Below, piece by piece: positions 1 through 64,000 of a stretch of 64,000 nt of DNA. Where the stretch lies: NCBI GenBank assembly GCA_021795965.1, contig JAJYOU010000002.1, forward strand, positions 62,001 through 126,000, in the 5' to 3' direction. Position 1 is the stretch's first letter; every line of letters begins with the position of its first letter. This DNA comes from Chloroflexota bacterium (GTDB lineage: Bacteria > Chloroflexota > Anaerolineae > Anaerolineales > Villigracilaceae). The notes below the pieces were generated by a model. It was not told where the DNA came from and searched no databases. It saw nothing but the letters and a program-made list of their open reading frames with translations. The translations under genes and the position numbers were made by a program.

Positions 1-440
1 TTCTCGCGGATGCCTTGACTTACACCGAACGCACCTTTCAGCCGCGTGCGATGGTGGATATTGCGACGCTGACCGGTGCGGTTGTAGTGGCGCTTGGATC
101 AGTGCGTGCCGGTTTGTTATCAACGGATGATGGACTCGCGAACGATTTATTCAAATCTGGCGAACGGACCTTTGAAAGATTGTGGCGCTTGCCTCTCGAT
201 GAAGACTATTTTGAGCAGATCAAGGGAACAGATGGGGATCTTCTAAATTCAGGCGGTCGAAAAGCCGGCTCAATTATTGGTGGAATGTTCTTGAAACAAT
301 TCGTGACCGATGCCACCCCGTGGGCGCACCTGGATGCAGCCGGGATGATGGATACGGACAAGGAACTTTCTTATTGTCCAAAAGGTGGCATTGGTTTTGG
401 TGTTCGACTTTTCCTGGATTACCTGGAATCGCTCGAATAA
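1..440 (+). CDS. pepA: Leucyl aminopeptidase (M17 family), C-terminal part
   Basis: This is the 3' end of a cytosolic leucyl aminopeptidase, which removes N-terminal residues from peptides using two metal ions. The reading frame is open from base 3 and starts in the conserved LADAL segment that follows the family's metal-binding NTDAEGR motif, so the gene begins upstream of the window. Visible family motifs are VDIATLTGA, the WRLPL segment, a DLLNSGGRKAGSI stretch (usually DLxNxG) and FLKQFV..WAHLDAAG near the end. The TTG at base 15 encodes the last Leu of LADAL and is not a start codon. The C-terminus has the usual family length. Peptide hydrolysis fits the amino-acid-fermenting lifestyle suggested elsewhere in the window. 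Confidence 0.93.
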   Translation, partial: LADALTYTERTFQPRAMVDIATLTGAVVVALGSVRAGLLSTDDGLANDLFKSGERTFERLWRLPLDEDYFEQIKGTDGDLLNSGGRKAGSIIGGMFLKQFVTDATPWAHLDAAGMMDTDKELSYCPKGGIGFGVRLFLDYLESLE

Positions 441-466
441 ATAATTCTTCAAAAAGCGTAAAAAAA

Positions 467-497
467 GCCTGCACTTTTCGAAAATAAAAGTGCAGGC
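467..497. terminator. 12-bp perfect stem-loop after the aminopeptidase gene
   Basis: GCCTGCACTTTT (467-478) pairs perfectly with AAAAGTGCAGGC (486-497) around a 7-nt loop. Six A residues stand just left of the stem, giving a U-tract on the minus strand; on the plus strand a T5 run comes only at about 509-513. It lies 27 bp after the aminopeptidase stop and about 100 bp before the next gene. A terminator is the likely role, but the U-tract polarity is better for minus-strand transcripts. Confidence 0.6.
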
Positions 498-594
498 GGC
501 GAAATTCAGTTTTTGCTCGAATATTCGAAAAAATCTCGTCTCAGCAGCCGCCTAACCTCTCACAAGTTAAAAATGTTAACCAGGAGGTACTGTT

Positions 595-1590
595 ATGAGT
601 GATCACAAGATGGATGAAAATGACGTCAGGATCTTTTCGGGACAGTCTCATCCAGGGTTCGCGCAGGATATCGCCAATTACCTGGGTATCCCGCTCGAAA
701 GGACGAATTTCCGTCGTTTTGGGAATGATTGCACTGAAGTCCAACTGGGGGCAAGCGTTCGCTCGAGATCAGTTTTTATTGTGCAATCCCTTATAAAACC
801 CGTCAGCGAAAATCTCCTCGAATTATTTATCATGCTGGATATTGCGCACAGTGCTGGCGCAAGAAATGTGCATGCAATCATCCCCTATTACTCATTCGCA
901 CGCTCTGACAAAAAAGACGCACCCAGGATTTCCATCATCGCCAGGCTGGTAGCCGATCTTTTGGTGACTTCGGGAGCATCCCACGTCATGACCATGACCC
1001 TCCATTCTCCCCAGGTTCATGGATTTTTTAGTGTCCCCACCGATGTCCTGACTGGTCGGACTGAAATTGCCCGTTATTTTACCGAGCGCGACCTGGACAG
1101 CACCATTGTTGTCTCCCCGGATTTGGGACATGCGAAATCCGCCGCCCGTTTCGCAGATATGATCGGACTTCCGATCGTCGCTGCCAACAAAGAACGCGTC
1201 TCGGATACCAGGGTCCGAATAACGGGGTTTTCAGGGCAGCAAGTCAGGAAGTTCCGCCGCGCCCTGGTGTACGATGATGAAATTTCAACCGGCAATTCCA
1301 TGGCGGAAGTCAGCAAAATTCTCGTTAAACATGGTGTCAAAGAAGTCATTCCGATCTGCACTCACGGGGTGTTCTCGGGAAACGCTTTGGAACTTCTGGG
1401 GAACATTCCACAAATCAGCGAGGTGGTCATGACAGATACTGTACCTGCCCCGGCAAATCAAAATCATCTCCCCTTCCGATTAACCGTTTTACCTGTCGCA
1501 AAACTTTTTGGTGAAGCGATTTGGCGAAACTACACCCGGCAGTCGATTGGCGGGTTGTTCACCTACTGGCAGGAACCAGCTTCCAATTAA
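595..1590 (+). CDS. Ribose-phosphate pyrophosphokinase homologue (atypical)
   Basis: The 331-residue protein aligns over its full length with PRPP synthetase, which makes PRPP from ribose 5-phosphate and ATP in the cytosol. Family landmarks are RIFSGQSHPGFA at the N-terminus, IPYYSFARSDKKDAPR (ATP-binding region), VVSPDLGHAKSAARFA, and THGVFSGNA. Several active-site positions differ from the standard enzyme. The DLH motif reads TLH (about residue 135). The PRPP loop, normally DDMIDTGGT, reads DDEISTGNS (about residue 227), replacing the acidic residue that contacts the ribose. A Lys-Glu-Arg stretch is kept in the catalytic flexible loop (about residue 198). The start is fixed by CAGGAGG ending 9 bp upstream. 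It may be a divergent PRPP synthetase or a paralogue with another substrate; the sequence does not decide. Confidence 0.8.
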   Translation: MSDHKMDENDVRIFSGQSHPGFAQDIANYLGIPLERTNFRRFGNDCTEVQLGASVRSRSVFIVQSLIKPVSENLLELFIMLDIAHSAGARNVHAIIPYYSFARSDKKDAPRISIIARLVADLLVTSGASHVMTMTLHSPQVHGFFSVPTDVLTGRTEIARYFTERDLDSTIVVSPDLGHAKSAARFADMIGLPIVAANKERVSDTRVRITGFSGQQVRKFRRALVYDDEISTGNSMAEVSKILVKHGVKEVIPICTHGVFSGNALELLGNIPQISEVVMTDTVPAPANQNHLPFRLTVLPVAKLFGEAIWRNYTRQSIGGLFTYWQEPASN

Positions 1591-1644
1591 TATTCACCCA
1601 TTCAAAATCATAATTTCAAATCTCACAAAAATTGGATCAAACTT

Positions 1645-1941
1645 ATGACAGCATATGTTATCGTCGACATCGAAGTCAAAAACCCCGAGGGTTACGCTCA
1701 CTATAAAGATCTTGCCCAAACCACCGTTCCGCTTTATGGGGGCAAATATATTGCCCGCGGCGGTCCTGCTGAAGGTCTTGAAGGCGATTGGAAGCCTGGC
1801 CGGATTGTGATTCTTGAATTTCCATCCACCGCTCAAGCCAAAGCCTGGTTAAATTCACCCGAGTATGCCCCCGCCCGGAAGTTGCGGCATCAATATGCCG
1901 TATCAAGGTCTATCGTCGTTGAAGGACTGGAAAAACCCTGA
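1645..1941 (+). CDS. DUF1330 family protein
   Basis: This 98-residue protein has the pattern of DUF1330, a small ferredoxin-like (dimeric alpha-beta barrel) fold: MTAYVIVDIEVKNPEGYAHY at the start, GGKYIARGG in the middle, and a WKPGRIVILEFPS strand followed by an A..W..SPEY helix. DUF1330 proteins are cytosolic and their biochemical role is not established. It sits 54 bp after the PRPP-synthetase homologue in the same direction with no terminator between, so co-transcription is possible. No clear ribosome binding site precedes the ATG. It converges with the lipoprotein gene that ends 37 bp downstream. Confidence 0.8.
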   Translation: MTAYVIVDIEVKNPEGYAHYKDLAQTTVPLYGGKYIARGGPAEGLEGDWKPGRIVILEFPSTAQAKAWLNSPEYAPARKLRHQYAVSRSIVVEGLEKP

Positions 1942-1977
1942 TTTCGCAGGGGGATTTAGACGGAGTTAATTCCACGC

Positions 1978-4485
1978 TTATTGTTTGAGTCCCAGCATGC
2001 GCGGGAACCAGTACCACAATTCATCAGATGCCATTTTTCCATGAATGGAGTCTGATTTATCCATCAAAACAGCGGGTGGGTAATATCCCCTGCTGACGAA
2101 CCCTCCCACCCAATCGCGCTGGTTAACTGCTTCCAGCATCGCCTGGTAAATATTCGCCTGACCCTGTAAATCCAATTTAACTGCCTCAATATCCTGTAAT
2201 GGACGCGCAAGAGCCGATCCGTCGAAACAACCGCCTGTATCAGTTGGGATGCACCCCGCAGCCGCGCCCTCTGCCGAGGGATAACTGATACCAATCACAG
2301 CACCTTTCCCGACCGACAATAACAAAGGCGCGATATCGTTATCCAATAATTCCAGGGCTTTTGCGGTCATAGAGGCAACATCGGTCGAAGAATCAGGCGA
2401 GAGAGGCGCCGACCAGAGCAAATAAAATCCGTAAAATTCATCGATGAAAACCGGCGCAGGTTGCATGTTGGTTCCGTTATACGGATACGCCCAGAGCAAC
2501 AGTCCAGGAAAATGACCGCGAACATCTTTGATAATTGCACGCCAGCGTTCGCCAGCATCCGCCGGGACGTTGGATGGAGTACCGTCGGCAAGAGTACCAC
2601 CAGGCAGCGATGGCAGGATGGCATTCCCGCCCAAGATAAGCGCCTGTGCCCCGCTTCGAGCTGCCAAATCGGCATGATATATGGCAAAGGCATGATAACG
2701 TTCAAACCAGGCATCCCACCACTCGGGAGTACGCGGTGCATTCATCCAAAAATCCACGTCTGACGGCAGGAGTTTGGGTGTGGCGTAAAGCGCCACGGTT
2801 AGATTCCTGGCAATACCATCCCGCACGGTTTGCGAAAGATCGATCCATAACGGATCACTTCCAGGCGTTGGTGCAAAAACCAGGGGTGCGGAAGAGGATG
2901 CAGTCCAAGTGGGTTGAAGCACCACGAAATTTGATCCCAAATCATGAATGTTTTGCAGGGCATTTGGAATCCAGGCCTGCCATTCCGCTGAATAATTCCC
3001 GGAAAACTCCACGCCTGCCCAAAAAGATGCTGGACGCTGATTAACCTGGTTTGCCACCAGGTTCCCGGGTTCTGACCCCGGCCACCATGTCCAAGCGGTG
3101 ATGCTATCCTGAATGTTTTGCTCAACCAGGCTGGTGCTGATTGAGCGTCCCTGCGCCAGGTTACCCGTGGTTTGGAGGTCATCCGTTGAACCGCATTGAT
3201 CATTCCGGCAGTATCTGTATTGAAAAGACCCGAGCATATTTAATGGACTGTAAAGTTTATACACCCAGCGGTTATTCCCCATGGACCACATGGGCAAAGC
3301 TTCGGCCCAATCAAATGTTTTAAATTGGATGGATATGGTATCCCCCGCTGGTGTGGTAACGGGAACGGTGGCATCGAACACAATCGGACCCGCTTTGTTT
3401 CCAGCCTGCCAGGTCAATACGGTATCATTCAAGTTGAGATCATGATCGGGAACGATGACCTGTCGCAGGACAAAATTCTCATCAGCACCGTGTTCGGCAT
3501 TCCAGAATCCATCCCCGAGTGTATATTTGTAGCGAATATCTGCTCCCACCGGCAGCGCCAGGGTGATGCTTTGCCGGCCATCCGGTAAGGTTTTTAGAAT
3601 TGGCATTCGACTTGCCAAAGTACTGAGCCCACTGTTTAAATCAGCAAATGTGTTACCCAATTGGTAAAGGTTGCCAGCCAGCCGGACTGGTGCGCCAGCG
3701 ACAGAATCGCCCGGTAAAGTGACATTAAAAGTAACATTTACAGTCGCCGCGCTTTTTAAAACGATTTGAGAACGGGTCACCAGACCATTCGCAACGGTCG
3801 CTCCCTGTTGAAATGTCGAATAGGCTCCATCCAGGGCATACGCGGTCAGGAGTTGAGTTCCTTCCGGCAAGCCATCCAGGTTAAATTGACCGTCCGAATC
3901 AGTCAGAGTACTGACGCCACCTGCTGAGACCAGGATATTTGGGATTGGATTCTGTCCATTGCCGGCTTCCAAAACGGTGCCTGAAATTTTCCCATAAGAG
4001 CCGGAATATCTACCATCCGACCAACTCGCCACGATATCATTCGTATTTCCCGGTCCATCAACGTCATAAATCCTGTAACGAACCGCGTAACCCAGTGCGC
4101 TGATTTCATTAATGGAGATGGCGCCTTGTCGATAATAACGATATTTGACCACCGAATGCAGCCCCAGCGGCAGGGTGATATCGAAATGAAGTGCATCAAC
4201 CGGGTTCATTTCATAATAGGTGGTGTTTAATCCCAACCCCGTTACTTCATCCAGGAAGCCGATGGCTAATTTCTCCCCCGCATTAAGCGGCACAGGAATG
4301 CTGACTGAAAAGGTCACTTCGGCCATCAAAGCGGGAGTAGCGGTTACCTCGGCCCCATTCGCTGCGGTTGGGGTCACATTGCTGCCGCCCGGGTTTGGAT
4401 TGATCAGGGAGAGCGTGCAGGACAGGCTGGACAAAATGATGACTGCCACAGCCAGAAATCGAAACCATTTCGAATGGAATCTCAT
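1978..4485 (-). CDS. Secreted multidomain lipoprotein with glycoside-hydrolase-like C-terminal domain
   Basis: This is an 835-residue exported protein. The N-terminus is a signal peptide ending in LSSLSC, which looks like a lipobox but has Ser and Leu at -3 and -2 instead of the usual order, followed by a Pro/Thr/Ala-rich linker. Three beta-sandwich modules resembling starch-binding or CBM-like domains follow at about residues 50-150, 245-360 and 365-465; a carboxypeptidase-regulatory-like module (ISGTVLEAG...LTDSDGQFNLDGLPEG) lies at 165-245. Residues about 480-830 look like a TIM barrel of the GH113-like kind: YHADLAARSGAQALILGG, ERWRAIIKDVR, FIDEFYGFYLLW, and a C-terminal SIHGKMASDELWYWF. 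GGAGG in GGAGGCGTTCAA precedes the ATG. Polysaccharide binding or hydrolysis at the cell surface is inferred, not shown. Confidence 0.65.
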   Translation of the reverse strand: MRFHSKWFRFLAVAVIILSSLSCTLSLINPNPGGSNVTPTAANGAEVTATPALMAEVTFSVSIPVPLNAGEKLAIGFLDEVTGLGLNTTYYEMNPVDALHFDITLPLGLHSVVKYRYYRQGAISINEISALGYAVRYRIYDVDGPGNTNDIVASWSDGRYSGSYGKISGTVLEAGNGQNPIPNILVSAGGVSTLTDSDGQFNLDGLPEGTQLLTAYALDGAYSTFQQGATVANGLVTRSQIVLKSAATVNVTFNVTLPGDSVAGAPVRLAGNLYQLGNTFADLNSGLSTLASRMPILKTLPDGRQSITLALPVGADIRYKYTLGDGFWNAEHGADENFVLRQVIVPDHDLNLNDTVLTWQAGNKAGPIVFDATVPVTTPAGDTISIQFKTFDWAEALPMWSMGNNRWVYKLYSPLNMLGSFQYRYCRNDQCGSTDDLQTTGNLAQGRSISTSLVEQNIQDSITAWTWWPGSEPGNLVANQVNQRPASFWAGVEFSGNYSAEWQAWIPNALQNIHDLGSNFVVLQPTWTASSSAPLVFAPTPGSDPLWIDLSQTVRDGIARNLTVALYATPKLLPSDVDFWMNAPRTPEWWDAWFERYHAFAIYHADLAARSGAQALILGGNAILPSLPGGTLADGTPSNVPADAGERWRAIIKDVRGHFPGLLLWAYPYNGTNMQPAPVFIDEFYGFYLLWSAPLSPDSSTDVASMTAKALELLDNDIAPLLLSVGKGAVIGISYPSAEGAAAGCIPTDTGGCFDGSALARPLQDIEAVKLDLQGQANIYQAMLEAVNQRDWVGGFVSRGYYPPAVLMDKSDSIHGKMASDELWYWFPRMLGLKQ

Positions 4486-4612
4486 TTGAACGCCTCCAGA
4501 TCAGATATCAAAATGACCCGCAGATCATATGGATAATTTTTTTATTTTAACTGAATTAATAGCCCTGGTAAATCGTTGAATGATTTCGGCAACAAGCGCA
4601 GGGAATCAAATG

Positions 4613-5554
4613 TCAGCTTGAAGAGGAGTCCTCTGACTCTTTTTTCTCATTTGTCTGGATGGAGGCTGTCGCCATCCAGCTGAAGAGGATGCTCAGAAAA
4701 TACAAAGCGATCATCGGAGCCATCACCAGGGACATATTGACAGGGTCAACCGTAGGAGTAATGATTGCTGCCAGGACCGCAATCAGGATCACCGCCAGCC
4801 GCCATTGTTTCAAAAGAATTGCTGGTCTAAGAAAACCCATCGCCGAAATTCCAAAAATTATTAATGGGAATTCAAATGCAACCCCAATCCAGAACATCAG
4901 GCTGGTCACGAATTCAAAATAGGACGCTGGTCGGAGCTTTGTCGCAATTCCAAGAAAATCCAGCAGGAATGGCAGGGCAGTTGGCAGCATGACGTAATAT
5001 GCAAAAGCCATTCCGCCGATGAAGAAAATCAGCGCAAAGGGGATGGATAATAGACCCAATTTCTTGGATCTCGGCATGATACCCGGTGCAAAAAAAAGCC
5101 AGAATTCAAAAGCCAGGTAAGGGGTCGCCAATGCGATCCCGGTCAGCAAGGCAACCTTCATGAAAACGCCGATGGATTCCGTAACTTCAATCGCCTGCAG
5201 GTTTTGCAGTCCCCCCACCGGTACGCTTAAAAAATTAATTAATTGCGGCGTGAAATAAAAAGAAAAGCCAACGGTAACTACCAGCGCCAGCACGGAACGA
5301 AGCAGGTGACGGCGGACGATTTCCAATTCATCCAGGATCCCGGATGGATTTTGCAGGACATCCGAAAAAGCCTCCATGACAGGTCGATCGTCTGGAACTT
5401 CATTTAAAAATTTAGAAATCCTGTTGTTTTTTAAACGGGAGGTAACAGGACGGAACAACCATCCCAGAAATTTAAAAGGGAGAAGCACCACCCAGATAAT
5501 GAATTTGAATGGTGCGAATAACAACCGCCTAAGGAGATTGGTTGAGTTTTTCAT
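4613..5554 (-). CDS. tatC: Sec-independent translocase protein TatC
   Basis: TatC is the membrane receptor of the twin-arginine translocation system, which exports folded proteins. The 313-residue protein shows the TatC core from about residue 70: an ELEIVRRHLLRS segment matching the usual HLxELRxR region, a first membrane span, an ITESIGVFMK-type loop (here VTESIGVFMKVALLTG), PYLAFEFWLFFAPGI, and the end ITPTVDPVNMSLVMAPMIALY. Unlike usual TatC (about 250 residues), it carries about 70 extra N-terminal residues that include a hydrophobic stretch (about residues 8-34) and could add a membrane-associated segment. It is the last gene of the fabG-asp23-nusB-tatA-tatC operon, 8 bp after tatA. Confidence 0.92.
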   Translation of the reverse strand: MKNSTNLLRRLLFAPFKFIIWVVLLPFKFLGWLFRPVTSRLKNNRISKFLNEVPDDRPVMEAFSDVLQNPSGILDELEIVRRHLLRSVLALVVTVGFSFYFTPQLINFLSVPVGGLQNLQAIEVTESIGVFMKVALLTGIALATPYLAFEFWLFFAPGIMPRSKKLGLLSIPFALIFFIGGMAFAYYVMLPTALPFLLDFLGIATKLRPASYFEFVTSLMFWIGVAFEFPLIIFGISAMGFLRPAILLKQWRLAVILIAVLAAIITPTVDPVNMSLVMAPMIALYFLSILFSWMATASIQTNEKKESEDSSSS

Positions 5555-5562
5555 AGGCGGGT

Positions 5563-5970
5563 TTAAGGCTGTTTTTCCTGTGGTTCCCCGGGCTTTTTCT
5601 GGGGGTCATCTGCCGGCTCGCTTACGGATGTTTCCTCGCTTGGCGCTGCGGGCTTCAAGTCCATCTTCGGGCTGAAGAGGATTGCCTCATCGAAAGGTTT
5701 ATTCAAAATAGGCGTCTGGATTTGACCGGCAATTTTCCTGGTTTCTTCCTTGATCTCATCCAGCCCGGCTTCCCTTGCCAGCTTGATCGGGAGTTGTTGG
5801 ATCTCTTCCCCGGTTTTCTTCATAATCATCCAGGCTGGAGAAGTCATGATTGTTCTGAGGGTTTTGCCAATCGTACGACCTGCTGCGACCATATCCTTCG
5901 GCCCCAACAAAATCAATGCTATCAGGACGATCAATGCTATTTCGGGAGCACCTACGCCAAAAATTTCCAT
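5563..5970 (-). CDS. tatA: Twin-arginine translocase subunit TatA/TatB-like
   Basis: This 135-residue protein has the TatA/B architecture: a single N-terminal membrane helix (EIALIVLIALILLGP), the conserved Gly-Pro hinge (LLGPKDMVAAGRTIGKTLR), then an amphipathic helix and a long, charged, Pro/Glu-rich cytoplasmic tail. TatA-type proteins form the pore of the Tat system together with TatC, encoded directly downstream. The FGVGAPEIALI start resembles TatB (usually a Glu near position 8 before the helix), so it could be the TatB-like component with TatA encoded elsewhere. Its ATG overlaps the nusB stop by one base (TAATG), indicating translational coupling. Confidence 0.88.
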   Translation of the reverse strand: MEIFGVGAPEIALIVLIALILLGPKDMVAAGRTIGKTLRTIMTSPAWMIMKKTGEEIQQLPIKLAREAGLDEIKEETRKIAGQIQTPILNKPFDEAILFSPKMDLKPAAPSEETSVSEPADDPQKKPGEPQEKQP

Positions 5971-6425
5971 TAAATTGCCCCTGGTTTTAATTGATTCCTG
6001 ATATCTTTTTCACGATCCGCCAGGCTTCCCAAAACTCCGTTGATAAAGCGGGGCGTGCTTTCAGAGCCAAAAGTCTTTGCCAATTCCACCGCCTCATTAA
6101 TTGCTACTTTTAAAGGAGTGATTGACGAAACCGCAAATTCCCAAGTCGCTATCCGTAAAATATTCCGGTCAATGGCCGCAATTTGCTCGAAAGGCCACTC
6201 GGGAGCGTATTCGGCAATAACCTGATCCATTTTCTCAGCAATTGGAATAATCCCAAAAATGATCTGGCGGGTAAAATCCACCAAATCAGGAGAAAGAAAT
6301 TCCGATCCATCCGGCGATAATTCTGCCAGTCGTTGTTCCAAAACCAACTCGGGTAAATGGTCGGTCATATCCACTTCGAAGAGAACTTGCAGGGCAATCG
6401 ACCGTGCCCTGGTACGAGATTTCAT
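5970..6425 (-). CDS. nusB: Transcription antitermination factor NusB
   Basis: NusB binds boxA RNA with S10 (NusE) and supports antitermination on rRNA operons. The 151-residue all-helical protein begins MKSRTRARSIALQVLFEVD, matching the family's R..A...L...D start, and contains the diagnostic PFEQIAAIDRNILRIATWEF segment and the IAINEAVELAK-type motif (here VAINEAVELAKTFGSESTPRFINGVLGSL). Length is normal. It is in the middle of the operon, 6 bp after asp23 and overlapping tatA by one base. Confidence 0.96.
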   Translation of the reverse strand: MKSRTRARSIALQVLFEVDMTDHLPELVLEQRLAELSPDGSEFLSPDLVDFTRQIIFGIIPIAEKMDQVIAEYAPEWPFEQIAAIDRNILRIATWEFAVSSITPLKVAINEAVELAKTFGSESTPRFINGVLGSLADREKDIRNQLKPGAI

Positions 6426-6431
6426 AAGGTT

Positions 6432-6779
6432 CTATTCGTCTTGATAATTAATATCTTCAATATGCACATTGACGTGCCCGACTTCCATGCCGACCATTTC
6501 TGAGATTGCGCGCGAAACCTGGGATTGAATATTTCGGCTGACTTCGCGAACATTAAAATCTTTCTTCAGGATGACATAAAGCTCAATATAGACAACGTCA
6601 TCCTCGACGGTAACCTGGACGCTGTTATCATTTCCAGATTTGAAAAAACGGTCTAAATTGCCATGGTTTGTTGCGAGTTTGCTCACGCCGTCCACGTTTA
6701 GTGCCGAGATTCTGGCAATCGTCAGTAATACCTCGGGGGCGAGAGTTGTTTTTCCAGATGAACGATATTCTTCACTCAT
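6432..6779 (-). CDS. Asp23/Gls24 family envelope stress protein
   Basis: The 115-residue protein matches the Asp23/Gls24 (DUF322) family: a GKTTLAPEVLLTIARISALNV opening helix, a GVSKLA strand, VTVEDDVVYIELYVILKKDFNVREV, and the end segment EMVGMEVGHVNVHIEDI. In Gram-positive bacteria these small soluble proteins coat the inner face of the membrane or respond to envelope stress; the exact role is unclear. It lies between fabG and nusB, an order (asp23-nusB) also common in Firmicutes. Spacing is 9 bp from fabG and 6 bp to nusB, so it is co-transcribed. Confidence 0.9.
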   Translation of the reverse strand: MSEEYRSSGKTTLAPEVLLTIARISALNVDGVSKLATNHGNLDRFFKSGNDNSVQVTVEDDVVYIELYVILKKDFNVREVSRNIQSQVSRAISEMVGMEVGHVNVHIEDINYQDE

Positions 6780-6788
6780 TTTATTCTC

Positions 6789-7547
6789 CTACATCATTCC
6801 CATGCCGCCATCGACACCCAGCACCTGGCCGGTGATATAAGCAGCCTGGTCACTCACTAAAAATGCCGCTGCGAAGGCAATCTCTTCGGGTTTTCCTTTA
6901 CGCCCCAGCGGCACCATCTTAATCACTGACTCGAGCATTTCAGGAGTCATCGTCGACAATATTTCAGTATCGATAAAACCAGGTGCAATCACATTAACCG
7001 TTACATTTCTGGAAGCGATTTCCCTGGCGAGCGCTTTCGAAAAACCAATTTGACCTGCCTTGGACGCCGAGTAATTGGTCTGCCCGGGATTTCCCATTTG
7101 ACCTGAAACAGAGGAAATATTCAAAATACGTCCATAACGCTTGCGGATCATGTGTTTGACGGCTGCCTTGGAACAGTTGAAAGTGGATTTCAAGTTCGCA
7201 TCCAGGACAGCATCCCAATCAGCTTCCGACATCATCATAATCAATGTGTCGCGAGTGATTCCAGCATTATTGACCAGAATGTGCAAATCTCCAAAGGTTT
7301 CCACTGCAAATTTTATTAAACCCTGCGCAGCACTGAAATCTGAAACATCTGCCTGAAAAACTGCCGCTTTTCCTCCGGTTGATTGGATCATCTTCACCAC
7401 CTCTTCAGCAGCGCCGGATGATTTATTGTAATTTACAACCACAGCTGCCCCTCTGCCAGCCAGCTCCAATGCGATTGAACGGCCAATCCCGCGAGATCCG
7501 CCGGTGACAACAGCCACCCGATTGTTCAAAGACAGCAGGTCATTCAT
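6789..7547 (-). CDS. fabG: 3-oxoacyl-[acyl-carrier-protein] reductase
   Basis: FabG reduces 3-oxoacyl-ACP with NADPH in fatty acid elongation. The 252-residue short-chain dehydrogenase has the nucleotide-binding TGGSRGIGRS motif, DVSDF, the NNAGITRDTL segment, the catalytic Ser (NISSVSG), the YSASK tetrad (NYSASKAGQIGF), IAPGFIDTEI, and a YITGQVLGVDGGMGM C-terminus typical of FabG. GAGGAGCG precedes the ATG. It is the first gene of the operon; a TATAAT box lies 23 bp upstream of the start. Other short-chain reductases share these motifs, but the RDTL and C-terminal patterns favour FabG. Confidence 0.93.
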   Translation of the reverse strand: MNDLLSLNNRVAVVTGGSRGIGRSIALELAGRGAAVVVNYNKSSGAAEEVVKMIQSTGGKAAVFQADVSDFSAAQGLIKFAVETFGDLHILVNNAGITRDTLIMMMSEADWDAVLDANLKSTFNCSKAAVKHMIRKRYGRILNISSVSGQMGNPGQTNYSASKAGQIGFSKALAREIASRNVTVNVIAPGFIDTEILSTMTPEMLESVIKMVPLGRKGKPEEIAFAAAFLVSDQAAYITGQVLGVDGGMGMM

Positions 7548-7570
7548 GGTAACGCTCCTCTAAATAAATG

Positions 7571-7576
7571 ATTATA
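7571..7576 (-). promoter_or_regulatory. Promoter -10 box of the fabG-asp23-nusB-tatA-tatC operon
   Basis: On the minus strand a perfect TATAAT ends 23 bp before the fabG ATG. The -35 region at 16-17 bp spacing (CATTGC or ACATTG) is weak. A good Shine-Dalgarno sequence stands between the box and the start. Confidence 0.55.
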
Positions 7577-7617
7577 CCCTACCAATGCTGGGGCAATGTT
7601 TTTCACCACCACGTAAT

Positions 7618-8289
7618 TTAAGCGTTTTTCCTGGAAGGTTTCAAGCTGATTCCAAGAACCAATCCCACTAGAATTGAAATCCCAACAATGAACGCGACAG
7701 CATCTTCCCAGAAACGAATGGGGAATAATCTGATCAAAGTGTCAGAAAATTCAAAAATCCAGGAGTTCCCGGAAAAGAAAAGGGAGTGAAACCACTCAAA
7801 AAATTGCCAGAAATTCAACATCGCGAAACCAGCCAACCCCAGCAGGAGAATGACCGTTAGAAAGCCGCCACGTTTGATCCCCAATATGAAGCTGGACCAG
7901 GAAGCGGTGATGCCCGCCAAAATACCCAGCAATACCAGCAGAGCCAGATCTACATACCAGACCTGCAAAAGAGTCTGAACAACTTTCTTGACATCCGCCA
8001 TATGCGACAGCTCGCGTTCATTGTAGATTGGCTGACCATTTGAAAATTTCAGGTCTTCCAGGAATTGAATCCCAGAAGAATTGGTCAAATACTCGACCGA
8101 TGGCACCGACCACTGGATCCGGTCCGCCAGGCTGAATCCATACTGATCAGCTGGAAAACCTGGCATCCGGTATTCAATATTTAAATACGCGGGAGTCATT
8201 AATAACCGGACCATCAACATCATGATCCCAAGCGGAATTAATATAGTTACCACAAGGCTCAATAATATACGCAATAATTTTGATAGCAT
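7618..8289 (-). CDS. DUF1461 (TIGR01906) integral membrane protein
   Basis: This 223-residue protein has four to five hydrophobic spans: one at the N-terminus, then an extracytoplasmic loop of about 100 residues, and three or more spans in the C-terminal half. The loop carries the family hallmark NERELSHMADVKKVVQ, matching the ELSHM-DVK pattern of DUF1461/TIGR01906. Its function is unknown. GGAGAAGGT directly precedes the ATG. It lies upstream of fabG in the same direction but is separated by 70 bp holding the fabG promoter. Confidence 0.82.
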   Translation of the reverse strand: MLSKLLRILLSLVVTILIPLGIMMLMVRLLMTPAYLNIEYRMPGFPADQYGFSLADRIQWSVPSVEYLTNSSGIQFLEDLKFSNGQPIYNERELSHMADVKKVVQTLLQVWYVDLALLVLLGILAGITASWSSFILGIKRGGFLTVILLLGLAGFAMLNFWQFFEWFHSLFFSGNSWIFEFSDTLIRLFPIRFWEDAVAFIVGISILVGLVLGISLKPSRKNA

Positions 8290-8434
8290 ACCTTCTCCGA
8301 ATTGGTCTGGATATAAGAGCTGACGTTAAGTTTTTCCTTAACATCTTGTATTCACTATTTGGGCAGGTTATTCTTAATGCTACACTGAGTTGGATTCCCT
8401 GTCCAATTATTTTTGGGTTTCATCAACTTCAAAC

Positions 8435-8464
8435 CTGACAGGTTTTAAGAATCCAAATTATATT
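8435..8464 (+). promoter_or_regulatory. Candidate promoter of the AOR gene
   Basis: CTGACA (8435-8440) and TATATT (8459-8464) are separated by 18 bp and each match the sigma-70 consensus at five of six positions. The predicted start lies about 10 bp before the AGGAGG ribosome binding site at 8481. Confidence 0.5.
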
Positions 8465-8491
8465 CTCGATCAAAAGATTCAGGAGGCCATC

Positions 8492-10321
8492 ATGGAGTTC
8501 GGCGGTTATGCCAACAAAATTGCTCACATTGATCTGACTGCAAAAAAGGTCGAATACAAACCCATTCCCGATGAATTTAAATCAAAATTTATTGGCGGAC
8601 GTGGTCTGGGAGACAAATATGTTTTTGATAACGGGCCAAAAGTCGATCCACTTTCCCCTGAAAATATTCTCTGCTTTATGAATGGTCCCCTGACCGGCTC
8701 AGAAGCCAACATGAGTGGGCGCATGGCGGTCGTGACCAAATCTCCATTAACCGGAACCATCACCGATAGTCATCACGGTGGCTGGTCTGCCGCTCGCTTG
8801 CGCTGGTCAGGTTTTGACGGTTTGATTTTTAAAGGCAAATCCAGCAAACCAGTCTACGCTTATGTCCATGATGGAGTCGTTGAACTTCTGGATGCGACTG
8901 AGGTCTGGGGCATGGGTGTGCATGCCACCATTAAATTTTTCCAGGACAAGTACGGCGAGAAGGATCTATCCGTCATCGCCATCGGTCCCGCGGGCGAAAA
9001 ACTAATCAAATTTGCCTGTTGGATTAATGAAAATGACCGTGCAAGTGGACGCGGTGGAACAGGCTGCGTTGGTGGCTCGAAGAACCTGAAAGCCATCGTA
9101 ATCAAATCTGAGAAGCACATGACCAAAGCCGCTGACCGTGTTGCATGGAAAACTGCGCATGACCGGTCATTAAAAGTGATCATGGCTGAAGAAAATATCA
9201 CCAGCCCGCGCAAAGGTGGTCTTTCGGTATACGGCACAAACGTGCTGATGAATATCACCAACAGCATCGGCGCACTCCCCACGAAGAACAGCTCCCTGAC
9301 CTCATATGGCGAGCATGCGGAAAAAATCAGTGGTGAATACATCAAGGAAAACCTGCTTGTTGATGATCCAACCTGTCACGCCTGCCCGGTCGCCTGCAAG
9401 AAGGAAGTCGAAGTCAAGGATGGTCCTTACAAGGGCTTGCGCATGGAATCTGTCGAATACGAACCCGCCTGGTCGGTTGGGGCGAATTGTGGCAACGACG
9501 ATGCGCGTGCAGTAGCGAAGATGATCGACTTATGCAACGATTTCGGCATGGATGCCATTGAAACCGGTCACCCCATTTCGATATTTATGGAAGCCAGCGA
9601 AAAAGGCTACACCAGTGCCGCAGATGGAAAACTTGCCTGGGGCGATACAGATGGAATGGTAGCTTTGGCAGAAAAAATTGGCAAGCGCGAAGGTTTGGGT
9701 GCCATCATGGGTGAAGGTGCGAATGCCACCGCGCAACATTTTGGGCATCCTGAAATTGCCATGACTGCCAAGGGGCAAGGCATTCCGGCTTACGATCCAC
9801 GCGGTCTCAAAGGTATGGGGCTTGGATATGCCACCAGCAACCGAGGCGCATGCCACCTGCGAGCTTATACTCCCGCCTCAGAACTGGGAGTCATGCCTTT
9901 CGGCACCCTCAAAACTGATCCAATCGCCTGGGAAGGTAAGGGTGACCTGGTGAAAATCTTCCAGGATATTCATGCATTCTCCGACAGTCTCGATTTGTGC
10001 AAATTCAGCGCCTTCGCTGAAGGCACCGATGAGTATGCACAGCAGTATTCTGCCATCACGGGGGTACCTTGCACCAGCGCTGATGTTCTCAAAATTGGAG
10101 AGCGCATCTACAACCTGGAAAGACTCTACAATAATATGGCTGGATTCGGTGAAGGCAGCGATATCCTCCCCGATCGATTCCTCAAGGAACCCTCCACTCA
10201 GCCCGGATCCCTGGGTCAGGTCTGTGAACTCGATAAAATGCTGGCTGATTATTACAAAGCCCGCGGCTGGATAAATGGTGTGGTGCCTCAAGCTAAATTA
10301 AAGGAATTAGACCTCGCCTGA
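8492..10321 (+). CDS. aor: Aldehyde ferredoxin oxidoreductase (tungsten-dependent family)
   Basis: AOR-family enzymes oxidise aldehydes to carboxylic acids with a tungsten-bis-pterin cofactor and a [4Fe-4S] cluster, passing electrons to ferredoxin. The ATG at 8492 is chosen because AGGAGG lies 5 bp upstream and the protein then starts at the family's GGYANKIAHIDLT; an open extension upstream has no such signal. Of about 609 residues, GGRGLGDKYVFD, SGRMAVVTKSPLTG and the pterin-binding GRGGTGCVGGSKNLKAI are visible. The cluster ligands are CHACPVAC (about residue 295) plus a late Cys in LDLCKFSAF (about 502). In an amino-acid fermenter such enzymes handle aldehydes derived from 2-oxo acids. 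A MoaD-like gene lies just beyond it on the other strand. Confidence 0.92.
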   Translation: MEFGGYANKIAHIDLTAKKVEYKPIPDEFKSKFIGGRGLGDKYVFDNGPKVDPLSPENILCFMNGPLTGSEANMSGRMAVVTKSPLTGTITDSHHGGWSAARLRWSGFDGLIFKGKSSKPVYAYVHDGVVELLDATEVWGMGVHATIKFFQDKYGEKDLSVIAIGPAGEKLIKFACWINENDRASGRGGTGCVGGSKNLKAIVIKSEKHMTKAADRVAWKTAHDRSLKVIMAEENITSPRKGGLSVYGTNVLMNITNSIGALPTKNSSLTSYGEHAEKISGEYIKENLLVDDPTCHACPVACKKEVEVKDGPYKGLRMESVEYEPAWSVGANCGNDDARAVAKMIDLCNDFGMDAIETGHPISIFMEASEKGYTSAADGKLAWGDTDGMVALAEKIGKREGLGAIMGEGANATAQHFGHPEIAMTAKGQGIPAYDPRGLKGMGLGYATSNRGACHLRAYTPASELGVMPFGTLKTDPIAWEGKGDLVKIFQDIHAFSDSLDLCKFSAFAEGTDEYAQQYSAITGVPCTSADVLKIGERIYNLERLYNNMAGFGEGSDILPDRFLKEPSTQPGSLGQVCELDKMLADYYKARGWINGVVPQAKLKELDLA

Positions 10322-10343
10322 TTTTCCGCTTTTTATTAAGAAT

Positions 10344-10381
10344 AAAAAGGAGACGCGCCCATATGAGTACGTCTCCTTTTT
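10344..10381. terminator. Bidirectional terminator between AOR and the MoaD-like pair
   Basis: AAAAAGGAGACG (10344-10355) pairs perfectly with CGTCTCCTTTTT (10370-10381) around a 14-nt loop, giving U-tracts on both strands. It separates two convergent transcription units. Confidence 0.88.
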
Positions 10382-10395
10382 CTTAGGATTGAAAA

Positions 10396-10653
10396 TCAGG
10401 CACCAGCCCGCATCGTTTTCATGGAAAAACGCTTCAAAAAATCTTCGGCAATTTCATCATCCAGTTCCATTTCAAGCCGGGTCTGACCGACCTCAAGCGA
10501 AAACAATTTATAAGGTGCCATTTTAATTAATTTCACACTCCACCCATCGCCCGCAATTTCGTCTCGTTTCACCTGTCGACCGCCCAATTCTTCCAGATAT
10601 TCTTTCAATAAAAAATATGGAATACCGCGCATTTCACGTGTAATTTTTTGCAT
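10396..10653 (-). CDS. Small protein paired with MoaD-like protein
   Basis: I do not firmly recognise this 85-residue protein. It is rich in charged residues, starts MQKITREMRGIPYFLLKEYL and has a GDGWSVKLIKMAPYKLFSLEVGQTRLEMELD beta-rich middle, compatible with a small alpha-beta domain. Its ATG follows the MoaD-like gene's stop without any gap (TAAATG), so the two are translationally coupled. Position and size recall the C-terminal domain of 'MoaD-related' proteins (DUF1952 type), which in some bacteria is fused to a MoaD domain; this would be the split form. That link is inference. A role in the molybdenum/tungsten cofactor supply of the neighbouring AOR is suggested only by context. Confidence 0.6.
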   Translation of the reverse strand: MQKITREMRGIPYFLLKEYLEELGGRQVKRDEIAGDGWSVKLIKMAPYKLFSLEVGQTRLEMELDDEIAEDFLKRFSMKTMRAGA

Positions 10654-10932
10654 TTATCCTCCACCCACTGCCGGGAAAATATCGAGCTTATCGCTGCCGC
10701 TGACCAGTGTCTCGAGGGTTTCCGCCAGGTAAGGTACGTCCCTCCCGTTAACAAAGACATGGACATGACCAAGCAAAGTATTTTGTGAGCTCATCAACTT
10801 GTCTCTCAGATCTGGATAAGTTTCGAATACTTTCTCCAGCATCTCTCGCACAGTAATTTCACCGGGAACATCCAGCGTGACTGTTTTTTTCCCGGTTATT
10901 ACGCGCAGTGTTGCATAAAAATTAATTTCCAT
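10654..10932 (-). CDS. MoaD/ThiS-family ubiquitin-like sulfur carrier protein
   Basis: The 92-residue protein has the beta-grasp pattern of MoaD: MEINFYATLRVITGKK, an REMLEKVFETYPDLRDKL helix, HVHVFVNGRDVPYL, and the C-terminal SDKLDIFPAVGGG. The Gly-Gly tail is where MoeB-type enzymes form the thiocarboxylate used to build molybdopterin dithiolene. The ATG at 10932 is chosen because GGAG lies 6 bp upstream and the protein then begins at the conserved strand. Its last Gly codons also provide the GGAGG of the next gene. It is distinct from the moaD in the moaCDE operon at 14534 and may serve the tungsten cofactor of the adjacent AOR. Confidence 0.85.
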   Translation of the reverse strand: MEINFYATLRVITGKKTVTLDVPGEITVREMLEKVFETYPDLRDKLMSSQNTLLGHVHVFVNGRDVPYLAETLETLVSGSDKLDIFPAVGGG

Positions 10933-11110
10933 GGCCATCTCCGTAAATATAATACAATTTTTAGCGTCCATTTAGAATTAATTCACTATATGATAAATAT
11001 TAGAAAACTTGAAACAATTTTAGAATATTTTCCCGGGAATTTATTTCTCATAAAAACACTCCCCCAAAAAACGGGTACCAGCGGATTTCAGCTGAAATAA
11101 CCTGTTCAAA

Positions 11111-12658
11111 TTATTTAAGGTCTTTAATTCCACCTTCAAAGATAAAATTCAAGACCAGGCTGTTCGTCACCCACTCAATTGGGGAGCGATCATCGGTGTA
11201 GATTTCACCACCGTGCGGATCAGGCTGCATGTTTTCCCAAGCCACTTCTGCAGCTCTTTGCAATAAATCCGATGACTGAGAATTTGATTCAAGCGAAGCC
11301 AAACTCAAACCAAGATCTTTGACCGAGGTTTGTTGTTTGGTTGCAAACAGGATTGAATTAAAAGAGCTCGGCAGGTCCATGACATGAATTGAAGGCAAAA
11401 TCGAACCAATCGTGGCAGCCAGATCATTGATCAGGCGCCGGTCATTGGGAGCCCGCCCAATATTGATGGCGATCACCCCTTTTTCGGTCAAATGGTTGTA
11501 ACAAATCGCAAAAAACTCGCGCGTGGTCAGGTGAGGGGGTATATATGGCGGACGATAGGCGTCGATGATGATCAGGTCGTATTTTTCCGGGCTTTGCTCC
11601 AGCCCCCAACGCCCGTCCATGACAAAAACATTCAAGTTGGGCATCGTCATGCCGAAATATTTTCTTCCAACCTCGACAATCTTTGGGTCAATCTCATACC
11701 CGTCGATTGGGATATTCCCATAAACAACAGTTGCCTGCCGTGCAGAAGTGCCTGCTGCCAAGCCCACGATCGCGATACGTTTGACATCCTCGCGGGCAAA
11801 CTGTGGATTAAACATCGGACCGACTAAAAATTCTTCCCAGGGTCCTCCAAAAAACAACTGGTTGGGATTGTATTCGGAATGGATTCCCTGTCCTTCATTC
11901 AATCGCAAATAATAAGTATCGTCGTGCTTGAGAACTTCGATGTAGTTGTAAGCTGATTCGGTTTCGAAAACCTGCCCGGGAGTCGATTTGATCTGGTAAT
12001 CATTGAATAATGCAATTAAAACCAGGACAATCCCCATGGCAATCATCAGCAAGCTGCTCTTCCAGTTCCCCATAAGCAGAATCCCCACCACGGTTACGCA
12101 AAGAAGCGTCAGTGAAAAGGCAAGCATGGTGCGGGTTGTCCCAATCAGGGAAAACAGGAAAATCGTGGGTAAGAAGGCGCCCAAAACCGATCCGAGAGTG
12201 GAAATTGCAGAAACGCGCCCGGAAATGGATCCAATCTGCCCGCCTTCGTCAGCCAAAATTTTGACAGCAAAAGGACTTGTCATCGCCAAAAGCGTGACTG
12301 GAACACTGAACAATATCAGGGTGCCAGCGAAAGCACCTGCCATGACGCCAAAATTCAGGACATCAAATGCAGTCGCCGCCATCCTGAGCACAGGAGTGGA
12401 AATAAAGGGTGTCAAGCCAAGCGTAAAAGCACCCCAGGATAGAATCTTATATAATGACTGCGGACTTTTTGCACGGTCTGCCCAACGCCCGCCAAAATGG
12501 TAACCCACCGCAAAATAGACCATGATCAAGCCGATAACGGCTGCCCAAACCAGGTTGCTCGATCCGAATATCGTTTGCAACATCCGTGAAGCGCCAAATT
12601 CTGCAGCCAGGGCAGTCATTCCCGAAACAAACACAGTAAAATACAGGTATCTACGCAT
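11111..12658 (-). CDS. Membrane-bound spermidine synthase-like protein
   Basis: The 515-residue protein combines two parts. Residues 1 to about 225 form six or more hydrophobic spans (GMTALAAEFGASRML is the typical opening). Residues about 235-500 form a spermidine-synthase-like Rossmann methyltransferase fold with GQVFETESAYNYIEV, YLRLNEGQGIHSEY, the nucleotide-binding IAIVGLAAGTSARQA, DGYEIDPKIVEVGRKYF, and YDLIIIDAYRPPYIPPHL. Such fusions are widespread and probably do not all make spermidine; the canonical active-site Asp motif (GGGDG and YDVIIxDxxDP) is altered here (GLAAG, IIIDAYRPP). A TATAAT box lies only 6 bp before the ATG and no ribosome binding site is present, so the mRNA is probably leaderless. 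Confidence 0.85.
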   Translation of the reverse strand: MRRYLYFTVFVSGMTALAAEFGASRMLQTIFGSSNLVWAAVIGLIMVYFAVGYHFGGRWADRAKSPQSLYKILSWGAFTLGLTPFISTPVLRMAATAFDVLNFGVMAGAFAGTLILFSVPVTLLAMTSPFAVKILADEGGQIGSISGRVSAISTLGSVLGAFLPTIFLFSLIGTTRTMLAFSLTLLCVTVVGILLMGNWKSSLLMIAMGIVLVLIALFNDYQIKSTPGQVFETESAYNYIEVLKHDDTYYLRLNEGQGIHSEYNPNQLFFGGPWEEFLVGPMFNPQFAREDVKRIAIVGLAAGTSARQATVVYGNIPIDGYEIDPKIVEVGRKYFGMTMPNLNVFVMDGRWGLEQSPEKYDLIIIDAYRPPYIPPHLTTREFFAICYNHLTEKGVIAINIGRAPNDRRLINDLAATIGSILPSIHVMDLPSSFNSILFATKQQTSVKDLGLSLASLESNSQSSDLLQRAAEVAWENMQPDPHGGEIYTDDRSPIEWVTNSLVLNFIFEGGIKDLK

Positions 12659-12664
12659 GGTTCC

Positions 12665-12670
12665 ATTATA
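12665..12670 (-). promoter_or_regulatory. -10 box of a leaderless transcript (spermidine-synthase-like gene)
   Basis: A perfect minus-strand TATAAT is separated from the ATG by only 6 bp, so transcription should begin at or next to the start codon. The -35 region is poor. Confidence 0.6.
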
Positions 12671-12796
12671 AAGGCTTTGAGTATCTAACCTTGCAATTCA
12701 GTCAAAATTAAACAGATTGCTAAAATTAACCATATCTCTAAACGGGCGGACAGTCAGGGAATCCCTGGAAAAGAGGTTTTCTCTCTGCCATTTCAC

Positions 12797-12825
12797 TTGA
12801 CTGAACTCAATCCTGCGGATAAAAT
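12797..12825 (+). promoter_or_regulatory. Promoter of the L25 gene
   Basis: TTGACT (12797-12802) and TAAAAT (12820-12825) are separated by exactly 17 bp. The predicted 5' untranslated region is about 160 nt. It contains a GGCAAAT/ATTTGCC pair at about 12839-12877 that could form a small hairpin. Apart from this promoter I see nothing else in the 333-bp gap 12659-12991. Confidence 0.7.
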
Positions 12826-12991
12826 CAAGTTTTGCACCTGGCAAATGGCATCCAATTAAGAAGTATCGTGATTTGCCTTGTGAAATCCAAAACAGTTAAT
12901 ATGCGCGGTAATCCTGCCGCCATAAATCAATATGGACGAGGGTAATCTCGGGATTTTGTTCGAGGTGAGAGGCGTCCCAGGAGAAATAAAG

Positions 12992-13642
12992 ATGGAAAAA
13001 GTCGTTTTCAAAGCCACCAAGCGGACCCTGGTGGGCAAGCAGGTCAGCCAGCTGCGCCGAGCAGGTCAGTTACCCGGTGTTATTTACGGTCATAATTACG
13101 AACCGACCCCCATTTCACTCGATGCGCACATCATCGGGCAGCTTCTGCCCCACATGACCTCTTCAAGCCTGGTTACAATCAACCTGGACGGCAAGGAAAT
13201 CCCTGCCCTGGTCCGAGAAAAGCAAAAGAATTACATCAAGAATATCTATACCCATATTGATTTCCAGGCAATTTCGCTCACCGAAACCATCCGGACCGAA
13301 GTCAGCATTCACTTTCACGGTCTTGCGCCTGCCATTAAGAATTTCAGCGCTGCAATCGTCAATAATATGGACACCATCGAAGTCGAAGCGCTGCCGAACG
13401 ATCTACCAGAACGATTTGATGTTGACCTGAGTGTCCTGGAGAAAATAGGCGATTCCATTCATGTCAGGGATCTCGTCATTCCTGCCGGCGTCACCGTCCT
13501 GAGTGACCCATCTGAAATGATCGCCGTTGCGACAGCCACCCACGAAGAAGTGGAAGAAGTCGTCGCCCCAGTTGAGCCCACCCTCGAATCTGAAGTGATT
13601 GAGAAACACAAGAAGGAAGAGGAAGAAGAAGAAAGCAAGTAA
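12992..13642 (+). CDS. rplY: 50S ribosomal protein L25 (general stress protein Ctc type)
   Basis: L25 binds 5S rRNA in the large ribosomal subunit. The 216-residue protein is the long Ctc/TL5 type: MEKVVFKATKRTLVGKQVSQLRRAGQLPGVIYG is the family opening (KxxxxRxxLRxxGxxPAVxYG), followed by a second domain with VSIHFHGLAPAIKNFSA and VEVEALPNDLPERFDVDLS, and a Glu/Lys-rich tail. The ATG at 12992 is chosen because CAGGAGAAATAAAG stands directly upstream and the protein then begins at the family start; an in-frame ATG at 12932 would add 20 unrelated residues. A strong promoter lies upstream and a strong terminator follows, so it is monocistronic. Confidence 0.95.
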   Translation: MEKVVFKATKRTLVGKQVSQLRRAGQLPGVIYGHNYEPTPISLDAHIIGQLLPHMTSSSLVTINLDGKEIPALVREKQKNYIKNIYTHIDFQAISLTETIRTEVSIHFHGLAPAIKNFSAAIVNNMDTIEVEALPNDLPERFDVDLSVLEKIGDSIHVRDLVIPAGVTVLSDPSEMIAVATATHEEVEEVVAPVEPTLESEVIEKHKKEEEEEESK

Positions 13643-13658
13643 TTCCCCAGTCTGCTGC

Positions 13659-13690
13659 AGGGCATCTCTTTTGGAGATGCCCTGTTTTTT
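13659..13690 (+). terminator. Intrinsic terminator after L25
   Basis: AGGGCATCTC (13659-13668) pairs perfectly with GAGATGCCCT (13674-13683) around a 5-nt loop and is followed by G and six T residues. Confidence 0.93.
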
Positions 13691-14040
13691 ATTCGTCTTC
13701 CGAATTGCTTTAATAAACGGAAAATTTCGAAATTAAGCGTCAAAAAGGTACCCAATAAAATGGAGCCTTGTCAATTTGTAATTTTTGTTGAGTGTTCCGG
13801 TCGGTTCAATCCTGAATGCCCTTCGTACCAGCACAAGGTAGCGGTCAAAGGAAAATAGTAAAATTCACATAATAAGTTCGCTACACGAAATTATTGTGTA
13901 AATTTGAAAAGATTTTAAATTATTGCCGTGAAAACTTCAAAAGAATTGTATTTCTGCTCTTTTTAAACCTGCCCCAGGGAATTACAAACGATTATTTATA
14001 AGCCCCTGATCCCCATATAGGCTTTCCTTTTCATCAGTCA
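13691..14040. other. 350-bp gene-free gap
   Basis: This AT-rich gap lies between the convergent L25 gene and the moaCDE operon. I see no plausible gene in it. Its one visible feature is the imperfect inverted repeat listed separately at 13861-13905. Confidence 0.6.
13861..13905. repeat. 45-nt imperfect inverted repeat
   Basis: The two 20-nt arms (13861-13880 and 13886-13905) pair at 17 positions plus one G-U, with two mismatches, around the loop CTACA. The arms are AT-rich (AAATTCACA... / ...TGTGTAAATTT) and no T-tract follows, so it does not look like an intrinsic terminator. It could be a protein-binding site, an RNA hairpin or the remnant of a small mobile element. Confidence 0.6.
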
Positions 14041-14523
14041 TTATTCTCCAGACCTGGGGATGTATTCACCTTCGACCCATTCCTCGCCTTGGGGTCCGAC
14101 TTCTTTTTTCCAAACCGGTACAATTTCCTTAAGACGATCAATCCCGTAGCGAGCGGCCTCAAAGACACCGGTATCACGGTGCGCGGCACTGCAAGCAATT
14201 AGAACCGTTGGTGTTCGGGGATACAAGCGTCCGATCCTTTGCACGATCGCAATCCCCTGGATGGAGGGCCATCTTTCGCGGATTTCGCCGGCGACCTGTT
14301 TCATCATCGCTTCAGCCATCGGAATATAGGAATCATATTCCAGATAAGTGGTTTGATGCGGGTCATCCCGCTCAGTGATCCCTCTCACCATGCCCGAAAA
14401 AATGGCAGCAGCGCCTGTGGAGGTCAGCGTGATTTTGTCCACCAGTCCATTGATATCAATTTCATCTTCAGTGATCGAATAAATATTTGGGGCTTCAGAA
14501 TTAACCATTAGTTTTGAATCCAT
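14041..14523 (-). CDS. moaE: Molybdopterin synthase catalytic subunit MoaE
   Basis: MoaE is the large subunit of molybdopterin synthase, which inserts two sulfurs from thiocarboxylated MoaD into precursor Z (cPMP). The 160-residue protein carries AAAIFSGMVRG, YLEYDSYIPMAE (usually LEYEAY.pMAe), IAIVQRIGRL, AHRDTGVFEAARYGIDRLK, and the catalytic-lysine segment VPVWKKEVGPQGEEWVEG. The ATG at 14523 is preferred because it begins just after the moaD stop (10 bp gap); an upstream extension would overlap moaD by about 100 bp. The ribosome binding site is weak, so coupling to moaD is likely. The N-terminus is slightly longer than usual. Confidence 0.93.
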   Translation of the reverse strand: MDSKLMVNSEAPNIYSITEDEIDINGLVDKITLTSTGAAAIFSGMVRGITERDDPHQTTYLEYDSYIPMAEAMMKQVAGEIRERWPSIQGIAIVQRIGRLYPRTPTVLIACSAAHRDTGVFEAARYGIDRLKEIVPVWKKEVGPQGEEWVEGEYIPRSGE

Positions 14524-14533
14524 TACCAATTTA

Positions 14534-14788
14534 TCAGGAATTTCCACCAGAAACAGGCGGGAAGAAAGCAACTTCTGCGTTTTCCGGTATGACCGACTCG
14601 TCAAAATGGTACTCGTGATTGATTGAAACAAGGCTATGCTCCATCAAACCCGCCAGTTTTGGAAATTCTTTGACAAGGTCATCCTTTAATTCGGCGATTG
14701 TTTCTCCGGGACGAATTTCCATCATGCTGGTTTTTACACCTGCCTGATCCCGCAGAGTCGCAAAAAATAAAATACTCACTTTGTTCAT
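14534..14788 (-). CDS. moaD: Molybdopterin synthase sulfur carrier subunit MoaD (extended tail)
   Basis: MoaD is the ubiquitin-like sulfur carrier of molybdopterin synthase. The 84-residue protein has MNKVSILFFATLRDQAG, ETIAELKDDLVKEFP and the C-terminal VAFFPPVSGG. The chain does not end at the Gly-Gly: two more residues, Asn-Ser, follow before the stop codon, so the tail reads GGNS. Canonical MoaD must end in Gly-Gly for adenylation. Either a peptidase trims it, or this MoaD works differently. The ATG at 14788 starts one base after the upstream gene's TGA, with GAGGG 10 bp before it. Confidence 0.9.
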   Translation of the reverse strand: MNKVSILFFATLRDQAGVKTSMMEIRPGETIAELKDDLVKEFPKLAGLMEHSLVSINHEYHFDESVIPENAEVAFFPPVSGGNS

Positions 14789-14789
14789 T

Positions 14790-15260
14790 TCAGGCAACCC
14801 TCTTCAACCAGGCAATTACTTCGGGAATGTGTTCGTCATAGTGTCCAATGGTGTAATCATATAGATAATCGCCGAAGGATTGTCCATTCGTCCATGCAAA
14901 GTGATTTGGATCAAACAATTCCAGGTCATCGGCTGTATCCACCAGGCTCAGAAGCCGTTGAAACGATTCCTCTTCCATCTTTTTCACGTCTTCCAGGGGA
15001 ATTGGAGCCATTTTCCTGATCTCAGCCTGGTTGATTGCATCATAATCCGTAATTTTTTCAGGCGATTTTCCGCTTTTCAAAAGGGAAAATTCCGAATAAA
15101 CGTGATCCTGCCAAAAGTAAAGATGACCCAGCAAGTCCTTAACAGACCACTCGCCGTGCAAAATTATTAATTGTTTTTGACTGTCGCCAACAAGGTTCAG
15201 GACTGCCTCCAAACGATCCCTGCCCACCAGGATGGCTGATTTCAATTCCTGCTTATTCAT
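14790..15260 (-). CDS. ClbS/DfsB-like (DUF1706) four-helix protein
   Basis: The 156-residue, mostly helical protein begins [21 protein letters not shown] and has [19 protein letters not shown], the W..KDLL.H...W pattern shared by the ClbS/DfsB (DUF1706) and DinB-like four-helix-bundle families. A second conserved-looking part is [20 protein letters not shown], where the His residues could be metal ligands. Members include the colibactin self-resistance hydrolase ClbS, but most are uncharacterised. The start at 15260 is chosen because GGAG lies 9 bp upstream; it overlaps the end of moaC by 8 bp. It is inside the moa operon, which is unusual for this family; a cofactor-related role is only suggested by that position. 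Confidence 0.7.
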
Positions 15261-15735
15261 TTCGAATATCTCCACTTTTACCGCCTTTTTTTTCCACCAG
15301 GCGGATATTTTGAATTTTCATGGTTTTTTCAACCGCTTTTGCCATATCATAAATGGTGAGCGCAGCCACGCTGACCGCAGTCAATGCTTCCATTTCAACA
15401 CCGGTTTTACCAACGGTTTTGGCAGTGGCAGAAATGCGAATTCCAGGCAAATCCTCCGCCAGGGTCAGGCTAACTTCAATATTGGATAACGAAATTGGGT
15501 GGCAAAGTGGAATCAGCTCGGAAGTCTTCTTGCCTGCCATGATTCCCGCCACCTGTGCAACAGTTAAAACATCGCCTTTTTTGATATTGCCTGCCCGAAT
15601 CAATGCCAGGGTTTCAGGTTTCATCAAAACTTCGCCTTTAGCAGTCGCCGTTCGAGATGTATCATCTTTTTCACCAACGTCGACCATTTTTGCATTACCT
15701 GACTCATCAAGATGGGATAACTTATTGGATTCCAT
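15253..15735 (-). CDS. moaC: Cyclic pyranopterin monophosphate synthase MoaC
   Basis: MoaC converts the 3',8-cyclo-GTP product of MoaA to cPMP, the first stable intermediate of molybdopterin. The 160-residue protein shows [44 protein letters not shown], the catalytic region [20 protein letters not shown], and the KSG near the end. It is the first gene of moaC-(ClbS-like)-moaD-moaE. The minus-strand TATAAT box lies 7 bp before the ATG and there is no ribosome binding site, so it is probably translated from a leaderless mRNA. moaA is not in the window. Confidence 0.97.
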
Positions 15736-15742
15736 GCCTGAA

Positions 15743-15748
15743 TTATAC
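15743..15748 (-). promoter_or_regulatory. -10 box of the leaderless moaC operon transcript
   Basis: A perfect minus-strand TATAAT ends 7 bp before the moaC ATG. It is part of a divergent promoter region shared with scpA. Confidence 0.65.
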
Positions 15749-15835
15749 CTTATCGGGAATTTAATCTTGTTTGGAATGCTCCACTTACCTCATGATACGT
15801 TTCCAGGTCATTCAACTTCATTCAAATCGCACAAA

Positions 15836-15844
15836 TGATATAAT
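15836..15844 (+). promoter_or_regulatory. Extended -10 promoter of leaderless scpA
   Basis: TGATATAAT (15836-15844) is a full extended -10 element. Only 8 bp separate it from the scpA ATG, and no Shine-Dalgarno sequence is present. Confidence 0.68.
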
Positions 15845-15852
15845 CGCGAACT

Positions 15853-16629
15853 ATGGATTTTAATATTGCGAGTCACCAGGCTGGCGGCTATAGTGTTTCC
15901 ACCTCAGTTTATTCTGGCCCTCTCGATTTGCTCCTCCAATTGATTGAGCATGCGGAGCTCGACATAACCGCAGTTTCGCTTGCCATGGTAACCGACCAAT
16001 ACCTGACTCACATCCGAACCATGGAAAATGCCAGACCCGATGAAATTTCAGCCTTCCTGGTGATCGCAGCCAAGTTAATTCAAATTAAATCCGAAGCACT
16101 CCTGCCCCGACCTCCGATCAGGGAAATCACCGAAGAAGATCCGGCCGAAAATCTTGCCCGGCAATTGCTGATTTATAAGCGTTTTAAAGAAATTGCCAAT
16201 TTTCTCGAAGATCGCGCCGAGATGGGTCTGCGGACTTATTTGAGCCTGGCTCCGGCGCCCAAAGTGGAGGGTCGGGTGGATCTGAGCGAAATTACGCTCG
16301 CCGATCTCTGGGAAGCTGCTCAAAACTTACTCTCGCCTGATGGGGATAAACAATCGCTGGGCAGCGTCATCACGACTCCGAAAATTACAATCAGGGAAAA
16401 AATTGAATATATCACTGGCGAACTAGGAAAAAGTAAAACCTCCAGTTTCAAAGCCCTGATCGGAACGACCAGTTCTCGACTTGAAATTGTGGTGACGTTC
16501 CTGGCGCTACTGGAATTAATTAAACGCTATCGTGTCTCAGCAAGCCAGGATCAAATCTTCGGGGATATTGCCCTTGAGCGTGCCGGTGACTGGGATTCCG
16601 CTGAAGAATACGAATTGGAATTTGAATGA
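15853..16629 (+). CDS. scpA: Segregation and condensation protein A
   Basis: ScpA is the kleisin subunit that bridges the SMC heads in the bacterial condensin. The 258-residue protein starts with the family motif YSGPLDLLLQLIEHAELDI (Y.GPLDLLL.LI) and continues with VTDQYLTHI, EISAFLVIAAKLIQIKSEALLP, and the C-terminal winged-helix segment LEIVVTFLALLELIK followed by FGDIALE. The length is normal. ScpB is usually encoded next to it but is absent here; the next gene converges. The mRNA is likely leaderless. Confidence 0.95.
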   Translation: MDFNIASHQAGGYSVSTSVYSGPLDLLLQLIEHAELDITAVSLAMVTDQYLTHIRTMENARPDEISAFLVIAAKLIQIKSEALLPRPPIREITEEDPAENLARQLLIYKRFKEIANFLEDRAEMGLRTYLSLAPAPKVEGRVDLSEITLADLWEAAQNLLSPDGDKQSLGSVITTPKITIREKIEYITGELGKSKTSSFKALIGTTSSRLEIVVTFLALLELIKRYRVSASQDQIFGDIALERAGDWDSAEEYELEFE

Positions 16630-16661
16630 TTTCCAAATACCCATTCAGGAACCAATTAATT

Positions 16662-17036
16662 TCAATTTTTCTTTTTTTGGATCCAGAATTTTCCCAAAAA
16701 ATAATTCAAACTAAGACCGAGGATGATTCCCAGGTTGTCAAACACGCTAACATCCAACAGAGATGGATTCCTGCCACTGACGAAGGATTGATGGAATTCG
16801 TCGCTCAATGCGTAGATGATTGAGAGTAACCAGGCAACCCAGATTTTTTTCATCTCAAAGCGAAAACCAAACCAGATCGAACCCGCCAGGAGGAAATACC
16901 CAAATACATGCCCACCCTTTTTGACCAAAAAGTCCCAAAATCCGTAATCTGGTATGCGAGCCTTTGAGAGGGATGAAAAGAAAAATATGAAGGACATTAC
17001 TACAATAGCGGGAATCCAGCGGAAAGCTTTTGACAT
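16662..17036 (-). CDS. VanZ-family membrane protein
   Basis: The 124-residue protein has four membrane spans and the VanZ pattern: FFFSSLSKARIPD after the first span, KKGGHVFGYFLLAGSIWFGF, SIIYALSDEFHQSFVSGRNPSLLDV and a final GIILGLSLNY span. VanZ itself gives low-level teicoplanin resistance, but most homologues have no known role. The last conserved Asp/Asn/Gly segment reads DVSVFDNLGIILG, which fits. A TAAAAT box lies 6 bp before the ATG with no ribosome binding site, pointing to a leaderless mRNA. Confidence 0.87.
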   Translation of the reverse strand: MSKAFRWIPAIVVMSFIFFFSSLSKARIPDYGFWDFLVKKGGHVFGYFLLAGSIWFGFRFEMKKIWVAWLLSIIYALSDEFHQSFVSGRNPSLLDVSVFDNLGIILGLSLNYFLGKFWIQKKKN

Positions 17037-17042
17037 TTCCGA

Positions 17043-17048
17043 ATTTTA
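17043..17048 (-). promoter_or_regulatory. -10 box of the leaderless VanZ transcript
   Basis: Minus-strand TAAAAT ends 6 bp before the ATG. The adjacent gene at 17091 is divergent. Confidence 0.45.
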
Positions 17049-17090
17049 ACCCCGATTTTGTGTTAAACTATCAAATACAAGGAGAGCCAT

Positions 17091-17450
17091 ATGGAAGAAC
17101 AAAACGTTCAAAAAGAAGAAGTTGAAGTGGAAATGGAAGAAAAAGAAATCGAACCAATTTATTACAAACCCAAAACTTTAAATCTTGTTGCAATTTTGGC
17201 AGGAATTTTTTCGTGGGTTGTTTTGTTGGGCTTTGTTGGCGTTCTAGTTGGCAGATTCATGTTGATCAAGGACAGCCTCTCAACTATGCCGTTTGCCCAG
17301 CTCATGGCAAATCAGCAATTTCAGGATTGGGCATATACCAACTGGGTCCTTCCGCTGGTGGAAGGTCTCGCCTTTTTCTTCATCCTGCAGGGTGTGGCGA
17401 TCGGATTAAATGTCCTGATGGAAATTGATTTCAATCTTCGTGAAGGCTAA
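17091..17450 (+). CDS. Small acidic membrane protein, unknown
   Basis: I do not recognise this 119-residue protein. It has an N-terminal tail of about 25 residues very rich in Glu and Lys, then YYKPKTLNLVAILAGIFSWVVL leading into a first membrane span (residues about 30-55), an extracytoplasmic loop of about 35 residues, and a second span (about 88-110). The ribosome binding site AAGGAGAG is strong. It is divergent from the VanZ gene and is followed by an intrinsic terminator, so it is monocistronic. Confidence 0.75.
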   Translation: MEEQNVQKEEVEVEMEEKEIEPIYYKPKTLNLVAILAGIFSWVVLLGFVGVLVGRFMLIKDSLSTMPFAQLMANQQFQDWAYTNWVLPLVEGLAFFFILQGVAIGLNVLMEIDFNLREG

Positions 17451-17493
17451 AAATAATCCAGGATCACCCCTGTTCCAAAATATTTTGACAAAT

Positions 17494-17522
17494 CCCGCAG
17501 CTGTCAAGCGCTGTGGGTTTTT
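17494..17522 (+). terminator. Intrinsic terminator after the small membrane protein gene
   Basis: CCCGCAGC (17494-17501) pairs with GCTGTGGG (17510-17517), including one G-U, and is followed by five T residues. Confidence 0.85.
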
Positions 17523-17758
17523 GTTTAATTGACTGTTTATCTTTTATAATTCATTTAATAGAGAAAGTCTCAAATTTACGGCCGGGCAAAGAATTCAGAA
17601 TTTGATCTTCCATTGACATTATAAATTGGCTATGGGAGAATTAATTCTTATGTAAATTTTCGATATATATATATTTAATATTTTGGGTCAGGAAGGGTCC
17701 TGGGCAATTTCCACTTTATTTTGATTTCGAATTATATTCTCCCAGGTTTTAATATTTT
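17523..17758 (+). promoter_or_regulatory. AT-rich leader region of the polysaccharide locus
   Basis: This strongly AT-rich gap precedes a transcription unit of about 20 kb. A perfect TTGACA (17613-17618) is followed 17 bp later by GAGAAT (four of six matches), a possible promoter. TATATATATATTTAATATTTT stretches (about 17664-17684) could be bent or easily melted DNA. No other feature is seen. Confidence 0.4.
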
Positions 17759-18541
17759 ATGATTAAAGAAATTTATATTTATCGCAAGTACTTGTCAGGT
17801 GCTTTTTGGGCGGATCTACGCTACCGTTATGCCGGGACAGCGCTGGGGTTTTTCTGGTTTTTTTTAGTCCCTTTGTTTGAGACCGCGATCTACGCAGTAG
17901 TTTTTACCAATATTATCCCAGCTCGAACCGGCGGAAAAACTGGTTTAGCCTATACCGTATTTTTGGTTTCCGGTTTATTCCCCTGGCTTACCTTTTCCCA
18001 GATGATCAGCAGAGGCAGCAATGCCATCAATTCCAACTCAATTTACATCAGGCGCTCGTTGATTCCAATCAACGTTTTCATTTTTAAAGATGCTTTGATT
18101 TCCCTCTTTACCTTCCTGATTTATCTCGTTTTTATTGTCGTGATCAGCATCATCGCCAATAACCCGATCCGAATAACAGCAATCCTGATCCCGTTCCTGG
18201 CGATTATGATTACCCTGCTCGGGTATGGTATATCCATTTCATTGGCATATTTGCGCGTAATGTTCCCGGATATCGGAGAAATCATCATGGTTGCGCTGCA
18301 GCTCTGGCGCTGGACGCTGCCGATCATGTACAGCGACGATACATTTCCGGGTTGGCTGCAAAAAATATTACGGCTCAACCCTCCTTATTATTTTATCCGG
18401 TCCTTTCGGGATGTTTTGTTGAACGATGTTTTCCCTTCCTGGCAAGCATGGGCGGTCATGTTTTTTTGGTTGATCTTATTTTTCATGATCGGGTCGTTCG
18501 TAGCGCGCAAGCTTCATGATGAGGTAAAAGATTTATTATGA
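17759..18541 (+). CDS. wzm: ABC-2 type polysaccharide exporter, permease
   Basis: This is the membrane subunit of an O-antigen/teichoic-acid-type exporter that moves finished lipid-linked polysaccharide across the cytoplasmic membrane. The 260-residue protein has six spans and the family opening YRKYLSGAFWADLRYRYAGTALGFFWFFLVPL (ABC2 membrane domain), then VFLVSGLFPWLTFSQMI, NSNSIYIRRSLIPINVF, and a late LNPPYYFIRSFRDVLL segment. The stop overlaps the start of the ATPase gene by 4 bp (ATGA). The ribosome binding site is weak. Confidence 0.92.
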   Translation: MIKEIYIYRKYLSGAFWADLRYRYAGTALGFFWFFLVPLFETAIYAVVFTNIIPARTGGKTGLAYTVFLVSGLFPWLTFSQMISRGSNAINSNSIYIRRSLIPINVFIFKDALISLFTFLIYLVFIVVISIIANNPIRITAILIPFLAIMITLLGYGISISLAYLRVMFPDIGEIIMVALQLWRWTLPIMYSDDTFPGWLQKILRLNPPYYFIRSFRDVLLNDVFPSWQAWAVMFFWLILFFMIGSFVARKLHDEVKDLL

Positions 18542-19914
18542 ACGATGATGTGGTTTTGAAGGTTGAAAACCTTAGCAAGTGCTTCAAGATCTACCCAAAT
18601 CCAAAATTACGCATAAAAGAATGGATGACGTTCGGTAAGCGCTCCTATCACAATGACTTTTGGGCTTTAAAAAATATTTCCTTTGAAGTCCACCGAGGAG
18701 GTTTCCTGGGAATTATTGGCCCCAATGGTGCTGGAAAAAGCACCTTGTTGAAAGTCGTCACGGGAACACTGGTCCCGACCTCTGGATCTTATGAATCCAA
18801 AGGCGTTGTTTTATCGTTGCTTGAGTTAAGCAGCGGCATGGATGACGAATTAACGGGGCGGGAAAACATATTGCGAAGTGCTGAATTGCTCGGATTTCCT
18901 GACGGTTACATTAATGAGCAACTTTCTCAAATCGAGGGCTTTGCCGAGTTGGACGACTTCTTTGATCGAAAGCTCAAACTCTATTCGAGCGGGATGCGTA
19001 TCCGCCTCGCTTTTTCGATGTTTGCCTTTTTGAAATGCGACCTGCTCATCCTGGATGAGGTTCTGGCTGTTGGAGATATTTTCTTCCGCCAGAAATGCTA
19101 CAAGCGTCTGGAAGAATTAATGGAGCAGAATACCGCCATTGTGCTCGTCACGCATGGCACAGGCATTGTCCGTCAATACTGTGACGACGTCATTGTGCTC
19201 TCCAAGGGCACCATTTTATATCACGGCAAAGCCGATAACGCCATTTCGCGTTATTTTCAAATCAAAAGAGACCAGGGTATTACCCTGACCGCCTCGGACA
19301 CTTTTGTTGAAGAAGATTACGTCCTGGCGGAAGAACTCGAAAATAATGGCGAAGATTTTTCCTGGCCATCCGAAAAAATATTCGCCCTGACACCGGTTTC
19401 GAAATTTCCGCACTCTGATTTTGCTGAACTTACACACCTGGCAGTTTGTGACGAAAACGGCAAACCGCGCCAAACCTTCATGCAGGGTGAAACAGTTTAC
19501 TTTTTTATATCCTACCGGATCAGAGAAAAAGTCGGCATTCCCGTGGCAGGTATCCATTTAACTTCAGTCACCAACCTGGTCATTTCCAGCAAAAGCTCAA
19601 TTGAATATCATGACCCGCTCCATATCATGAGACCAGGCGACAGGGTTCGCTATAAGCAGACCATTAAATTAGAAATTGCACCGGGAAATTACATTTTCAA
19701 TCTCACCCTGCACGCAATTCGCCCATCAGATTATTCACGCATCGATAGCATGACCACGGTCGAATATAAGGAAAATCTGGTTCCGATTTTGGGGATAAAA
19801 TCTGCAGGAGAAATCGAGATTATCGATTCGACTCAATCACGCGACATCAATGCCGCCTTATGCAACCTCGAAGGCGAAAGTAATCTCCAGATTTTCTCGG
19901 ACGAATTAATTTAA
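18538..19914 (+). CDS. wzt: ABC-type polysaccharide exporter, ATPase with C-terminal substrate domain
   Basis: The 458-residue ATPase powers the Wzm permease. It has Walker A GPNGAGKSTLL (about residue 61), the signature LYSSGMRIRLAFSM, Walker B LLILDEVLAVGD and the switch His in VTHGTG. An additional C-terminal domain (about residues 275-440, with LTHLAVCDENGKPRQTFMQGE and PGDRVRYKQTIKLEIAPGNYIF) is the Wzt-C beta-sandwich that in O9a-type systems recognises the capped glycan end before export. Its presence suggests a terminator modification on the glycan; sulfotransferases encoded nearby are candidates, by inference. Confidence 0.93.
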   Translation: MNDDVVLKVENLSKCFKIYPNPKLRIKEWMTFGKRSYHNDFWALKNISFEVHRGGFLGIIGPNGAGKSTLLKVVTGTLVPTSGSYESKGVVLSLLELSSGMDDELTGRENILRSAELLGFPDGYINEQLSQIEGFAELDDFFDRKLKLYSSGMRIRLAFSMFAFLKCDLLILDEVLAVGDIFFRQKCYKRLEELMEQNTAIVLVTHGTGIVRQYCDDVIVLSKGTILYHGKADNAISRYFQIKRDQGITLTASDTFVEEDYVLAEELENNGEDFSWPSEKIFALTPVSKFPHSDFAELTHLAVCDENGKPRQTFMQGETVYFFISYRIREKVGIPVAGIHLTSVTNLVISSKSSIEYHDPLHIMRPGDRVRYKQTIKLEIAPGNYIFNLTLHAIRPSDYSRIDSMTTVEYKENLVPILGIKSAGEIEIIDSTQSRDINAALCNLEGESNLQIFSDELI

Positions 19915-19963
19915 TCGTCCACCATCAGCAAAAAATGATTAAGTCATCTGGTTCGGAGGAATT

Positions 19964-22900
19964 ATGGTTGTAAATATTACAGGAATGCATCGCTCAGGAA
20001 CCTCAATGGTTGCCAGGTTATTAAACCTGTGCGGTGTTTACCTGGGTAAAGAAGCAGACATTATTTCCGCCGCAGAAGATAACACAGAGGGATTTTGGGA
20101 AAATGTCCAATTTGTTAATCTCAACAATGAAATACTGAAAGTTCTGGGCGGCGCCTGGGATCTCTTACCTGAATTTCGGCCAGGATGGCAGCATCAGGAT
20201 AACCTTCAAAATTTGTATTCCAAAGCCAGGACGATCCTTGCCGATTTTGAGGGAGTTAAAACCTGGGGTTGGAAAGATCCGCGAAACTGCCTGACCATGC
20301 CATTTTGGCAGGAGCTCATCCCGGACCAGAAAGTGGTCATTTGCGTTAGAAATCCGCATGAAGTGGCTAAATCGCTTTACAAACGCGGTTATGCGTCCAA
20401 TTCGTTTGGATATACCTTGTGGGAGGCCTACAACAAGTTCATACTGGAATCCCTGAAGAATGATCCTGGACAATACATCATCACCAATTATGATTCTTAT
20501 TTCATTGACGCCCGCTCAGAATTAAAGAGAGTCCTTGATTTTCTCGGTTTGCAGGTTGAAGATTCAGTCATTAATCATGCCTGTCAGACAGCGTCCCTTT
20601 CCAATAAGCACAACTTTTCCTCAATTGATGATTTCGTCGATACCAATCCTCCTGCTCCGGTTGTTCAATTTTATATCGACCTATGTGCCCAAAGCGGTCA
20701 GGTTTACTGGGGAAAATTAAACAATGACCTCAATGTGGTGTCTAATGGGGAAGATGCAGCTGCACCCGAACTTACCCGAACCGGTCTTTTGTTACGTGTC
20801 AATGATAAGAGCCGGATGTTTGGAAAAATGACGCAGCAAATCACCTCTTTGGATAATGAAGTGCACCAAAAAGTTGAATTGATCAAATCAAAAGACGATC
20901 ATTTAAGGCAAACATCCGCCAGGCTCGCCCGGGTTGAATTCGAATACCGCTTATTGCAGGATTCCATCGCGGTAAAAACGCTCCTGCATTATCGCAAATT
21001 CCTCGATCGCTTCCTCCCGGAAGGCACCTACCTTCGAAATATTTACAACAAAATCATTAAGTTCATCCGCATATTATTGACAGAAGGACCCGGAGGATTC
21101 TGGCGGCGTCTCATGGCGCGACGCCAGGCGCGAATCGATGCCAGAATCCAAAAAAACACACCGCTGCAGAAAAAACACCTTACGAAAGTGTCCAGCCAAA
21201 ATGATGGACAGGTCTCAGAAATTTACAGTCTCGCCCTGGCATCAGCCAATGGAGATTTAAAGAACGAATATGTAAACCTGACTCGGGAGAGTTTTTCGGC
21301 CAAAGATTCTGACGTCAAGCTGATCGCGTTTTACCTGCCGCAATATCACCCCATTCCAGAAAATGATGAATGGTGGGGCAAAGGCTTTACAGAATGGGCG
21401 AATGTTTCCAAAGCGGTCCCCCAATTTCCTGGTCACTACCAGCCTCACCTGCCAGGTGAGCTGGGTTTTTATGATCTCCGAATTCCCGCCGTCCAACGCA
21501 GGCAGGTGGAACTCGCCAAACAATACGGCATTTTTGGTTTTTGTTTCTATTATTATTGGTTCAATGGGAAGAGATTGCTCGAACATCCGCTCGATCAATT
21601 CGTTTCAGACACGGAAATTGATTTCCCGTTTTGCCTATGCTGGGCAAACGAAAACTGGACCCGCCGCTGGGATGGTCAGGAAAGCGAAATCCTGATCGGT
21701 CAGAACCATTCGCTGGAGAGTGATATTTCCTTTATTCAAGATATCGTGCCCTATCTCAAGCACAAGAACTATATCAAAATTGACGGGCGCCCGCTCGTGA
21801 TTGTCTATCGACCACAAATCATGCCCGAACCAGCCGAAACTGCTCGCCGCTGGAAGGAATATATCAAACAAGAGGGTCTTGGTGATATCTACCTGGTTGC
21901 AGCGCAAACATTTGGGCTGGAAAATCCTGAAAGTGTTGGCTTTGATGCCGCGGTTGAATTCCCGCCGCACGGCGCAGTGGTCCCTGAAATCACCAATCAG
22001 CTGAACATCACCAACCCAAATTTCCAGGGGAAAATTTATAACTACCAGAATTTAGCCGGGTTCATGATGCAAAAGCCTGCGCCCGGTTTCACCCTCTTCC
22101 GCACACTGATGACCGCCTGGGATAACACTGCCCGCAGGCAAAACAACGCCCATATGTTTATTAATTCCACTCCGGCTGTCTATGAAGCCTGGCTTCAAAA
22201 CACCATTCAGTACACCCGCAAGAACCTGCCAGAAGACAAAAGGTTTATTTTTATCAACGCCTGGAACGAATGGGCTGAAGGCACTCATCTTGAACCGGAC
22301 AGGAAATTCGGCTATGCATACCTGCAGAGCACAATGGAAACGCTGCGCCAAGGTTCCAATAAACCTGAGCTTGATGCAAAGAGCACTGCGCCAATTTTCT
22401 CAAATCTAACCAAAAAACATCAAACTGCAGTCATCCTTCATTTATATTATCCGGATGTCTGGGAAGATATTTCCAGCTATCTCAAGAACCTGAATGACGA
22501 TTTCGATTTTTATGTTTCAATTCCCGTCAATGTTAAATTGGATGACGCTGAAATTTTAAAGACCTACCCCGATGCTCATATTTACCGCTGTAAAAACCAA
22601 GGCAGGGATATTCTGCCTTTTATACAGATTTTCAAATCCATTTACCCGCTCAATTACGCCTATGTCTGCAAAATCCACACCAAAAAAACCACACATCGCG
22701 AGAACGGCGATCTTTGGCGTAAAGATTTGCTGGATAAATTGCTCGGCAGCGAAAAGAACATTCAGGATGCCAAAACAATGTTGGATGCTGATCCAAACCT
22801 GGGGCTGATCGCGCCGCGCGGTCATATTTTACCGGGGTTGCAATTTTTGGCAAAAAACGAGAAGGATGTGCTATTTCTGGCAAACAAAGCCGGTCTGAAC

Positions 22901-23959
22901 CTTCACGAACTCCCTGAATTCAATTTCATTGCCGGGTCCATGTTCTGGTTTACCCCAAAAGCCATCTCTCCCATTCTTTTCATGGGACTCAAAGAAAATG
23001 ATTTTGGAATCGAAAAAGGGTTAAAAGACGGCACGCTTGCGCATGCCTTTGAAAGATTTTTTGGCCTGCTTGTGACAAAAAATGGATACAAGATCGAGGA
23101 AATTGGAGAAAACAGCAAGGATTCGCCCAAATATGATTTTGCCGCCAGGATGCCTGCCGGTCACGCCAGGAGACCAAGTTCGGATCCGGTGATAATTTAC
23201 CAGGTCGGCAAGGTCGGCTCCCGCTCCATTTTACTTTCCCTCCAAAAAACCTATCAAAATCTGCACATGGATGTGCCGGTTCACCATGTTCACGTACTCG
23301 CGAATTTGGATGAACTCGAAAATAACATGCGGAAGAATTTCGCCAACCCAGTCGATAACCTGGCTTACATCCGGAAATCGAAAGAGTTGCGCCGGCAAAT
23401 TGACAATGATCAGAAAAAGAACTGGAAAATTATCAGCCTTGTCCGGGACCCGGTCGCCAGGAACATCGGTTCTTTTTTCCAGAATTTGTATGAGTACATT
23501 CCTGACTGGCAGGAACAATTTAAAAACGGCAGTTTGAATCTCGATCTGCTCCAGGATTATTTCCTGAACAATGATTCAATCCATATAGCAGCAGACTGGT
23601 GGTTCGAACAGCAGCTTAAACCGGTTTTTGGGATCGATGTTTTCGAAAGCGACTTTCCAAAGGAAGTTGGATATAAAATCTATACCACGAACCCGAGGGC
23701 AAATCTCCTTCTCATTCGGCTCGAGAATCTCAATGATTGTGTGCAGCAGGCAATGGAAGACTTTTTAGGGATTGAGGATTTTAAACTGTACAATACCAAT
23801 GTAGGAGATGAAAAGGATTACGCCGAACTTTACAGGGCGTTCAAAGAAAAGCCACTTCCGAGAGAGTATGTTGAAAAAATGTATTCCACTACTTCGGCGA
23901 AACATTTCTACAGCCAGGAAGAACTTGATCGTTTTGCCAAACGCTGGCTAAAGAATTAA
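19964..23959 (+). CDS. Four-domain polysaccharide protein: sulfotransferase, WbsX/GH99-like, RgpF-like, capsular-synthesis C-terminal domain
   Basis: This 1331-residue protein joins four domains usually found apart. Residues 1 to about 260 form a sulfotransferase fold with the PAPS loop ITGMHRSGTSMVARL and VVICVRNPHEVAKSLYKRG. A short coiled-coil-like linker follows (about 275-320). Residues about 450-800 match WbsX/GH99-like domains: FYLPQYHPIPENDEWWGKG, FTEW, FCLCWANENWTRRWDG and INAWNEWAEGTHLEPD. Residues about 817-1050 match RgpF (rhamnan synthesis F): AVILHLYYPDVW, YRCKNQGRDILPF and VCKIHTKKTTHR. Residues about 1075-1331 resemble a capsular-polysaccharide (NKWS-type) sulfotransferase-like domain: VIIYQVGKVGSRSILLSL and LVRDPVARNIGSFF. 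GGAGGAATT precedes the ATG. Modification of a rhamnose-rich glycan is inferred. Confidence 0.85.
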   Translation: MVVNITGMHRSGTSMVARLLNLCGVYLGKEADIISAAEDNTEGFWENVQFVNLNNEILKVLGGAWDLLPEFRPGWQHQDNLQNLYSKARTILADFEGVKTWGWKDPRNCLTMPFWQELIPDQKVVICVRNPHEVAKSLYKRGYASNSFGYTLWEAYNKFILESLKNDPGQYIITNYDSYFIDARSELKRVLDFLGLQVEDSVINHACQTASLSNKHNFSSIDDFVDTNPPAPVVQFYIDLCAQSGQVYWGKLNNDLNVVSNGEDAAAPELTRTGLLLRVNDKSRMFGKMTQQITSLDNEVHQKVELIKSKDDHLRQTSARLARVEFEYRLLQDSIAVKTLLHYRKFLDRFLPEGTYLRNIYNKIIKFIRILLTEGPGGFWRRLMARRQARIDARIQKNTPLQKKHLTKVSSQNDGQVSEIYSLALASANGDLKNEYVNLTRESFSAKDSDVKLIAFYLPQYHPIPENDEWWGKGFTEWANVSKAVPQFPGHYQPHLPGELGFYDLRIPAVQRRQVELAKQYGIFGFCFYYYWFNGKRLLEHPLDQFVSDTEIDFPFCLCWANENWTRRWDGQESEILIGQNHSLESDISFIQDIVPYLKHKNYIKIDGRPLVIVYRPQIMPEPAETARRWKEYIKQEGLGDIYLVAAQTFGLENPESVGFDAAVEFPPHGAVVPEITNQLNITNPNFQGKIYNYQNLAGFMMQKPAPGFTLFRTLMTAWDNTARRQNNAHMFINSTPAVYEAWLQNTIQYTRKNLPEDKRFIFINAWNEWAEGTHLEPDRKFGYAYLQSTMETLRQGSNKPELDAKSTAPIFSNLTKKHQTAVILHLYYPDVWEDISSYLKNLNDDFDFYVSIPVNVKLDDAEILKTYPDAHIYRCKNQGRDILPFIQIFKSIYPLNYAYVCKIHTKKTTHRENGDLWRKDLLDKLLGSEKNIQDAKTMLDADPNLGLIAPRGHILPGLQFLAKNEKDVLFLANKAGLNLHELPEFNFIAGSMFWFTPKAISPILFMGLKENDFGIEKGLKDGTLAHAFERFFGLLVTKNGYKIEEIGENSKDSPKYDFAARMPAGHARRPSSDPVIIYQVGKVGSRSILLSLQKTYQNLHMDVPVHHVHVLANLDELENNMRKNFANPVDNLAYIRKSKELRRQIDNDQKKNWKIISLVRDPVARNIGSFFQNLYEYIPDWQEQFKNGSLNLDLLQDYFLNNDSIHIAADWWFEQQLKPVFGIDVFESDFPKEVGYKIYTTNPRANLLLIRLENLNDCVQQAMEDFLGIEDFKLYNTNVGDEKDYAELYRAFKEKPLPREYVEKMYSTTSAKHFYSQEELDRFAKRWLKN

Positions 23960-23996
23960 TGTCCTGAAAAATCATTTTATGCAGGTTGACAAGAGC

Positions 23997-24539
23997 ATGC
24001 AAATTATTCAAACCTCCATCCCTGATATCCTGATTATTGCTCCAAAAGTCTTTGGAGATGAGCGCGGGTTCTTCATGGAAACTTACCAGGCTCAGCGCTT
24101 TTCAGAATTTGGCATCCCCTCAAATTTTGTCCAGGATAATCATTCCGGCTCGAGGCAGGGGATCCTGAGAGGCTTGCATTATCAAATCCACCAGCCACAG
24201 GGAAAATTGGTCCGAGCGGTGGCGGGGGAAGTTTTTGATGTTGCAGTGGATATCCGCAAAAATTCACCCACCTTCGGTAAATGGGTTGGGGTGAACCTGA
24301 CCGCACAGAATAAACAGCAGCTGTGGATTCCTGTTGGATTTGCACATGGTTTTTATGTAACAAGTGAATGGGCAGAAATTGTTTATAAAGCCACCGATTA
24401 TTACGCGCCAGAGTGGGAGAGATCCATTTTCTGGAATGACCCCCAGCTCGGCATCGAATGGCCGCAAATGTCAAAACCACCGGCTTTATCCAGCAAAGAC
24501 GCAAATGGCGTGCTCCTCAAAGATGCAGAAACCTATTAA
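23997..24539 (+). CDS. rfbC: dTDP-4-dehydrorhamnose 3,5-epimerase
   Basis: RfbC epimerises dTDP-4-keto-6-deoxyglucose at C3 and C5 in dTDP-L-rhamnose synthesis. The 180-residue cupin has IIAPKVFGDERGFFMETYQ, FVQDNHSGSRQGILRGLHYQ, the VRAVAGEVFDVAVDIR core, and WIPVGFAHGFYVTSE with the active-site region. The ATG at 23997 is chosen because the protein then begins as in the family (MQIIQTSIPDILIIAPK); an ATG at 23979 would add six residues. It starts the rfbC-rfbB-rfbA-rfbD block. Confidence 0.96.
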   Translation: MQIIQTSIPDILIIAPKVFGDERGFFMETYQAQRFSEFGIPSNFVQDNHSGSRQGILRGLHYQIHQPQGKLVRAVAGEVFDVAVDIRKNSPTFGKWVGVNLTAQNKQQLWIPVGFAHGFYVTSEWAEIVYKATDYYAPEWERSIFWNDPQLGIEWPQMSKPPALSSKDANGVLLKDAETY

Positions 24540-24559
24540 AACTACGGGATGAAAAAGAA

Positions 24560-25645
24560 ATGAAAAACGTACTGGTCACAGGCGGGGCAGGTTTTATCGG
24601 CTCAAATTTTATCCGTTTTCTTCTCTCCCACGAATCCGGTGTGCGGGTCATCAATCTGGATGTGCTGACTTATGCGGGCAGCCTGCTCAACCTCGAGGAC
24701 CTGCCTGACCCGGAGCGGCACATTTTCATCAAGGGCGATATTTGTGACTCTGACCTGGTCAACAGCCTCTTCCAGAAGTACCAGATCGAGACCGTCGTCC
24801 ATTTTGCCGCCGAAAGTCATGTCGACCGCTCCATCCTCGGACCGGGACAATTTATCCAGACTAATATCATCGGCACCTTCACCCTGCTCGAAGCGGCGCG
24901 TCAAGCCTGGATCACGGACAAACTCACTCCTCTCGAAAATTGTCGCTTCCACCATGTTTCGACCGATGAAGTTTTTGGATCGTTGGGGCAAAACGACCCG
25001 CCCTTTAATGAAAATACCCCCTACTCGCCGCGATCACCCTATTCCGCCTCCAAAGCCTCCAGCGATCACCTGGTGCGGGCTTATCACCACACTTATGGAC
25101 TGCCGGTTTCGATCACCAACTGCACCAATAATTACGGACCATTTCAATTCCCCGAGAAGTTAATTCCATTGATGATCATCAATGCCGTGGCAGGCAAACC
25201 GCTGCCGGTCTACGGGGATGGAATGCAGGTTCGAGATTGGCTCTATGTCGATGATCACTGTGAGGCAATTTACCTGGTGCTAAAAAATGGACAACCAGGT
25301 GAAACCTATCCTGTCGGCGGTGATAATCAACCCCCCAACATTGAAATCATCCGCACCATTTGCGAGGTTCTGGATGAGCTTCTGCCTCAATCACCGCATG
25401 TTCCGCACAGTTCCCTGGTCAAGTACGTTCAAGACCGCCCTGGGCATGACCGCCGCTACGCCATGGATATCTCCAAAATTCGCAGCACCTTGGGCTGGTC
25501 ACCGCGAAAAAACCTGAAAAGCGGACTGATGGAAACAGTTTCATGGTATCTTCAAAATCAGGATTGGATCAACGCGATCAATCAGCGGGGTGACTATAAA
25601 AACTGGATGCAGGATAACTACGCAGAGAGAGGTCAAAAAAAATGA
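24560..25645 (+). CDS. rfbB: dTDP-glucose 4,6-dehydratase
   Basis: RfbB converts dTDP-glucose to dTDP-4-keto-6-deoxyglucose with bound NAD. The 361-residue protein begins [20 protein letters not shown], then [13 protein letters not shown], the catalytic [26 protein letters not shown] with the Tyr-x-x-x-Lys pair, [38 protein letters not shown] and YPVGG. The ATG at 24560 gives the family start; upstream in-frame starts overlap rfbC. It overlaps rfbA by 4 bp. Confidence 0.97.
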
Positions 25646-26511
25646 AAGGGATCATCCTCGCAGGCGGTAAAGGTACCCGGCTGTATCCGATCACGATCGG
25701 TGTCAGCAAACAAATGCTTCCAGTGTATGACAAGCCGATGATCTATTATCCTCTTTCCATGCTCATGCTGGCAGGCATCCGTGAAATTTTAATCATCAGC
25801 ACTCCTGAAGATTTACCCGATTTCCGCCGTCTCCTCGGGGATGGCAAAAAATGGGGTCTGACCTTTGTTTATGCCGAACAACCTGAACCCCGCGGACTCG
25901 CAGAAGCATTCATCATCGGCAGCGATTTTCTCATGGGCGATTGCGCCTGCCTGATCCTGGGCGACAATATTTTCTATGGGCATGGGCTGCCCCAGATCCT
26001 TGAATCTGCGGCTGGCTTGAAGGAAGGTGCCATCGTCTTTGCATACGAAGTACGCGACCCTGAACGCTACGGAGTGGTGGAATTTGATGAAAACGGGATG
26101 GCTGTCAGCCTGGAAGAAAAACCTGAAAAACCAAAATCCAATTATGCCGTCCCGGGGATTTATTTTTACGATGCAAAAGTCACCCAGCTTGCTGCCAGCC
26201 TCAAGCCTTCCAAACGCGGCGAGCTTGAAATTACTGATCTCAACCGGCTTTACATGGAAAGAAAACAGCTCCAGGTCAATGACCTCGGGCGGGGAATCGC
26301 CTGGCTGGATGCAGGTACACACGAATCGCTTTTACAGGCAGCAAATTTTGTCCAGACGGTGGAAGAACGACAGGGGTTGATGATCTCCTCTCCCGAGGAG
26401 ATTGCCTTTCGCCAGGGTTATATTTCCCGGGCTGAGCTGGCTGCCCTGGCAGCCCCGCTCAAAAGCAACAGCTACGGGCAATATCTGCAAAGACTCGCAG
26501 ACAAGGCTTGA
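25642..26511 (+). CDS. rfbA: Glucose-1-phosphate thymidylyltransferase
   Basis: RfbA joins dTTP and glucose 1-phosphate to give dTDP-glucose, the first step to dTDP-rhamnose. The 289-residue protein has the nucleotidyltransferase signature [63 protein letters not shown], and [10 protein letters not shown] with [11 protein letters not shown]. Length is standard. Its ATG overlaps the rfbB stop, and its stop is 2 bp before rfbD, so the block is tightly coupled. Confidence 0.97.
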
Positions 26512-26513
26512 TC

Positions 26514-27380
26514 ATGAAGATTCTTTTACTGGGAAAAAACGGTCAGCTCGGCTGGGAACTTCAAAGGACGCTTGCACCGCTGGGATCGATCACGCCGCTC
26601 GATTACGAGGATTTGAACCTGGAAAATGTGGATGAGGTGCGCAGCACCATTCGAAAGCTCAAACCCCAGGTCATTGTCAACGCATCCGCCTATACCGCTG
26701 TCGATAAAGCCGAAACCGAGCCGGAAAAAGCCTATGCCATCAATGCCACCATCCCCGGCGTCCTGGCAGAAGAAGCCAAAGCTCTCGATTCGATCCTGAT
26801 CCATTTTTCAACGGATTACGTTTTCGACGGTCGAAAAGGTTCGACTTACACCGAAAAGGATACCCCCAACCCTCTCAATATCTATGGTAAAAGCAAGCTC
26901 GCCGGTGAAAAAGCCATCGAAGCTGTTTCAGCCAAAGCACTGACCTTGCGCACCAGCTGGGTCTACAGCCTGCGCAAAGGCGGATTTGTCAACAAAGTCC
27001 TCGAATGGTCCCGGTCCCAGGAAACCATGCGCATCGTTTCAGACCAGGTCGCCAATCCCACCTGGGCGCGTATGCTGGCACAGGTGACCTCGCTCCTGCT
27101 GGGACGAGGCGGCGCTTACATCGCGGAACGTGCTGGACTGTATCACCTGGCTGGAAACGGTTATACCAGCCGCTACGATTGGACCAAGCAAATCCTGGCT
27201 TTGGATCCTGCCAGGCACGAGCAGCGCGTCAGGAACCTCCTGCCAGCCCTTTCGACAGACTTCCCCACCCCAGCGGAACGACCGCTATTCTCCGCCCTGG
27301 ATAATTCAAAATTCGACGAAGATTTTGGTGTAAAGCTAACCGGTTGGGAATTAGCCCTGGCTCAAGCCATGGATTATTAA
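26514..27380 (+). CDS. rfbD: dTDP-4-dehydrorhamnose reductase
   Basis: RfbD performs the final NADPH-dependent reduction to dTDP-L-rhamnose. The 288-residue protein starts MKILLLGKNGQLGWELQR with the GxxGQLG motif, then VNASAYTAVDKAETEPEKA, HFSTDYVFDGRKGS, the catalytic NIYGKSKLAGEKA, and a RTSWVYS segment. It is the last of rfbC-rfbB-rfbA-rfbD and is followed by a gap of 115 bp. With the RgpF-like domain encoded upstream, it indicates a rhamnose-containing surface glycan. Confidence 0.96.
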   Translation: MKILLLGKNGQLGWELQRTLAPLGSITPLDYEDLNLENVDEVRSTIRKLKPQVIVNASAYTAVDKAETEPEKAYAINATIPGVLAEEAKALDSILIHFSTDYVFDGRKGSTYTEKDTPNPLNIYGKSKLAGEKAIEAVSAKALTLRTSWVYSLRKGGFVNKVLEWSRSQETMRIVSDQVANPTWARMLAQVTSLLLGRGGAYIAERAGLYHLAGNGYTSRYDWTKQILALDPARHEQRVRNLLPALSTDFPTPAERPLFSALDNSKFDEDFGVKLTGWELALAQAMDY

Positions 27381-27495
27381 CTGATGCAATCTCCCTGCCA
27401 ATTATTCCCATTTTATTGTTTGATATTTTTCGTCCCGGCTGCTGTCGCTTCTCCGGGGATGGCCACAATCTCTTCGATCCCATCATGGAGATTGA

Positions 27496-29583
27496 ATGAA
27501 AACTAATTCAACTGCCGGGAAAAGCCCACTTGAAAAAACTTTCATTTTATTAACCATTCTCCTGCTGGCTTTTTTTGTCATTAAATGCGTTTCTGTAACG
27601 CTCACTTATCCTTTTTCCTTTGATGGCGGGATGAATGCCCAGGTGGCGCATAATCTTGCTCATTCCTTGAATTACTCCACCTCTTACGATACCAACATCC
27701 ATTTTGATCCGATCATTCAAACCGGTATTCCGGTCTTACTGCCCGTTGCCATATTCTTTAGAATCTTTGGAGAATCTTTTGCCAGCGGTTTGGCAATCAA
27801 TGCCATTTATTTGATTCTGCTGCTGCTGGCGATCATTTATTACGAGATCGTGGCATTAAAATTTAATATTTATTTTGTCTTTTTGTCTGTTTTACTGTTT
27901 TTCGGAACCCCTTCACTTTTTAACTTCGGCTTCGGGCTGTACGGAGAACTTCCTGCCCTTTTCTTTTTTATGTTGTTTTTGGTGCTTTATCAAAAGTACC
28001 AAACCACGAACAAGAAAAACTTTCTGCTCTTTGCTGGACTTTCATTCGGACTCGGGTATTTAACCAAAACCGTCATACTGATTGCCCTACCCGCAATCGC
28101 TGCTGCTTTTATTTTGGATTTTCTGACCATACCGAATTCTGCTCGCAAAAGAAAAATGCAAGACTTTGCTCTTCTAATTTTGGGCATGCTCCTGCCAATC
28201 CTGCTTTTTGAAACTTACAAATTGTTCTCCCTCGGGTTCCCAGCTTATTCCACCTGGTGGAGCGAGCAGTTTAAATCCATCCTGATGCAAGCCGGCGTGA
28301 AAAAAGGTTATTCAGATACAGATGGGATTCTGATCAAATTTATCACCCATCTCAAATTGCTCTCAGCCAGTCTAATCGTTCATTACTGGATTATCATCGC
28401 CCAACTGGCAGTTTTGGTTGCTGCATTTGCCCTCATTTCCCTGCAGCGCTTGAAGCAGATTTTATCCAGGCAGACAACCCAGCTAAAAAATGATTGGGTT
28501 TTATCCAATGATTTTTACATCCTGCTGGTGACAACCCTTTCCTACTTTGGCTGGTGGCTACTGATCACCCCAACCCTGAAAGCCTTTTATCGCCGCATCA
28601 TTGATGGCACAATCTTGTTTGAAATTTGTTTTATCGCAATTTTATTCCTGTTGTATCAATGGATTCCCACTTTGGTCAACCGCAGCAAAGTCAAAAATCC
28701 CGGGTTTTTGATCAAGGTTTTTTCAGTTTCTTTCTTCCTGTTAATTTTCGCTTCTGCCTCTCTATTTCTCCTAAATTCAAGCAATCATCTTCTATCTTTC
28801 CAGGATACACCCACAAAAACCTCCATCCTGGAAGCCGCAAAAATCATTAAAAAACTTCCTGAAAAAGCGATCCTGGCAGGCTATGGGTGGTGGCAGTCGC
28901 CAAATATTTCATTTGCCTCCGGAAGAAATTTTTCGAATTATTATAAAATATCCACCACTGATTTTCAGAATTCAAAAAAACCCAAGTACCTGGTGGTGGA
29001 AAATTTTAATTTCGATAAAAATAAATCCTTCATAAAAAATATACTTTTTTCGACGGAAAATAAAATAGTTTACTCCAGGAATGATATTTATATTTATCAC
29101 TTAATCAAAAAATATTCACCGCCGAAAATCCATTTTACAACCAGCGAAAAATTGCTCGCATCCTCAAAAAGCTTTGATTTTACAGAAAAATCAACTGAAA
29201 ATAATCCATCCATCAAAAATGTCTATTGGGACAAGGCTGATCCCTATATTGGGAAATGGGCTCAGCCAGAATCGGCATATCTCTTAAAATTTGACCAGGA
29301 AAAATTCCTGAAGGTAAAACTGTTTTTCCCGGACCTGGATAATTATCATAATGACCATCTTGTGGTCAGTATTTTCATCAACAACATGCTTGTCTCCAAC
29401 TACAAGGTGGAAAAACCGGGTTTGCAAATTATTGATGTGCCGCTCGAAAACATTCATGCCGGAACCATCTCGCTGAAACTTGCCCTGAATGCGCATTACG
29501 TTTTGGACGATGATCCGAGGAATCTTGGTTTCTTGATCCAATCCATTAATTTTTCAGAATCCTCCAGTTCGGAGAAAAAATAA
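27496..29583 (+). CDS. Membrane glycosyltransferase-like protein (GT-C type)
   Basis: The 695-residue protein has about ten membrane spans in the first 430 residues, then a C-terminal domain of about 260 residues outside the membrane. The beginning, with YPFSFDGGMNAQVAHNLAHS (acidic residue in the first outer loop) and GLSFGLGYLTKTVIL, resembles ArnT/PMT-type GT-C enzymes that use lipid-linked sugars. The C-terminal part contains a beta-rich stretch (LLKFDQEKFLKVKLFFPD) that may be a carbohydrate-binding module. The gene, particularly its last third, is visibly richer in A/T and Lys/Asn/Phe codons than the rfb genes before it. GGAGATTG precedes the ATG. Confidence 0.7.
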   Translation: MKTNSTAGKSPLEKTFILLTILLLAFFVIKCVSVTLTYPFSFDGGMNAQVAHNLAHSLNYSTSYDTNIHFDPIIQTGIPVLLPVAIFFRIFGESFASGLAINAIYLILLLLAIIYYEIVALKFNIYFVFLSVLLFFGTPSLFNFGFGLYGELPALFFFMLFLVLYQKYQTTNKKNFLLFAGLSFGLGYLTKTVILIALPAIAAAFILDFLTIPNSARKRKMQDFALLILGMLLPILLFETYKLFSLGFPAYSTWWSEQFKSILMQAGVKKGYSDTDGILIKFITHLKLLSASLIVHYWIIIAQLAVLVAAFALISLQRLKQILSRQTTQLKNDWVLSNDFYILLVTTLSYFGWWLLITPTLKAFYRRIIDGTILFEICFIAILFLLYQWIPTLVNRSKVKNPGFLIKVFSVSFFLLIFASASLFLLNSSNHLLSFQDTPTKTSILEAAKIIKKLPEKAILAGYGWWQSPNISFASGRNFSNYYKISTTDFQNSKKPKYLVVENFNFDKNKSFIKNILFSTENKIVYSRNDIYIYHLIKKYSPPKIHFTTSEKLLASSKSFDFTEKSTENNPSIKNVYWDKADPYIGKWAQPESAYLLKFDQEKFLKVKLFFPDLDNYHNDHLVVSIFINNMLVSNYKVEKPGLQIIDVPLENIHAGTISLKLALNAHYVLDDDPRNLGFLIQSINFSESSSSEKK

Positions 29584-29639
29584 ACCCACAAAAAGGTTGA
29601 TTTTCGCTGTTTTTGGGCAACTAATCAGTGTTTTGACTT

Positions 29640-29645
29640 TATAAT
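29640..29645 (+). promoter_or_regulatory. Candidate -10 box before the GT2 gene
   Basis: A perfect TATAAT stands 74 bp before the glycosyltransferase ATG at 29720, in the only sizeable gap of this stretch. The -35 region is poor. Confidence 0.35.
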
Positions 29646-29719
29646 CAATTCAGCATCATTCACACAACACATGACCGGTAAATGATTTTAACCATTCACC
29701 CAAACATCCGACAAATCGA

Positions 29720-30739
29720 ATGACCAAACTCGTAATCCAAATTCCATGTTTCAACGAAGCAGCTTCCATTGCCGGCACCCTCCGCGATCTGCCCAAATCC
29801 ATCCCGGGGATTGATGAAATCAATGTGCTGGTGATTGATGATGGTTCACAGGACAACACTGCGCAGACCGCCCTCGAGAATGGTGCTGACTTTGTCATTC
29901 AGCACCCCGTCAACCGCGGTCTGGCTCGGGCTTTCATCACCGGCATTCAAACCTCGCTCGCGCTGGGTGCCGATATCATCATCAATACGGATGCGGACAA
30001 CCAGTATCCCGGACGCTATATTTCCGAGCTGGTCAGCCCCATCCTGGCAGGCGCTGCGAATATCGTCATCGGCGACCGGCAGGTCAATAAAAACCAGCAT
30101 TTTTCACCTCTCAAGCGCCGGTTGGAAGCCCTGGGCAGCTGGTTGATGCGCAAGGTTTCCGACACCGACGTCCCGGATGCCCCAAGCGGATTTCGCGCCT
30201 ATTCGAGGTTTGCCGCCCTCCGGTTGCAGGTCTATAACCAGTATTCCTACACTCTCGAAACCCTGATCCAGGCTGGACGCGACCGCATGAAATTAACCCA
30301 CCTGCCGATCGAGACCAATCCCACCACCAGACCGTCCCGACTGCATAAGGGCATCTTTAATTTCATCTGGCGCCAAAGCGGCACGATCATTCGTTCCTTT
30401 GTTTTATACCAGCCGCTGAAAACGTTTGCCCTGGTCAGCATCCCCTTCCTGCTTTCGTCCCTCATCCTGATCGGCAGGTTCTTATATTATTATTTGCTGC
30501 ACCAAACTTCTGTCGGTCGTTATGCCCAGTCGGTTTCCATCGGCGGCACGCTCGGCATTTTCGGGATTCTGCTCTTGATGATTGGATTGATCGGCGACGC
30601 AGTCCGCACCAATCGACAGATGATGGAAGAAATCATGATCTACCAGCGGGATAGCCAGCGATTAACCGATCACCATACTGAATTCCAGGGATGCCGCCTG
30701 TTGAAGCGCAGCGACAATGAATCGCTTGATGCAAAATAG
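29720..30739 (+). CDS. Glycosyltransferase family 2, membrane-anchored
   Basis: The 339-residue enzyme has a GT-A domain (residues about 1-225) with VIQIPCFNEAASIAGTLRDL, VLVIDDGSQDNTAQTA, HPVNRGLARAFITGI and the DxD-type metal site INTDADNQYPG, plus the acceptor-side region VPDAPSGFRAYSR. Two membrane spans follow (about 235-260 and 275-300). This layout fits polyprenyl-phosphate sugar transferases of the DPM1/DpgS kind, which could supply lipid-linked sugar for the GT-C enzyme encoded just upstream; that pairing is inference. The start has a weak ribosome binding site. Confidence 0.88.
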   Translation: MTKLVIQIPCFNEAASIAGTLRDLPKSIPGIDEINVLVIDDGSQDNTAQTALENGADFVIQHPVNRGLARAFITGIQTSLALGADIIINTDADNQYPGRYISELVSPILAGAANIVIGDRQVNKNQHFSPLKRRLEALGSWLMRKVSDTDVPDAPSGFRAYSRFAALRLQVYNQYSYTLETLIQAGRDRMKLTHLPIETNPTTRPSRLHKGIFNFIWRQSGTIIRSFVLYQPLKTFALVSIPFLLSSLILIGRFLYYYLLHQTSVGRYAQSVSIGGTLGIFGILLLMIGLIGDAVRTNRQMMEEIMIYQRDSQRLTDHHTEFQGCRLLKRSDNESLDAK

Positions 30740-30814
30740 ATTCCAGAACCCTCTCATTTGCGATTCACCCGCTTTTCAAGACCCTCGACATTCAAAAAAG
30801 CCGGAGCTCGTAAT

Positions 30815-31861
30815 TTGAGAATCTTATTTGTGACTCGCTCCTTTCCACCCGGCATTGGGGGGATGGAAAAATTTGCCTTTGATTTTTTTGAAAATTATCA
30901 CCAGGGAGCTCCCATTGATCTGCTGGCGAACACCCGCGGGAAAAAATACCTGCCCCTGTTTCTCTTGAGAGTCATTTTTACACTCCTTTTTCGTTCCCGC
31001 GATTATGACCTGATCCATATTTATGATGCTGTTTTATCACCGCTGGTCGTGTTGGTCAGGGCGGTCTCCCGCGCAAAAGTGACCTTCACGGTCAACGGAC
31101 TGGATATTGTTTTTTCCAGGTTTGGCTACCAAAAATTTATGCCTTATTTCCTGAAAAAAGCGGACCTGATCATCCCCATCAGCCAGTTTACAGCTGAGCA
31201 GTGCCTGCGGCGCGGAATCCCAGCCGAAAAAATCAGGGTCATCCCGGTCGGGTATGCTTTTAACCCGCCCAACCCGCTTTCAAATTCAAAGAAGCAGGAA
31301 ATCCTGGCGAAGTACAGTTTGCGAACGCCGGGACAAAAAATATTATTAACCGTCGGCAGGCTGGTCAGGCGTAAAGGTCAGGCCTGGTTTATCGAAAATG
31401 TGCTCCCCAGACTGCCCGCCAGCACCCGTTACCTGATTGCCGGGGTTGGACCGGAATTTGAAAACATCAAAAACCTGATCGAGGAAAAAAAATTATCGGA
31501 ACAGGTCACGCTGCTGGGTGCAATCAGCGACAGCGAAAAAAATGAGCTGTATGCGGCTGCTGATCTCTTCATCATGCCCAACATTTCTGTGGAAAATGAC
31601 CAGGAAGGTTTTGGGATTGTTCTGCTGGAAGCGGGAGAGCACCAGCTGCCGGTCATTGCCTCCAACATCGAAGGGATCATGGATGTTGTTTTCGACCAGT
31701 CAACGGGATTTCTCATCCAGGAGCGCGACGCCCAGGGGTTTATCGCTGCCATCGAAAACTGCGCGTTGGACACTGCCAAAATTCCCAAAATCCTCGAAGA
31801 TTCATTTGGCTGGGATAAAGTGATACACTCCTACAAAATGGCTTTTGAAGCTTTGTTTTAA
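30815..31861 (+). CDS. Glycosyltransferase family 4
   Basis: The 348-residue GT-B enzyme opens with LRILFVTRSFPPGIGGMEKF, the usual GT4 N-terminus with the Gly-Gly loop, and carries LLTVGRLVRRKGQAWFIE and the EXnE region NDQEGFGIVLLEAGEHQLPVI. The start is assigned to TTG at 30815 because GGAG lies 7 bp upstream and the protein then begins at the first beta strand; another TTG at 30758 would add 19 unconserved residues. The sugar and acceptor are not predictable. Confidence 0.88.
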   Translation: MRILFVTRSFPPGIGGMEKFAFDFFENYHQGAPIDLLANTRGKKYLPLFLLRVIFTLLFRSRDYDLIHIYDAVLSPLVVLVRAVSRAKVTFTVNGLDIVFSRFGYQKFMPYFLKKADLIIPISQFTAEQCLRRGIPAEKIRVIPVGYAFNPPNPLSNSKKQEILAKYSLRTPGQKILLTVGRLVRRKGQAWFIENVLPRLPASTRYLIAGVGPEFENIKNLIEEKKLSEQVTLLGAISDSEKNELYAAADLFIMPNISVENDQEGFGIVLLEAGEHQLPVIASNIEGIMDVVFDQSTGFLIQERDAQGFIAAIENCALDTAKIPKILEDSFGWDKVIHSYKMAFEALF

Positions 31862-31885
31862 AAAATTGACCCCTTAGGATGCCCC

Positions 31886-32773
31886 ATGATCAATAAAAAC
31901 TCAATCCTGATCACCTCCCTGGGTAGGACCGGTACAGAATTCTTTGCAAAGTTCTTTCAGGATATCCTGCCCGATTGCGTCTCTCTGCATGAACCAGATA
32001 TTTTCGAATTACAGTCCCTCAAAATTCCCAATTACCGTGATCGATTAATAAACGCCGGTATCTGGCGGCTCGTGGTTCTAAAATTATTGGGAAAATGGTC
32101 GCTGGTTAAAATTTCCGATGAGCGTTTCTTCGGGCGGATCGACGGCGAGAAAGCTGCGCAGTTCCTGGTCAAACAGCGGGAATCCTTCATTTCGGAAAGA
32201 CCCGGGAGTATTTATGTTGAATCCAATATTGGGTATTATGGTCTGCTGGATGTAACCCCGCTGGCATTTAAAAATCATAAAGCCGTCCTGATTGTGCGGG
32301 ACGGTCGTGATTGGGTTCGTTCAGCGATCAACTGGGGTGAAATTTACGGCAAGAAAGGGATTCGAAAATATTTTTCCCATACCTGGCCGAGCGCCGAAAA
32401 AGTACCGGGGGATGCGCTTGCCTCCAGCTGGAACCAGGCTTCGGAATTTCAGAAAGCCTGTTGGGCTTGGGCAAACCTGAATGCTTATGCCATTAAGACC
32501 ATGCAGCAAAATCCGGCAGCCCGCATGTATAAATTTGAAGATATTTTCAAAGGTCCAGATCGCTACGATTATTTAAATGACTTGGTAAGATTCACCACCG
32601 CCCTGCCCGGGATCGACCCCGCCAGCCTGAAGAAGACCGACGGCTGGCTTGATCAAAAAATCCATCCGAGTTCGAACCAGTTTCCAGCCTGGCAAGAGTG
32701 GACCGCACAGCAAAAAAATCAATTTGATGAAATCTGCGGTCCCCTTATGAGCAGGTTGAATTATCATTATTAA
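31886..32773 (+). CDS. Sulfotransferase-like protein
   Basis: The 295-residue protein has a PAPS-dependent sulfotransferase pattern: the 5'-phosphosulfate loop ILITSLGRTGTEFFAKFF at the N-terminus and the 3'-phosphate site KAVLIVRDGRDWVRSAINW near residue 135, followed by a Trp-rich helical part (ASSWNQASEFQKACWAWANLN) and YKFEDIF. It is the second separate sulfotransferase-type coding unit in the locus, after the 1331-residue protein. It may sulfate the exported glycan; carbohydrate versus other acceptors cannot be told. It follows the GT4 gene by 24 bp. Confidence 0.78.
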   Translation: MINKNSILITSLGRTGTEFFAKFFQDILPDCVSLHEPDIFELQSLKIPNYRDRLINAGIWRLVVLKLLGKWSLVKISDERFFGRIDGEKAAQFLVKQRESFISERPGSIYVESNIGYYGLLDVTPLAFKNHKAVLIVRDGRDWVRSAINWGEIYGKKGIRKYFSHTWPSAEKVPGDALASSWNQASEFQKACWAWANLNAYAIKTMQQNPAARMYKFEDIFKGPDRYDYLNDLVRFTTALPGIDPASLKKTDGWLDQKIHPSSNQFPAWQEWTAQQKNQFDEICGPLMSRLNYHY

Positions 32774-32802
32774 AAACCTTCCACCCTTCAAATTGGTGAA
32801 TT

Positions 32803-33756
32803 TTGAAAAATAAATTTCTGCGGAATTTTCTATATATCCTGGTCAGCCTCGGCATCCTGGTTGCATTTGCGGTTTACCTCGTGCTTAATTCCGAAAAATA
32901 TCTCAACCTGCTCAATATTTCGAAGGGGGATGTCCTCTCGATGTTCCTCCTTTCGCTCCTCTTCCCGTTAATCAACAGCCTGCAAAACATGTACTTTTAC
33001 CAGGGTTTGGGAGTGAAAAACTTCACCTTTGCCGATAGTTTCCTGATCTCCTCAGCCTCCACCCTGGCAAACCAGCTTCCCATTCCTGGCGGGATCCTTT
33101 CACGGGGTTTTTACTTTAAAAAGAAATTTAATCTTTCCTACACGAAATATACCAGTTCAATATTTGCCCTTTTCTTCTTTTCGGTCGCAGTCAACGGGCT
33201 GGCAGGGCTGGGCGTGCTGACTTACTGGAAATTATTTACTCCCATCCCGGTCAATACCACCCTGGCGCTGGCTTTCTTCCTGATGGTCGCCTCCCTGCTC
33301 GTTTTCTGGATCCCGATGCAGAAGATCAGGCTGCCTCAAAAAATTCAAAATTTGTCCAACCAGGCGATCGAAGGCTGGATGACGATCCGGCAAAGCCCGG
33401 GTTTGATCTGGAAAGTCATCCTGACCCAGCTGGCAATGATTTTTTTTCTCTCCCTGCGTTATTGGATCGCCTTCCGCATGGTCTCACAAGAGGTGACTTT
33501 CGCCCAGGTTTTGCTCTTCGCCAGCGCCTCCATCCTGACCCAGCTGGTGACGATTGCTCCGGGGGGATTGGGTGTGCGTGAAGCAATCGTGGCGGGAGTC
33601 GCCACCGCCCTCGGTTTTGACACCAGCGTCAGTGTCGTTGCGGTCAGCCTTGACCGGCTGGTGATCACGATCGTGATTGTCCTGATGGGCTGGGTCAGTA
33701 CGATCATCCTCGGACGGCAAATTTCCCGCGCTGAAAGTGCCAACCCGGTCCCCTGA
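32803..33756 (+). CDS. Lysylphosphatidylglycerol synthase TM-region (UPF0104/AglD-like) membrane protein
   Basis: The 317-residue protein has about eight membrane spans and family motifs such as NQLPIPGGILSRGFYFKK after the third span, and the C-terminal TIAPGGLGVREAIVAGVATALGF, which matches the PGGLGxREA signature of the UPF0104/LPG-synthase membrane region. No aminoacyl-transferase domain is attached. Such stand-alone proteins often sit in polysaccharide loci and may act as flippases or lipid-linked sugar handlers; this is not established. The start is TTG at 32803. Confidence 0.85.
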   Translation: MKNKFLRNFLYILVSLGILVAFAVYLVLNSEKYLNLLNISKGDVLSMFLLSLLFPLINSLQNMYFYQGLGVKNFTFADSFLISSASTLANQLPIPGGILSRGFYFKKKFNLSYTKYTSSIFALFFFSVAVNGLAGLGVLTYWKLFTPIPVNTTLALAFFLMVASLLVFWIPMQKIRLPQKIQNLSNQAIEGWMTIRQSPGLIWKVILTQLAMIFFLSLRYWIAFRMVSQEVTFAQVLLFASASILTQLVTIAPGGLGVREAIVAGVATALGFDTSVSVVAVSLDRLVITIVIVLMGWVSTIILGRQISRAESANPVP

Positions 33757-33788
33757 CGCCATTCATTTCGCATATATATGGAATCTGC

Positions 33789-35663
33789 ATGAAAAACAAA
33801 GCAAATCCCTCCCTTCGAAAGGTACTGACCTCCTTTCTTTTGGTCTGCATCCTGCTCACTCCCTGGTCCAATGCCAGCGCAGAGTCAGGAATCCCCGGGC
33901 AAGCACAAGGCGGCATCCAAGCCGGATCTGCCCTGGCGCCGCTCATAATCGGGAGCGGAGAAATCATCCCCGGTCAATACATCGTCATCCTCAAAGAAGA
34001 GGTCAAACCCGAACAGCAAAATGCCATTTTGGAAGAAATCATTCAGGCTGGTGCATCAGGGGCTGGCAGCCGGGTTCTTTTTAATTTCCCATCGATCAAA
34101 GGCTTTGCGGCCCGTCTGCCTGAAGAGGCTCTTCTCGCCCTGCGGCAGAACCCACTGGTTGATTCCATTGAGCCTGACCAGATCCTGCAGGTGGAAAACT
34201 CGCTCGACCTGCCCGCTGAGAGCGCCGCCGGGCAAAACTCCCAACCCGCAACCCAATCTTATGCCCCCTGGGGTCTGGACCGGATCGACCAGCACCTCCT
34301 CCCGCTTGATCATACCTATTTTTACCCGGTCACTGGCAGGGGAGTCAATGTTTATGTCCTCGATACTGGCATCCGCACCACTCACATCGAATTTTCTGGC
34401 CGCGCCACGAGGGATTTTGACAGCATCGGTGACGGGCAAAATGGCAATGACTGCAATGGTCATGGCACGCATGTCGCCGGGATTATCGGTGGAAAAACCT
34501 ACGGGGTGGCGAAAGAGGTTAAACTGCACGCAGTCCGCGTGGTGAATTGTTCCGGATACGGCACCTATTCGGAGGTGATCGCCGGGATCGATTGGGTCAC
34601 CACCCACCGCGTCCTGCCGGCGGTCGCCAATATGAGCCTGGGGGGCGGTTTGAGCCCAGCCCTTAATGCAGCGGTCGCCTCCGCCATTGCCGCCGGCATC
34701 ACTTTTGTAGTTTCAGCCGGGAACGAGGACCAGGATGCCTGCAATTTTTCCCCTTCCAGTCTCAGCCAGGCAATCACCATTGGTGCCACTTCAGCGAATG
34801 ATTACAGAGCCTCTTATTCCAACTGGGGTAGCTGTCTCGACCTGTTTGCACCGGGTTCAGAGATCAAATCAGCCTGGAATACGAGCGATACTGCGACGCA
34901 AATCCTGAGCGGAACTTCGATGGCAGCTCCGCACGCGGCGGGAGTCGCCGCGCTCTATCTTCAGGATTATCCCGCAGCCTCAGCCGCCCAGGTCAGCGGT
35001 GTTCTGGTCAATATTTCTTCAAAATATGTCGTTCACGATCCTGCCGGATCTGCAAACCGGCTGGTTTACTCCAACTACTCCCTTCCCACTGTCCCCAGCG
35101 CAGTTTCACCCAACGGGAAAACCTATTCCCAAATCCCCAGGTTTGCCTGGAGCGTCGTCCCTAGGGCTGAAGCCTATCAAATCCATATTTTTGAAAATGG
35201 GCTGCTCAAAGTTTCGTATTACCTGCCCGGTCTCCCCTGCGGAGCGACGCTTTGCACCTACCAGTCAAGCAGGATTTTTAACCTGGGCAATTATTCCTGG
35301 AAGGTCCGGGCAAAAATCAGCGGTGCCTGGAGAAATTTCAGCCCCAGCAAAAGCTTCTCGATCCTGCCTTTGCCAAGCATCCCCACCTCACTCACTCCAG
35401 CAAGTTCGATCTCTGGCGCTTACCCGGTTTTCAGCTGGAAAAAAATTGACGGGGCACTGAAATATCAAGTGCTGCTTATGCAAAATAATACGGTTCTCTA
35501 TGCCAGGGTCATCAGCTCCACCGGCTGCGGCAGCGCTGAGACCTGTCAGCTACAACCCGGGTCTGCACTTTCACCCGGCGCTTATGAATGGATTGTCCGT
35601 GCGTACATCGGGGATTACTGGAGATCCTACAGCCCACCCCTGAGTTTTAGCATCGTGAAGTGA
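33789..35663 (+). CDS. Secreted subtilisin-like serine protease (S8) with two C-terminal Ig/FnIII-like domains
   Basis: The 624-residue preproprotein has a signal peptide (positively charged start, LTSFLLVCILLTPWSNASA), an I9-type propeptide (about residues 55-130, IPGQYIVILKEEV), and an S8 domain with all three catalytic residues: Asp in VYVLDTGIRTTHIEF (about 193), His in CNGHGTHVAGIIGG (about 225) and Ser in LSGTSMAAPHAAGVAAL (about 375). Cys pairs (NDCNGHG, VNCSG, DACNFS) recall proteinase K. Two similar domains follow (about 435-525 and 530-624), each with a FAWSVVPRAEAYQIHIF-type pattern. It interrupts a polysaccharide locus. Confidence 0.93.
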   Translation: MKNKANPSLRKVLTSFLLVCILLTPWSNASAESGIPGQAQGGIQAGSALAPLIIGSGEIIPGQYIVILKEEVKPEQQNAILEEIIQAGASGAGSRVLFNFPSIKGFAARLPEEALLALRQNPLVDSIEPDQILQVENSLDLPAESAAGQNSQPATQSYAPWGLDRIDQHLLPLDHTYFYPVTGRGVNVYVLDTGIRTTHIEFSGRATRDFDSIGDGQNGNDCNGHGTHVAGIIGGKTYGVAKEVKLHAVRVVNCSGYGTYSEVIAGIDWVTTHRVLPAVANMSLGGGLSPALNAAVASAIAAGITFVVSAGNEDQDACNFSPSSLSQAITIGATSANDYRASYSNWGSCLDLFAPGSEIKSAWNTSDTATQILSGTSMAAPHAAGVAALYLQDYPAASAAQVSGVLVNISSKYVVHDPAGSANRLVYSNYSLPTVPSAVSPNGKTYSQIPRFAWSVVPRAEAYQIHIFENGLLKVSYYLPGLPCGATLCTYQSSRIFNLGNYSWKVRAKISGAWRNFSPSKSFSILPLPSIPTSLTPASSISGAYPVFSWKKIDGALKYQVLLMQNNTVLYARVISSTGCGSAETCQLQPGSALSPGAYEWIVRAYIGDYWRSYSPPLSFSIVK

Positions 35664-35802
35664 ATTTTTTGCCTGGCCGAGGAAATAAGTTCCTGGCTGG
35701 TTTGAAGTTTGGGACCGGCTTCTTTTTCCGAATTCTTTGGAACCGTCACAAGTCTTAGCAAAAAATCCGTGCCGCTTCCCAGGGATCCGAATCAAAGCAG
35801 GT

Positions 35803-35808
35803 TATAAT
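35803..35808 (+). promoter_or_regulatory. -10 box of a leaderless glycosyltransferase transcript
   Basis: A perfect TATAAT is separated from the ATG at 35817 by 8 bp (TTCGAGAA), too close for a 5' untranslated region. The -35 region is poor. Confidence 0.5.
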
Positions 35809-35816
35809 TTCGAGAA

Positions 35817-37661
35817 ATGCGTCCATTCCTTCAGAAAATTCGTTCAATCCTGATTCCCCGCAGCAGCCAGCGGGAATTGTTTGTCTTGCGCGCACGCCTC
35901 TGGCTTCAAAACCTGCAGTCGCTGACCGGTCCCGGCTTTGGGGACTGGATCCGGAACAACGAACCAGATGCCGCTGAATTGGAGCGCCAGGGAAAGGTTT
36001 CTGCAGCACCACGCAACGCGCCTTGGATCAGCTTGTTGCTGCCAGTTCGCACTGCCGATATGATCCATTTACCCGACGTCCTGAAGTCAATTTTCAACCA
36101 GTCCTGTTCCGGCTGGGAGCTGGTTCTACTGGCTCCCGATGCCTTAAAAACAGAAATTCAAGTCCAAATTGATGGCTACGCGAAACATAACAGCCCGATT
36201 AAACTGGTCTGCGTTGCTTCTGAAGTCAATCTCGGAGCTGCGCTCAAAAACGCGCTGACCGCCAGCCGCGCGGAACTGATCGCCCTGCTGACCCGCCCAG
36301 TCCGCCTGGCTCCTTTTGCGCTTTTCGAAATCGCCGCGGCGGATGCAAGTGTCCCTCACTCTGATCTTTTCTATTCAGACGAAGATTCGCTGGATCCATC
36401 TGGCAGCCGGCGCATCCACCCGGTTTTTAAACCCGCCTTCAGCATTGATATCTTGAGAGGGCGCAACTACTTGGGCAGCTTCCTGATCCTGCGCAACAAA
36501 CCGGCTGCCTGGTTGAGCTGGGAACCTTCAGGGATCACGTACGATGACTTTTTTGACCTGATCCTGCGCAGCGTGGAATCAGCCCGGGCCGTCACCCACA
36601 TTCCCCAGATTTTATTTCACCAGATTCCTGCAGCGGCTGACCCGGCAGTTCCACTTTTAAGGGAGCGGACACCCCAGGTTGTTTCAGATCATTTAACCCG
36701 ATTAAACATCCCCGGCAGCGCCAGGGAAAGTCAACTCCCGGGGTTGACCCGTGTGGATTATTCCATTCAGGACCAGCCGAAGGTCTCCATCCTTATCCCC
36801 AACCAGGACCATTCCTCTGATTTAGCCCGCTGCATCGATTCGATCTTAACCAGGTCAAGCTATCAAAATTTTGAAATATTGATCCTCGAAAACAACAGTC
36901 AATCCCCCGAAACCTTCCAGCTGTACCAGTACCTGACCAGGCGCGACCCGCGCATCCGGCTTTTGACTTTCAACGAAAAACCTTTTAACTTTTCGAGAAT
37001 CAACAATTTTGGAGCTGCCCAGGCTGACGGCAGCCTGCTGCTTTTCCTCAATAACGATATGGAAGTGATCACGCCAAACTGGCTGGAAATCATGCTGGGA
37101 AATGCCCTGCGCCCGGAGGTGGGGGCGGTCGGCGTAAAATTAATTTATCCCTATGGTCTCATCCAGCACGCCGGGATTGTGGCAGGGCTGGGGGTCGTCG
37201 CCTCGCACTACTTTGTTGGCAGGTCTTCTCACGATACCGGTTACCAATTTAACCTCGTGACGCCGCAAAATCTTTCTGCAGTGACCGGCGCCTGCATCCT
37301 GGTCCGCAAAATAAATTTTGAGCTTGTTTCGGGTTTTGATGATCGTTATGGTCTTGGTTATGGGGATATCGATTTGTGTTTGAAGCTGAGGAACAAAGGA
37401 TTTTTAATTGTCTGGACGCCCTATGCCGAATTGATCCACCGCGAATCGATCACACGCGGCTATGAAGACGATCCTGAAAAAATGCAACGCTTTTACCGTG
37501 AAGCCGGTCTGCTCCGAACCGAATGGCAAGCCCTGATTGAGGCTGGGGATCCTTATTACAATCCCAACCTGACCCTTAAGAAAGGTGATTTTTCCATTCA
37601 GTCGGGAAAATGCAACCTGGCTCCGCGCACCTTGCCCGGGCTGGGTCGCTGGATCAATTAA
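35817..37661 (+). CDS. Glycosyltransferase family 2 with two GT-A domains
   Basis: The 614-residue protein has two GT-A modules. The first (about residues 75-270) is partly degenerate: it keeps the WISLLLPVRTADMIHLPDVL opening and FYSDEDSLDPSG. The second (about 320-560) is typical: VSILIPNQDHSSDLARCIDSI, ILILENNSQSPET, FNFSRINNFGAAQADG, LLFLNNDMEVITPNWLE and the acceptor-side GYGDIDLCLKLRNKG. Such proteins extend glycan chains. No membrane span is evident. The stop overlaps by 4 bp, tail to tail, with the sugar transferase on the other strand. Confidence 0.9.
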   Translation: MRPFLQKIRSILIPRSSQRELFVLRARLWLQNLQSLTGPGFGDWIRNNEPDAAELERQGKVSAAPRNAPWISLLLPVRTADMIHLPDVLKSIFNQSCSGWELVLLAPDALKTEIQVQIDGYAKHNSPIKLVCVASEVNLGAALKNALTASRAELIALLTRPVRLAPFALFEIAAADASVPHSDLFYSDEDSLDPSGSRRIHPVFKPAFSIDILRGRNYLGSFLILRNKPAAWLSWEPSGITYDDFFDLILRSVESARAVTHIPQILFHQIPAAADPAVPLLRERTPQVVSDHLTRLNIPGSARESQLPGLTRVDYSIQDQPKVSILIPNQDHSSDLARCIDSILTRSSYQNFEILILENNSQSPETFQLYQYLTRRDPRIRLLTFNEKPFNFSRINNFGAAQADGSLLLFLNNDMEVITPNWLEIMLGNALRPEVGAVGVKLIYPYGLIQHAGIVAGLGVVASHYFVGRSSHDTGYQFNLVTPQNLSAVTGACILVRKINFELVSGFDDRYGLGYGDIDLCLKLRNKGFLIVWTPYAELIHRESITRGYEDDPEKMQRFYREAGLLRTEWQALIEAGDPYYNPNLTLKKGDFSIQSGKCNLAPRTLPGLGRWIN

Positions 37662-39115
37662 TACGCCCCACGACCCTGGATTGCAGTGATGAAGGTATGC
37701 ATCAGGATGTGAATATCCAGCCAGATCGACCAGTTCTGGACGTAATAGACATCCAGGGCAACCCTCTCATCATACGTCAGGTTATTCCGCCCCGAAATTT
37801 GCCACATCCCGGTCATCCCCGGCATGACCTGCTTGTAAATTTCAAAATCGTCCCGATAGAGAGAAATTTCCTCCTTGACGATCGGTCGGGGTCCGATCAG
37901 GCTCATTTCCCTGCGCATCACATTCCATAATTGAGGCAGCTCATCCAGGCTGGTTTTCCTCAATAAATTTCCCACCCTGGTAATGCGCATATCGTTCTTG
38001 AGTTTGAAATTTTGCTCCCATTCCAGCCGGATGTCTTCGTCCTTCTCCAAATAGGATTGAAGCACTTCCTCGGCATTGGATACCATTGAACGGAATTTCC
38101 AGATCCGTATTTCCTGACCATCATGCCCAACCCTTTTTTGGTCATAAAAAACAGGTCCACGGCTGTCCAATTTAATCGCTAATGCAATCAGGAGAAAAAC
38201 AGGCACCAATACCGGCAGACTGACAATGATCAGGCTGATATCGATCACCCTTTTAATAAATTGCTGGGTGGGATTGATCAACTGGTGTGTCACTTCCAAT
38301 CCCAGTTGTTCGACCAGGTTGAGCGGGGTGAACCAGACCGACCCGAACCTGGCTTCGTCGAACATGACAATCACCCGCTTGAAGCGGTGCCCCCGATCCA
38401 GCAGGACGTTTTTCACCGCCCCGAGGGGTGCCTTGAGTGGAACGATGATGGCGATATCAATATCCTGAAAGAGGGATTTGTCCGCCCATTCCTCGCTCTG
38501 CTGATCAGAAGGCGCTGGAAAAACGTTGCGAATTGAGGCGGTTTTGACGCACAATACCGGCTGGAAACCGATCAGCGGATTTTTCCTGAGGCTGGCATAG
38601 ACCCGCTCTGCACCATCCCCTTCGCCCACCACCACCACCGGGATGCCCCATAACTTGATCCGGACCGCAATCCGGCGGAATATTTTCCGCATGATCGGGA
38701 CGCTGAACAAAAGCATGATCCACGTCAATCCCATCACGGCGCGTGACCACGAATTCGTACTTCTCAGGTAAAAAGTCACACCCATCAGGAGCAGGGTTCC
38801 AAGCGAGGAGCTGATGGATAAGCGCCTCAGCTCTTCAACCGGTCCCGTTCCGATGCCGGGATACAAATTCGAAAGAAAATAAATGATTATGTAAACCGCT
38901 GCGACAGGCAAATAGAGGGAATAATAAGATTTTACCGGTAAATCTGCGCGGACAAAGCTCCAAATCAGGGTGGCGAGCGCCATCGAACCCACCAGGCTGA
39001 AAGTATCGCTCAGGATCATGACCCCAGCCATCAATGACCGGCGATTGACCCAGGCAAAGTTCCGTTTATTGCGGGCATAAAATTCCTCATCCTTGAACAG
39101 GATTACAGGTTTCAT
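37658..39115 (-). CDS. Undecaprenyl-phosphate sugar phosphotransferase (WbaP/exopolysaccharide type)
   Basis: This enzyme transfers a sugar phosphate from a nucleotide sugar to undecaprenyl phosphate, starting the lipid-linked repeat unit. The 485-residue protein has four N-terminal spans, a CoA-binding-like middle domain (VVVVGEGDGAERVYASLRK), a fifth span (VIDISLIIVSLPVLVPVFLL), and the catalytic Bac_transf domain: DSRGPVFYDQKRVGHDG, WKFRSMVSNAEE, KTSLDELPQLWNVMRREM, SLIGPRPIVKEE and PGMTGMWQISGRN. The ATG at 39115 overlaps the upstream gene's stop (ATGA). It is the last gene of a three-gene minus-strand operon. Confidence 0.95.
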   Translation of the reverse strand: MKPVILFKDEEFYARNKRNFAWVNRRSLMAGVMILSDTFSLVGSMALATLIWSFVRADLPVKSYYSLYLPVAAVYIIIYFLSNLYPGIGTGPVEELRRLSISSSLGTLLLMGVTFYLRSTNSWSRAVMGLTWIMLLFSVPIMRKIFRRIAVRIKLWGIPVVVVGEGDGAERVYASLRKNPLIGFQPVLCVKTASIRNVFPAPSDQQSEEWADKSLFQDIDIAIIVPLKAPLGAVKNVLLDRGHRFKRVIVMFDEARFGSVWFTPLNLVEQLGLEVTHQLINPTQQFIKRVIDISLIIVSLPVLVPVFLLIALAIKLDSRGPVFYDQKRVGHDGQEIRIWKFRSMVSNAEEVLQSYLEKDEDIRLEWEQNFKLKNDMRITRVGNLLRKTSLDELPQLWNVMRREMSLIGPRPIVKEEISLYRDDFEIYKQVMPGMTGMWQISGRNNLTYDERVALDVYYVQNWSIWLDIHILMHTFITAIQGRGAY

Positions 39116-40203
39116 ACGCTCTCTTTCCCGCTGCATGTTTGGATGATCTTCAATGTTTTCAATGCGGTTGCTTCCCAGCGAAAGCCGGCTACGTTTTCAT
39201 ACCCGCGCCGGATCAAATCATCCTGTAAATCAGGATTGGAAATCAATTGTTCAATCGTCTCTGCCATGTTCTCCACGTCATATGGATCAAAGTAAAGTGC
39301 GGCATTCCTGCCCGCCTCCGGCAGGGAGGCACTTTTGGAGCAAATAACCGGGCAGCCGCAGCTCATCGCTTCCAGGATGGGAAGTCCGAAACCTTCAAAA
39401 AGAGAGGGAGATATAAAAGCCAGCGCGTTCTCGTATAATGCCTTCAAGCCCTGGTCGCTGACAAAGCCGAGGTGAATGACATTTTCGACTGCCGACTGGA
39501 CGGTCTCTGGCTTAAAAATCCGGTTCGAACCTCCGGTTGCCGCCAATTTGAGATCGGTCTTGACCAACTGCAGCGCGCTTACCAGACGTTCAAAATTCTT
39601 GTGTTTGCTCAAGCTGGATACGCTCAGTAAATACCCTTTGGAGGTCAAGCCGCGTTTTCCCAGGATTCCAGCGTCCGCAGGAATGCGCTCGAGATGATCT
39701 CCACCCAGTAAAACCGGGATGATCCGATCCGGGCGGACGTGCAAATAGCGGGCGAGTTCGCCCTGGGAAAAAACCGAATCGGTAATGATCTGCCGGGCGA
39801 AACGTGCGAACAAGAAATAGGAAAAATAATATTTTAGACGGAACAAAAAAGAATAAGCCTGCGGGATCAGGAAAACATTGGCATCGTGGAGCGTGACCAC
39901 CTGGTTGAAATAAAATACCGGTCCGGAATTTGCCGGGGAAAAAATCAACCGTCCGCGGGCATGCAGCGGCAGGTCCACCTGTTCCCACAAATTACCCCGA
40001 TTGATTCCAACCTTTTCAATCTTAATCCTGGACCATTCAGGAAGGTTTTTTGCGTCCGGCGGCACCAGGCAAAGGAACTGCAGTTCCCGGTACTCCTGGT
40101 TTTCCAGGATCAGATCGAGGCTGCGAAAGAGTTCGATGCCGTAACGCTGGACCCCGGTCACCTGGCTGGTTAAGAATCTACCATTAATGATCACCTCAGG
40201 CAT
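39112..40203 (-). CDS. Glycosyltransferase family 4
   Basis: The 363-residue GT-B enzyme starts MPEVIINGRFLTSQVTGVQR, with the Gly-Val-Gln-Arg loop common in GT4 enzymes of the mannosyl/rhamnosyl type. It carries ITDSVFSQGELARYLHV, YLLSVSSLSKHKNFERLV, and the EXnE region SPSLFEGFGLPILEAMSCG. The ATG at 40203 is chosen because a longer frame would overlap the upstream gene by 100 bp. The 5-bp gap after that gene points to one operon. The donor sugar is unknown. Confidence 0.9.
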   Translation of the reverse strand: MPEVIINGRFLTSQVTGVQRYGIELFRSLDLILENQEYRELQFLCLVPPDAKNLPEWSRIKIEKVGINRGNLWEQVDLPLHARGRLIFSPANSGPVFYFNQVVTLHDANVFLIPQAYSFLFRLKYYFSYFLFARFARQIITDSVFSQGELARYLHVRPDRIIPVLLGGDHLERIPADAGILGKRGLTSKGYLLSVSSLSKHKNFERLVSALQLVKTDLKLAATGGSNRIFKPETVQSAVENVIHLGFVSDQGLKALYENALAFISPSLFEGFGLPILEAMSCGCPVICSKSASLPEAGRNAALYFDPYDVENMAETIEQLISNPDLQDDLIRRGYENVAGFRWEATALKTLKIIQTCSGKESV

Positions 40204-40208
40204 GATCT

Positions 40209-41339
40209 TTATCCCCGGGAAAAGGAATTCCAGGAATCCTCGACAGACTCGTAAAACTCTTTCTGGAAGCGCTGATTGGAAAATTTGAGGGCATTCTCCC
40301 GGCAATCCTGGGCTGAAATTTCCAGCTTCTCAAATTCTCCGATTGCCTCCTGGATGGCAGCCGCAGTCTGGCTTGGGAAGAAAAGCCCGGTTGGTTTCGT
40401 CGTTCCCTGCCCGCGGACTGTTTCAAGCGCGCCGCCTTGACCGAATGCGATCACTGGAGCACCACAAGCCTGGGCTTCGAGCGGTAGGATGCCAAAATCC
40501 TCCCGGGCTGCAAAAATAAATGCCTTGCAGCGCCGCATTTGGTCTCGCAGCACTTCTTTGGGTTGGTACCCCATCAGGGTGATGTTTCCGGGTAAATTTC
40601 TGCTTAACTTTTGATAATCCGGACCTTCCCCGATGATGACCAGTTTTTTATCTGGTAAATTTTTAAAAGCCTCGATGATTAAATCAAGGCGTTTGTAGGG
40701 CACAAAACGTGACGCCGCCAGGTAAAAATCCCCACGCACACCGCCAGGTGAAAAATAATCGGTGTCCACCGGTGGATAAATCACGTGCGAATCGCGCCGG
40801 TAGAACTTCCGGATTCGACGTGCGATGAATCCTGAATTTGCAATCAGTACATCCGGCCGGCTGGCAGCCAGCGAGTCCCAGATGCGGATGTAATGCAGCA
40901 TGATGCGTGCAGCCAGGCTCCGCAGACCCTTGGCCTGGCTGTTTTCCAGGTAAGCGTTTTGCATATCCCAGGCATAACGCATGGGGGTATGCAGGTAACT
41001 GATGTGGAGTTGGTCGGGACCGGTGATGACACCTTTGGAGACCGCATGACAGTTTGAAATGACGATCTCATAATCCTTCAAGTCGAGTTGTTCAATTGCC
41101 AGCGGCATGAACGCCAGGTAATTTCGGTAATTTTTTTGACTGATAAAGGGGAATTTTTGCAGAATGGTGGGTCGAATTTCAGTTTTGCCAAGGAATGCCC
41201 TGTCTTCCGCTTTCAAAAAATCCACCACGCCGTACAATGCCGCATCCGGGAAGATTTTCAATAACTGCTCCACGACGTTTTCAGACCCGCCGATCGTGGT
41301 GAACCATTCATGAACGATGGCAATTTTTTTGATTTCCAT
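40209..41339 (-). CDS. Glycosyltransferase family 4 (WbaZ-like)
   Basis: The 376-residue GT-B enzyme begins IAIVHEWFTTIGGSENVVEQ, the pattern of GT4 mannosyltransferases such as WbaZ. It has HISYLHTPMRYAWDM, ANSGFIARRIRKFYRRDSH, YPPVDTDYFSPGG, and the EXnE segment FIFAAREDFGILPLEAQACG. It is the first gene of the minus-strand operon ending with the sugar transferase; together the three genes could start and extend a lipid-linked glycan. A TATAAT box lies 49 bp upstream. Confidence 0.92.
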   Translation of the reverse strand: MEIKKIAIVHEWFTTIGGSENVVEQLLKIFPDAALYGVVDFLKAEDRAFLGKTEIRPTILQKFPFISQKNYRNYLAFMPLAIEQLDLKDYEIVISNCHAVSKGVITGPDQLHISYLHTPMRYAWDMQNAYLENSQAKGLRSLAARIMLHYIRIWDSLAASRPDVLIANSGFIARRIRKFYRRDSHVIYPPVDTDYFSPGGVRGDFYLAASRFVPYKRLDLIIEAFKNLPDKKLVIIGEGPDYQKLSRNLPGNITLMGYQPKEVLRDQMRRCKAFIFAAREDFGILPLEAQACGAPVIAFGQGGALETVRGQGTTKPTGLFFPSQTAAAIQEAIGEFEKLEISAQDCRENALKFSNQRFQKEFYESVEDSWNSFSRG

Positions 41340-41388
41340 GGTCGCTGATCTTAATTCCCTGTCTGCAAATTGAGATTCTGCTGTTTGT

Positions 41389-41394
41389 ATTATA
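41389..41394 (-). promoter_or_regulatory. -10 box of the minus-strand glycosyltransferase operon
   Basis: A perfect minus-strand TATAAT stands 49 bp upstream of the ATG at 41339. The -35 region at 17 bp (ATTCCA) is weak. Confidence 0.5.
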
Positions 41395-41449
41395 CCCTGT
41401 CAACTCCCTGCTGGAATTTTTCTCCGTAATGCAGTCTGTGTTGCCCCTG

Positions 41450-41489
41450 AAAAAAAGAACAAGCAGCCAGAATTGACCGGCTGCTTGTT
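41450..41489 (-). terminator. Intrinsic terminator of the panB-aminotransferase operon
   Basis: AACAAGCAGCC (41458-41468) pairs with GGCTGCTTGTT (41479-41489). On the minus strand the stem is followed within two bases by seven T residues (complement of 41450-41456). Confidence 0.9.
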
Positions 41490-41510
41490 ATAAGAAATCG
41501 ACCTGTTTTC

Positions 41511-42671
41511 CTAATGGATGACAGACCTGATCCGCTCGAGTCCCTTTTCCAGGTTCGTGATGGAATTGGCATAGGAGATTCTGAGATAGCCTTCTCCAAA
41601 TTCACCAAAAGAAGAGCCCGGCAGCAATGCCACGCCTGCTTCCTCCAGCAGCAGATTCGCGATTTCATCCGAGGTTTTCCCGGTACCCGTGATATTTGGG
41701 AAGACATAAAAAGCACCCTGGGGAACCTGGCAGCGAAAACCGGGGATCTTATTTAATCCCGAAACGATTAAATCGCGCCGGCGCTGGTATTCCGCCACAA
41801 CTTCAGCCACCTGCTCCTGGGGTCCGAGGATGGCTTCCATCCCGGCAAACTGGGTGAACTGGGCTGTTGAACCGACTGAATGTGTCAGCAGCAGTCCAAC
41901 TTTTTCAGCCAACTCGCGCGGCATGATTCCATAACCGAGGCGCCAGCCCGTCATGGCATAGGTTTTGGAAAACCCGTCCACGATGATGGTCCGCTCCTGC
42001 ATTCCCGGCAGGCTCGCGATGGATGGCACCGTTTTGCCGTCATAGGCTATCCGGGCGTATATCTCATCCGACATGACCCAACAGTTGTATTTCTGAGCCT
42101 GTTGAGCAACATGTTCCAGGTCTGCCAGCGGCATGACTCCGCCGGTTGGGTTACCGGGTGAATTGAGAATGATCATCCTTGTTTTTGAATTGATCAGCCG
42201 GTCGAAAATCTCGAGATCAAAAGAAAAATTATTTTCCTCGCGCAGGGGTACCGCCACAGGCTTTCCACCTGCCACGCCTATCATTGCTTCGTAGGTCGGG
42301 AAACCCGGGTTGGGGTAAATCACCTCATCTCCCGGTTCGACCACAGCCATGGTTGGGAAGTAAAGCGCCGGTTTCGCACCGGGACCGACCACGATTTCTT
42401 CCGGGCTGATCCGGATCCCGCGTCTTATCCCGCAGTCCTCGGCGATGATTTGCTGGAGAGAAGGCATCCCCGCCGGAGATGTGTAACGGGTTTTCCCTTC
42501 ACTGATGGCGCGAATGCCTGCCAGGCTGACGTTTGAAAAAGTCTCAAAATCAGGCTGTCCAATCTCGAAATGGATGATTTCCCTACCTGCAGCCTCGAGT
42601 TGGTTGGCTTTCGCCAGGACCTGGTAAGCCCCTTCCGGCTTGAGGTGTTGAATACGTTTCGCAAAATTCAT
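41511..42671 (-). CDS. Pyridoxal-phosphate aminotransferase class I/II (aspartate aminotransferase-like)
   Basis: The 386-residue enzyme has the fold-type I pattern: HFEIGQPDFETFSNV near the start, GRFTSPAG-like TRYTSPAGMPSLQQ, ILNSPGNPTGGVM, SDEIYARIAYDG, and the PLP lysine in IVDGFSKTYAMTGWRLGYG (about residue 235), then a C-terminal FGEFGEGYLRISYANS with the substrate-carboxylate Arg. It swaps amino groups between an amino acid and 2-oxoglutarate. The partner specificity is unclear; the neighbouring panB suggests branched-chain or pantothenate-related substrates only weakly. It follows panB by 10 bp. Confidence 0.92.
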   Translation of the reverse strand: MNFAKRIQHLKPEGAYQVLAKANQLEAAGREIIHFEIGQPDFETFSNVSLAGIRAISEGKTRYTSPAGMPSLQQIIAEDCGIRRGIRISPEEIVVGPGAKPALYFPTMAVVEPGDEVIYPNPGFPTYEAMIGVAGGKPVAVPLREENNFSFDLEIFDRLINSKTRMIILNSPGNPTGGVMPLADLEHVAQQAQKYNCWVMSDEIYARIAYDGKTVPSIASLPGMQERTIIVDGFSKTYAMTGWRLGYGIMPRELAEKVGLLLTHSVGSTAQFTQFAGMEAILGPQEQVAEVVAEYQRRRDLIVSGLNKIPGFRCQVPQGAFYVFPNITGTGKTSDEIANLLLEEAGVALLPGSSFGEFGEGYLRISYANSITNLEKGLERIRSVIH

Positions 42672-42681
42672 GTTTTTTACC

Positions 42682-43533
42682 TTAGAGTAATTTCTTCAAT
42701 TCGTCAAACTCTTCATCCTTCATCCCAAACCAATTCTCAGGAGATGGAAAGGTCTTGTTCGTAACTTCAGCTGCGTACTGTTTAAGACCATTCAGGATCA
42801 CTTCACCGGCGTTGCCAAATACTTTCGCCATTTTGGGGGTGAACTTGGGATAAAGTCCAAACATGTCATGGTAGATCAATAATTGACCGTGCGCATCAGG
42901 CCCGGAACCCAGGCTCATGATGATGCAGTTTTCTGCGCGTTCGGTAATCAGCTTGCAGAGCCTGTCGGGCACCATTTCGAGCAAGATGGCAAATGCGCCA
43001 GCTTTCTCCAACTCTTTGGCATCATCCAGGATCTTCTTGGCAAGCGCCGCCGATTTGCCCTGGACGCGAAAACCACCCAGCGCTGAAACGGATTGCGGTG
43101 TCAGACCAAGGTGACCAATCGCGGGAATACCGGCATCCACAATCCCCCTGATGCGGTCTGCCATGGCATGACCGCCTTCAAGCTTGATGGCATCGCAACC
43201 AGCTTCAGCCATAAAGCGCCCAGCATTGCGAATTGCAGTTTCCACCGAAGGCTGGTAGCTCATGTAGGGCATGTCGCCCACCAGGAAAGCATTGGGGGAG
43301 CCGCGTCTGACTGCCTGTGTGTGTCGGATCATATCGTCCATGGTCACGGGCAGGGTGGAATCATACCCGAGCATGGTCATTCCAAGGCTGTCGCCAACCA
43401 GGATCATATCGATCCCAGCCTGCTCCTGCAGATAGGCGGTTGGATAATCATAGCAAGTCAGCCAGGTAATGGGTTGATCGTCGCTGACTTTCTTGAACAA
43501 CATGGGTAATGTTACCTTCTTGCGTTCATTCAT
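42682..43533 (-). CDS. panB: 3-methyl-2-oxobutanoate hydroxymethyltransferase
   Basis: PanB adds a hydroxymethyl group from methylene-tetrahydrofolate to 2-oxoisovalerate, the first step of pantothenate synthesis. The 283-residue TIM-barrel protein shows ITWLTCYDYPTAYLQEQAG, ILVGDSLGMTMLGYDSTLPV, FLVGDMPYMSYQ, KLEGG, PAIGHLGLTPQSVSALGGF, and LLEMVP with a late HDMFGLYPKFTPKM. The ATG at 43533 is chosen because AAGGAG lies 7 bp upstream and the protein then starts as in the family; an open frame continues about 105 codons further upstream without any conserved sequence. panC and panD are not in the window. Confidence 0.96.
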   Translation of the reverse strand: MNERKKVTLPMLFKKVSDDQPITWLTCYDYPTAYLQEQAGIDMILVGDSLGMTMLGYDSTLPVTMDDMIRHTQAVRRGSPNAFLVGDMPYMSYQPSVETAIRNAGRFMAEAGCDAIKLEGGHAMADRIRGIVDAGIPAIGHLGLTPQSVSALGGFRVQGKSAALAKKILDDAKELEKAGAFAILLEMVPDRLCKLITERAENCIIMSLGSGPDAHGQLLIYHDMFGLYPKFTPKMAKVFGNAGEVILNGLKQYAAEVTNKTFPSPENWFGMKDEEFDELKKLL

Positions 43534-43717
43534 GATGCGCTCCTTGGCTGTATGCGAATTGATCCAGACTGAACTTCTTTCAAGCCTGGAATAAAGTAAA
43601 TTTGCAGGAATGACCCCGTTTAAAAAGGTGATTATTTCAATTCTCTCAGCGAAAGCAAAAACTGTCAAATGCAATTTCCCCTGTATCAAACTTAAATCTG
43701 CAGTCGATTGCCGTTTC

Positions 43718-43777
43718 CCACAAGATATCTTGGGACCCGACAATATATCGGAAAATTCAACCATATTTTCTTGGGAC
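43718..43777 (+). promoter_or_regulatory. Candidate operator upstream of kal-kce-kdd
   Basis: CAAGATATCTTG (43721-43732) is a perfect 12-nt palindrome flanked by CCA and GGA. Its right half with flank, TCTTGGGAC (43728-43736), recurs exactly at 43769-43777, 41 bp further, close to four helical turns. Both copies lie just upstream of the -35 box at 43794, a position expected for an activator or repressor site. Confidence 0.45.
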
Positions 43778-43793
43778 AAAACCACAAAACCGC

Positions 43794-43822
43794 TTGACGC
43801 CGCGAAACCGCGGTGGTATCCT
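43794..43822 (+). promoter_or_regulatory. Promoter of the kal-kce-kdd operon
   Basis: TTGACG (43794-43799) and TATCCT (43817-43822) are separated by exactly 17 bp, and a TGG precedes the -10 box (extended -10). The spacer contains CCGCG-AAAC-CGCGG. The 15-nt core CGCGGTGGTATCCTA occurs identically in the promoter at 55577-55605. Confidence 0.72.
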
Positions 43823-43956
43823 ATTCCAAATTCTTTACCATTCCCCACGAAAAATTTTCTTAATTGTAGACATCTAGAATATTTTTAAAATACTTCTCTG
43901 ATTGGTCTTAAACGAATATATTTTTGTTGGCAGGGAGTTCATTCGGAAATTTATCT

Positions 43957-44370
43957 ATGAACACACTACCTCTTTTGACTATTAAACTTCATCTGCGGAT
44001 ATCAGAGCATGATGTGCATTATGCCGGCGGTCTGGTGGATGGCGCGCGGCTGATGGCATTGTTCGGCGATGCAGCCACTGAATTGTGCATCCGGTACGAT
44101 GGCGATGAGGGCTTGTTTCGCGCCTATCAAAATGTGGAATTTCTCGCTCCCGTTCATGCCGGTGATTTTCTCGATGTAACTGCTGAACTCAGCAGCGTTG
44201 GACGCACTTCCCGCCAGATGAAGTTTGAAATAACCCGGGTCATAAAAGCTGCTCCAACCCAAGAGAACGTTTCCGCCGCGGCGGTGTTGGATAAAGCAGA
44301 ATTGGTTGCCCGCGCCGAAGGTACTTGCGTTGTTCCACTAGAAAAACAACAGGGAAAGAAGCCATCATGA
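43957..44370 (+). CDS. kal: 3-aminobutyryl-CoA ammonia-lyase
   Basis: Kal removes ammonia from L-3-aminobutyryl-CoA to give crotonyl-CoA, the last specific step of lysine fermentation. The 137-residue hotdog-fold protein matches the family closely: ISEHDVHYAGGLVDGARLM, LFGDAATELCIRYDGDEGLF, RAYQNVEFLAPVHAGDFLDV, GRTSRQMKFE and the C-terminal RAEGTCVVPLEKQ. The ATG at 43957 gives the family start; a TTG 33 bp upstream would only add unconserved residues. Its stop overlaps the kce start (ATGA). It is the first gene of kal-kce-kdd. Confidence 0.93.
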   Translation: MNTLPLLTIKLHLRISEHDVHYAGGLVDGARLMALFGDAATELCIRYDGDEGLFRAYQNVEFLAPVHAGDFLDVTAELSSVGRTSRQMKFEITRVIKAAPTQENVSAAAVLDKAELVARAEGTCVVPLEKQQGKKPS

Positions 44371-45200
44371 CCAATCCCGTGATTATCTCTGCTGCGCTCG
44401 TCGGTGCCGAATTAACCCGCGAGAACACGCCTTATTTACCTCTGACGCCCGATGAAATCGCGGCAGAAGCGCTGGCATGTTACCAGGCAGGCGCTGCCCT
44501 GGTTCATTTGCACGGACGCGCAAAAGATGGCTCTCCCACCCAGGACGTAAATGCTTATCGCGACATCATTGACGCAGTGCAGACACGTGTACCTGAGATC
44601 ATTATCCAGGTTTCCACCGGCGGCGCGGTGGGCATGACAGCCGAGGAGAGATTGCAGCCGCTCGCCTTGCAGCCGGAAATGGCAAGCTTGACGACCGGCA
44701 CGGTCAATTTTGGCGAGGAAGTTTTTTATAACGATCTGCCAATGGTACGCGAGTTTGCAAAAGCCATGCAGGCGCGCGGCATCCGGCCTGAACTGGAAAT
44801 CTTCGACAGCGGCATGATCCCTTCCGCCATGCGACTGCTCAAGGAAGGCTTGCTGAGCGAACCCCTCCATTTCAACTTAGTGCTGGGTGTACCGGGCGGC
44901 GCAGCCGGTACGATCAAAAATTTAATGTTTATGATCGAAAGCCTGCCCGCAGGCAGCACCTGGACCACCAGCGGCATCGGCGCGGCACAGCTGCCGCTCA
45001 CCACCGCTGCCATTCTACTCGGGGGAAACCTGCGCGTAGGGCTGGAAGATAATATTTATTACTCACGCGGCGTTCTGAGTGAAGGCAATGCCCCCCTGGT
45101 GGCGCGAGCCGCTCGGCTTGCCAATGAACTCGGTCGACCCCCGGCAACCCCCGCAGAAGCCCGCCATATCCTCCACTTGAAAACATCCCCCAAAATATGA
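44367..45200 (+). CDS. kce: 3-keto-5-aminohexanoate cleavage enzyme
   Basis: Kce condenses 3-keto-5-aminohexanoate with acetyl-CoA to give acetoacetate and 3-aminobutyryl-CoA in lysine fermentation. The 277-residue BKACE-family TIM barrel has VIISAALVGAELTRENTPYL, the zinc-ligand segment AALVHLHGRAKDGSP, IIIQVSTGGAVGMTAEER, LTTGTVNFGEEVFYN, PELEIFDSGMIPSA, and GGNLRVGLEDNIYYSRG. The BKACE family has many substrates, but neighbours kal and kdd make the lysine pathway assignment firm. Both ends overlap the adjacent genes by 4 bp. Confidence 0.94.
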   Translation: MTNPVIISAALVGAELTRENTPYLPLTPDEIAAEALACYQAGAALVHLHGRAKDGSPTQDVNAYRDIIDAVQTRVPEIIIQVSTGGAVGMTAEERLQPLALQPEMASLTTGTVNFGEEVFYNDLPMVREFAKAMQARGIRPELEIFDSGMIPSAMRLLKEGLLSEPLHFNLVLGVPGGAAGTIKNLMFMIESLPAGSTWTTSGIGAAQLPLTTAAILLGGNLRVGLEDNIYYSRGVLSEGNAPLVARAARLANELGRPPATPAEARHILHLKTSPKI

Positions 45201-46231
45201 ACTCAGGTAATCGTTTTGGCGCGCATCGAGTGATTGAACCACCTTTCGCCCTGCCAAAAGCAGCGCTGCGGTTGGATAATCAATCCCCACTGCTTGATAA
45301 CGAGATCGGGATTCGCGTCGAGAGCCTGCACATTACCTCCACGAGTTTTACACGCCTATGGCAGGATGCCGCACAGGACGAAAAACGATTCGCCGCGAGC
45401 ATCATGGATATTGTCAACCGCCAGGGAAAATTCCAGGATCCGGAGACCGGTTCAGGTGGGGTACTGCTTGGTACAGTCGATTTTATTGGTCCGCAGCTGA
45501 AAGTTGATTTGCTCCCCAACGATCCGATCGTGACCCTGGTATCCCTCGCCCAAACCCCCCTCAGACTCCAAAAAATTAATAAGATATACCCAAGCCTTGG
45601 ACAGGTGGTGGTGGATGGCTATGCCATCCTCTTCGAATCTGGTTTATGGGCAAAACTTCCCGACGATCTGCCGCGTGAGCTGGCGTTGATGGTTTTGGAT
45701 GTGGCAGGTGCGCCAGCCTATGCAAACCGCTATGTCAAACCAGGTCAACGCGTGCTGGTGATTGGCGGAGGCAAAGCCGGTCTGCTGTGCATGCATGAGG
45801 CAAAAAAGAAAATCGGAACCAATGGGCAGATCATCCTCGTAGAAAAAGATGAAGAACGCGCACAAAGAGCCCGGTCGCTCGGTCTGGCAGACAACCTCAT
45901 CATAACGGATGCTCGTAACGGGTTGGAAGTACTGCGCCAGGTGGAAAATTTTACCGGCGGCGCACTGGCTGATATCAGTTTTAACTTCGCCAGCCTTCCA
46001 AATGCAGAAATGTCTGTCATCCTGTCCACCCGGAGTGAAGGCAAAATCATCTTCTACAGCATGTCCACGAATTTTAGCCAGGCGGCGCTCGGCGCTGAAG
46101 GCGTGGGTAAGTCGCTTGAAATGATCATCGGAAATGGGTATATCCCCGGACACGCGCAGATCGCGCTCCAAATTCTCCGGGATAATAAGCCCTTGAGGGA
46201 GTATTTCAGCGGGCTGATCAAACAAAAATAA
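45197..46231 (+). CDS. kdd: L-erythro-3,5-diaminohexanoate dehydrogenase
   Basis: Kdd oxidatively deaminates L-erythro-3,5-diaminohexanoate to 3-keto-5-aminohexanoate with NAD(P). The 344-residue protein begins GNRFGAHRVIEPPFALPKAA and ALRLDN, as in characterised Kdd proteins, and has a Rossmann motif VLVIGGGKAGLLCMHEAKK (about residue 185), the GSGGVLLGTVDFIG segment, and a KSLEMIIGNGYIPGHA C-terminal part. It is the third gene of the operon. The earlier enzymes of the route (lysine 2,3-aminomutase KamA and beta-lysine 5,6-aminomutase KamDE) are not in the window. A transporter binding protein follows after 80 bp. Confidence 0.93.
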   Translation: MNSGNRFGAHRVIEPPFALPKAALRLDNQSPLLDNEIGIRVESLHITSTSFTRLWQDAAQDEKRFAASIMDIVNRQGKFQDPETGSGGVLLGTVDFIGPQLKVDLLPNDPIVTLVSLAQTPLRLQKINKIYPSLGQVVVDGYAILFESGLWAKLPDDLPRELALMVLDVAGAPAYANRYVKPGQRVLVIGGGKAGLLCMHEAKKKIGTNGQIILVEKDEERAQRARSLGLADNLIITDARNGLEVLRQVENFTGGALADISFNFASLPNAEMSVILSTRSEGKIIFYSMSTNFSQAALGAEGVGKSLEMIIGNGYIPGHAQIALQILRDNKPLREYFSGLIKQK

Positions 46232-46311
46232 GATCTGGAAAGGAGATGCATCCAAAAACACTTAATTTTGCTGGAAAATCTAACTTTAGTTAATAACCCA
46301 TTGGAGGAAGA

Positions 46312-47565
46312 ATGAAACACAATCTGAAATTTGCAGTATTAGCATTACTCGTGATGATGTCTGTAATTCTTTCAGCCTGCGGTCCCGCCGCGACGCAAGC
46401 CCCCGCCGCAGCCACCCAGGCTCCCGCAGCTGCCGCTGGAAATACCATTAAGATCGGCGCGCTTTATCCGTTGACCGGCGACCTGGCGAAACTCGGTGAG
46501 GAAAACAAGAACGGTCTTCAGCTCGCCGTCGACCAAATTAACGCCGCGGGTGGAATTAAATCCCAGGGCGGAGCCAAACTCGAGCTGGTCTGGGGCGACT
46601 CACAGGGCAAACCAGAAATTGGTATCAGCGAAGTGACCCGCCTTGCAGAGCAGGAAAAGGTGCTGGCAATCATCGGAGCCTATCAATCCGGCGTGACCAC
46701 TCCTGCCACCCAGGAAGCTGAAAGACTCGGCTTACCGTTTGTGGTCAGCATGGCTGTCGCAGATAAAATCACCGACCGCGGTTTCAAGTACACCTTCCGA
46801 ATTTGCCCGAAGGCAAGCTGGTACGCGAAGGATCAGGTCAGTTTTGTGAAAGACCTGAAAAGCCTGGCTGGTCTCGACATCAAGAAAGTCGCCCTGCTGC
46901 ATGAAGACACTGACTTCGGCGAATCGACCGCCGTCGGACAAAAACAGTATCTGAAAGAAGCCGGCATCGAAATGCTCCTGGAAGTGAAATATTCTGCCAG
47001 CGCCGCCGACCTGACGACTGAAGTTGCCAAGGTGAAAGCCTCCAACCCGGATGCCGTTTTAACCGTGACTTACCTGAACGACTCCGTTTTGATCGCCCGC
47101 GCCCGCGAAGCTCTCGGCATGACCAATATCCCGTTCATTGATGCAGCCGGCGGAACCGTTGACCCCGAATTCATCAAGCAACTGGGTGCCACCGCTGAAG
47201 GCTGGCTGACCGAGATCGAATTCACCAAGTATGCGGCTGGAGCCGACGTCCTCAATAATGCTTACAAAGCCAAGTTCGGCGTGGACATCACCGGCAACGG
47301 TGCTTATGCTTACCAGGCTGGATTCGTGATTGCTGATGCGCTTGAACGATCGGGCAACACCGACCGCAATGCTCTGCGCGACGCACTTGCCAAGACTGAC
47401 ATGCCCTCTGGCCCAACCATGGTCCTGCCTACCGATCATATTTATTTTGGCCCCGATGGACAGAACCAGAATGCTCCTTTGTTCGTTGTGCAGGTTCAGA
47501 ACGGCGAGTTGGTTCCAGTTTGGCCAGCCAAGTACGCAGCCAAACCCGTTATTTTAACCAAATAA
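46312..47565 (+). CDS. livK: Amino-acid ABC transporter substrate-binding lipoprotein (LivK type)
   Basis: The 417-residue protein is the extracytoplasmic solute-binding subunit of a branched-chain-type amino-acid importer. It has a lipoprotein signal peptide with a lipobox (VILSACG, Cys about residue 23), an Ala/Pro/Thr-rich linker made of two TQAPAAA repeats, and a type I periplasmic-binding fold: IKIGALYPLTGDLAKLGEEN, LAVDQINAAGGI, GAYQSGVTTPATQEAERLG, HEDTDFGESTAVGQ and YTAEVAK-type TTEVAKVKASNPDAVL. GGAGGAAG precedes the ATG. The position after kdd suggests uptake of lysine or related amino acids, but LivK-type proteins bind diverse solutes. Confidence 0.92.
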   Translation: MKHNLKFAVLALLVMMSVILSACGPAATQAPAAATQAPAAAAGNTIKIGALYPLTGDLAKLGEENKNGLQLAVDQINAAGGIKSQGGAKLELVWGDSQGKPEIGISEVTRLAEQEKVLAIIGAYQSGVTTPATQEAERLGLPFVVSMAVADKITDRGFKYTFRICPKASWYAKDQVSFVKDLKSLAGLDIKKVALLHEDTDFGESTAVGQKQYLKEAGIEMLLEVKYSASAADLTTEVAKVKASNPDAVLTVTYLNDSVLIARAREALGMTNIPFIDAAGGTVDPEFIKQLGATAEGWLTEIEFTKYAAGADVLNNAYKAKFGVDITGNGAYAYQAGFVIADALERSGNTDRNALRDALAKTDMPSGPTMVLPTDHIYFGPDGQNQNAPLFVVQVQNGELVPVWPAKYAAKPVILTK

Positions 47566-47579
47566 ACATAGTTGAACCA

Positions 47580-47620
47580 AATCCAGAGGCGTAGCCTTTA
47601 CGCCTCTGGATTGTTATTTT
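47580..47620 (+). terminator. Terminator between the binding-protein gene and the permease genes
   Basis: A perfect 14-bp stem, AATCCAGAGGCGTA (47580-47593) with TACGCCTCTGGATT (47599-47612), has a 5-nt loop and is followed by GTTATTTTT. Partial readthrough here would give more binding protein than permease. Confidence 0.82.
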
Positions 47621-47735
47621 TACAACACTTTGTGGTCTGCTGATCGTCCAGCAGGTTGATGATTTAAAAAACTTCGAAGAGTTCTGAGGGACGATTTTAG
47701 GAAGGCAAGCCCATTTTCCATGCAACGGAGGTCGA

Positions 47736-48614
47736 ATGGTATTTTCATTTGAACTTTTCGGACAAGCAGTGGTGACAGGAATTTTGATTGGTGGCATCTT
47801 TGCGTTGATCTCGGTCGGTTTAAGCCTGATCTGGGGTGTGATGCGCATCATCAACTTCGCCCATGGCGAATTCCTGATGATTGCGATGTACATCGCATAT
47901 TTCCTGGTGGCAAAAGGTGGCTGGGATCCATACCTGACGATTTTAATCACTGCTCCTGCCCTTTTCCTGATTGGAATCATTATTTTTCAAGTCACCATTC
48001 GCCCAATCATCAAGGATCCGCCCATCAACCAGATCATGTTGACGGTCGGGTTGTCGCTCATTCTGCAAAACCTTGCACTGGTTTTCCTCAAGGCTGACGT
48101 CTTGACTGCGAACACAGCCTATACCCGAATGAACTTTTACCTCGGTGGAGTCGTTGTGCGCGGTTCGCAATTGATCGCCTTCGTCGGTTCTGCCCTGGCA
48201 GCTTTCATCCTTTATTGGATTCTGCAAAAGACTGATATTGGGCGCGCCATCCGGGCAGCATCTCAAAATCGGGATGCAGCCACGCTCGTGGGCATCAATG
48301 TGCGGAGTACATATTTGCTCGCTTTCGGACTGGGGTCCGCCTCTCTGGGTGTGGCGGCTTCACTGATGATCCCCTTTTATTACACCTCCCCCACGGTCGG
48401 GCTTTTCTTTGGGCTGATTGCATACGTGGTGGTTGTGCTGGGAGGGTTGGGTAACTTTATCGGCACACTGGTCGCCGGATTGATCATCGGGCTGACCGAA
48501 TCGATCGGGGCATCCCTCCTGCCTGGCTCCCTGGCACGGGTTCTGACCTTTGGAATTTTCATCTTCGTGCTTTTGCTGCGACCACAGGGCATTTTTGGAG
48601 GAAAGCAGAAATGA
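47736..48614 (+). CDS. livH: Branched-chain-type amino-acid ABC transporter permease LivH
   Basis: The 292-residue permease has eight membrane spans and the LivH signature: GGIFALISVGLSLIWGVMRIINFAHGEFLM at the start and GRAIRAASQNRDAATLVGIN in the cytoplasmic coupling loop, then AYVVVVLGGLGNFIGTLVAGLIIGL near the end. It pairs with LivM to form the import channel. ACGGAGGTCGA gives a strong ribosome binding site. It overlaps livM by 4 bp. Confidence 0.95.
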   Translation: MVFSFELFGQAVVTGILIGGIFALISVGLSLIWGVMRIINFAHGEFLMIAMYIAYFLVAKGGWDPYLTILITAPALFLIGIIIFQVTIRPIIKDPPINQIMLTVGLSLILQNLALVFLKADVLTANTAYTRMNFYLGGVVVRGSQLIAFVGSALAAFILYWILQKTDIGRAIRAASQNRDAATLVGINVRSTYLLAFGLGSASLGVAASLMIPFYYTSPTVGLFFGLIAYVVVVLGGLGNFIGTLVAGLIIGLTESIGASLLPGSLARVLTFGIFIFVLLLRPQGIFGGKQK

Positions 48615-49612
48615 AAATACAAATCAAGAAATCTACAATCCTTATCGGGTTGCTTTTAATCGTGGGATTTATCCTGCCGCGTTTCGCCGGTGAATACTAC
48701 ATCCATATCAGCGTGCTCGTCTTATTTTATGCGTATATGGCAGTTTCCTGGAATATCCTGGGAGGGTATGCCGGTCAGCACTCGCTTGGGCATGCCCTTT
48801 TCATGGGCATTGGCGCGTACACTTCCACCTATTTGTTTACCGTGATCGGATTGACGCCCTGGATTGGAATGTGGCTGGGCGGCGCATTTGCAGGTGTGAT
48901 CGGCGGGTTTGTGGGATATCTCTGCTTCCGCTACGGCGTCAAGGGTCCGTACTTTGCGCTGGTGACGATTGCCCTGGCTGAAGCAGCGGTTTATATTGTC
49001 ACCAATATTCCTTCCATTGGTGGCGCGCAGGGTTTGGAAGTGGCCTGGACTGGCAACGCTCCACAGCTCATGCAGTTCGATGGCAAATCCGGCTATTACT
49101 ACATGATCTTGGTCATGACCATCATCGCGGTCTGGCTTTCCTCATGGTTGATCAAGCGCCGCTTCGGGTACCAGCTTCTTTCAATCCGTGAGAACGAGGA
49201 CGCAGCCGAGGCTCTCGGTGTGAACACCCTGCGGCTTAAAATTCAGGCTACGGTGATCAGCGCCGTCATGACCGCCCTTGGCGGAACTTTCTTCGCTCAA
49301 TATTTCACCTATATCAACCCGCGCGCCGTCTTCGGCGAAGGACCTTCAGTCCAAATCCTCCTCTTCGCAATCATCGGTGGAATTGGCACTGTCTGGGGAC
49401 CTGTTGTCGGCGCCCTGGTGCTCATCCCGATTGCAGAGTTATCAAGAGGCTGGTTGGGCGGGACTTTCGCCGGCGCTCAAATCCTGCTCTACGGCACCGT
49501 CCTGGTACTCACGATGTTATTCATGCCCAACGGGATTCTTGGCTTGTACCACAAATTCCTGGGAAAATTCCAAAACCGTCAATCCGATGGCGGAAAAAGT
49601 GAGGCACTATGA
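48611..49612 (+). CDS. livM: Branched-chain-type amino-acid ABC transporter permease LivM
   Basis: The 333-residue second channel subunit shows YAYMAVSWNILGGYAGQHSLGHALFMGIGAY, the LivM hallmark (GQ.SLGHA.F.GIGAY), YGVKGPYFALVTIALAE, SIRENEDAAEALGVNT in the coupling loop, and AIIGGIGTVWGPVVGAL near the end. Nine or so hydrophobic spans are visible. It overlaps livH and livG by 4 bp each, showing a tightly coupled livH-livM-livG unit. Confidence 0.95.
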   Translation: MKIQIKKSTILIGLLLIVGFILPRFAGEYYIHISVLVLFYAYMAVSWNILGGYAGQHSLGHALFMGIGAYTSTYLFTVIGLTPWIGMWLGGAFAGVIGGFVGYLCFRYGVKGPYFALVTIALAEAAVYIVTNIPSIGGAQGLEVAWTGNAPQLMQFDGKSGYYYMILVMTIIAVWLSSWLIKRRFGYQLLSIRENEDAAEALGVNTLRLKIQATVISAVMTALGGTFFAQYFTYINPRAVFGEGPSVQILLFAIIGGIGTVWGPVVGALVLIPIAELSRGWLGGTFAGAQILLYGTVLVLTMLFMPNGILGLYHKFLGKFQNRQSDGGKSEAL

Positions 49613-50325
49613 GCTTGCTTGAAGTTTCAAATCTCAGGCGCGATTTTGGTGGCTTGACCGCAGTGCATGACCTCACCTTTTCAGTGGAACCTGGCGAAAT
49701 CGTGGGGCTGATCGGTCCAAATGGTGCAGGTAAAACAACCACATTTGCCATGCTTTCCGGTTTCATCACCCCTACGTCCGGCGAAATCCTTTTTAAAGGG
49801 ACCAGCATCAACAAACTTAAACCCCATCAAGTCTGCCTCTTAGGGTTAACGCGGACTTTCCAGATCGTCCAGCCCTTCCCGGATATGACTGTACTCGAAA
49901 ACGTCATGATCGGCGCGTACACGCATCACCCGAACACCGTGGACGCCAAGAAGAAGGCGATGGAAGTTCTCGAACGCATCAACCTCGCCCATAAGGCTGA
50001 AGAGCAGGGAAAAATCCTGACCCTGCCTGAACTCAAGCGGCTGGAGATCGGAAAAGCGCTCGCGACTGAACCGAGCTTGCTCCTGCTCGATGAAGTGGCT
50101 GCCGGCCTTAAAGATGTCGAGATGGAAGAAATCCTCGAACTTGTGCGGCAATTAAACCGGGAAGGCATCACCTTCCTGATCGTGGAGCACCTGATGAAAG
50201 TGATCATGAACCTGTCGCACCGTGTCATCGTGCTGGATTTCGGTCAGATGATCGGGCAGGGCACACCCGCTGAGATCAGCAAAAACCCGGCAGTGCTTGC
50301 CGCCTATCTCGGGAAGGAAGATTAA
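49609..50325 (+). CDS. livG: Amino-acid ABC transporter ATPase LivG (degenerate signature)
   Basis: One of two ATPases that energise the LivHM channel. The 238-residue protein has Walker A GPNGAGKTTTFAML, a Q-loop in LTRTFQIVQPFPDMTVLENV, Walker B LLLLDEVAAGL and the switch His in VEHLMKVIM. The ABC signature, normally like LSYGxQRRLEIARAL in LivG, reads LTLPELKRLEIGKAL, so the Ser-Gly-Gly core is lost. In a LivF/LivG heterodimer this would leave one composite ATP site impaired. Overlaps livM by 4 bp. Confidence 0.93.
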   Translation: MSLLEVSNLRRDFGGLTAVHDLTFSVEPGEIVGLIGPNGAGKTTTFAMLSGFITPTSGEILFKGTSINKLKPHQVCLLGLTRTFQIVQPFPDMTVLENVMIGAYTHHPNTVDAKKKAMEVLERINLAHKAEEQGKILTLPELKRLEIGKALATEPSLLLLDEVAAGLKDVEMEEILELVRQLNREGITFLIVEHLMKVIMNLSHRVIVLDFGQMIGQGTPAEISKNPAVLAAYLGKED

Positions 50326-50326
50326 T

Positions 50327-51031
50327 ATGCTCAATGTAAATAATCTCCGGGTACAGTATGGCGCTTTCGCCGCCTTGCAGGATGTCTCCCTTTCCATCAC
50401 CGAGGGACAGATCGTCAGCATTGTCGGCGCGAACGGTGCAGGCAAAACCACCCTCATCAACACGATCTCGGGTTTGCTCCGCCCGGTTTCAGGAGAAATC
50501 ACCTTCGAAGATAAGAATCTGCTGCACCTTGAGGGACATGAAATTGCAGCTTTGGGAATCGCACAAGTCCCTGAAGGGCGCAAATTATTTACCGATATGA
50601 CCGTGTATGAAAACCTGATCATGGGTGGTTATTCCAAACACGCCAAACTAAATCGCGAAAAATCTCTGGAAATGGTTTATGAATTATTTCCAATTCTCAA
50701 ATCACGCGACAAGCAATTAGCCCGCACCCTCTCTGGTGGAGAACAGCAGATGTTAGCCATCGGTCGGGCCGTCATGATGAATCCGCGCCTGATGATGTTT
50801 GATGAACCCTCCCTCGGACTCGCACCGATGATCGTGCAAAGCATTTTCAACGTGATCCTGCGCTTGAAAGCCACAGGCATGACGATCATGCTGGTCGAAC
50901 AGAACGTGCGCCAGAGTCTGCAAATCTCTGATTATGCGTACGTACTCGAAACCGGTCGGGTTGTTTTACATGGCACCGACCAGGTGGTCTCCTCGAACGA
51001 TTACATGCGCAAGGCTTATCTTGGGATTTAA
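50327..51031 (+). CDS. livF: Amino-acid ABC transporter ATPase LivF
   Basis: The 234-residue second ATPase of the importer has MLNVNNLRVQYGAFAALQDV at the start, Walker A GANGAGKTTLINTI, a Q-loop IAQVPEGRKLFTDMTVYEN, a normal signature TLSGGEQQMLAIGRA, Walker B LMMFDEPSLGLAP and the LVEQNVRQSL switch segment that marks LivF. The ATG at 50327 follows the livG stop by one base and has AAGGAAG upstream; an upstream in-frame start would run 30 bases into livG. Confidence 0.95.
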   Translation: MLNVNNLRVQYGAFAALQDVSLSITEGQIVSIVGANGAGKTTLINTISGLLRPVSGEITFEDKNLLHLEGHEIAALGIAQVPEGRKLFTDMTVYENLIMGGYSKHAKLNREKSLEMVYELFPILKSRDKQLARTLSGGEQQMLAIGRAVMMNPRLMMFDEPSLGLAPMIVQSIFNVILRLKATGMTIMLVEQNVRQSLQISDYAYVLETGRVVLHGTDQVVSSNDYMRKAYLGI

Positions 51032-51165
51032 TTTTGAAGATCTGGTCAGTTCGAGGCAGCGTTTCCCGCCTGAAACCGCAGCCAGAAATTAAACCTGCTT
51101 CGTCCAGCGTCCTGGCGGTCAATTTTAGAAATTTTTCTTTTGATCCTGCATCCAATTGAGGCAAT

Positions 51166-52494
51166 ATGGAAAAAGTCAGTAAAAAAATTTCATCTGCAAA
51201 TTTAATCGAGCGTGACCAAAAAGTTGTCACGCCTGCCATTTACCGTTATACCGATGTCGCTTTTGAACGGGGCGAGGGTCTTTTCCTGTACGACTTTGAA
51301 GGCAGGAAGTATTACGATTTTGTCGCCGGTATCGCCACCATGAGCGTTGGGCACAATCATCCACGCGTGGTGTCTGCGATCACGGATCAGGCTGGAAAGC
51401 TCCTGCATGCTGCAGCACACGTCGGGTACATGCAGCCTTATGTCGAGATCCTTGAAAAACTGATCAGCCTGGCGCCCGCCCCGCTCAACCATGGCAAGGG
51501 AGTTCTGGTCAACAGCGGCAGTGAAGCGGTTGAGACCGCGGTCAAACTCGCCCGCGCCGTTTCAGGTCGTTCCATGGTGCTGGCATTTATGGATAGTTTT
51601 CATGGGCGCTCGATGGGAGCGTTATCGCTGACCGCCAGCAGCAGCGGTTATCGCAGGCATCTCAGCCCTCTTCTGAATGGGGTCGAGCATGTGCCGTACC
51701 CGTATTGCTTCCAGTGCCCGTTTGGTCACAAGAATCACACCCGGGAAGACTGCTGCGGTCAGTGGAAAAAATTCATCCAAATGACTCTCGATAAACTCGT
51801 GCACCCGGATGACCTCGCTGCCATCGTCGTCGAACCGATCCTGGGCGAAGGCGGTTACGTCGTGCCTCCGGATGATTTCCTGCAAACCCTGCGCGAGGTC
51901 TGCGACAGGACCGGCGCATACTTGATCGCGGACGAAGTCCAGACTGGCATGGGGCGCACCGGAAAATGGTACGCAGTCGAGCACTGGAACGTCACTCCCG
52001 ATATTATCGCCCTCGGAAAAGCCATTGGCGGTGGATTGCCGCTCGGGGCAGCCATCGCGCGCTCTGAACTGATGGACGCATGGTGGCCAGCCGCGCACGG
52101 CTCCACTTTTGGCGGAAATCCGCTCGCCTGCCGGGCAGGATTGGAAAGCATTGCCATCATCGAGGAGGAAAACCTGCTCGATAACGCGACAAAAGTCGGC
52201 AATTTCATCCAGGCTCGTTTCAAAGCCGCACAAAAAGACATGCCCATCATCGGCGATGTTCGCGGCAAAGGCTTGATGATCGGCGTTGAACTGCTGAACC
52301 GACAGGGCGAGCCGCTCAAGGTGGATCAGGTCAAGCACATCATCAAGGACCTGGGATCCAATGGCGTGGTCATGACCAAATGCGGGCAGAGCACATTGCG
52401 TATTGCCCCGGCATTAACCATCACAGAAACAGTCGCCGACGAAGGTCTCAACATCATCCTGCAGGTATTGAAAGATACCTGGACCAGGTTATAA
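51166..52494 (+). CDS. Class III PLP aminotransferase / amino-acid racemase family
   Basis: The 442-residue enzyme is a class III aminotransferase: GLFLYDFEGRKYYDFVAGIA, VLVNSGSEAVETAVKLAR, DSFHGRSMGALSLTAS, EPILGEGGYVVPPDDFL, IADEVQTGMGRTGKWY, the PLP lysine in IIALGKAIGGGLPLGA (about residue 285), and STFGGNPLACRAGLESI. A Cys-rich insert, PYCFQCPFGHKN...DCCGQ (about residues 184-205), is typical of the archaeal and bacterial group that includes 4-aminobutyrate aminotransferases and broad-range amino-acid racemases or isoleucine epimerases. The substrate cannot be chosen from sequence. GAGG lies upstream of the ATG. It follows livF by 134 bp and precedes the P-protein-like pair. Confidence 0.88.
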   Translation: MEKVSKKISSANLIERDQKVVTPAIYRYTDVAFERGEGLFLYDFEGRKYYDFVAGIATMSVGHNHPRVVSAITDQAGKLLHAAAHVGYMQPYVEILEKLISLAPAPLNHGKGVLVNSGSEAVETAVKLARAVSGRSMVLAFMDSFHGRSMGALSLTASSSGYRRHLSPLLNGVEHVPYPYCFQCPFGHKNHTREDCCGQWKKFIQMTLDKLVHPDDLAAIVVEPILGEGGYVVPPDDFLQTLREVCDRTGAYLIADEVQTGMGRTGKWYAVEHWNVTPDIIALGKAIGGGLPLGAAIARSELMDAWWPAAHGSTFGGNPLACRAGLESIAIIEEENLLDNATKVGNFIQARFKAAQKDMPIIGDVRGKGLMIGVELLNRQGEPLKVDQVKHIIKDLGSNGVVMTKCGQSTLRIAPALTITETVADEGLNIILQVLKDTWTRL

Positions 52495-52593
52495 CAAATC
52501 ATCCATTTCCAACATCTGTCGGGTCAGCTCTTCAATAAATCCGCGCCAGCTTCGCGCTGCAAAATTTCAGGTTAATTTTGCGGGAGGTATTTT

Positions 52594-53991
52594 GTGTCAA
52601 AAGTTCTTGCTTCGACGAACCCGTATATTCCAAATTCCACCACAAGAGCTAAAGAAGAAATGCTCAGGACAATCGGTATCCAGGATATCGACTCCCTTTT
52701 CTCCGCCATTCCCTCCGAACTCAAACTCAACCGGCTCCTAAATTTACCAGAACCGTACCAGTCCGAATATGAACTGCAAAAGCACGTCACAAAAATCCTG
52801 GACAAAAATACGTCCACGAATGAGCGGTTAAGTTTCCTCGGCAGCGGCTGTTACCAGCATTTCGTCCCGGCGGTTTGCGACGAAATTAATTCGCGCAACG
52901 AGTTCCTGACCGCGTATTCGGGAAAAGCCTACGAAGATCACGGACGCTGGCAGGCTCTTTTTGAATACACCAGCCTGATGGCTGAATTATTGAATATGGA
53001 CGTGGTCAACCTGCCCACCTACGATGGCTTGCAGGCTGCGGCTACTGCGATGAGAATGGCAGCGAACATCAGCGGGAGAAAGGAAATCATCCTCGCCAAA
53101 GCCATTCAGCCCGATAAACTCTCAAAAATCATGGAATACAACCGCCATCTACTGACCTTCAAATTCATTAATTTTGACCCCCTGACTGGCGGCATGGATT
53201 TATCGCAATTGGAACAAAGCCTTTCATCCGATACGGCTGCCATCTATTTTGACAATCCAAATTTCTTCGGTGTGATCGAGTCAAATGCAGGGGAAATTTG
53301 CAGCCTGGCACACCAGCATGGGGCGCTCGCCATTGTCGGCGCGGATCCAATCTCGCTCGGCATCCTCAAACCGCCCGCTGACTATGGCGCAGATATTGCC
53401 TGTGGTGATATTCAGTCGCTCGGAATCCATATGCAATTCGGCGGTGGGCACGCAGGTTATATCGCCAGCCGCGATGAGGAAAAATTTGTCAGGGAGTACC
53501 CCAACCGCATCGTCGGGATCCTCCCAACGCGTGAAGAGGGCGAATATGGTTTCGGCGAAGTCGCCTTCCGGCGAACCTCATTCGAGGCGCGCGAAAGCGG
53601 CAAGGAATGGCTCGGCACCATGGCGAACCTCTGGGCAATCACCGCCGGGGTTTACCTCGCCCTGATGGGTCCTCAGGGCATGCAGGAGGTCGGGCAGACG
53701 ATCACAGAACGGGTCAATTATGCCATGCGCGCCCTCTCAAGCATCGACTCCATCTCGCTACAGTTTCCACAAGCCGCACACTTTAGAGAATTTGTGGTGG
53801 ATTTCTCAAGGACTAAAAAGTCCGTGAAGGAAATCAATCGCGACCTGTTGGAGCGTGGTATTTTTGGCGGCTTAGACATCAGCGCCGTCTTTCCTCAATT
53901 TCAAAACCATGCTGTCTACTGCGTGACCGAGGTGCATACCAAAGAGGATATCGATGACCTGGCTCGAAACCTGGCAGAGGTGCTCTCATGA
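52594..53991 (+). CDS. GcvPA-like subunit of a glycine-decarboxylase-type PLP complex (divergent)
   Basis: The 465-residue protein aligns with the alpha half of split glycine decarboxylase (P-protein): NPYIPNSTTRAKEEMLRTIG, IDSLFSAIPSELKLNRLLNL, FLGSGCYQHFVPAV, NEFLTAYSGKAYEDHGRWQA, LFEYTSLMAELLNMDVVN and TYDGLQAAATAMRMA. The region that in canonical GcvPA carries REQHIRREKATSNICTNQ instead reads RRTSFEARESGKEWLGTMAN, then LWAITAGVYLALMG. That loss suggests a changed substrate or partner. The start is GTG after GGGAGGTATTTT. It overlaps the next gene by 4 bp. No gcvT or gcvH is in the window. Glycine cleavage is therefore doubtful; a related amino-acid decarboxylase is possible. Confidence 0.85.
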   Translation: MSKVLASTNPYIPNSTTRAKEEMLRTIGIQDIDSLFSAIPSELKLNRLLNLPEPYQSEYELQKHVTKILDKNTSTNERLSFLGSGCYQHFVPAVCDEINSRNEFLTAYSGKAYEDHGRWQALFEYTSLMAELLNMDVVNLPTYDGLQAAATAMRMAANISGRKEIILAKAIQPDKLSKIMEYNRHLLTFKFINFDPLTGGMDLSQLEQSLSSDTAAIYFDNPNFFGVIESNAGEICSLAHQHGALAIVGADPISLGILKPPADYGADIACGDIQSLGIHMQFGGGHAGYIASRDEEKFVREYPNRIVGILPTREEGEYGFGEVAFRRTSFEARESGKEWLGTMANLWAITAGVYLALMGPQGMQEVGQTITERVNYAMRALSSIDSISLQFPQAAHFREFVVDFSRTKKSVKEINRDLLERGIFGGLDISAVFPQFQNHAVYCVTEVHTKEDIDDLARNLAEVLS

Positions 53992-55541
53992 ACGCGCGGC
54001 ATTATCACCAGGCACGCTGGAATGAACCCATCATCTGTGAAATGGGAAGCAGCGGCGAGAGGGGTGTATTGATTCCGCCTTTCGATGGCGGTGCGGAACC
54101 CTCCTCCGAATCGGGAGCATTTATACCCGAAAATATGCGGCGAACTGCTCCGCCGGACCTGCCGGAAATCTCGCAGGTCGAGGTCCTGCGCCATTACCTG
54201 CGCCTTTCGCAGGAGAACCTCGGGGCAGGTCTCATTCCTGATTTTGGCATGGCAACCTCCACCATGAAGTACAACCCGCCTGTCAACGAACAATTGTCGC
54301 GCAGCGCCAAGTTGACAAATTTGCATCCACTCCAGGATGAGGCGACCACCCAGGGCATCCTGGAAATCATGTACCAGCTCGAACAATTTCTTAAAGAAAT
54401 TTCGGGTATGGATCGCGTCTCGCTCCAGCCCCGGGGCGGATCGCAGGCAATCTATGCCAACCTCGCCATGATTCGCGCCTATCACGCCAAACGCGGCGAA
54501 CTCGAACAGCGGAATGAGATCATCACCACCATTTTCTCGCATCCATCCGACGCTGCCGTGCCAAGTGCGGCTGGTTTCAAGGTCATCACGCTCTATCCTG
54601 AAGCCAGCGGTTATCCGAGCCTTGACCAGCTCAAAGCGGTGGTTTCTGAGCGAACTGCCGGGCTTTGCATCACCAACCCCGATGACACCGGTATTTTCAA
54701 CCCTCACATCCGGGAATTTGTCGATATTGTTCACGCCGCGGGCGGTTTGTGCGCCCATGACCAGGCAAATGCAAACGGGCTGCTCGGGATCGTTCGCTCC
54801 CGCGAATCGGGATTCGATCTTTGCCAGTTTAACCTGCACAAAACATTTTCCACCCCTCACGGCTCAGGCGGGCCTGGCTCGGGTGTCAGCTGCGTCTCAA
54901 GTGCCCTGGCAGATTACCTGCCCAGCCCAACCGTCGAATTCGACGGGGAAAAATACCACCTGGAATACGATCGTCCCGATTCGATTGGCAAGATCGCAAG
55001 TTTCTACGGGGTTGCCGCCAATTTTATCCGCGCCTACGCATGGATTCTGGCACATGGGGCGGAAGGGTTGCGCGAAGTCGCTCAAATTGCAACCCTCAAC
55101 AACAACTACCTGATGACGAAAATCCTGGAAATCAGCGGCGTCAGCGCGCCTTATGCTGCCAAGCAGTTCAGAATTGACCAGACCCGTTACAGCTGGGAAA
55201 AATTAACCCACGAGACGGGTTTGAAAATCACCGATATTTCCAGGCGCTCAGTTGATTTCGCAATGCACTTTTTCTACAGCCATCACCCCTACTGGGTGGA
55301 AGACCCTGCCACCCTGGAACCAACCGAATCCTATTCCCAGCGGGACATCGATGAATTCATTGCCTCATGGACGCAAATTGTAGACGAAGCCTACCATGAT
55401 CCGGAAATCGTCCGCAGCGCGCCGCATCTCGCACCCATCCATCAAATGACTCACCCGGAATACCTGAGCGACCCGGACAAATGGTCTCCAACCTGGAGGG
55501 CTTTTCGCAGGAAATATCCAGGTGGTTTCGGTAATGAATGA
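53988..55541 (+). CDS. GcvPB-like PLP-binding subunit (divergent)
   Basis: The 517-residue protein matches the beta half of split glycine decarboxylase: VLRHYLRLSQENLGAG, MKYNPPVNEQLSR, LHPLQDEATTQGILEIMYQL, and the PLP lysine in FNLHKTFSTPHGSGGPGSG (about residue 284), followed by DRPDSIGKIASFYG. The lysine and Gly-rich loop are intact. Other active-site stretches differ: canonical YPLGSCTMKYNP is DFGMATSTMKYNP here, and the canonical DSAHGTNPASA is FSHPSDAAVPSA. The N-terminus has the usual GcvPB leader with E...GVLIPP. It is about 30 residues longer than typical, mainly at the C-terminus. Together with the GcvPA-like protein it should form a PLP complex of uncertain substrate. Confidence 0.87.
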   Translation: MNARHYHQARWNEPIICEMGSSGERGVLIPPFDGGAEPSSESGAFIPENMRRTAPPDLPEISQVEVLRHYLRLSQENLGAGLIPDFGMATSTMKYNPPVNEQLSRSAKLTNLHPLQDEATTQGILEIMYQLEQFLKEISGMDRVSLQPRGGSQAIYANLAMIRAYHAKRGELEQRNEIITTIFSHPSDAAVPSAAGFKVITLYPEASGYPSLDQLKAVVSERTAGLCITNPDDTGIFNPHIREFVDIVHAAGGLCAHDQANANGLLGIVRSRESGFDLCQFNLHKTFSTPHGSGGPGSGVSCVSSALADYLPSPTVEFDGEKYHLEYDRPDSIGKIASFYGVAANFIRAYAWILAHGAEGLREVAQIATLNNNYLMTKILEISGVSAPYAAKQFRIDQTRYSWEKLTHETGLKITDISRRSVDFAMHFFYSHHPYWVEDPATLEPTESYSQRDIDEFIASWTQIVDEAYHDPEIVRSAPHLAPIHQMTHPEYLSDPDKWSPTWRAFRRKYPGGFGNE

Positions 55542-55576
55542 TGTTGTTTTCATCTGAAAAAAGGCTCAAAAACAAC

Positions 55577-55605
55577 TTGACTTGACTGGTTCGCGGTGGT
55601 ATCCT
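55577..55605 (+). promoter_or_regulatory. Promoter of the attenuator-controlled operon
   Basis: TTGACT (55577-55582) and TATCCT (55600-55605) are separated by 17 bp with a TGG extended -10. The core CGCGGTGGTATCCTA is identical to that of the kal promoter at 43794-43822. A second overlapping TTGACT at 55582 is too close to the -10 box. The predicted transcript start is about 55612. Confidence 0.72.
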
Positions 55606-55614
55606 AAACCAATT

Positions 55615-55749
55615 ATGAATCCGTTGCCTGCCTCCATTTTTACGACTAATTCGACTTTGATTACCAACCGCACCCGTACAGATGCGGGGCGTTGGAGTGC
55701 AGGAACTACTCAGGCTAAAAAAAGAAAAACCTGGCAGGAACCCGTATAA
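55615..55749 (+). CDS. Putative Thr-rich leader peptide (44 residues)
   Basis: An ATG 9 bp after the -10 box opens a 44-codon frame that ends in TAA immediately before the terminator. The predicted peptide has 9 Thr in 44 residues, six of them within TTNSTLITNRTRT (residues 10-22); it also has four Asn and a late KKRK stretch. It has no ribosome binding site and would be read from a nearly leaderless mRNA. The Thr-rich stretch lies over RNA strand A of the attenuator, where a stalled ribosome would act. The layout resembles threonine-operon leaders such as thrL, but it is longer and translation is unproven. Confidence 0.55.
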   Translation: MNPLPASIFTTNSTLITNRTRTDAGRWSAGTTQAKKRKTWQEPV

Positions 55750-55781
55750 CCAACGCCCCGAAGCTTCGGGGCGTTTTTTTT
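55664..55781 (+). promoter_or_regulatory. Transcription attenuator with mutually exclusive hairpins
   Basis: Four RNA segments can pair in alternative ways. A (55664-55680, CCAAC...CCCG) can pair with B. B (CGGGGCGTTGG, 55685-55695) is exactly complementary over 11 nt to C (CCAACGCCCCG, 55750-55760). C also pairs with D (CGGGGCGTT, 55767-55775) in the terminator. A:B plus C:D would terminate; B:C would block the terminator. A ribosome stalled in the Thr-rich part of the leader frame would cover A and favour B:C. A ligand-binding RNA with the same switch is the alternative. Confidence 0.75.
55752..55781 (+). terminator. Terminator hairpin of the attenuator
   Basis: A perfect palindrome spans 55752-55775 (AACGCCCCGAAG paired with CTTCGGGGCGTT), followed by T residues through 55781 (eight in a row from 55774). 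It stands 53 bp before the aminotransferase start codon. Confidence 0.93.
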
Positions 55782-55833
55782 ATGAATCCAAGCTTTTCGA
55801 CCAGATCACGATCCAGGACAGGAGAAATTATTG

Positions 55834-57138
55834 ATGGATATTTCCAACTCAACCCCGGTTTACGCAGTCCCAGATGAGAATCTTATCCCGGTCAGCAGTT
55901 ACCTGCGGGATATGCAGGCAATTCCCGCGTCCCGCATGTTTCTGATTAATAAATCCCTCAAGGTTTACACAGCTAAAAATCCGGGTTCGCCGATTTATGA
56001 CGCCTCACAGGGAGACGGCGGCGCCTCGCTGCCGGGTGTTCCCCGTGAGCTGCTTGAACGTGCCGCCCAGATGCAAATTGAGCATGGGACTGCTTATGAT
56101 ATGCCTTTCGGAACGGACGCCTATCGCAAATGCGTGCTTGAAAAATACTGGCAGCTAAACCCGGCGCTGGGATATGGTCCCGCCAATGTACTCGGAAGCA
56201 GCGGTGGGCGGGACGCGCTGATCAAAGCTTACCAGGCTATGCTCAACCTGGGGCACGGTCGTGAAGGAGATGTGATCGCAGTCTCGCGCGTGCCATGGAT
56301 ATCCTACAACTGGGGTCCCTACGGCATCGGCGCGAATGTCATGTGGTCGCCCGGTGACCCTGCCAACGGCTGGGCTTATTCAGAAGATGGGATCCGTGAA
56401 AGCGTGGCATTCGCCGCCAAAACCGGTCGCAAGATCGCCGGACTGGTCATCACCAACCCCGATAATCCCACGGGTCTGACGACCCCGGTCGCGAAACAGG
56501 TTTCGCTCGCCAAAGCCGCCCTCGAAGCCGGCATCCCCTTTGTCCTTTTCGACTGGATGTACCATTACGTCACCGATGAAAGCCCGATGGATTTGAATTC
56601 CTTCCTGGCTTATTTCTCCCCCGAAGAACGCACCCACTTGATGTTCCTGGACGGGATCACCAAATCCCTGGGCGGCTCGAACATCCGGAATTGTCACCTG
56701 ATTGCCAGCGATGAAGTGGTCAAGTTTATCGTTGCGCGCGCATCGCATAGCGTCATGCCCACTTTTTACTCGCTGGCAGTTGCCATGGCGGCGTACGAAA
56801 TGGGTTATTCTGAGGCTTCAAAAACCATCGTTGCACCGACCAATGCCAGCCGCAAAGAGCTTAAACCGCTGCTCGAAAAGCACGGTTTCCAGCACATCAT
56901 TGGCAAGGGTTACTATACTTTCATCAACGTTGGAGAGTTTTTGCGCGCGAAGGGCTGGGCGGATAGCGAACCGCTCGGTCAATATCTCGCGGAAAACTTC
57001 GGCGTGGCGGTCGTGCCAGGTGCATTCTTCTCGCCCTTCGGCAATGACTGGATCCGCTTCTCTTATGCCACCCCGGTCGAACGCACCACGGGCGCCTTTG
57101 CCCGGCTGGTGGATGGGTTGAATTCTCTCAAAAGCTGA
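55834..57138 (+). CDS. Class I/II aminotransferase
   Basis: The 434-residue PLP enzyme has fold-type I motifs: YDASQGDGGASLPGVPREL near the start, YDMPFGTDAYRKCV, VLGSSGGRDALIKAY, VITNPDNPTGLTT, FDWMYHYVTDE, and the PLP lysine in FLDGITKSLGGSN (about residue 277), then FGNDWIRFSYATP with the carboxylate-binding Arg. AGGAGA stands 8 bp before the ATG. It is the first structural gene behind the attenuator and is followed after 31 bp by the ligase/peptidase fusion gene. Its amino donor is unknown; it may act on the product or substrate of that fusion protein. Confidence 0.88.
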   Translation: MDISNSTPVYAVPDENLIPVSSYLRDMQAIPASRMFLINKSLKVYTAKNPGSPIYDASQGDGGASLPGVPRELLERAAQMQIEHGTAYDMPFGTDAYRKCVLEKYWQLNPALGYGPANVLGSSGGRDALIKAYQAMLNLGHGREGDVIAVSRVPWISYNWGPYGIGANVMWSPGDPANGWAYSEDGIRESVAFAAKTGRKIAGLVITNPDNPTGLTTPVAKQVSLAKAALEAGIPFVLFDWMYHYVTDESPMDLNSFLAYFSPEERTHLMFLDGITKSLGGSNIRNCHLIASDEVVKFIVARASHSVMPTFYSLAVAMAAYEMGYSEASKTIVAPTNASRKELKPLLEKHGFQHIIGKGYYTFINVGEFLRAKGWADSEPLGQYLAENFGVAVVPGAFFSPFGNDWIRFSYATPVERTTGAFARLVDGLNSLKS

Positions 57139-57169
57139 TCCTGCAAAAATATATTTATTGAAGCGAGCA

Positions 57170-60007
57170 ATGATGTCCTTTGATCCCAAACAATTTTCTG
57201 AAAAATACAAGCTGGCGCTCGAATCCATTCAAAAGGAAAAACCGGGCGGCGGTTTGAACGGTCTGGAGCTTGAGTGGAACCTGCTCGATGAACAGTTTCG
57301 CCCCTTGCTGACCGTTGGCTCGGGTCCTGCCAGGCAATCCTTCGTGGATTACATGCGTTCGGAATGTTTGCCTGCCTGGCTTGCGACCTTCTCCCAGCTC
57401 GAAGTTTTTCACTGGATGATCGAATTCGCCACCCGCCCCTACTACACACCGCGTGGAGCGATCTATGAAGCACGTCTACACGAAGCTATTCTCAACAACG
57501 CCCTCCATCGCGCCGGTGCAAAATTCGGCGAACGGCTTTTTTACTGGCATGGAAACCTGTTATTCCTGACAGAGATCAACCATGATTCCATCCCGGGCAA
57601 TTGGGGCATTGCCAAGCGCCGTTACCTCGAACGCTGTGTGGACCTCTACGGCACCACGCTCGCCACCGCCGGCATTCACGTCAACCTCTCCCTGCCCGAT
57701 CCGCTATTCAGCTGGGATTTCATGCTCCTGCCCGCCAGCCAACGCAACAACCGGCATCTCGACCAATACAAGTCAGAATTTTACATCACTGCCACCCGTC
57801 TGCTGAGGGCTTTTGCATCGCTCTTCATCGCCACTTCTGCCTCCACCCCGCTCCAGGCACAGGTCCGCGGCGGTCGCGCGGTGGTCGTCCTGACCGGTAA
57901 CGATTCAGTCAGGAACCTGACCTTCCCAAACCCGCCTGAAATTGATTTGCCGGACCTCTACCGCTCCTATAAGGATTACAAGGCGGTATCGTACGACCTG
58001 GTTCAACGTGGCATCCGCTTTGGCAACAATAACTGGACCCCCGTCAGGGCGAGGTCCTTTGCCGAACCGGTGGAGCGCCTGATTTCGACCACTGGCGACC
58101 AACTTAAGGATCTTTACACGCGCGGGCTGTATTCCATCGGGGAAACAACTCCCGCCGAGGAAATGGCGCGTCAGATTGAAAAACAGAACCTGCTCGCACG
58201 CATCAACCTGCCAATGGGTCGGGTGGAAATTCGTACCGATGACGGTGGTCACCCGCTCGATATTGATGTATCGAATATGACCTTGAAACACCTGCTCCTG
58301 ATGCGCTTTTACGCGGACGATAAATTCGCACGCGGCTTTCGCTACGACCGGGAAGATATCAGCCGGGCTCGCTCAAATGAGCAGTTGGCTGCCCGGGACG
58401 GACTTCGCGCCGAAATTGAAAACCCGCTCACGGGGAAACCAATCCAGATGCGCAGCTTTCTGTCGCAAACCCTGGATGAGCTTCGTCCCCTGGCAGAAGC
58501 AATGGGAATGTGGGACGACCTGGACCCGCTACTGAATATGGCAGCGGGGGCGCCCAACACTGCCGAAAAACTGCGCGCACGCCTGAAAATGGAGCTGGGC
58601 GCCAATGATGAGGTCAGTCCGAGCGTGATGAAGGAACTTGCCGAAGAACGCGAGCTCCAAATCACCGCGGATGTTGAAAAGATCGCGGCAAAGTTTGCGT
58701 CCATTGGTCCTGACTCGGTGAAAATTCAGGAATTGCTCCATCACGCCCGCAAGGAAGCCCAGTCCCAGCCAGAGCTGCCCATCCGCTTCCGTCCGGTCAT
58801 CGAAAACCTGGCAAGCGTTGAATATCCCGATATACCCTCCGAAATCGTCGAGCTTGCCAGCCGGCTTATCCGCATCCCATCTGTGACCGCCTGCCCGGAC
58901 GAACGCCTGGACGAGGTTCATATAGCGGGAACATTTGTGCATGACTACCTCAAATCCGCCGGTCTCGAAGTCCGCTATTTTGATGGAAAATACCCGGCAG
59001 TCCTCGCCAGCTTCCCACAGACTGGTCACAGCCGCCAACCCGGCAGCCGGATCCCAGCGCCCAACCTGTTGACCGGTCATTTTGACGTCGTCGAACCGGA
59101 ACCGGATGACAGCCAGTTTGAAGCTTTTGTGGAGGGGGATTTCCTGCACGGGCGCGGTGCGGCGGACATGAAAACGGTCGCCGCCACTTACCTGGTCTGG
59201 ATGAAAAATGCATTCAAAGCAGGCAAACCATATCCCAATATTTCACTCCTGCTGGTTGGGAATGAAGAAAACGGTGAAAGCGAAGCCTGGGGTACACCCC
59301 AGGTTCTCAAACTGCTTAGGGAAGAGAGCGGCTATGAACCCGCATTCATGATCGCAGGCGAGCGCACCGGTGAAAAGGGAAATGAGTTATATGGGGAGGT
59401 CTGTCTTGAGAACCGCGGCGTGATGCGCTTTGACGTTATCGCGCACGGAACGAAGGCTCATTCCGGGCTGGCGGGATCCGTCGATCTGAGCGAGAGGCTC
59501 ATCAACGCCCGGGCGGGATTTGCAGAAATTTTCGCAAAGAACCTGACCCTCAAATCGGAAGACGGCTGGCAGTCCCAGGCGAAATTCCCCTTTATCAAGG
59601 TTGGGACACCCGGAGTCTACAACATCAGCGCGGCTGAAGGCATCCTGGGGGTTGAAATTCGCCCCATTCCCCAGGATGATATCACCTCCCTCAAACTGGA
59701 GCTGGATGCATACTGCCAGGCAAATGAGCTTGAAGTTTCCTGGTCTGTCATGGAAGCAGGAGTTGCCTGCGATCCTCAAAATCCATCCCTGCTGGCGCTG
59801 CTCAAGGCAGTCCGCAGGGTTTCTGGAAGCGAGCCAAAGATTGGGCGAAAATTAGCCGGCACGAGCGCCCGCTTCGCCCCACGGGGTCAGGCAGTCGTCT
59901 GGGGTCAAACGGGCATCGGTCCGCATGCAAAGAATGAGCAGCATTTCATCCCCAGTATTGAGCCTTATTATAAAATTCTGACTGAATTCGCCAGGCTTCT
60001 CATGTAA
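57170..60007 (+). CDS. Fusion of a glutamate-cysteine-ligase-like (GCS2-type) domain with an M20 metallopeptidase
   Basis: This is a protein of about 945 residues with two opposed activities suggested. Residues about 10-400 resemble carboxylate-amine ligases of the GCS2 type: GLNGLELEWNLLDEQFRPLL, FHWMIEFATRPYYTPRGAI, ATAGIHVNLSLPDPLF and GRVEIRTDDGGHPLDIDVSN. Residues about 560-945 are an M20/ArgE/DapE-type zinc peptidase with the ligand set intact: LLTGHFDVVEPEPD (about 636), LHGRGAADMKTVAA (about 660), LVGNEENGES (about 698), IAGERTGEKG (about 729), HGTKAHSG and the late EQHFIP. A helical linker of about 150 residues joins them. ATGATG at 57170 is chosen over the TTG at 57158. The enzyme could form and hydrolyse an amide of an amino acid; its substrate is unknown. 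Confidence 0.82.
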   Translation: MMSFDPKQFSEKYKLALESIQKEKPGGGLNGLELEWNLLDEQFRPLLTVGSGPARQSFVDYMRSECLPAWLATFSQLEVFHWMIEFATRPYYTPRGAIYEARLHEAILNNALHRAGAKFGERLFYWHGNLLFLTEINHDSIPGNWGIAKRRYLERCVDLYGTTLATAGIHVNLSLPDPLFSWDFMLLPASQRNNRHLDQYKSEFYITATRLLRAFASLFIATSASTPLQAQVRGGRAVVVLTGNDSVRNLTFPNPPEIDLPDLYRSYKDYKAVSYDLVQRGIRFGNNNWTPVRARSFAEPVERLISTTGDQLKDLYTRGLYSIGETTPAEEMARQIEKQNLLARINLPMGRVEIRTDDGGHPLDIDVSNMTLKHLLLMRFYADDKFARGFRYDREDISRARSNEQLAARDGLRAEIENPLTGKPIQMRSFLSQTLDELRPLAEAMGMWDDLDPLLNMAAGAPNTAEKLRARLKMELGANDEVSPSVMKELAEERELQITADVEKIAAKFASIGPDSVKIQELLHHARKEAQSQPELPIRFRPVIENLASVEYPDIPSEIVELASRLIRIPSVTACPDERLDEVHIAGTFVHDYLKSAGLEVRYFDGKYPAVLASFPQTGHSRQPGSRIPAPNLLTGHFDVVEPEPDDSQFEAFVEGDFLHGRGAADMKTVAATYLVWMKNAFKAGKPYPNISLLLVGNEENGESEAWGTPQVLKLLREESGYEPAFMIAGERTGEKGNELYGEVCLENRGVMRFDVIAHGTKAHSGLAGSVDLSERLINARAGFAEIFAKNLTLKSEDGWQSQAKFPFIKVGTPGVYNISAAEGILGVEIRPIPQDDITSLKLELDAYCQANELEVSWSVMEAGVACDPQNPSLLALLKAVRRVSGSEPKIGRKLAGTSARFAPRGQAVVWGQTGIGPHAKNEQHFIPSIEPYYKILTEFARLLM

Positions 60008-60026
60008 GCGAAGCAAATCAAAAAAG

Positions 60027-60064
60027 ACCAGCTGCCCTGAATTCCCAGGCAGCCGGCCTTTTCA
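60027..60064. terminator. Bidirectional terminator between convergent units
   Basis: A stem of GCTGCC with GGCAGC (with an outer CC/GG pair and one mismatch) is flanked by an A-run on the left and CCTTTT on the right. It separates the fusion gene from the secreted-protein gene on the other strand. Confidence 0.65.
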
Positions 60065-60080
60065 ATTTCCACTTGTCCTT

Positions 60081-62144
60081 TTAAGGAACGTAATAGAACA
60101 CCTGCAATTTTGGACTGTAACTGGTCACATTGCCGCTGTAATAGTTGATATAGTCTGCCGCAGCGTTGCTGTTGGTTGGGCTTAGGAAGCGCATGCGCAG
60201 CTGGGTTAACCCCGTTTTATTAACGTACTGGTATGCACTCGAAACCAGAGTGCCATAGGATTTACCAGCAGACGGAGCGGCGATTGAACCTGCCGCATCC
60301 ATTGAAGAAACTGCCGAGAAATCACCCAGGGCGAGCGACCGGTTCCAGCCGAAGTATGCTTTCTTGATATCCAGCGTCAAACCGCCCAGGGACAGGAACG
60401 GGGTGCCAACCACGTCATGCACTGCCAGCACCAGGTTGACCTTGTAGATCACTGCGCCGTCTGGAATGGCAGAGGTATTGAAGGATAAAATGGAGCGGAT
60501 CTGTAGATTACTGGCATTATCACCAGTTCTCAGGACCGTATTGGTGGAATTCATCCCCCCACCGGTCCCGGGGGTTGTGCTCGATTCGCCGATATAGCCA
60601 TCATCAGCTGCAACTGAGCCAAAGACTGCCAGGTAATTGGGACGATAATTCTGGTTGGTTTTGCCGGAAGTGACGTGGCTGTAACTCCGGTATGTGGGTG
60701 TAAATGAATACACACCCGCTTTGGAAGGTTTCACACCGCCCGACCAGTTATACGGCACATAGAGGGCATAGTTCCCCGCGGAATCAGAAGTGACGGTCTT
60801 GGTCGCCCCATCATAATATTTCAGAACCACGCCACCGGTGACCGTATTGCCCATGATGACAAACCTTTTGATGGATGCGCTGTAATTCTGCCCGGTCTGA
60901 TTGGACTGTATCCCGCTGTAACTCCGGTAAAGTGGGGCGAAGTTATATCCTGTCTTGGAGGGTGTGACGGTCCCGCTCCAGTTACGCGGAATGGTGATGC
61001 TGTAATATCCGGCTGAATCCGAAGTGACGGTTTTTGAAGCCCCATCAAAGTAAGCCAAAGTGACATAGCCCGTACCGGTGTTGCCTGATATCGTCAGAAT
61101 CGGTTGGGCATAGTAATCCTGGTTGGCTTGATTCAGGGTTACATTCGAGTACGAGCGGTGGGTTGGAGTGAAAGTGTAGCCGGTTTTCTTCGGCGTGATG
61201 GTGCCTGACCAGTTATAGGAAACAGAGAGGGAATAATTTCCACTCGTATCGGCAGTGGTATATTTCGATCCGCTGTCGTACCAGTAGAGGGTCGCGTTTC
61301 CAATACCGGCATTTCCCGTGATCAACGGTCCCGCGTAGGCGGTTTTGAAAGTCCACCAGGTGCCGCCGTTCGCCAGAACAAAAACTTTCCCAGCCGAACC
61401 GCTGCAATTTTCAATGCAAGCCCTGACGTTCCAGGTATAAGTCTGGTTGGGATTTAAGTTTGTGAGCGTTATGCTTTGTTTTAAATAGGTCCCGGTCCAA
61501 TTGGGGTCACTTTGGAGACAAGGACTACCAACTTTGAGACAATAGCTGTATTTCGCTGCACCTGTCTGGGCTGTCCAGCTTAATAAGGCGCTGCGTGGAT
61601 TAATCCCGGTTGCGCCGTTGGCGGGGGCTGTTTTAACAAAGGTGCCAGCCACAGCAACATCATTCGTGCCTTTGCCCGGAATCAACGTCCCGCTATCCCT
61701 GGGCGCACTCATCCAGACCGTGACACAGGTCTGGGTTGGATCCGCGCTGCATTTGACGAAATCCACTGCCAGGTAAATCCCTGATGCTTCCTGCAAAAAG
61801 ACCTGGTGCAATCCGCTGGCATCCTCATAGGCATTATCGGAGACCCAGCCGGATGGATATAACTGCACGTTTGAATAAAAATCTGCTATTTTTTGCGGAA
61901 CGGCTCCCGGAAACTTCTCGCTAGCCTGGAAGGTTTGCCCGCTCAAATGATAGGCATCGCCCTTGATGTTGATCTGCATGTCGCGGACGGTTTCCCCAAG
62001 GTTGTTCCAGGAAAGACCTGGCGCCAGTGGAACCTGCGGAGTCTGTGCGGCAGCCTGAGCCTGACTGCTACCCATGATCCCCGAAGCGATCAAAACCAGA
62101 AGCAGCGCCAGGGATTTCACAATTTTCAGATATTTTTGAGCCAT
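60081..62144 (-). CDS. Secreted repeat protein, full-length paralogue
   Basis: The 687-residue protein has a signal peptide (KIVKSLALLLVLIASGIMGSSQAQA), an N-terminal domain of about 140 residues (a LHQVFLQEASGIYLAVDFVK segment), a fibronectin-III-like domain (SALLSWTAQTGAAKYSYCLKV...YTWNVRAC, about 165-260), three tandem repeats of about 78 residues (about 268-502), and a C-terminal jelly-roll-like domain of about 185 residues ending in SPKLQVFYYVP (DNRLRE/CBM96-like). Each repeat has the pattern SDSAGNYSL...YNWSG.V.PSK.GY.F.P..RSYS. AGGAGG lies 4 bp before the ATG. Function is unknown; cell-surface or adhesion roles are guesses. Confidence 0.78.
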   Translation of the reverse strand: MAQKYLKIVKSLALLLVLIASGIMGSSQAQAAAQTPQVPLAPGLSWNNLGETVRDMQINIKGDAYHLSGQTFQASEKFPGAVPQKIADFYSNVQLYPSGWVSDNAYEDASGLHQVFLQEASGIYLAVDFVKCSADPTQTCVTVWMSAPRDSGTLIPGKGTNDVAVAGTFVKTAPANGATGINPRSALLSWTAQTGAAKYSYCLKVGSPCLQSDPNWTGTYLKQSITLTNLNPNQTYTWNVRACIENCSGSAGKVFVLANGGTWWTFKTAYAGPLITGNAGIGNATLYWYDSGSKYTTADTSGNYSLSVSYNWSGTITPKKTGYTFTPTHRSYSNVTLNQANQDYYAQPILTISGNTGTGYVTLAYFDGASKTVTSDSAGYYSITIPRNWSGTVTPSKTGYNFAPLYRSYSGIQSNQTGQNYSASIKRFVIMGNTVTGGVVLKYYDGATKTVTSDSAGNYALYVPYNWSGGVKPSKAGVYSFTPTYRSYSHVTSGKTNQNYRPNYLAVFGSVAADDGYIGESSTTPGTGGGMNSTNTVLRTGDNASNLQIRSILSFNTSAIPDGAVIYKVNLVLAVHDVVGTPFLSLGGLTLDIKKAYFGWNRSLALGDFSAVSSMDAAGSIAAPSAGKSYGTLVSSAYQYVNKTGLTQLRMRFLSPTNSNAAADYINYYSGNVTSYSPKLQVFYYVP
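60638..61340 (-). repeat. Three ~78-residue coding repeats
   Basis: Three tandem repeats of about 234 bp encode a Cna-B/carboxypeptidase-regulatory-like beta sandwich. Shared marks are YNWSG (or RNWSG), PSKTGY and RSYS. The same repeat is found three times in the next gene. Confidence 0.75.
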
Positions 62145-62434
62145 GTTACCTCCTGTTGAGATACTAAAATTCCCTGCAAAGGTTCTAAAACCTTTTCCTA
62201 CCTTATTGATCGAATGGATTTATTAAAAACAGCAAGTAGAAACAGCTGTGCTCATCATAGCTTTAACGTATTTATTTGATTTTTGTTCCGGATGATCATG
62301 AATGTTCCGACTGAATACTGGTGTGGTTAAAGAAAATTATACATTTAAAACCAGGAACAAGTCAAAACCATTGGGGCAAACCACACATTCCTAACTTTTT
62401 TGCAAGGCATTTCGCTCCTCACTTCGGGAATATA
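62145..62434. other. Gene-free AT-rich gap between the two paralogues
   Basis: No gene is visible. The AT-rich stretch should hold the promoter of the gene ending at 60081. The paralogue terminator follows at 62435. I see no convincing full promoter. Confidence 0.5.
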
Positions 62435-62470
62435 AAAATGACTGGCGGCAGAGATGCCGCCAGTCATTTT
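62435..62470 (-). terminator. Terminator of the truncated paralogue gene
   Basis: A perfect 16-bp stem, 62435-62450 with 62455-62470, closes a 4-nt loop. On the minus strand it ends in ATTTTTATA, a U-tract. The mirror strand also ends in T residues, so it may act both ways. Confidence 0.93.
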
Positions 62471-62492
62471 AAATGATCAGGAACTTTAGTTC

Positions 62493-64000
62493 TCAGGGTA
62501 CATAATAGAAAACAATCAACACCGGTCGATAAGCTGTGGCGGTGGTTTCACCACTATAAAAGCTGATGAAATTGGTTGCATTATCTGCGTTGGTAGGCGA
62601 GGCAAAGCGCAGACGAAACTGTGTGTAGCCGGCGCGATTAACCTGTCCCAACCCGCCAGCGGTTGTGACGCTGCCCGTATAGATCATGCCAGTCGGGACC
62701 GAATTGACAACGCCGCCATTGGCGCCGCCAGCGTAGGCAGCAAAATCATCCAATGTCAGTGAGAGTGAAGGTCCAAAGTAATTCTTTTGCACATCGATGA
62801 TCAGGTTCCCGAACAAGCCCATCGGGTTGACCCCGGCAATCATCTGCTTGTAAATCTTCAAACGGACGCCGGTGATGACTGCATTATCAGGAAGAGCCGA
62901 AGTATTGAAGGACAGGATCGAAAGTATTTGTTCGTTCCCGGTGGTATCACCGATCTTCAAAGTGGTGGTGCTGTTGGCAACACCGCCAACGCCGCTGCCT
63001 TCGAAGGATTCACGCACGTACCCATCCTGCGTCCCAATCGAAGCAAACCCAAGCACGTAATTTGCCCGGTAATTTTGTCCGGTCAGGTTGGAGAGAACAT
63101 TGGTGTAACTTCTCTGAGCAGGAGTAAAAGAGGAGACACCGGTTTTTGTCGGTTTTACGGTTCCAGTCCAGTTATAGGGAACGGTCAGTGAATAGTAGCC
63201 GTTCGAATCCGAGGTGACGGATCTGTTGCCGCCGTAGTAATAGCTCAGCGTGACACCGGGTGCACCAGCATACCCGGCAATTGTGTACACCACCAGGGTA
63301 TAGTTTTGGTTCGTCTGGTTGGAGAGAACGGCGACATAATCCCTGTGCGAAGGTGAGAACGTCGCACCAGGTTTCGATGGGGTGACTGTACCCTCCCAAT
63401 TGTAAGAAACGTAGAAGGAATATTTTCCATAGACGTCAGCCGTGGTGGAATAGGTCACGCTGTGATCCACCCAGGTCAACTTGGCATAAGCGGTGCCCAC
63501 ATTCCCCGAGATGATAAAGCTTGTCAGGGGGATGAAATTAGCAACCTGGTTGGTCTCGACGGGGGTCGTGAAATGCTTGTTCCAGGGGCTGAAGGTGTAG
63601 CCAGTCAGGCTGGGTTTTACATAACCTGTCCAGTCGTAGGGGACGGATAAAATATATTTACCGTTGGAATCGGATGTGACATAATGAAAATCCGTCGTTC
63701 CATCTGCCCAGTAGCGCATGGTGACGCCGGCTTTGCCGACGCTGCCGGAGATATAAAGGGTGGACATGCCCGTTTTGAAATTCCAGAAGGTACCGCCATC
63801 GGCGTAGGTAAATAACTTCTTGGTTCCGTCGTAGGTGATGGCTTTGACATTCCAGGAATATTGTGTCAGCGGGTTGAGCATGGTCACAATCCAGGCAGTA
63901 TTTTTGAACGTACCTGTCCAATTGGGATCGCTGGGTGCGCAGGCATTTAATTTGATCGGATCCTTGATACAGTAGCTGTACTTATCCGCAGGGTAATCCG
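62493..64000 (-). CDS. Secreted repeat protein, paralogue (5' part beyond the window)
   Basis: The frame is open to the window edge, so the gene starts beyond 64000; a GTG at 63887 is internal, because the upstream codons continue the fibronectin-like domain (DKYSYCIKD, SDPNWTGTF) shared with the paralogue at 60081. About 502 residues are visible: the end of the FnIII-like domain, three repeats of about 78 residues (about 63060-63768) and the C-terminal domain ending in RPVLIVFYYVP. Repeat marks are SDSNGYYSL, YNWTGTVKPTKTG, and RSYTNVLSN. Its function is unknown. The close likeness to its neighbour indicates tandem duplication followed by divergence. Confidence 0.82.
   Translation of the reverse strand, partial: DYPADKYSYCIKDPIKLNACAPSDPNWTGTFKNTAWIVTMLNPLTQYSWNVKAITYDGTKKLFTYADGGTFWNFKTGMSTLYISGSVGKAGVTMRYWADGTTDFHYVTSDSNGKYILSVPYDWTGYVKPSLTGYTFSPWNKHFTTPVETNQVANFIPLTSFIISGNVGTAYAKLTWVDHSVTYSTTADVYGKYSFYVSYNWEGTVTPSKPGATFSPSHRDYVAVLSNQTNQNYTLVVYTIAGYAGAPGVTLSYYYGGNRSVTSDSNGYYSLTVPYNWTGTVKPTKTGVSSFTPAQRSYTNVLSNLTGQNYRANYVLGFASIGTQDGYVRESFEGSGVGGVANSTTTLKIGDTTGNEQILSILSFNTSALPDNAVITGVRLKIYKQMIAGVNPMGLFGNLIIDVQKNYFGPSLSLTLDDFAAYAGGANGGVVNSVPTGMIYTGSVTTAGGLGQVNRAGYTQFRLRFASPTNADNATNFISFYSGETTATAYRPVLIVFYYVP

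Follow-up and report, generated by a model that had tools for sequence, protein, structure and literature searches.

The window analysed here, 64,000 nucleotides in length, comprises positions 62001-126000 of contig 29 in a 1.94-Mb assembly, 62% complete, of an uncultured Chloroflexota bacterium. The element under study lies between a gcvPB homologue, which ends at 55541, and the genes P0001 and P0002, on the same strand as both. Farther upstream, the interval 51166-55541 holds a class III aminotransferase gene followed by the gcvPA and gcvPB homologues, all on that strand. The element opens with a sigma-70-type promoter (TTGACT-17-TATCCT, 55577-55605, plus strand) that is kept in relatives; its -35 box TTGACT (55577-55582) and -10 box TATCCT (55600-55605) are separated by a 17-nt spacer, with a TG 5' of the -10 box. 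Nine nucleotides past the -10 box, the ATG at 55615 begins a leader peptide gene of 44 codons and a stop (55615-55749, plus strand; codons 55615-55746, stop 55747-55749), which encodes MNPLPASIFTTNSTLITNRTRTDAGRWSAGTTQAKKRKTWQEPV and whose frame is also kept in relatives. Nine of the 44 codons specify Thr, six of them in residues 10-22, and codons 10-22 (55642-55680, plus strand), with six Thr and two Asn and comparable stretches in relatives, form the putative sensor. With the usual distance from -10 box to transcription start, a start codon 7-10 nt past the -10 box leaves about 1-4 nt of RNA ahead of it, and therefore no Shine-Dalgarno sequence fits; in the window the ATG would stand about 3 nt from the predicted start, with no room for a ribosome binding site.

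Within and beyond the frame lie the segments of the proposed switch. Segment A (55664-55680, plus strand) can sequester segment B, through a 9-pair stem of 55669-55678 with 55683-55691 in the minimum-energy fold; in relatives A:B covaries in another register. Segment B, the predicted antiterminator CGGGGCGTTGG (55685-55695, plus strand), is supported by the sequence, by shuffles and by relatives, and its GGGCGTTGG is read as G-R-W in the leader frame. All 11 nucleotides of B are exactly complementary to segment C (55750-55760, plus strand; the same three lines of support), a helix that none of 200 dinucleotide shuffles equalled. C is the left arm of an intrinsic terminator (55752-55781, plus strand), identified from the sequence, a terminator scan and relatives, whose 10-pair C:D stem (55752-55775) is directly followed by a T-run. 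The original prediction, made from the letters of this DNA, had described just this arrangement of promoter, near-leaderless ATG, Thr-rich frame, sequestering segment, antiterminator and terminator, and every part of it is found where it had been placed.

Taken alone, the single sequence is not decisive. Across 2.5 kb, a promoter scan found two promoters where 1.8 were expected and a terminator scan two terminators where 2.9 were expected, both at chance level; the promoter and terminator rise above chance because they are conserved in relatives, and the case therefore rests on those relatives. Folding of the whole leader is stronger than that of its shuffles (z -3.64, equalled by 1 of 200), and with the terminator removed scarcely so (z -1.65, equalled by 12 of 200). 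No Rfam family, including Thr_leader, T-box and other riboswitches, matched the window at gathering score, and with matches admitted to E 10, Thr_leader was not one of the 13 obtained. Weak hits, for example Leu_leader at 25.2 bits against a cut-off of 50, fall on the terminator end of the leader. The stop codon in the window directly abuts C, and a ribosome slow to leave it would hinder the terminator, a point against an attenuator.

P0001 (55834-57138, plus strand) encodes a class I aminotransferase (PF00155) whose best-scoring solved relatives are aspartate aminotransferases. A K (in GITKSLGG) and an R (in WIRFSYAT) align with the K and R of aspartate aminotransferase 1bkg, which we take to be the PLP lysine and the C-terminal arginine, and with both residues P0001 falls within the class I family; the 25 NCBIfam models listed for this protein all stayed below their cut-offs. 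P0002 (57158-60007, plus strand) is an N-terminal carboxylate-amine ligase of the YbdK/GCS2 fold fused to a C-terminal M20 deacylase of the DapE/LysK-like type. Its structure model has a mean pLDDT of 80.2 and a pTM of 0.69; both folds are present, and among the 50 fold matches listed there are only M20-type enzymes and YbdK/GCS2 ligases. A lysine/DAP-pathway role for the trio of ligase, aminotransferase and M20 enzyme was considered and set aside as less likely, since Lys codons are not enriched in the leaders.

Relatives of P0001 (E 1e-60) occur in 89 of the 152 family genomes. Among named genomes, the best 80 of 253 loci come nearly all from Anaerolineales or other Chloroflexota MAGs, with one of the 80 labelled Acidobacteria. 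A set of 88 loci, less two with too short an upstream region (L092, L108), gave 86 upstream regions, and the full layout of TTGAC-17-TANNNT promoter, start, frame and terminator was recovered in 69 of them by a finder that set a minimum frame length of 12 codons. The 69 frames have 23-44 codons, and in all of them the start lies 7-13 nt past the -10 box (8 nt in 44), a regularity that the original prediction did not contain. The 17 misses include five minus-strand loci read in the wrong orientation (L024, L026, L028, L029, L032), three of which repeat L045, L048 and L053, and three regions in which a leader is visible by eye (L068, L095, L110). In nine homologous regions no leader was seen by eye (L025, L066, L078, L082, L087, L098, L099, L105, L106); one of these, L078, has within 190 bases upstream of the aminotransferase gene a promoter and, almost directly next to it, a terminator with the leader missing, an apparent natural loss of the sensor by deletion. 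A strict search for the leaderless-promoter pattern in four genomes yielded 42 hits, a figure in which variable spacing makes some places count twice; among the 30 fetched, the short frames directly before a terminator were, by eye, the aminotransferase leaders.

The leader behaves as a coding frame. It stays open over 23 codons in 69/69 leaders, against 14/69 and 8/69 for the other two frames, the finder itself having set a minimum of 12. In an alignment of 50 leaders (A1), 211 of 212 gaps between the ATG and B are multiples of three, compared with 30 of 190 downstream of B; these are rows with a gap rather than independent events, and a single insertion in L003, for instance, opens a gap in all the other rows. 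Third codon positions are more variable (0.45) than first (0.32) and second (0.34) positions in 39 leaders. The codon phase of B is the same in 47 of 53 leaders and the other 6 use a second one, and therefore the RNA segment and the peptide are conserved separately. The invariant columns of A1 belong to the start codon and to segments B, C and D; Thr and Arg codons take up many of the nearly invariant remainder. Coding-frame selection of the kind expected of a ribosome-mediated attenuator is thus present in these leaders, and the conservation of frame and Thr codons that had been proposed as a check is borne out in relatives.

Codons 2-23 contain on average 5.25 Thr per leader, compared with 1.41 and 0.49 in the other frames and 2.41 in shuffled sequences. 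Asn, which the original prediction did not single out, is enriched as well (3.14, against 0.23 and 0.30 in the other frames and 1.00 shuffled), and Ile (0.90 vs 1.27 shuffled) and Lys (0.25 vs 0.44 shuffled) are not. Four leaders (L045, L067, L091, L093) have a single Thr in this interval. Measured from B in 60 of the 69 leaders, Thr makes up 26-66% of codons 13-42 nt upstream, with the peak of 66% at 19-24 nt and 26-42% in the remaining bins; it falls to 12-22% in the last 12 nt, to 0% of codons starting within the first 12 nt of B, and to at most 5% once B begins. In the window, Thr codons 10, 11, 14, 17 and 20 lie 13-43 nt before B. The placement of Thr and Asn codons 13-42 nt before B fits stalling, in that a ribosome held there would mask A and free B, and the distance from control codons to antiterminator is that of a ribosome-mediated attenuator. 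The Thr/Asn run partly overlaps the A strand (ACCAAY), and RNA pairing may therefore add to the codon bias.

All three helices are recovered in the alignment. Pairing reaches 85.6% in A:B, where both sides have changed in 4 of 9 pairs; 92.4% in B:C, where this holds for one of 9 (GC 32, AU 7, UA 2); and 94.6% in C:D, where it holds for 2 of 10. Percentage paired, the number of cells changed on both sides and the covariation score exceeded all 500 shuffles and the slid versions for each helix, with the proviso that related sequences can exceed such shuffles without structure. By the stricter count of pairs changed on both sides, B:C does no better than shuffles (1 against a mean of 1.0, reached in 474/500), C:D is matched in 126/500, and A:B is surpassed by one of its slid versions (6); one and the same position covaries across B, C and D. 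Leader by leader, A:B reaches the 5% level against shuffles in only 7/69, and B:C misses it in 14/69, with virtually no B:C helix in L044, L083 and L107; a mid-helix B:C mismatch occurs in 17 of 50 leaders. In the genus of the window, inspection by eye places the pairing of A on the 5' half of B (CCCGY with GCGGG) and not on its 3' half. The alignment thus holds a mutually exclusive antiterminator (B:C) and terminator (C:D) followed by a U-run, and the proposed test for covariation in the three helices came out in favour of the ribosome-mediated attenuator, a reading that the comparative results support and that appears largely right.

With a threshold of E 0.01, a covariance model of the leader (R1) matched 93/152 family genomes. 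In 82 genomes the match has E 6.4e-6 or better; 81 of these belong to the 89 that carry P0001, and in 80 of the 81 the match is by eye on the P0001 contig; in the remaining genome outside the 89 (G010) the leader sits at a contig end. From the 25 weak matches (E 5.5e-5 and above), 18 were fetched, and 11 are sister leaders: nine before aspartate kinase, which are Thr-rich and mostly contain Met, one before asnA and one before P0003. The other seven (L206, L208, L209, L210, L218, L220, L221) look like chance terminators and were rejected. P0003 (NF006719) is another aminotransferase, related to AspC; its Thr/Asn leader was found in G054, which lacks P0001. Relatives of P0003 (E 1e-90) occur in 2/152 genomes, both without P0001, and no leader was seen upstream of the second copy, in G055.

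The same device with other codons, unforeseen in the original prediction, stands before aspartate kinase and asnA. Aspartate kinase (TIGR00657, E 1e-40) occurs in 97/152 genomes, and 90 regions (89 distinct, as L405 repeats L245) contain a leader in 70 cases by script and a further 12 by eye. In the first batch of 30, 23 were found by script and three by eye (L231, with its start unsettled, L249 and L251); L232, L239 and L257 are incomplete regions, and L250 stands directly behind a P0002 homologue inside a P0001 operon. The second batch of 60, including the repeat, gave 47 by script, with an internal Met in 42 and no Met in 5, and nine by eye (L353, L371, L377, L387, L389, L399-L402); no leader was found in L347, L385, L397 and L403. 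The leaders of L399-L402 (genus g22) carry Thr/Met codons, with the start farther from the -10 box and a longer 5' leader, and appear to be the same sensor with a more conventional start. The gene asnA is present in 7/152 genomes, and in all seven a frame with 5-9 Asn per 10 residues precedes a terminator; this count was made by eye, the leaderless finder having detected one, and six of the seven have a longer 5' leader. A comparable leader was found at none of the 30 best-scoring thrC loci and none of 30 ilvB control loci, and at 1 of 24 trpE control loci, where it is not Trp-rich; the lack of one at thrC weighs against the attenuator reading. For the aspartate kinase and asnA leaders, the downstream genes serve the amino acid that would be sensed.

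The codon set follows gene content. In the interval 13-48 nt before B, the 23 aspartate kinase leaders contain Thr in 23, Met in 23 and Asn in 2. Where aspartate kinase belongs to the operon, the aminotransferase leaders (n=10) contain Thr in 10, Asn in 9 and Met in 10; the others (n=65, with downstream DNA incompletely covered for some) contain Thr in 64, Asn in 63 and Met in 4. Counted anywhere in the peptide, Met is present in 6/6 leaders with aspartate kinase and in 8/48 with no aspartate kinase within at least 5 kb. Two leaders with Met (L103, L109) resemble those with aspartate kinase, on contigs that end too early to judge the operon. Aspartate kinase stands behind P0001-P0002 on the same strand in L097, L100, L102, L104, L111 and L112 and in G034:C75, G038:C90 and C180, and G041:C115. 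Within the single genus of the latter, aspartate kinase follows both genes, by coordinates, in G034, G038 (two copies) and G041, whose blocks contain Met; in G036 and G037 aspartate kinase lies elsewhere and Met is absent. Met thus seems to join the sensor when aspartate kinase enters the operon (10/10 vs 4/65), a comparison that draws on few lineages rather than independent samples.

We conclude, with a probability of roughly 0.88, that the element is a ribosome-mediated transcription attenuator that would sense charged tRNA-Thr and tRNA-Asn, one of a set serving aspartate-family synthesis. The case is built on the layout, the conservation of frame and codons, covariation, geometry and gene contexts; from these we infer the start site, translation, stalling and amino acid response of the leader. 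RNA polymerase would start a few bases 5' of the leader ATG, and a ribosome would load on the near-leaderless 5' end and trail the polymerase. When charged tRNA-Thr or tRNA-Asn is scarce, the ribosome would stall in the Thr/Asn codons and mask A, and B, 13 or more nucleotides ahead, would stay free to pair with C, so that the terminator is blocked and the aminotransferase and ligase/deacylase genes are transcribed. When both charged tRNAs are plentiful, the ribosome would cover B and prevent B:C, and A:B may form behind it; C would then pair with D, and transcription would stop at 55775-55781. If the attenuator does read Thr and Asn, the best match to such a sensor is an aspartate-forming role for P0001, which we regard as the probable function of this enzyme. 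More broadly, we think it likely that these leaders form a Chloroflexota family of mostly near-leaderless attenuators with a common architecture and a combinatorial codon code for aspartate-family synthesis: Asn for asnA, Thr and Met for aspartate kinase, Thr and Asn for the aminotransferase and ligase-deacylase, and all three where the operon is shared. Such a code, which would include an Asn-codon attenuator, may be readable enough to assign unknown enzymes to pathways.

A ligand-binding riboswitch with an incidental frame would share the alternative and covarying A:B, B:C and C:D pairings, but it would not explain why the frame is kept with gaps in threes, why codon content tracks gene content, or why full invariance in A1 is seen at the start codon and within B, C and D, with many nearly invariant columns in Thr/Arg codons; nor is there an Rfam family at gathering score, and we consider this reading extremely unlikely. 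Structure kept without the frame, which had been named as its sign, was not encountered among leaders from a finder that itself demanded at least 12 codons, and regions without the frame, where inspected, also lack B. A plain terminator without regulation, its frame decayed or due to chance, as might stand at the end of the upstream gcvPAB operon, could be suspected from the position of the element just past gcvPB and from L078, which keeps promoter and terminator without the leader. It is barely credible given that a promoter precedes the element, that the element stays with the aminotransferase while the upstream genes change, that the B:C complement is exact, and that R1 matches 81 of the 89 genomes with P0001.

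The sensor might also respond to a signal other than Thr/Asn charging, such as an antibiotic, an arrest peptide, or t6A37 modification of ANN-reading tRNAs. The t6A modification is made from threonine, and the Thr, Asn and Met codons are all ANN in the genetic code; yet further residues with ANN codons, Ile and Lys, show no enrichment in the aminotransferase leaders, and the codon sets split by gene into Asn runs for asnA, Thr and Met for aspartate kinase (Asn in 2/23) and Thr and Asn for the aminotransferase, so that we hold such a signal to be very unlikely. The element is very probably a working attenuator, with its regulation inferred.

The closest classical counterpart is thrL, the Thr_leader family of Rfam, a classical attenuator with Thr and Ile control codons; thrL and thrA are both present in the E. 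coli annotation. The enterobacterial thrL likewise combines a Thr-codon leader peptide and alternative antiterminator and terminator with aspartate-pathway genes downstream; unlike thrL, the present leaders have a near-leaderless start, Thr with Asn or Met rather than Ile, another first gene, another phylum and no Rfam match. Attenuation has reportedly been surveyed by Lopatovskaya et al. (2010), and Canestrari et al. (2020) are said to have described leaderless poly-cysteine uORFs in mycobacteria. Precedents for leaderless leader peptides are thus known, in those uORFs and in Sinorhizobium meliloti trpL. The trpL RNA has the leader ORF's ATG at its very start and is a product of attenuation (PMC7298713), as proposed here; that leader is of 14 residues and senses Trp, in contrast to the 44 residues and Thr/Asn codons of the window leader in another phylum and before other genes. 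The mycobacterial uORFs, described as translation attenuation in PMC9031893 and PMC13236596, are likewise short and leaderless and repeat the codon that is sensed; they differ from the present leaders, which conserve an intrinsic terminator and antiterminator. The ilvB-II, ilvB-OMG and ilvB RNA motifs contain a uORF and are suggested or shown to be attenuators, with ilvB-OMG and ilvB rich in branched-chain amino acid and Thr codons (PMC10272879); these belong to the branched-chain pathway, and the word "leaderless" is absent from the main text of that paper. In the literature searched, whose coverage leaves many subscription papers outside, we found no report of a Chloroflexota attenuator or of an asparagine-codon attenuator.

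Leader codons of this kind would tell which amino acids each operon serves, and they are seen to differ as genes enter or leave the operon. For the uncharacterised P0001 and P0002 they offer a direct and testable hint to function, and the leaders would provide a naturally occurring case of transcription coupled to translation in the absence of a Shine-Dalgarno sequence. A separate observation concerns a near-identical promoter with GAACARGCGTTCG, reminiscent of a LexA box, which occurs in three genomes (G013:C15:4828, G053:C26:4775 and G136:C1:1068468).
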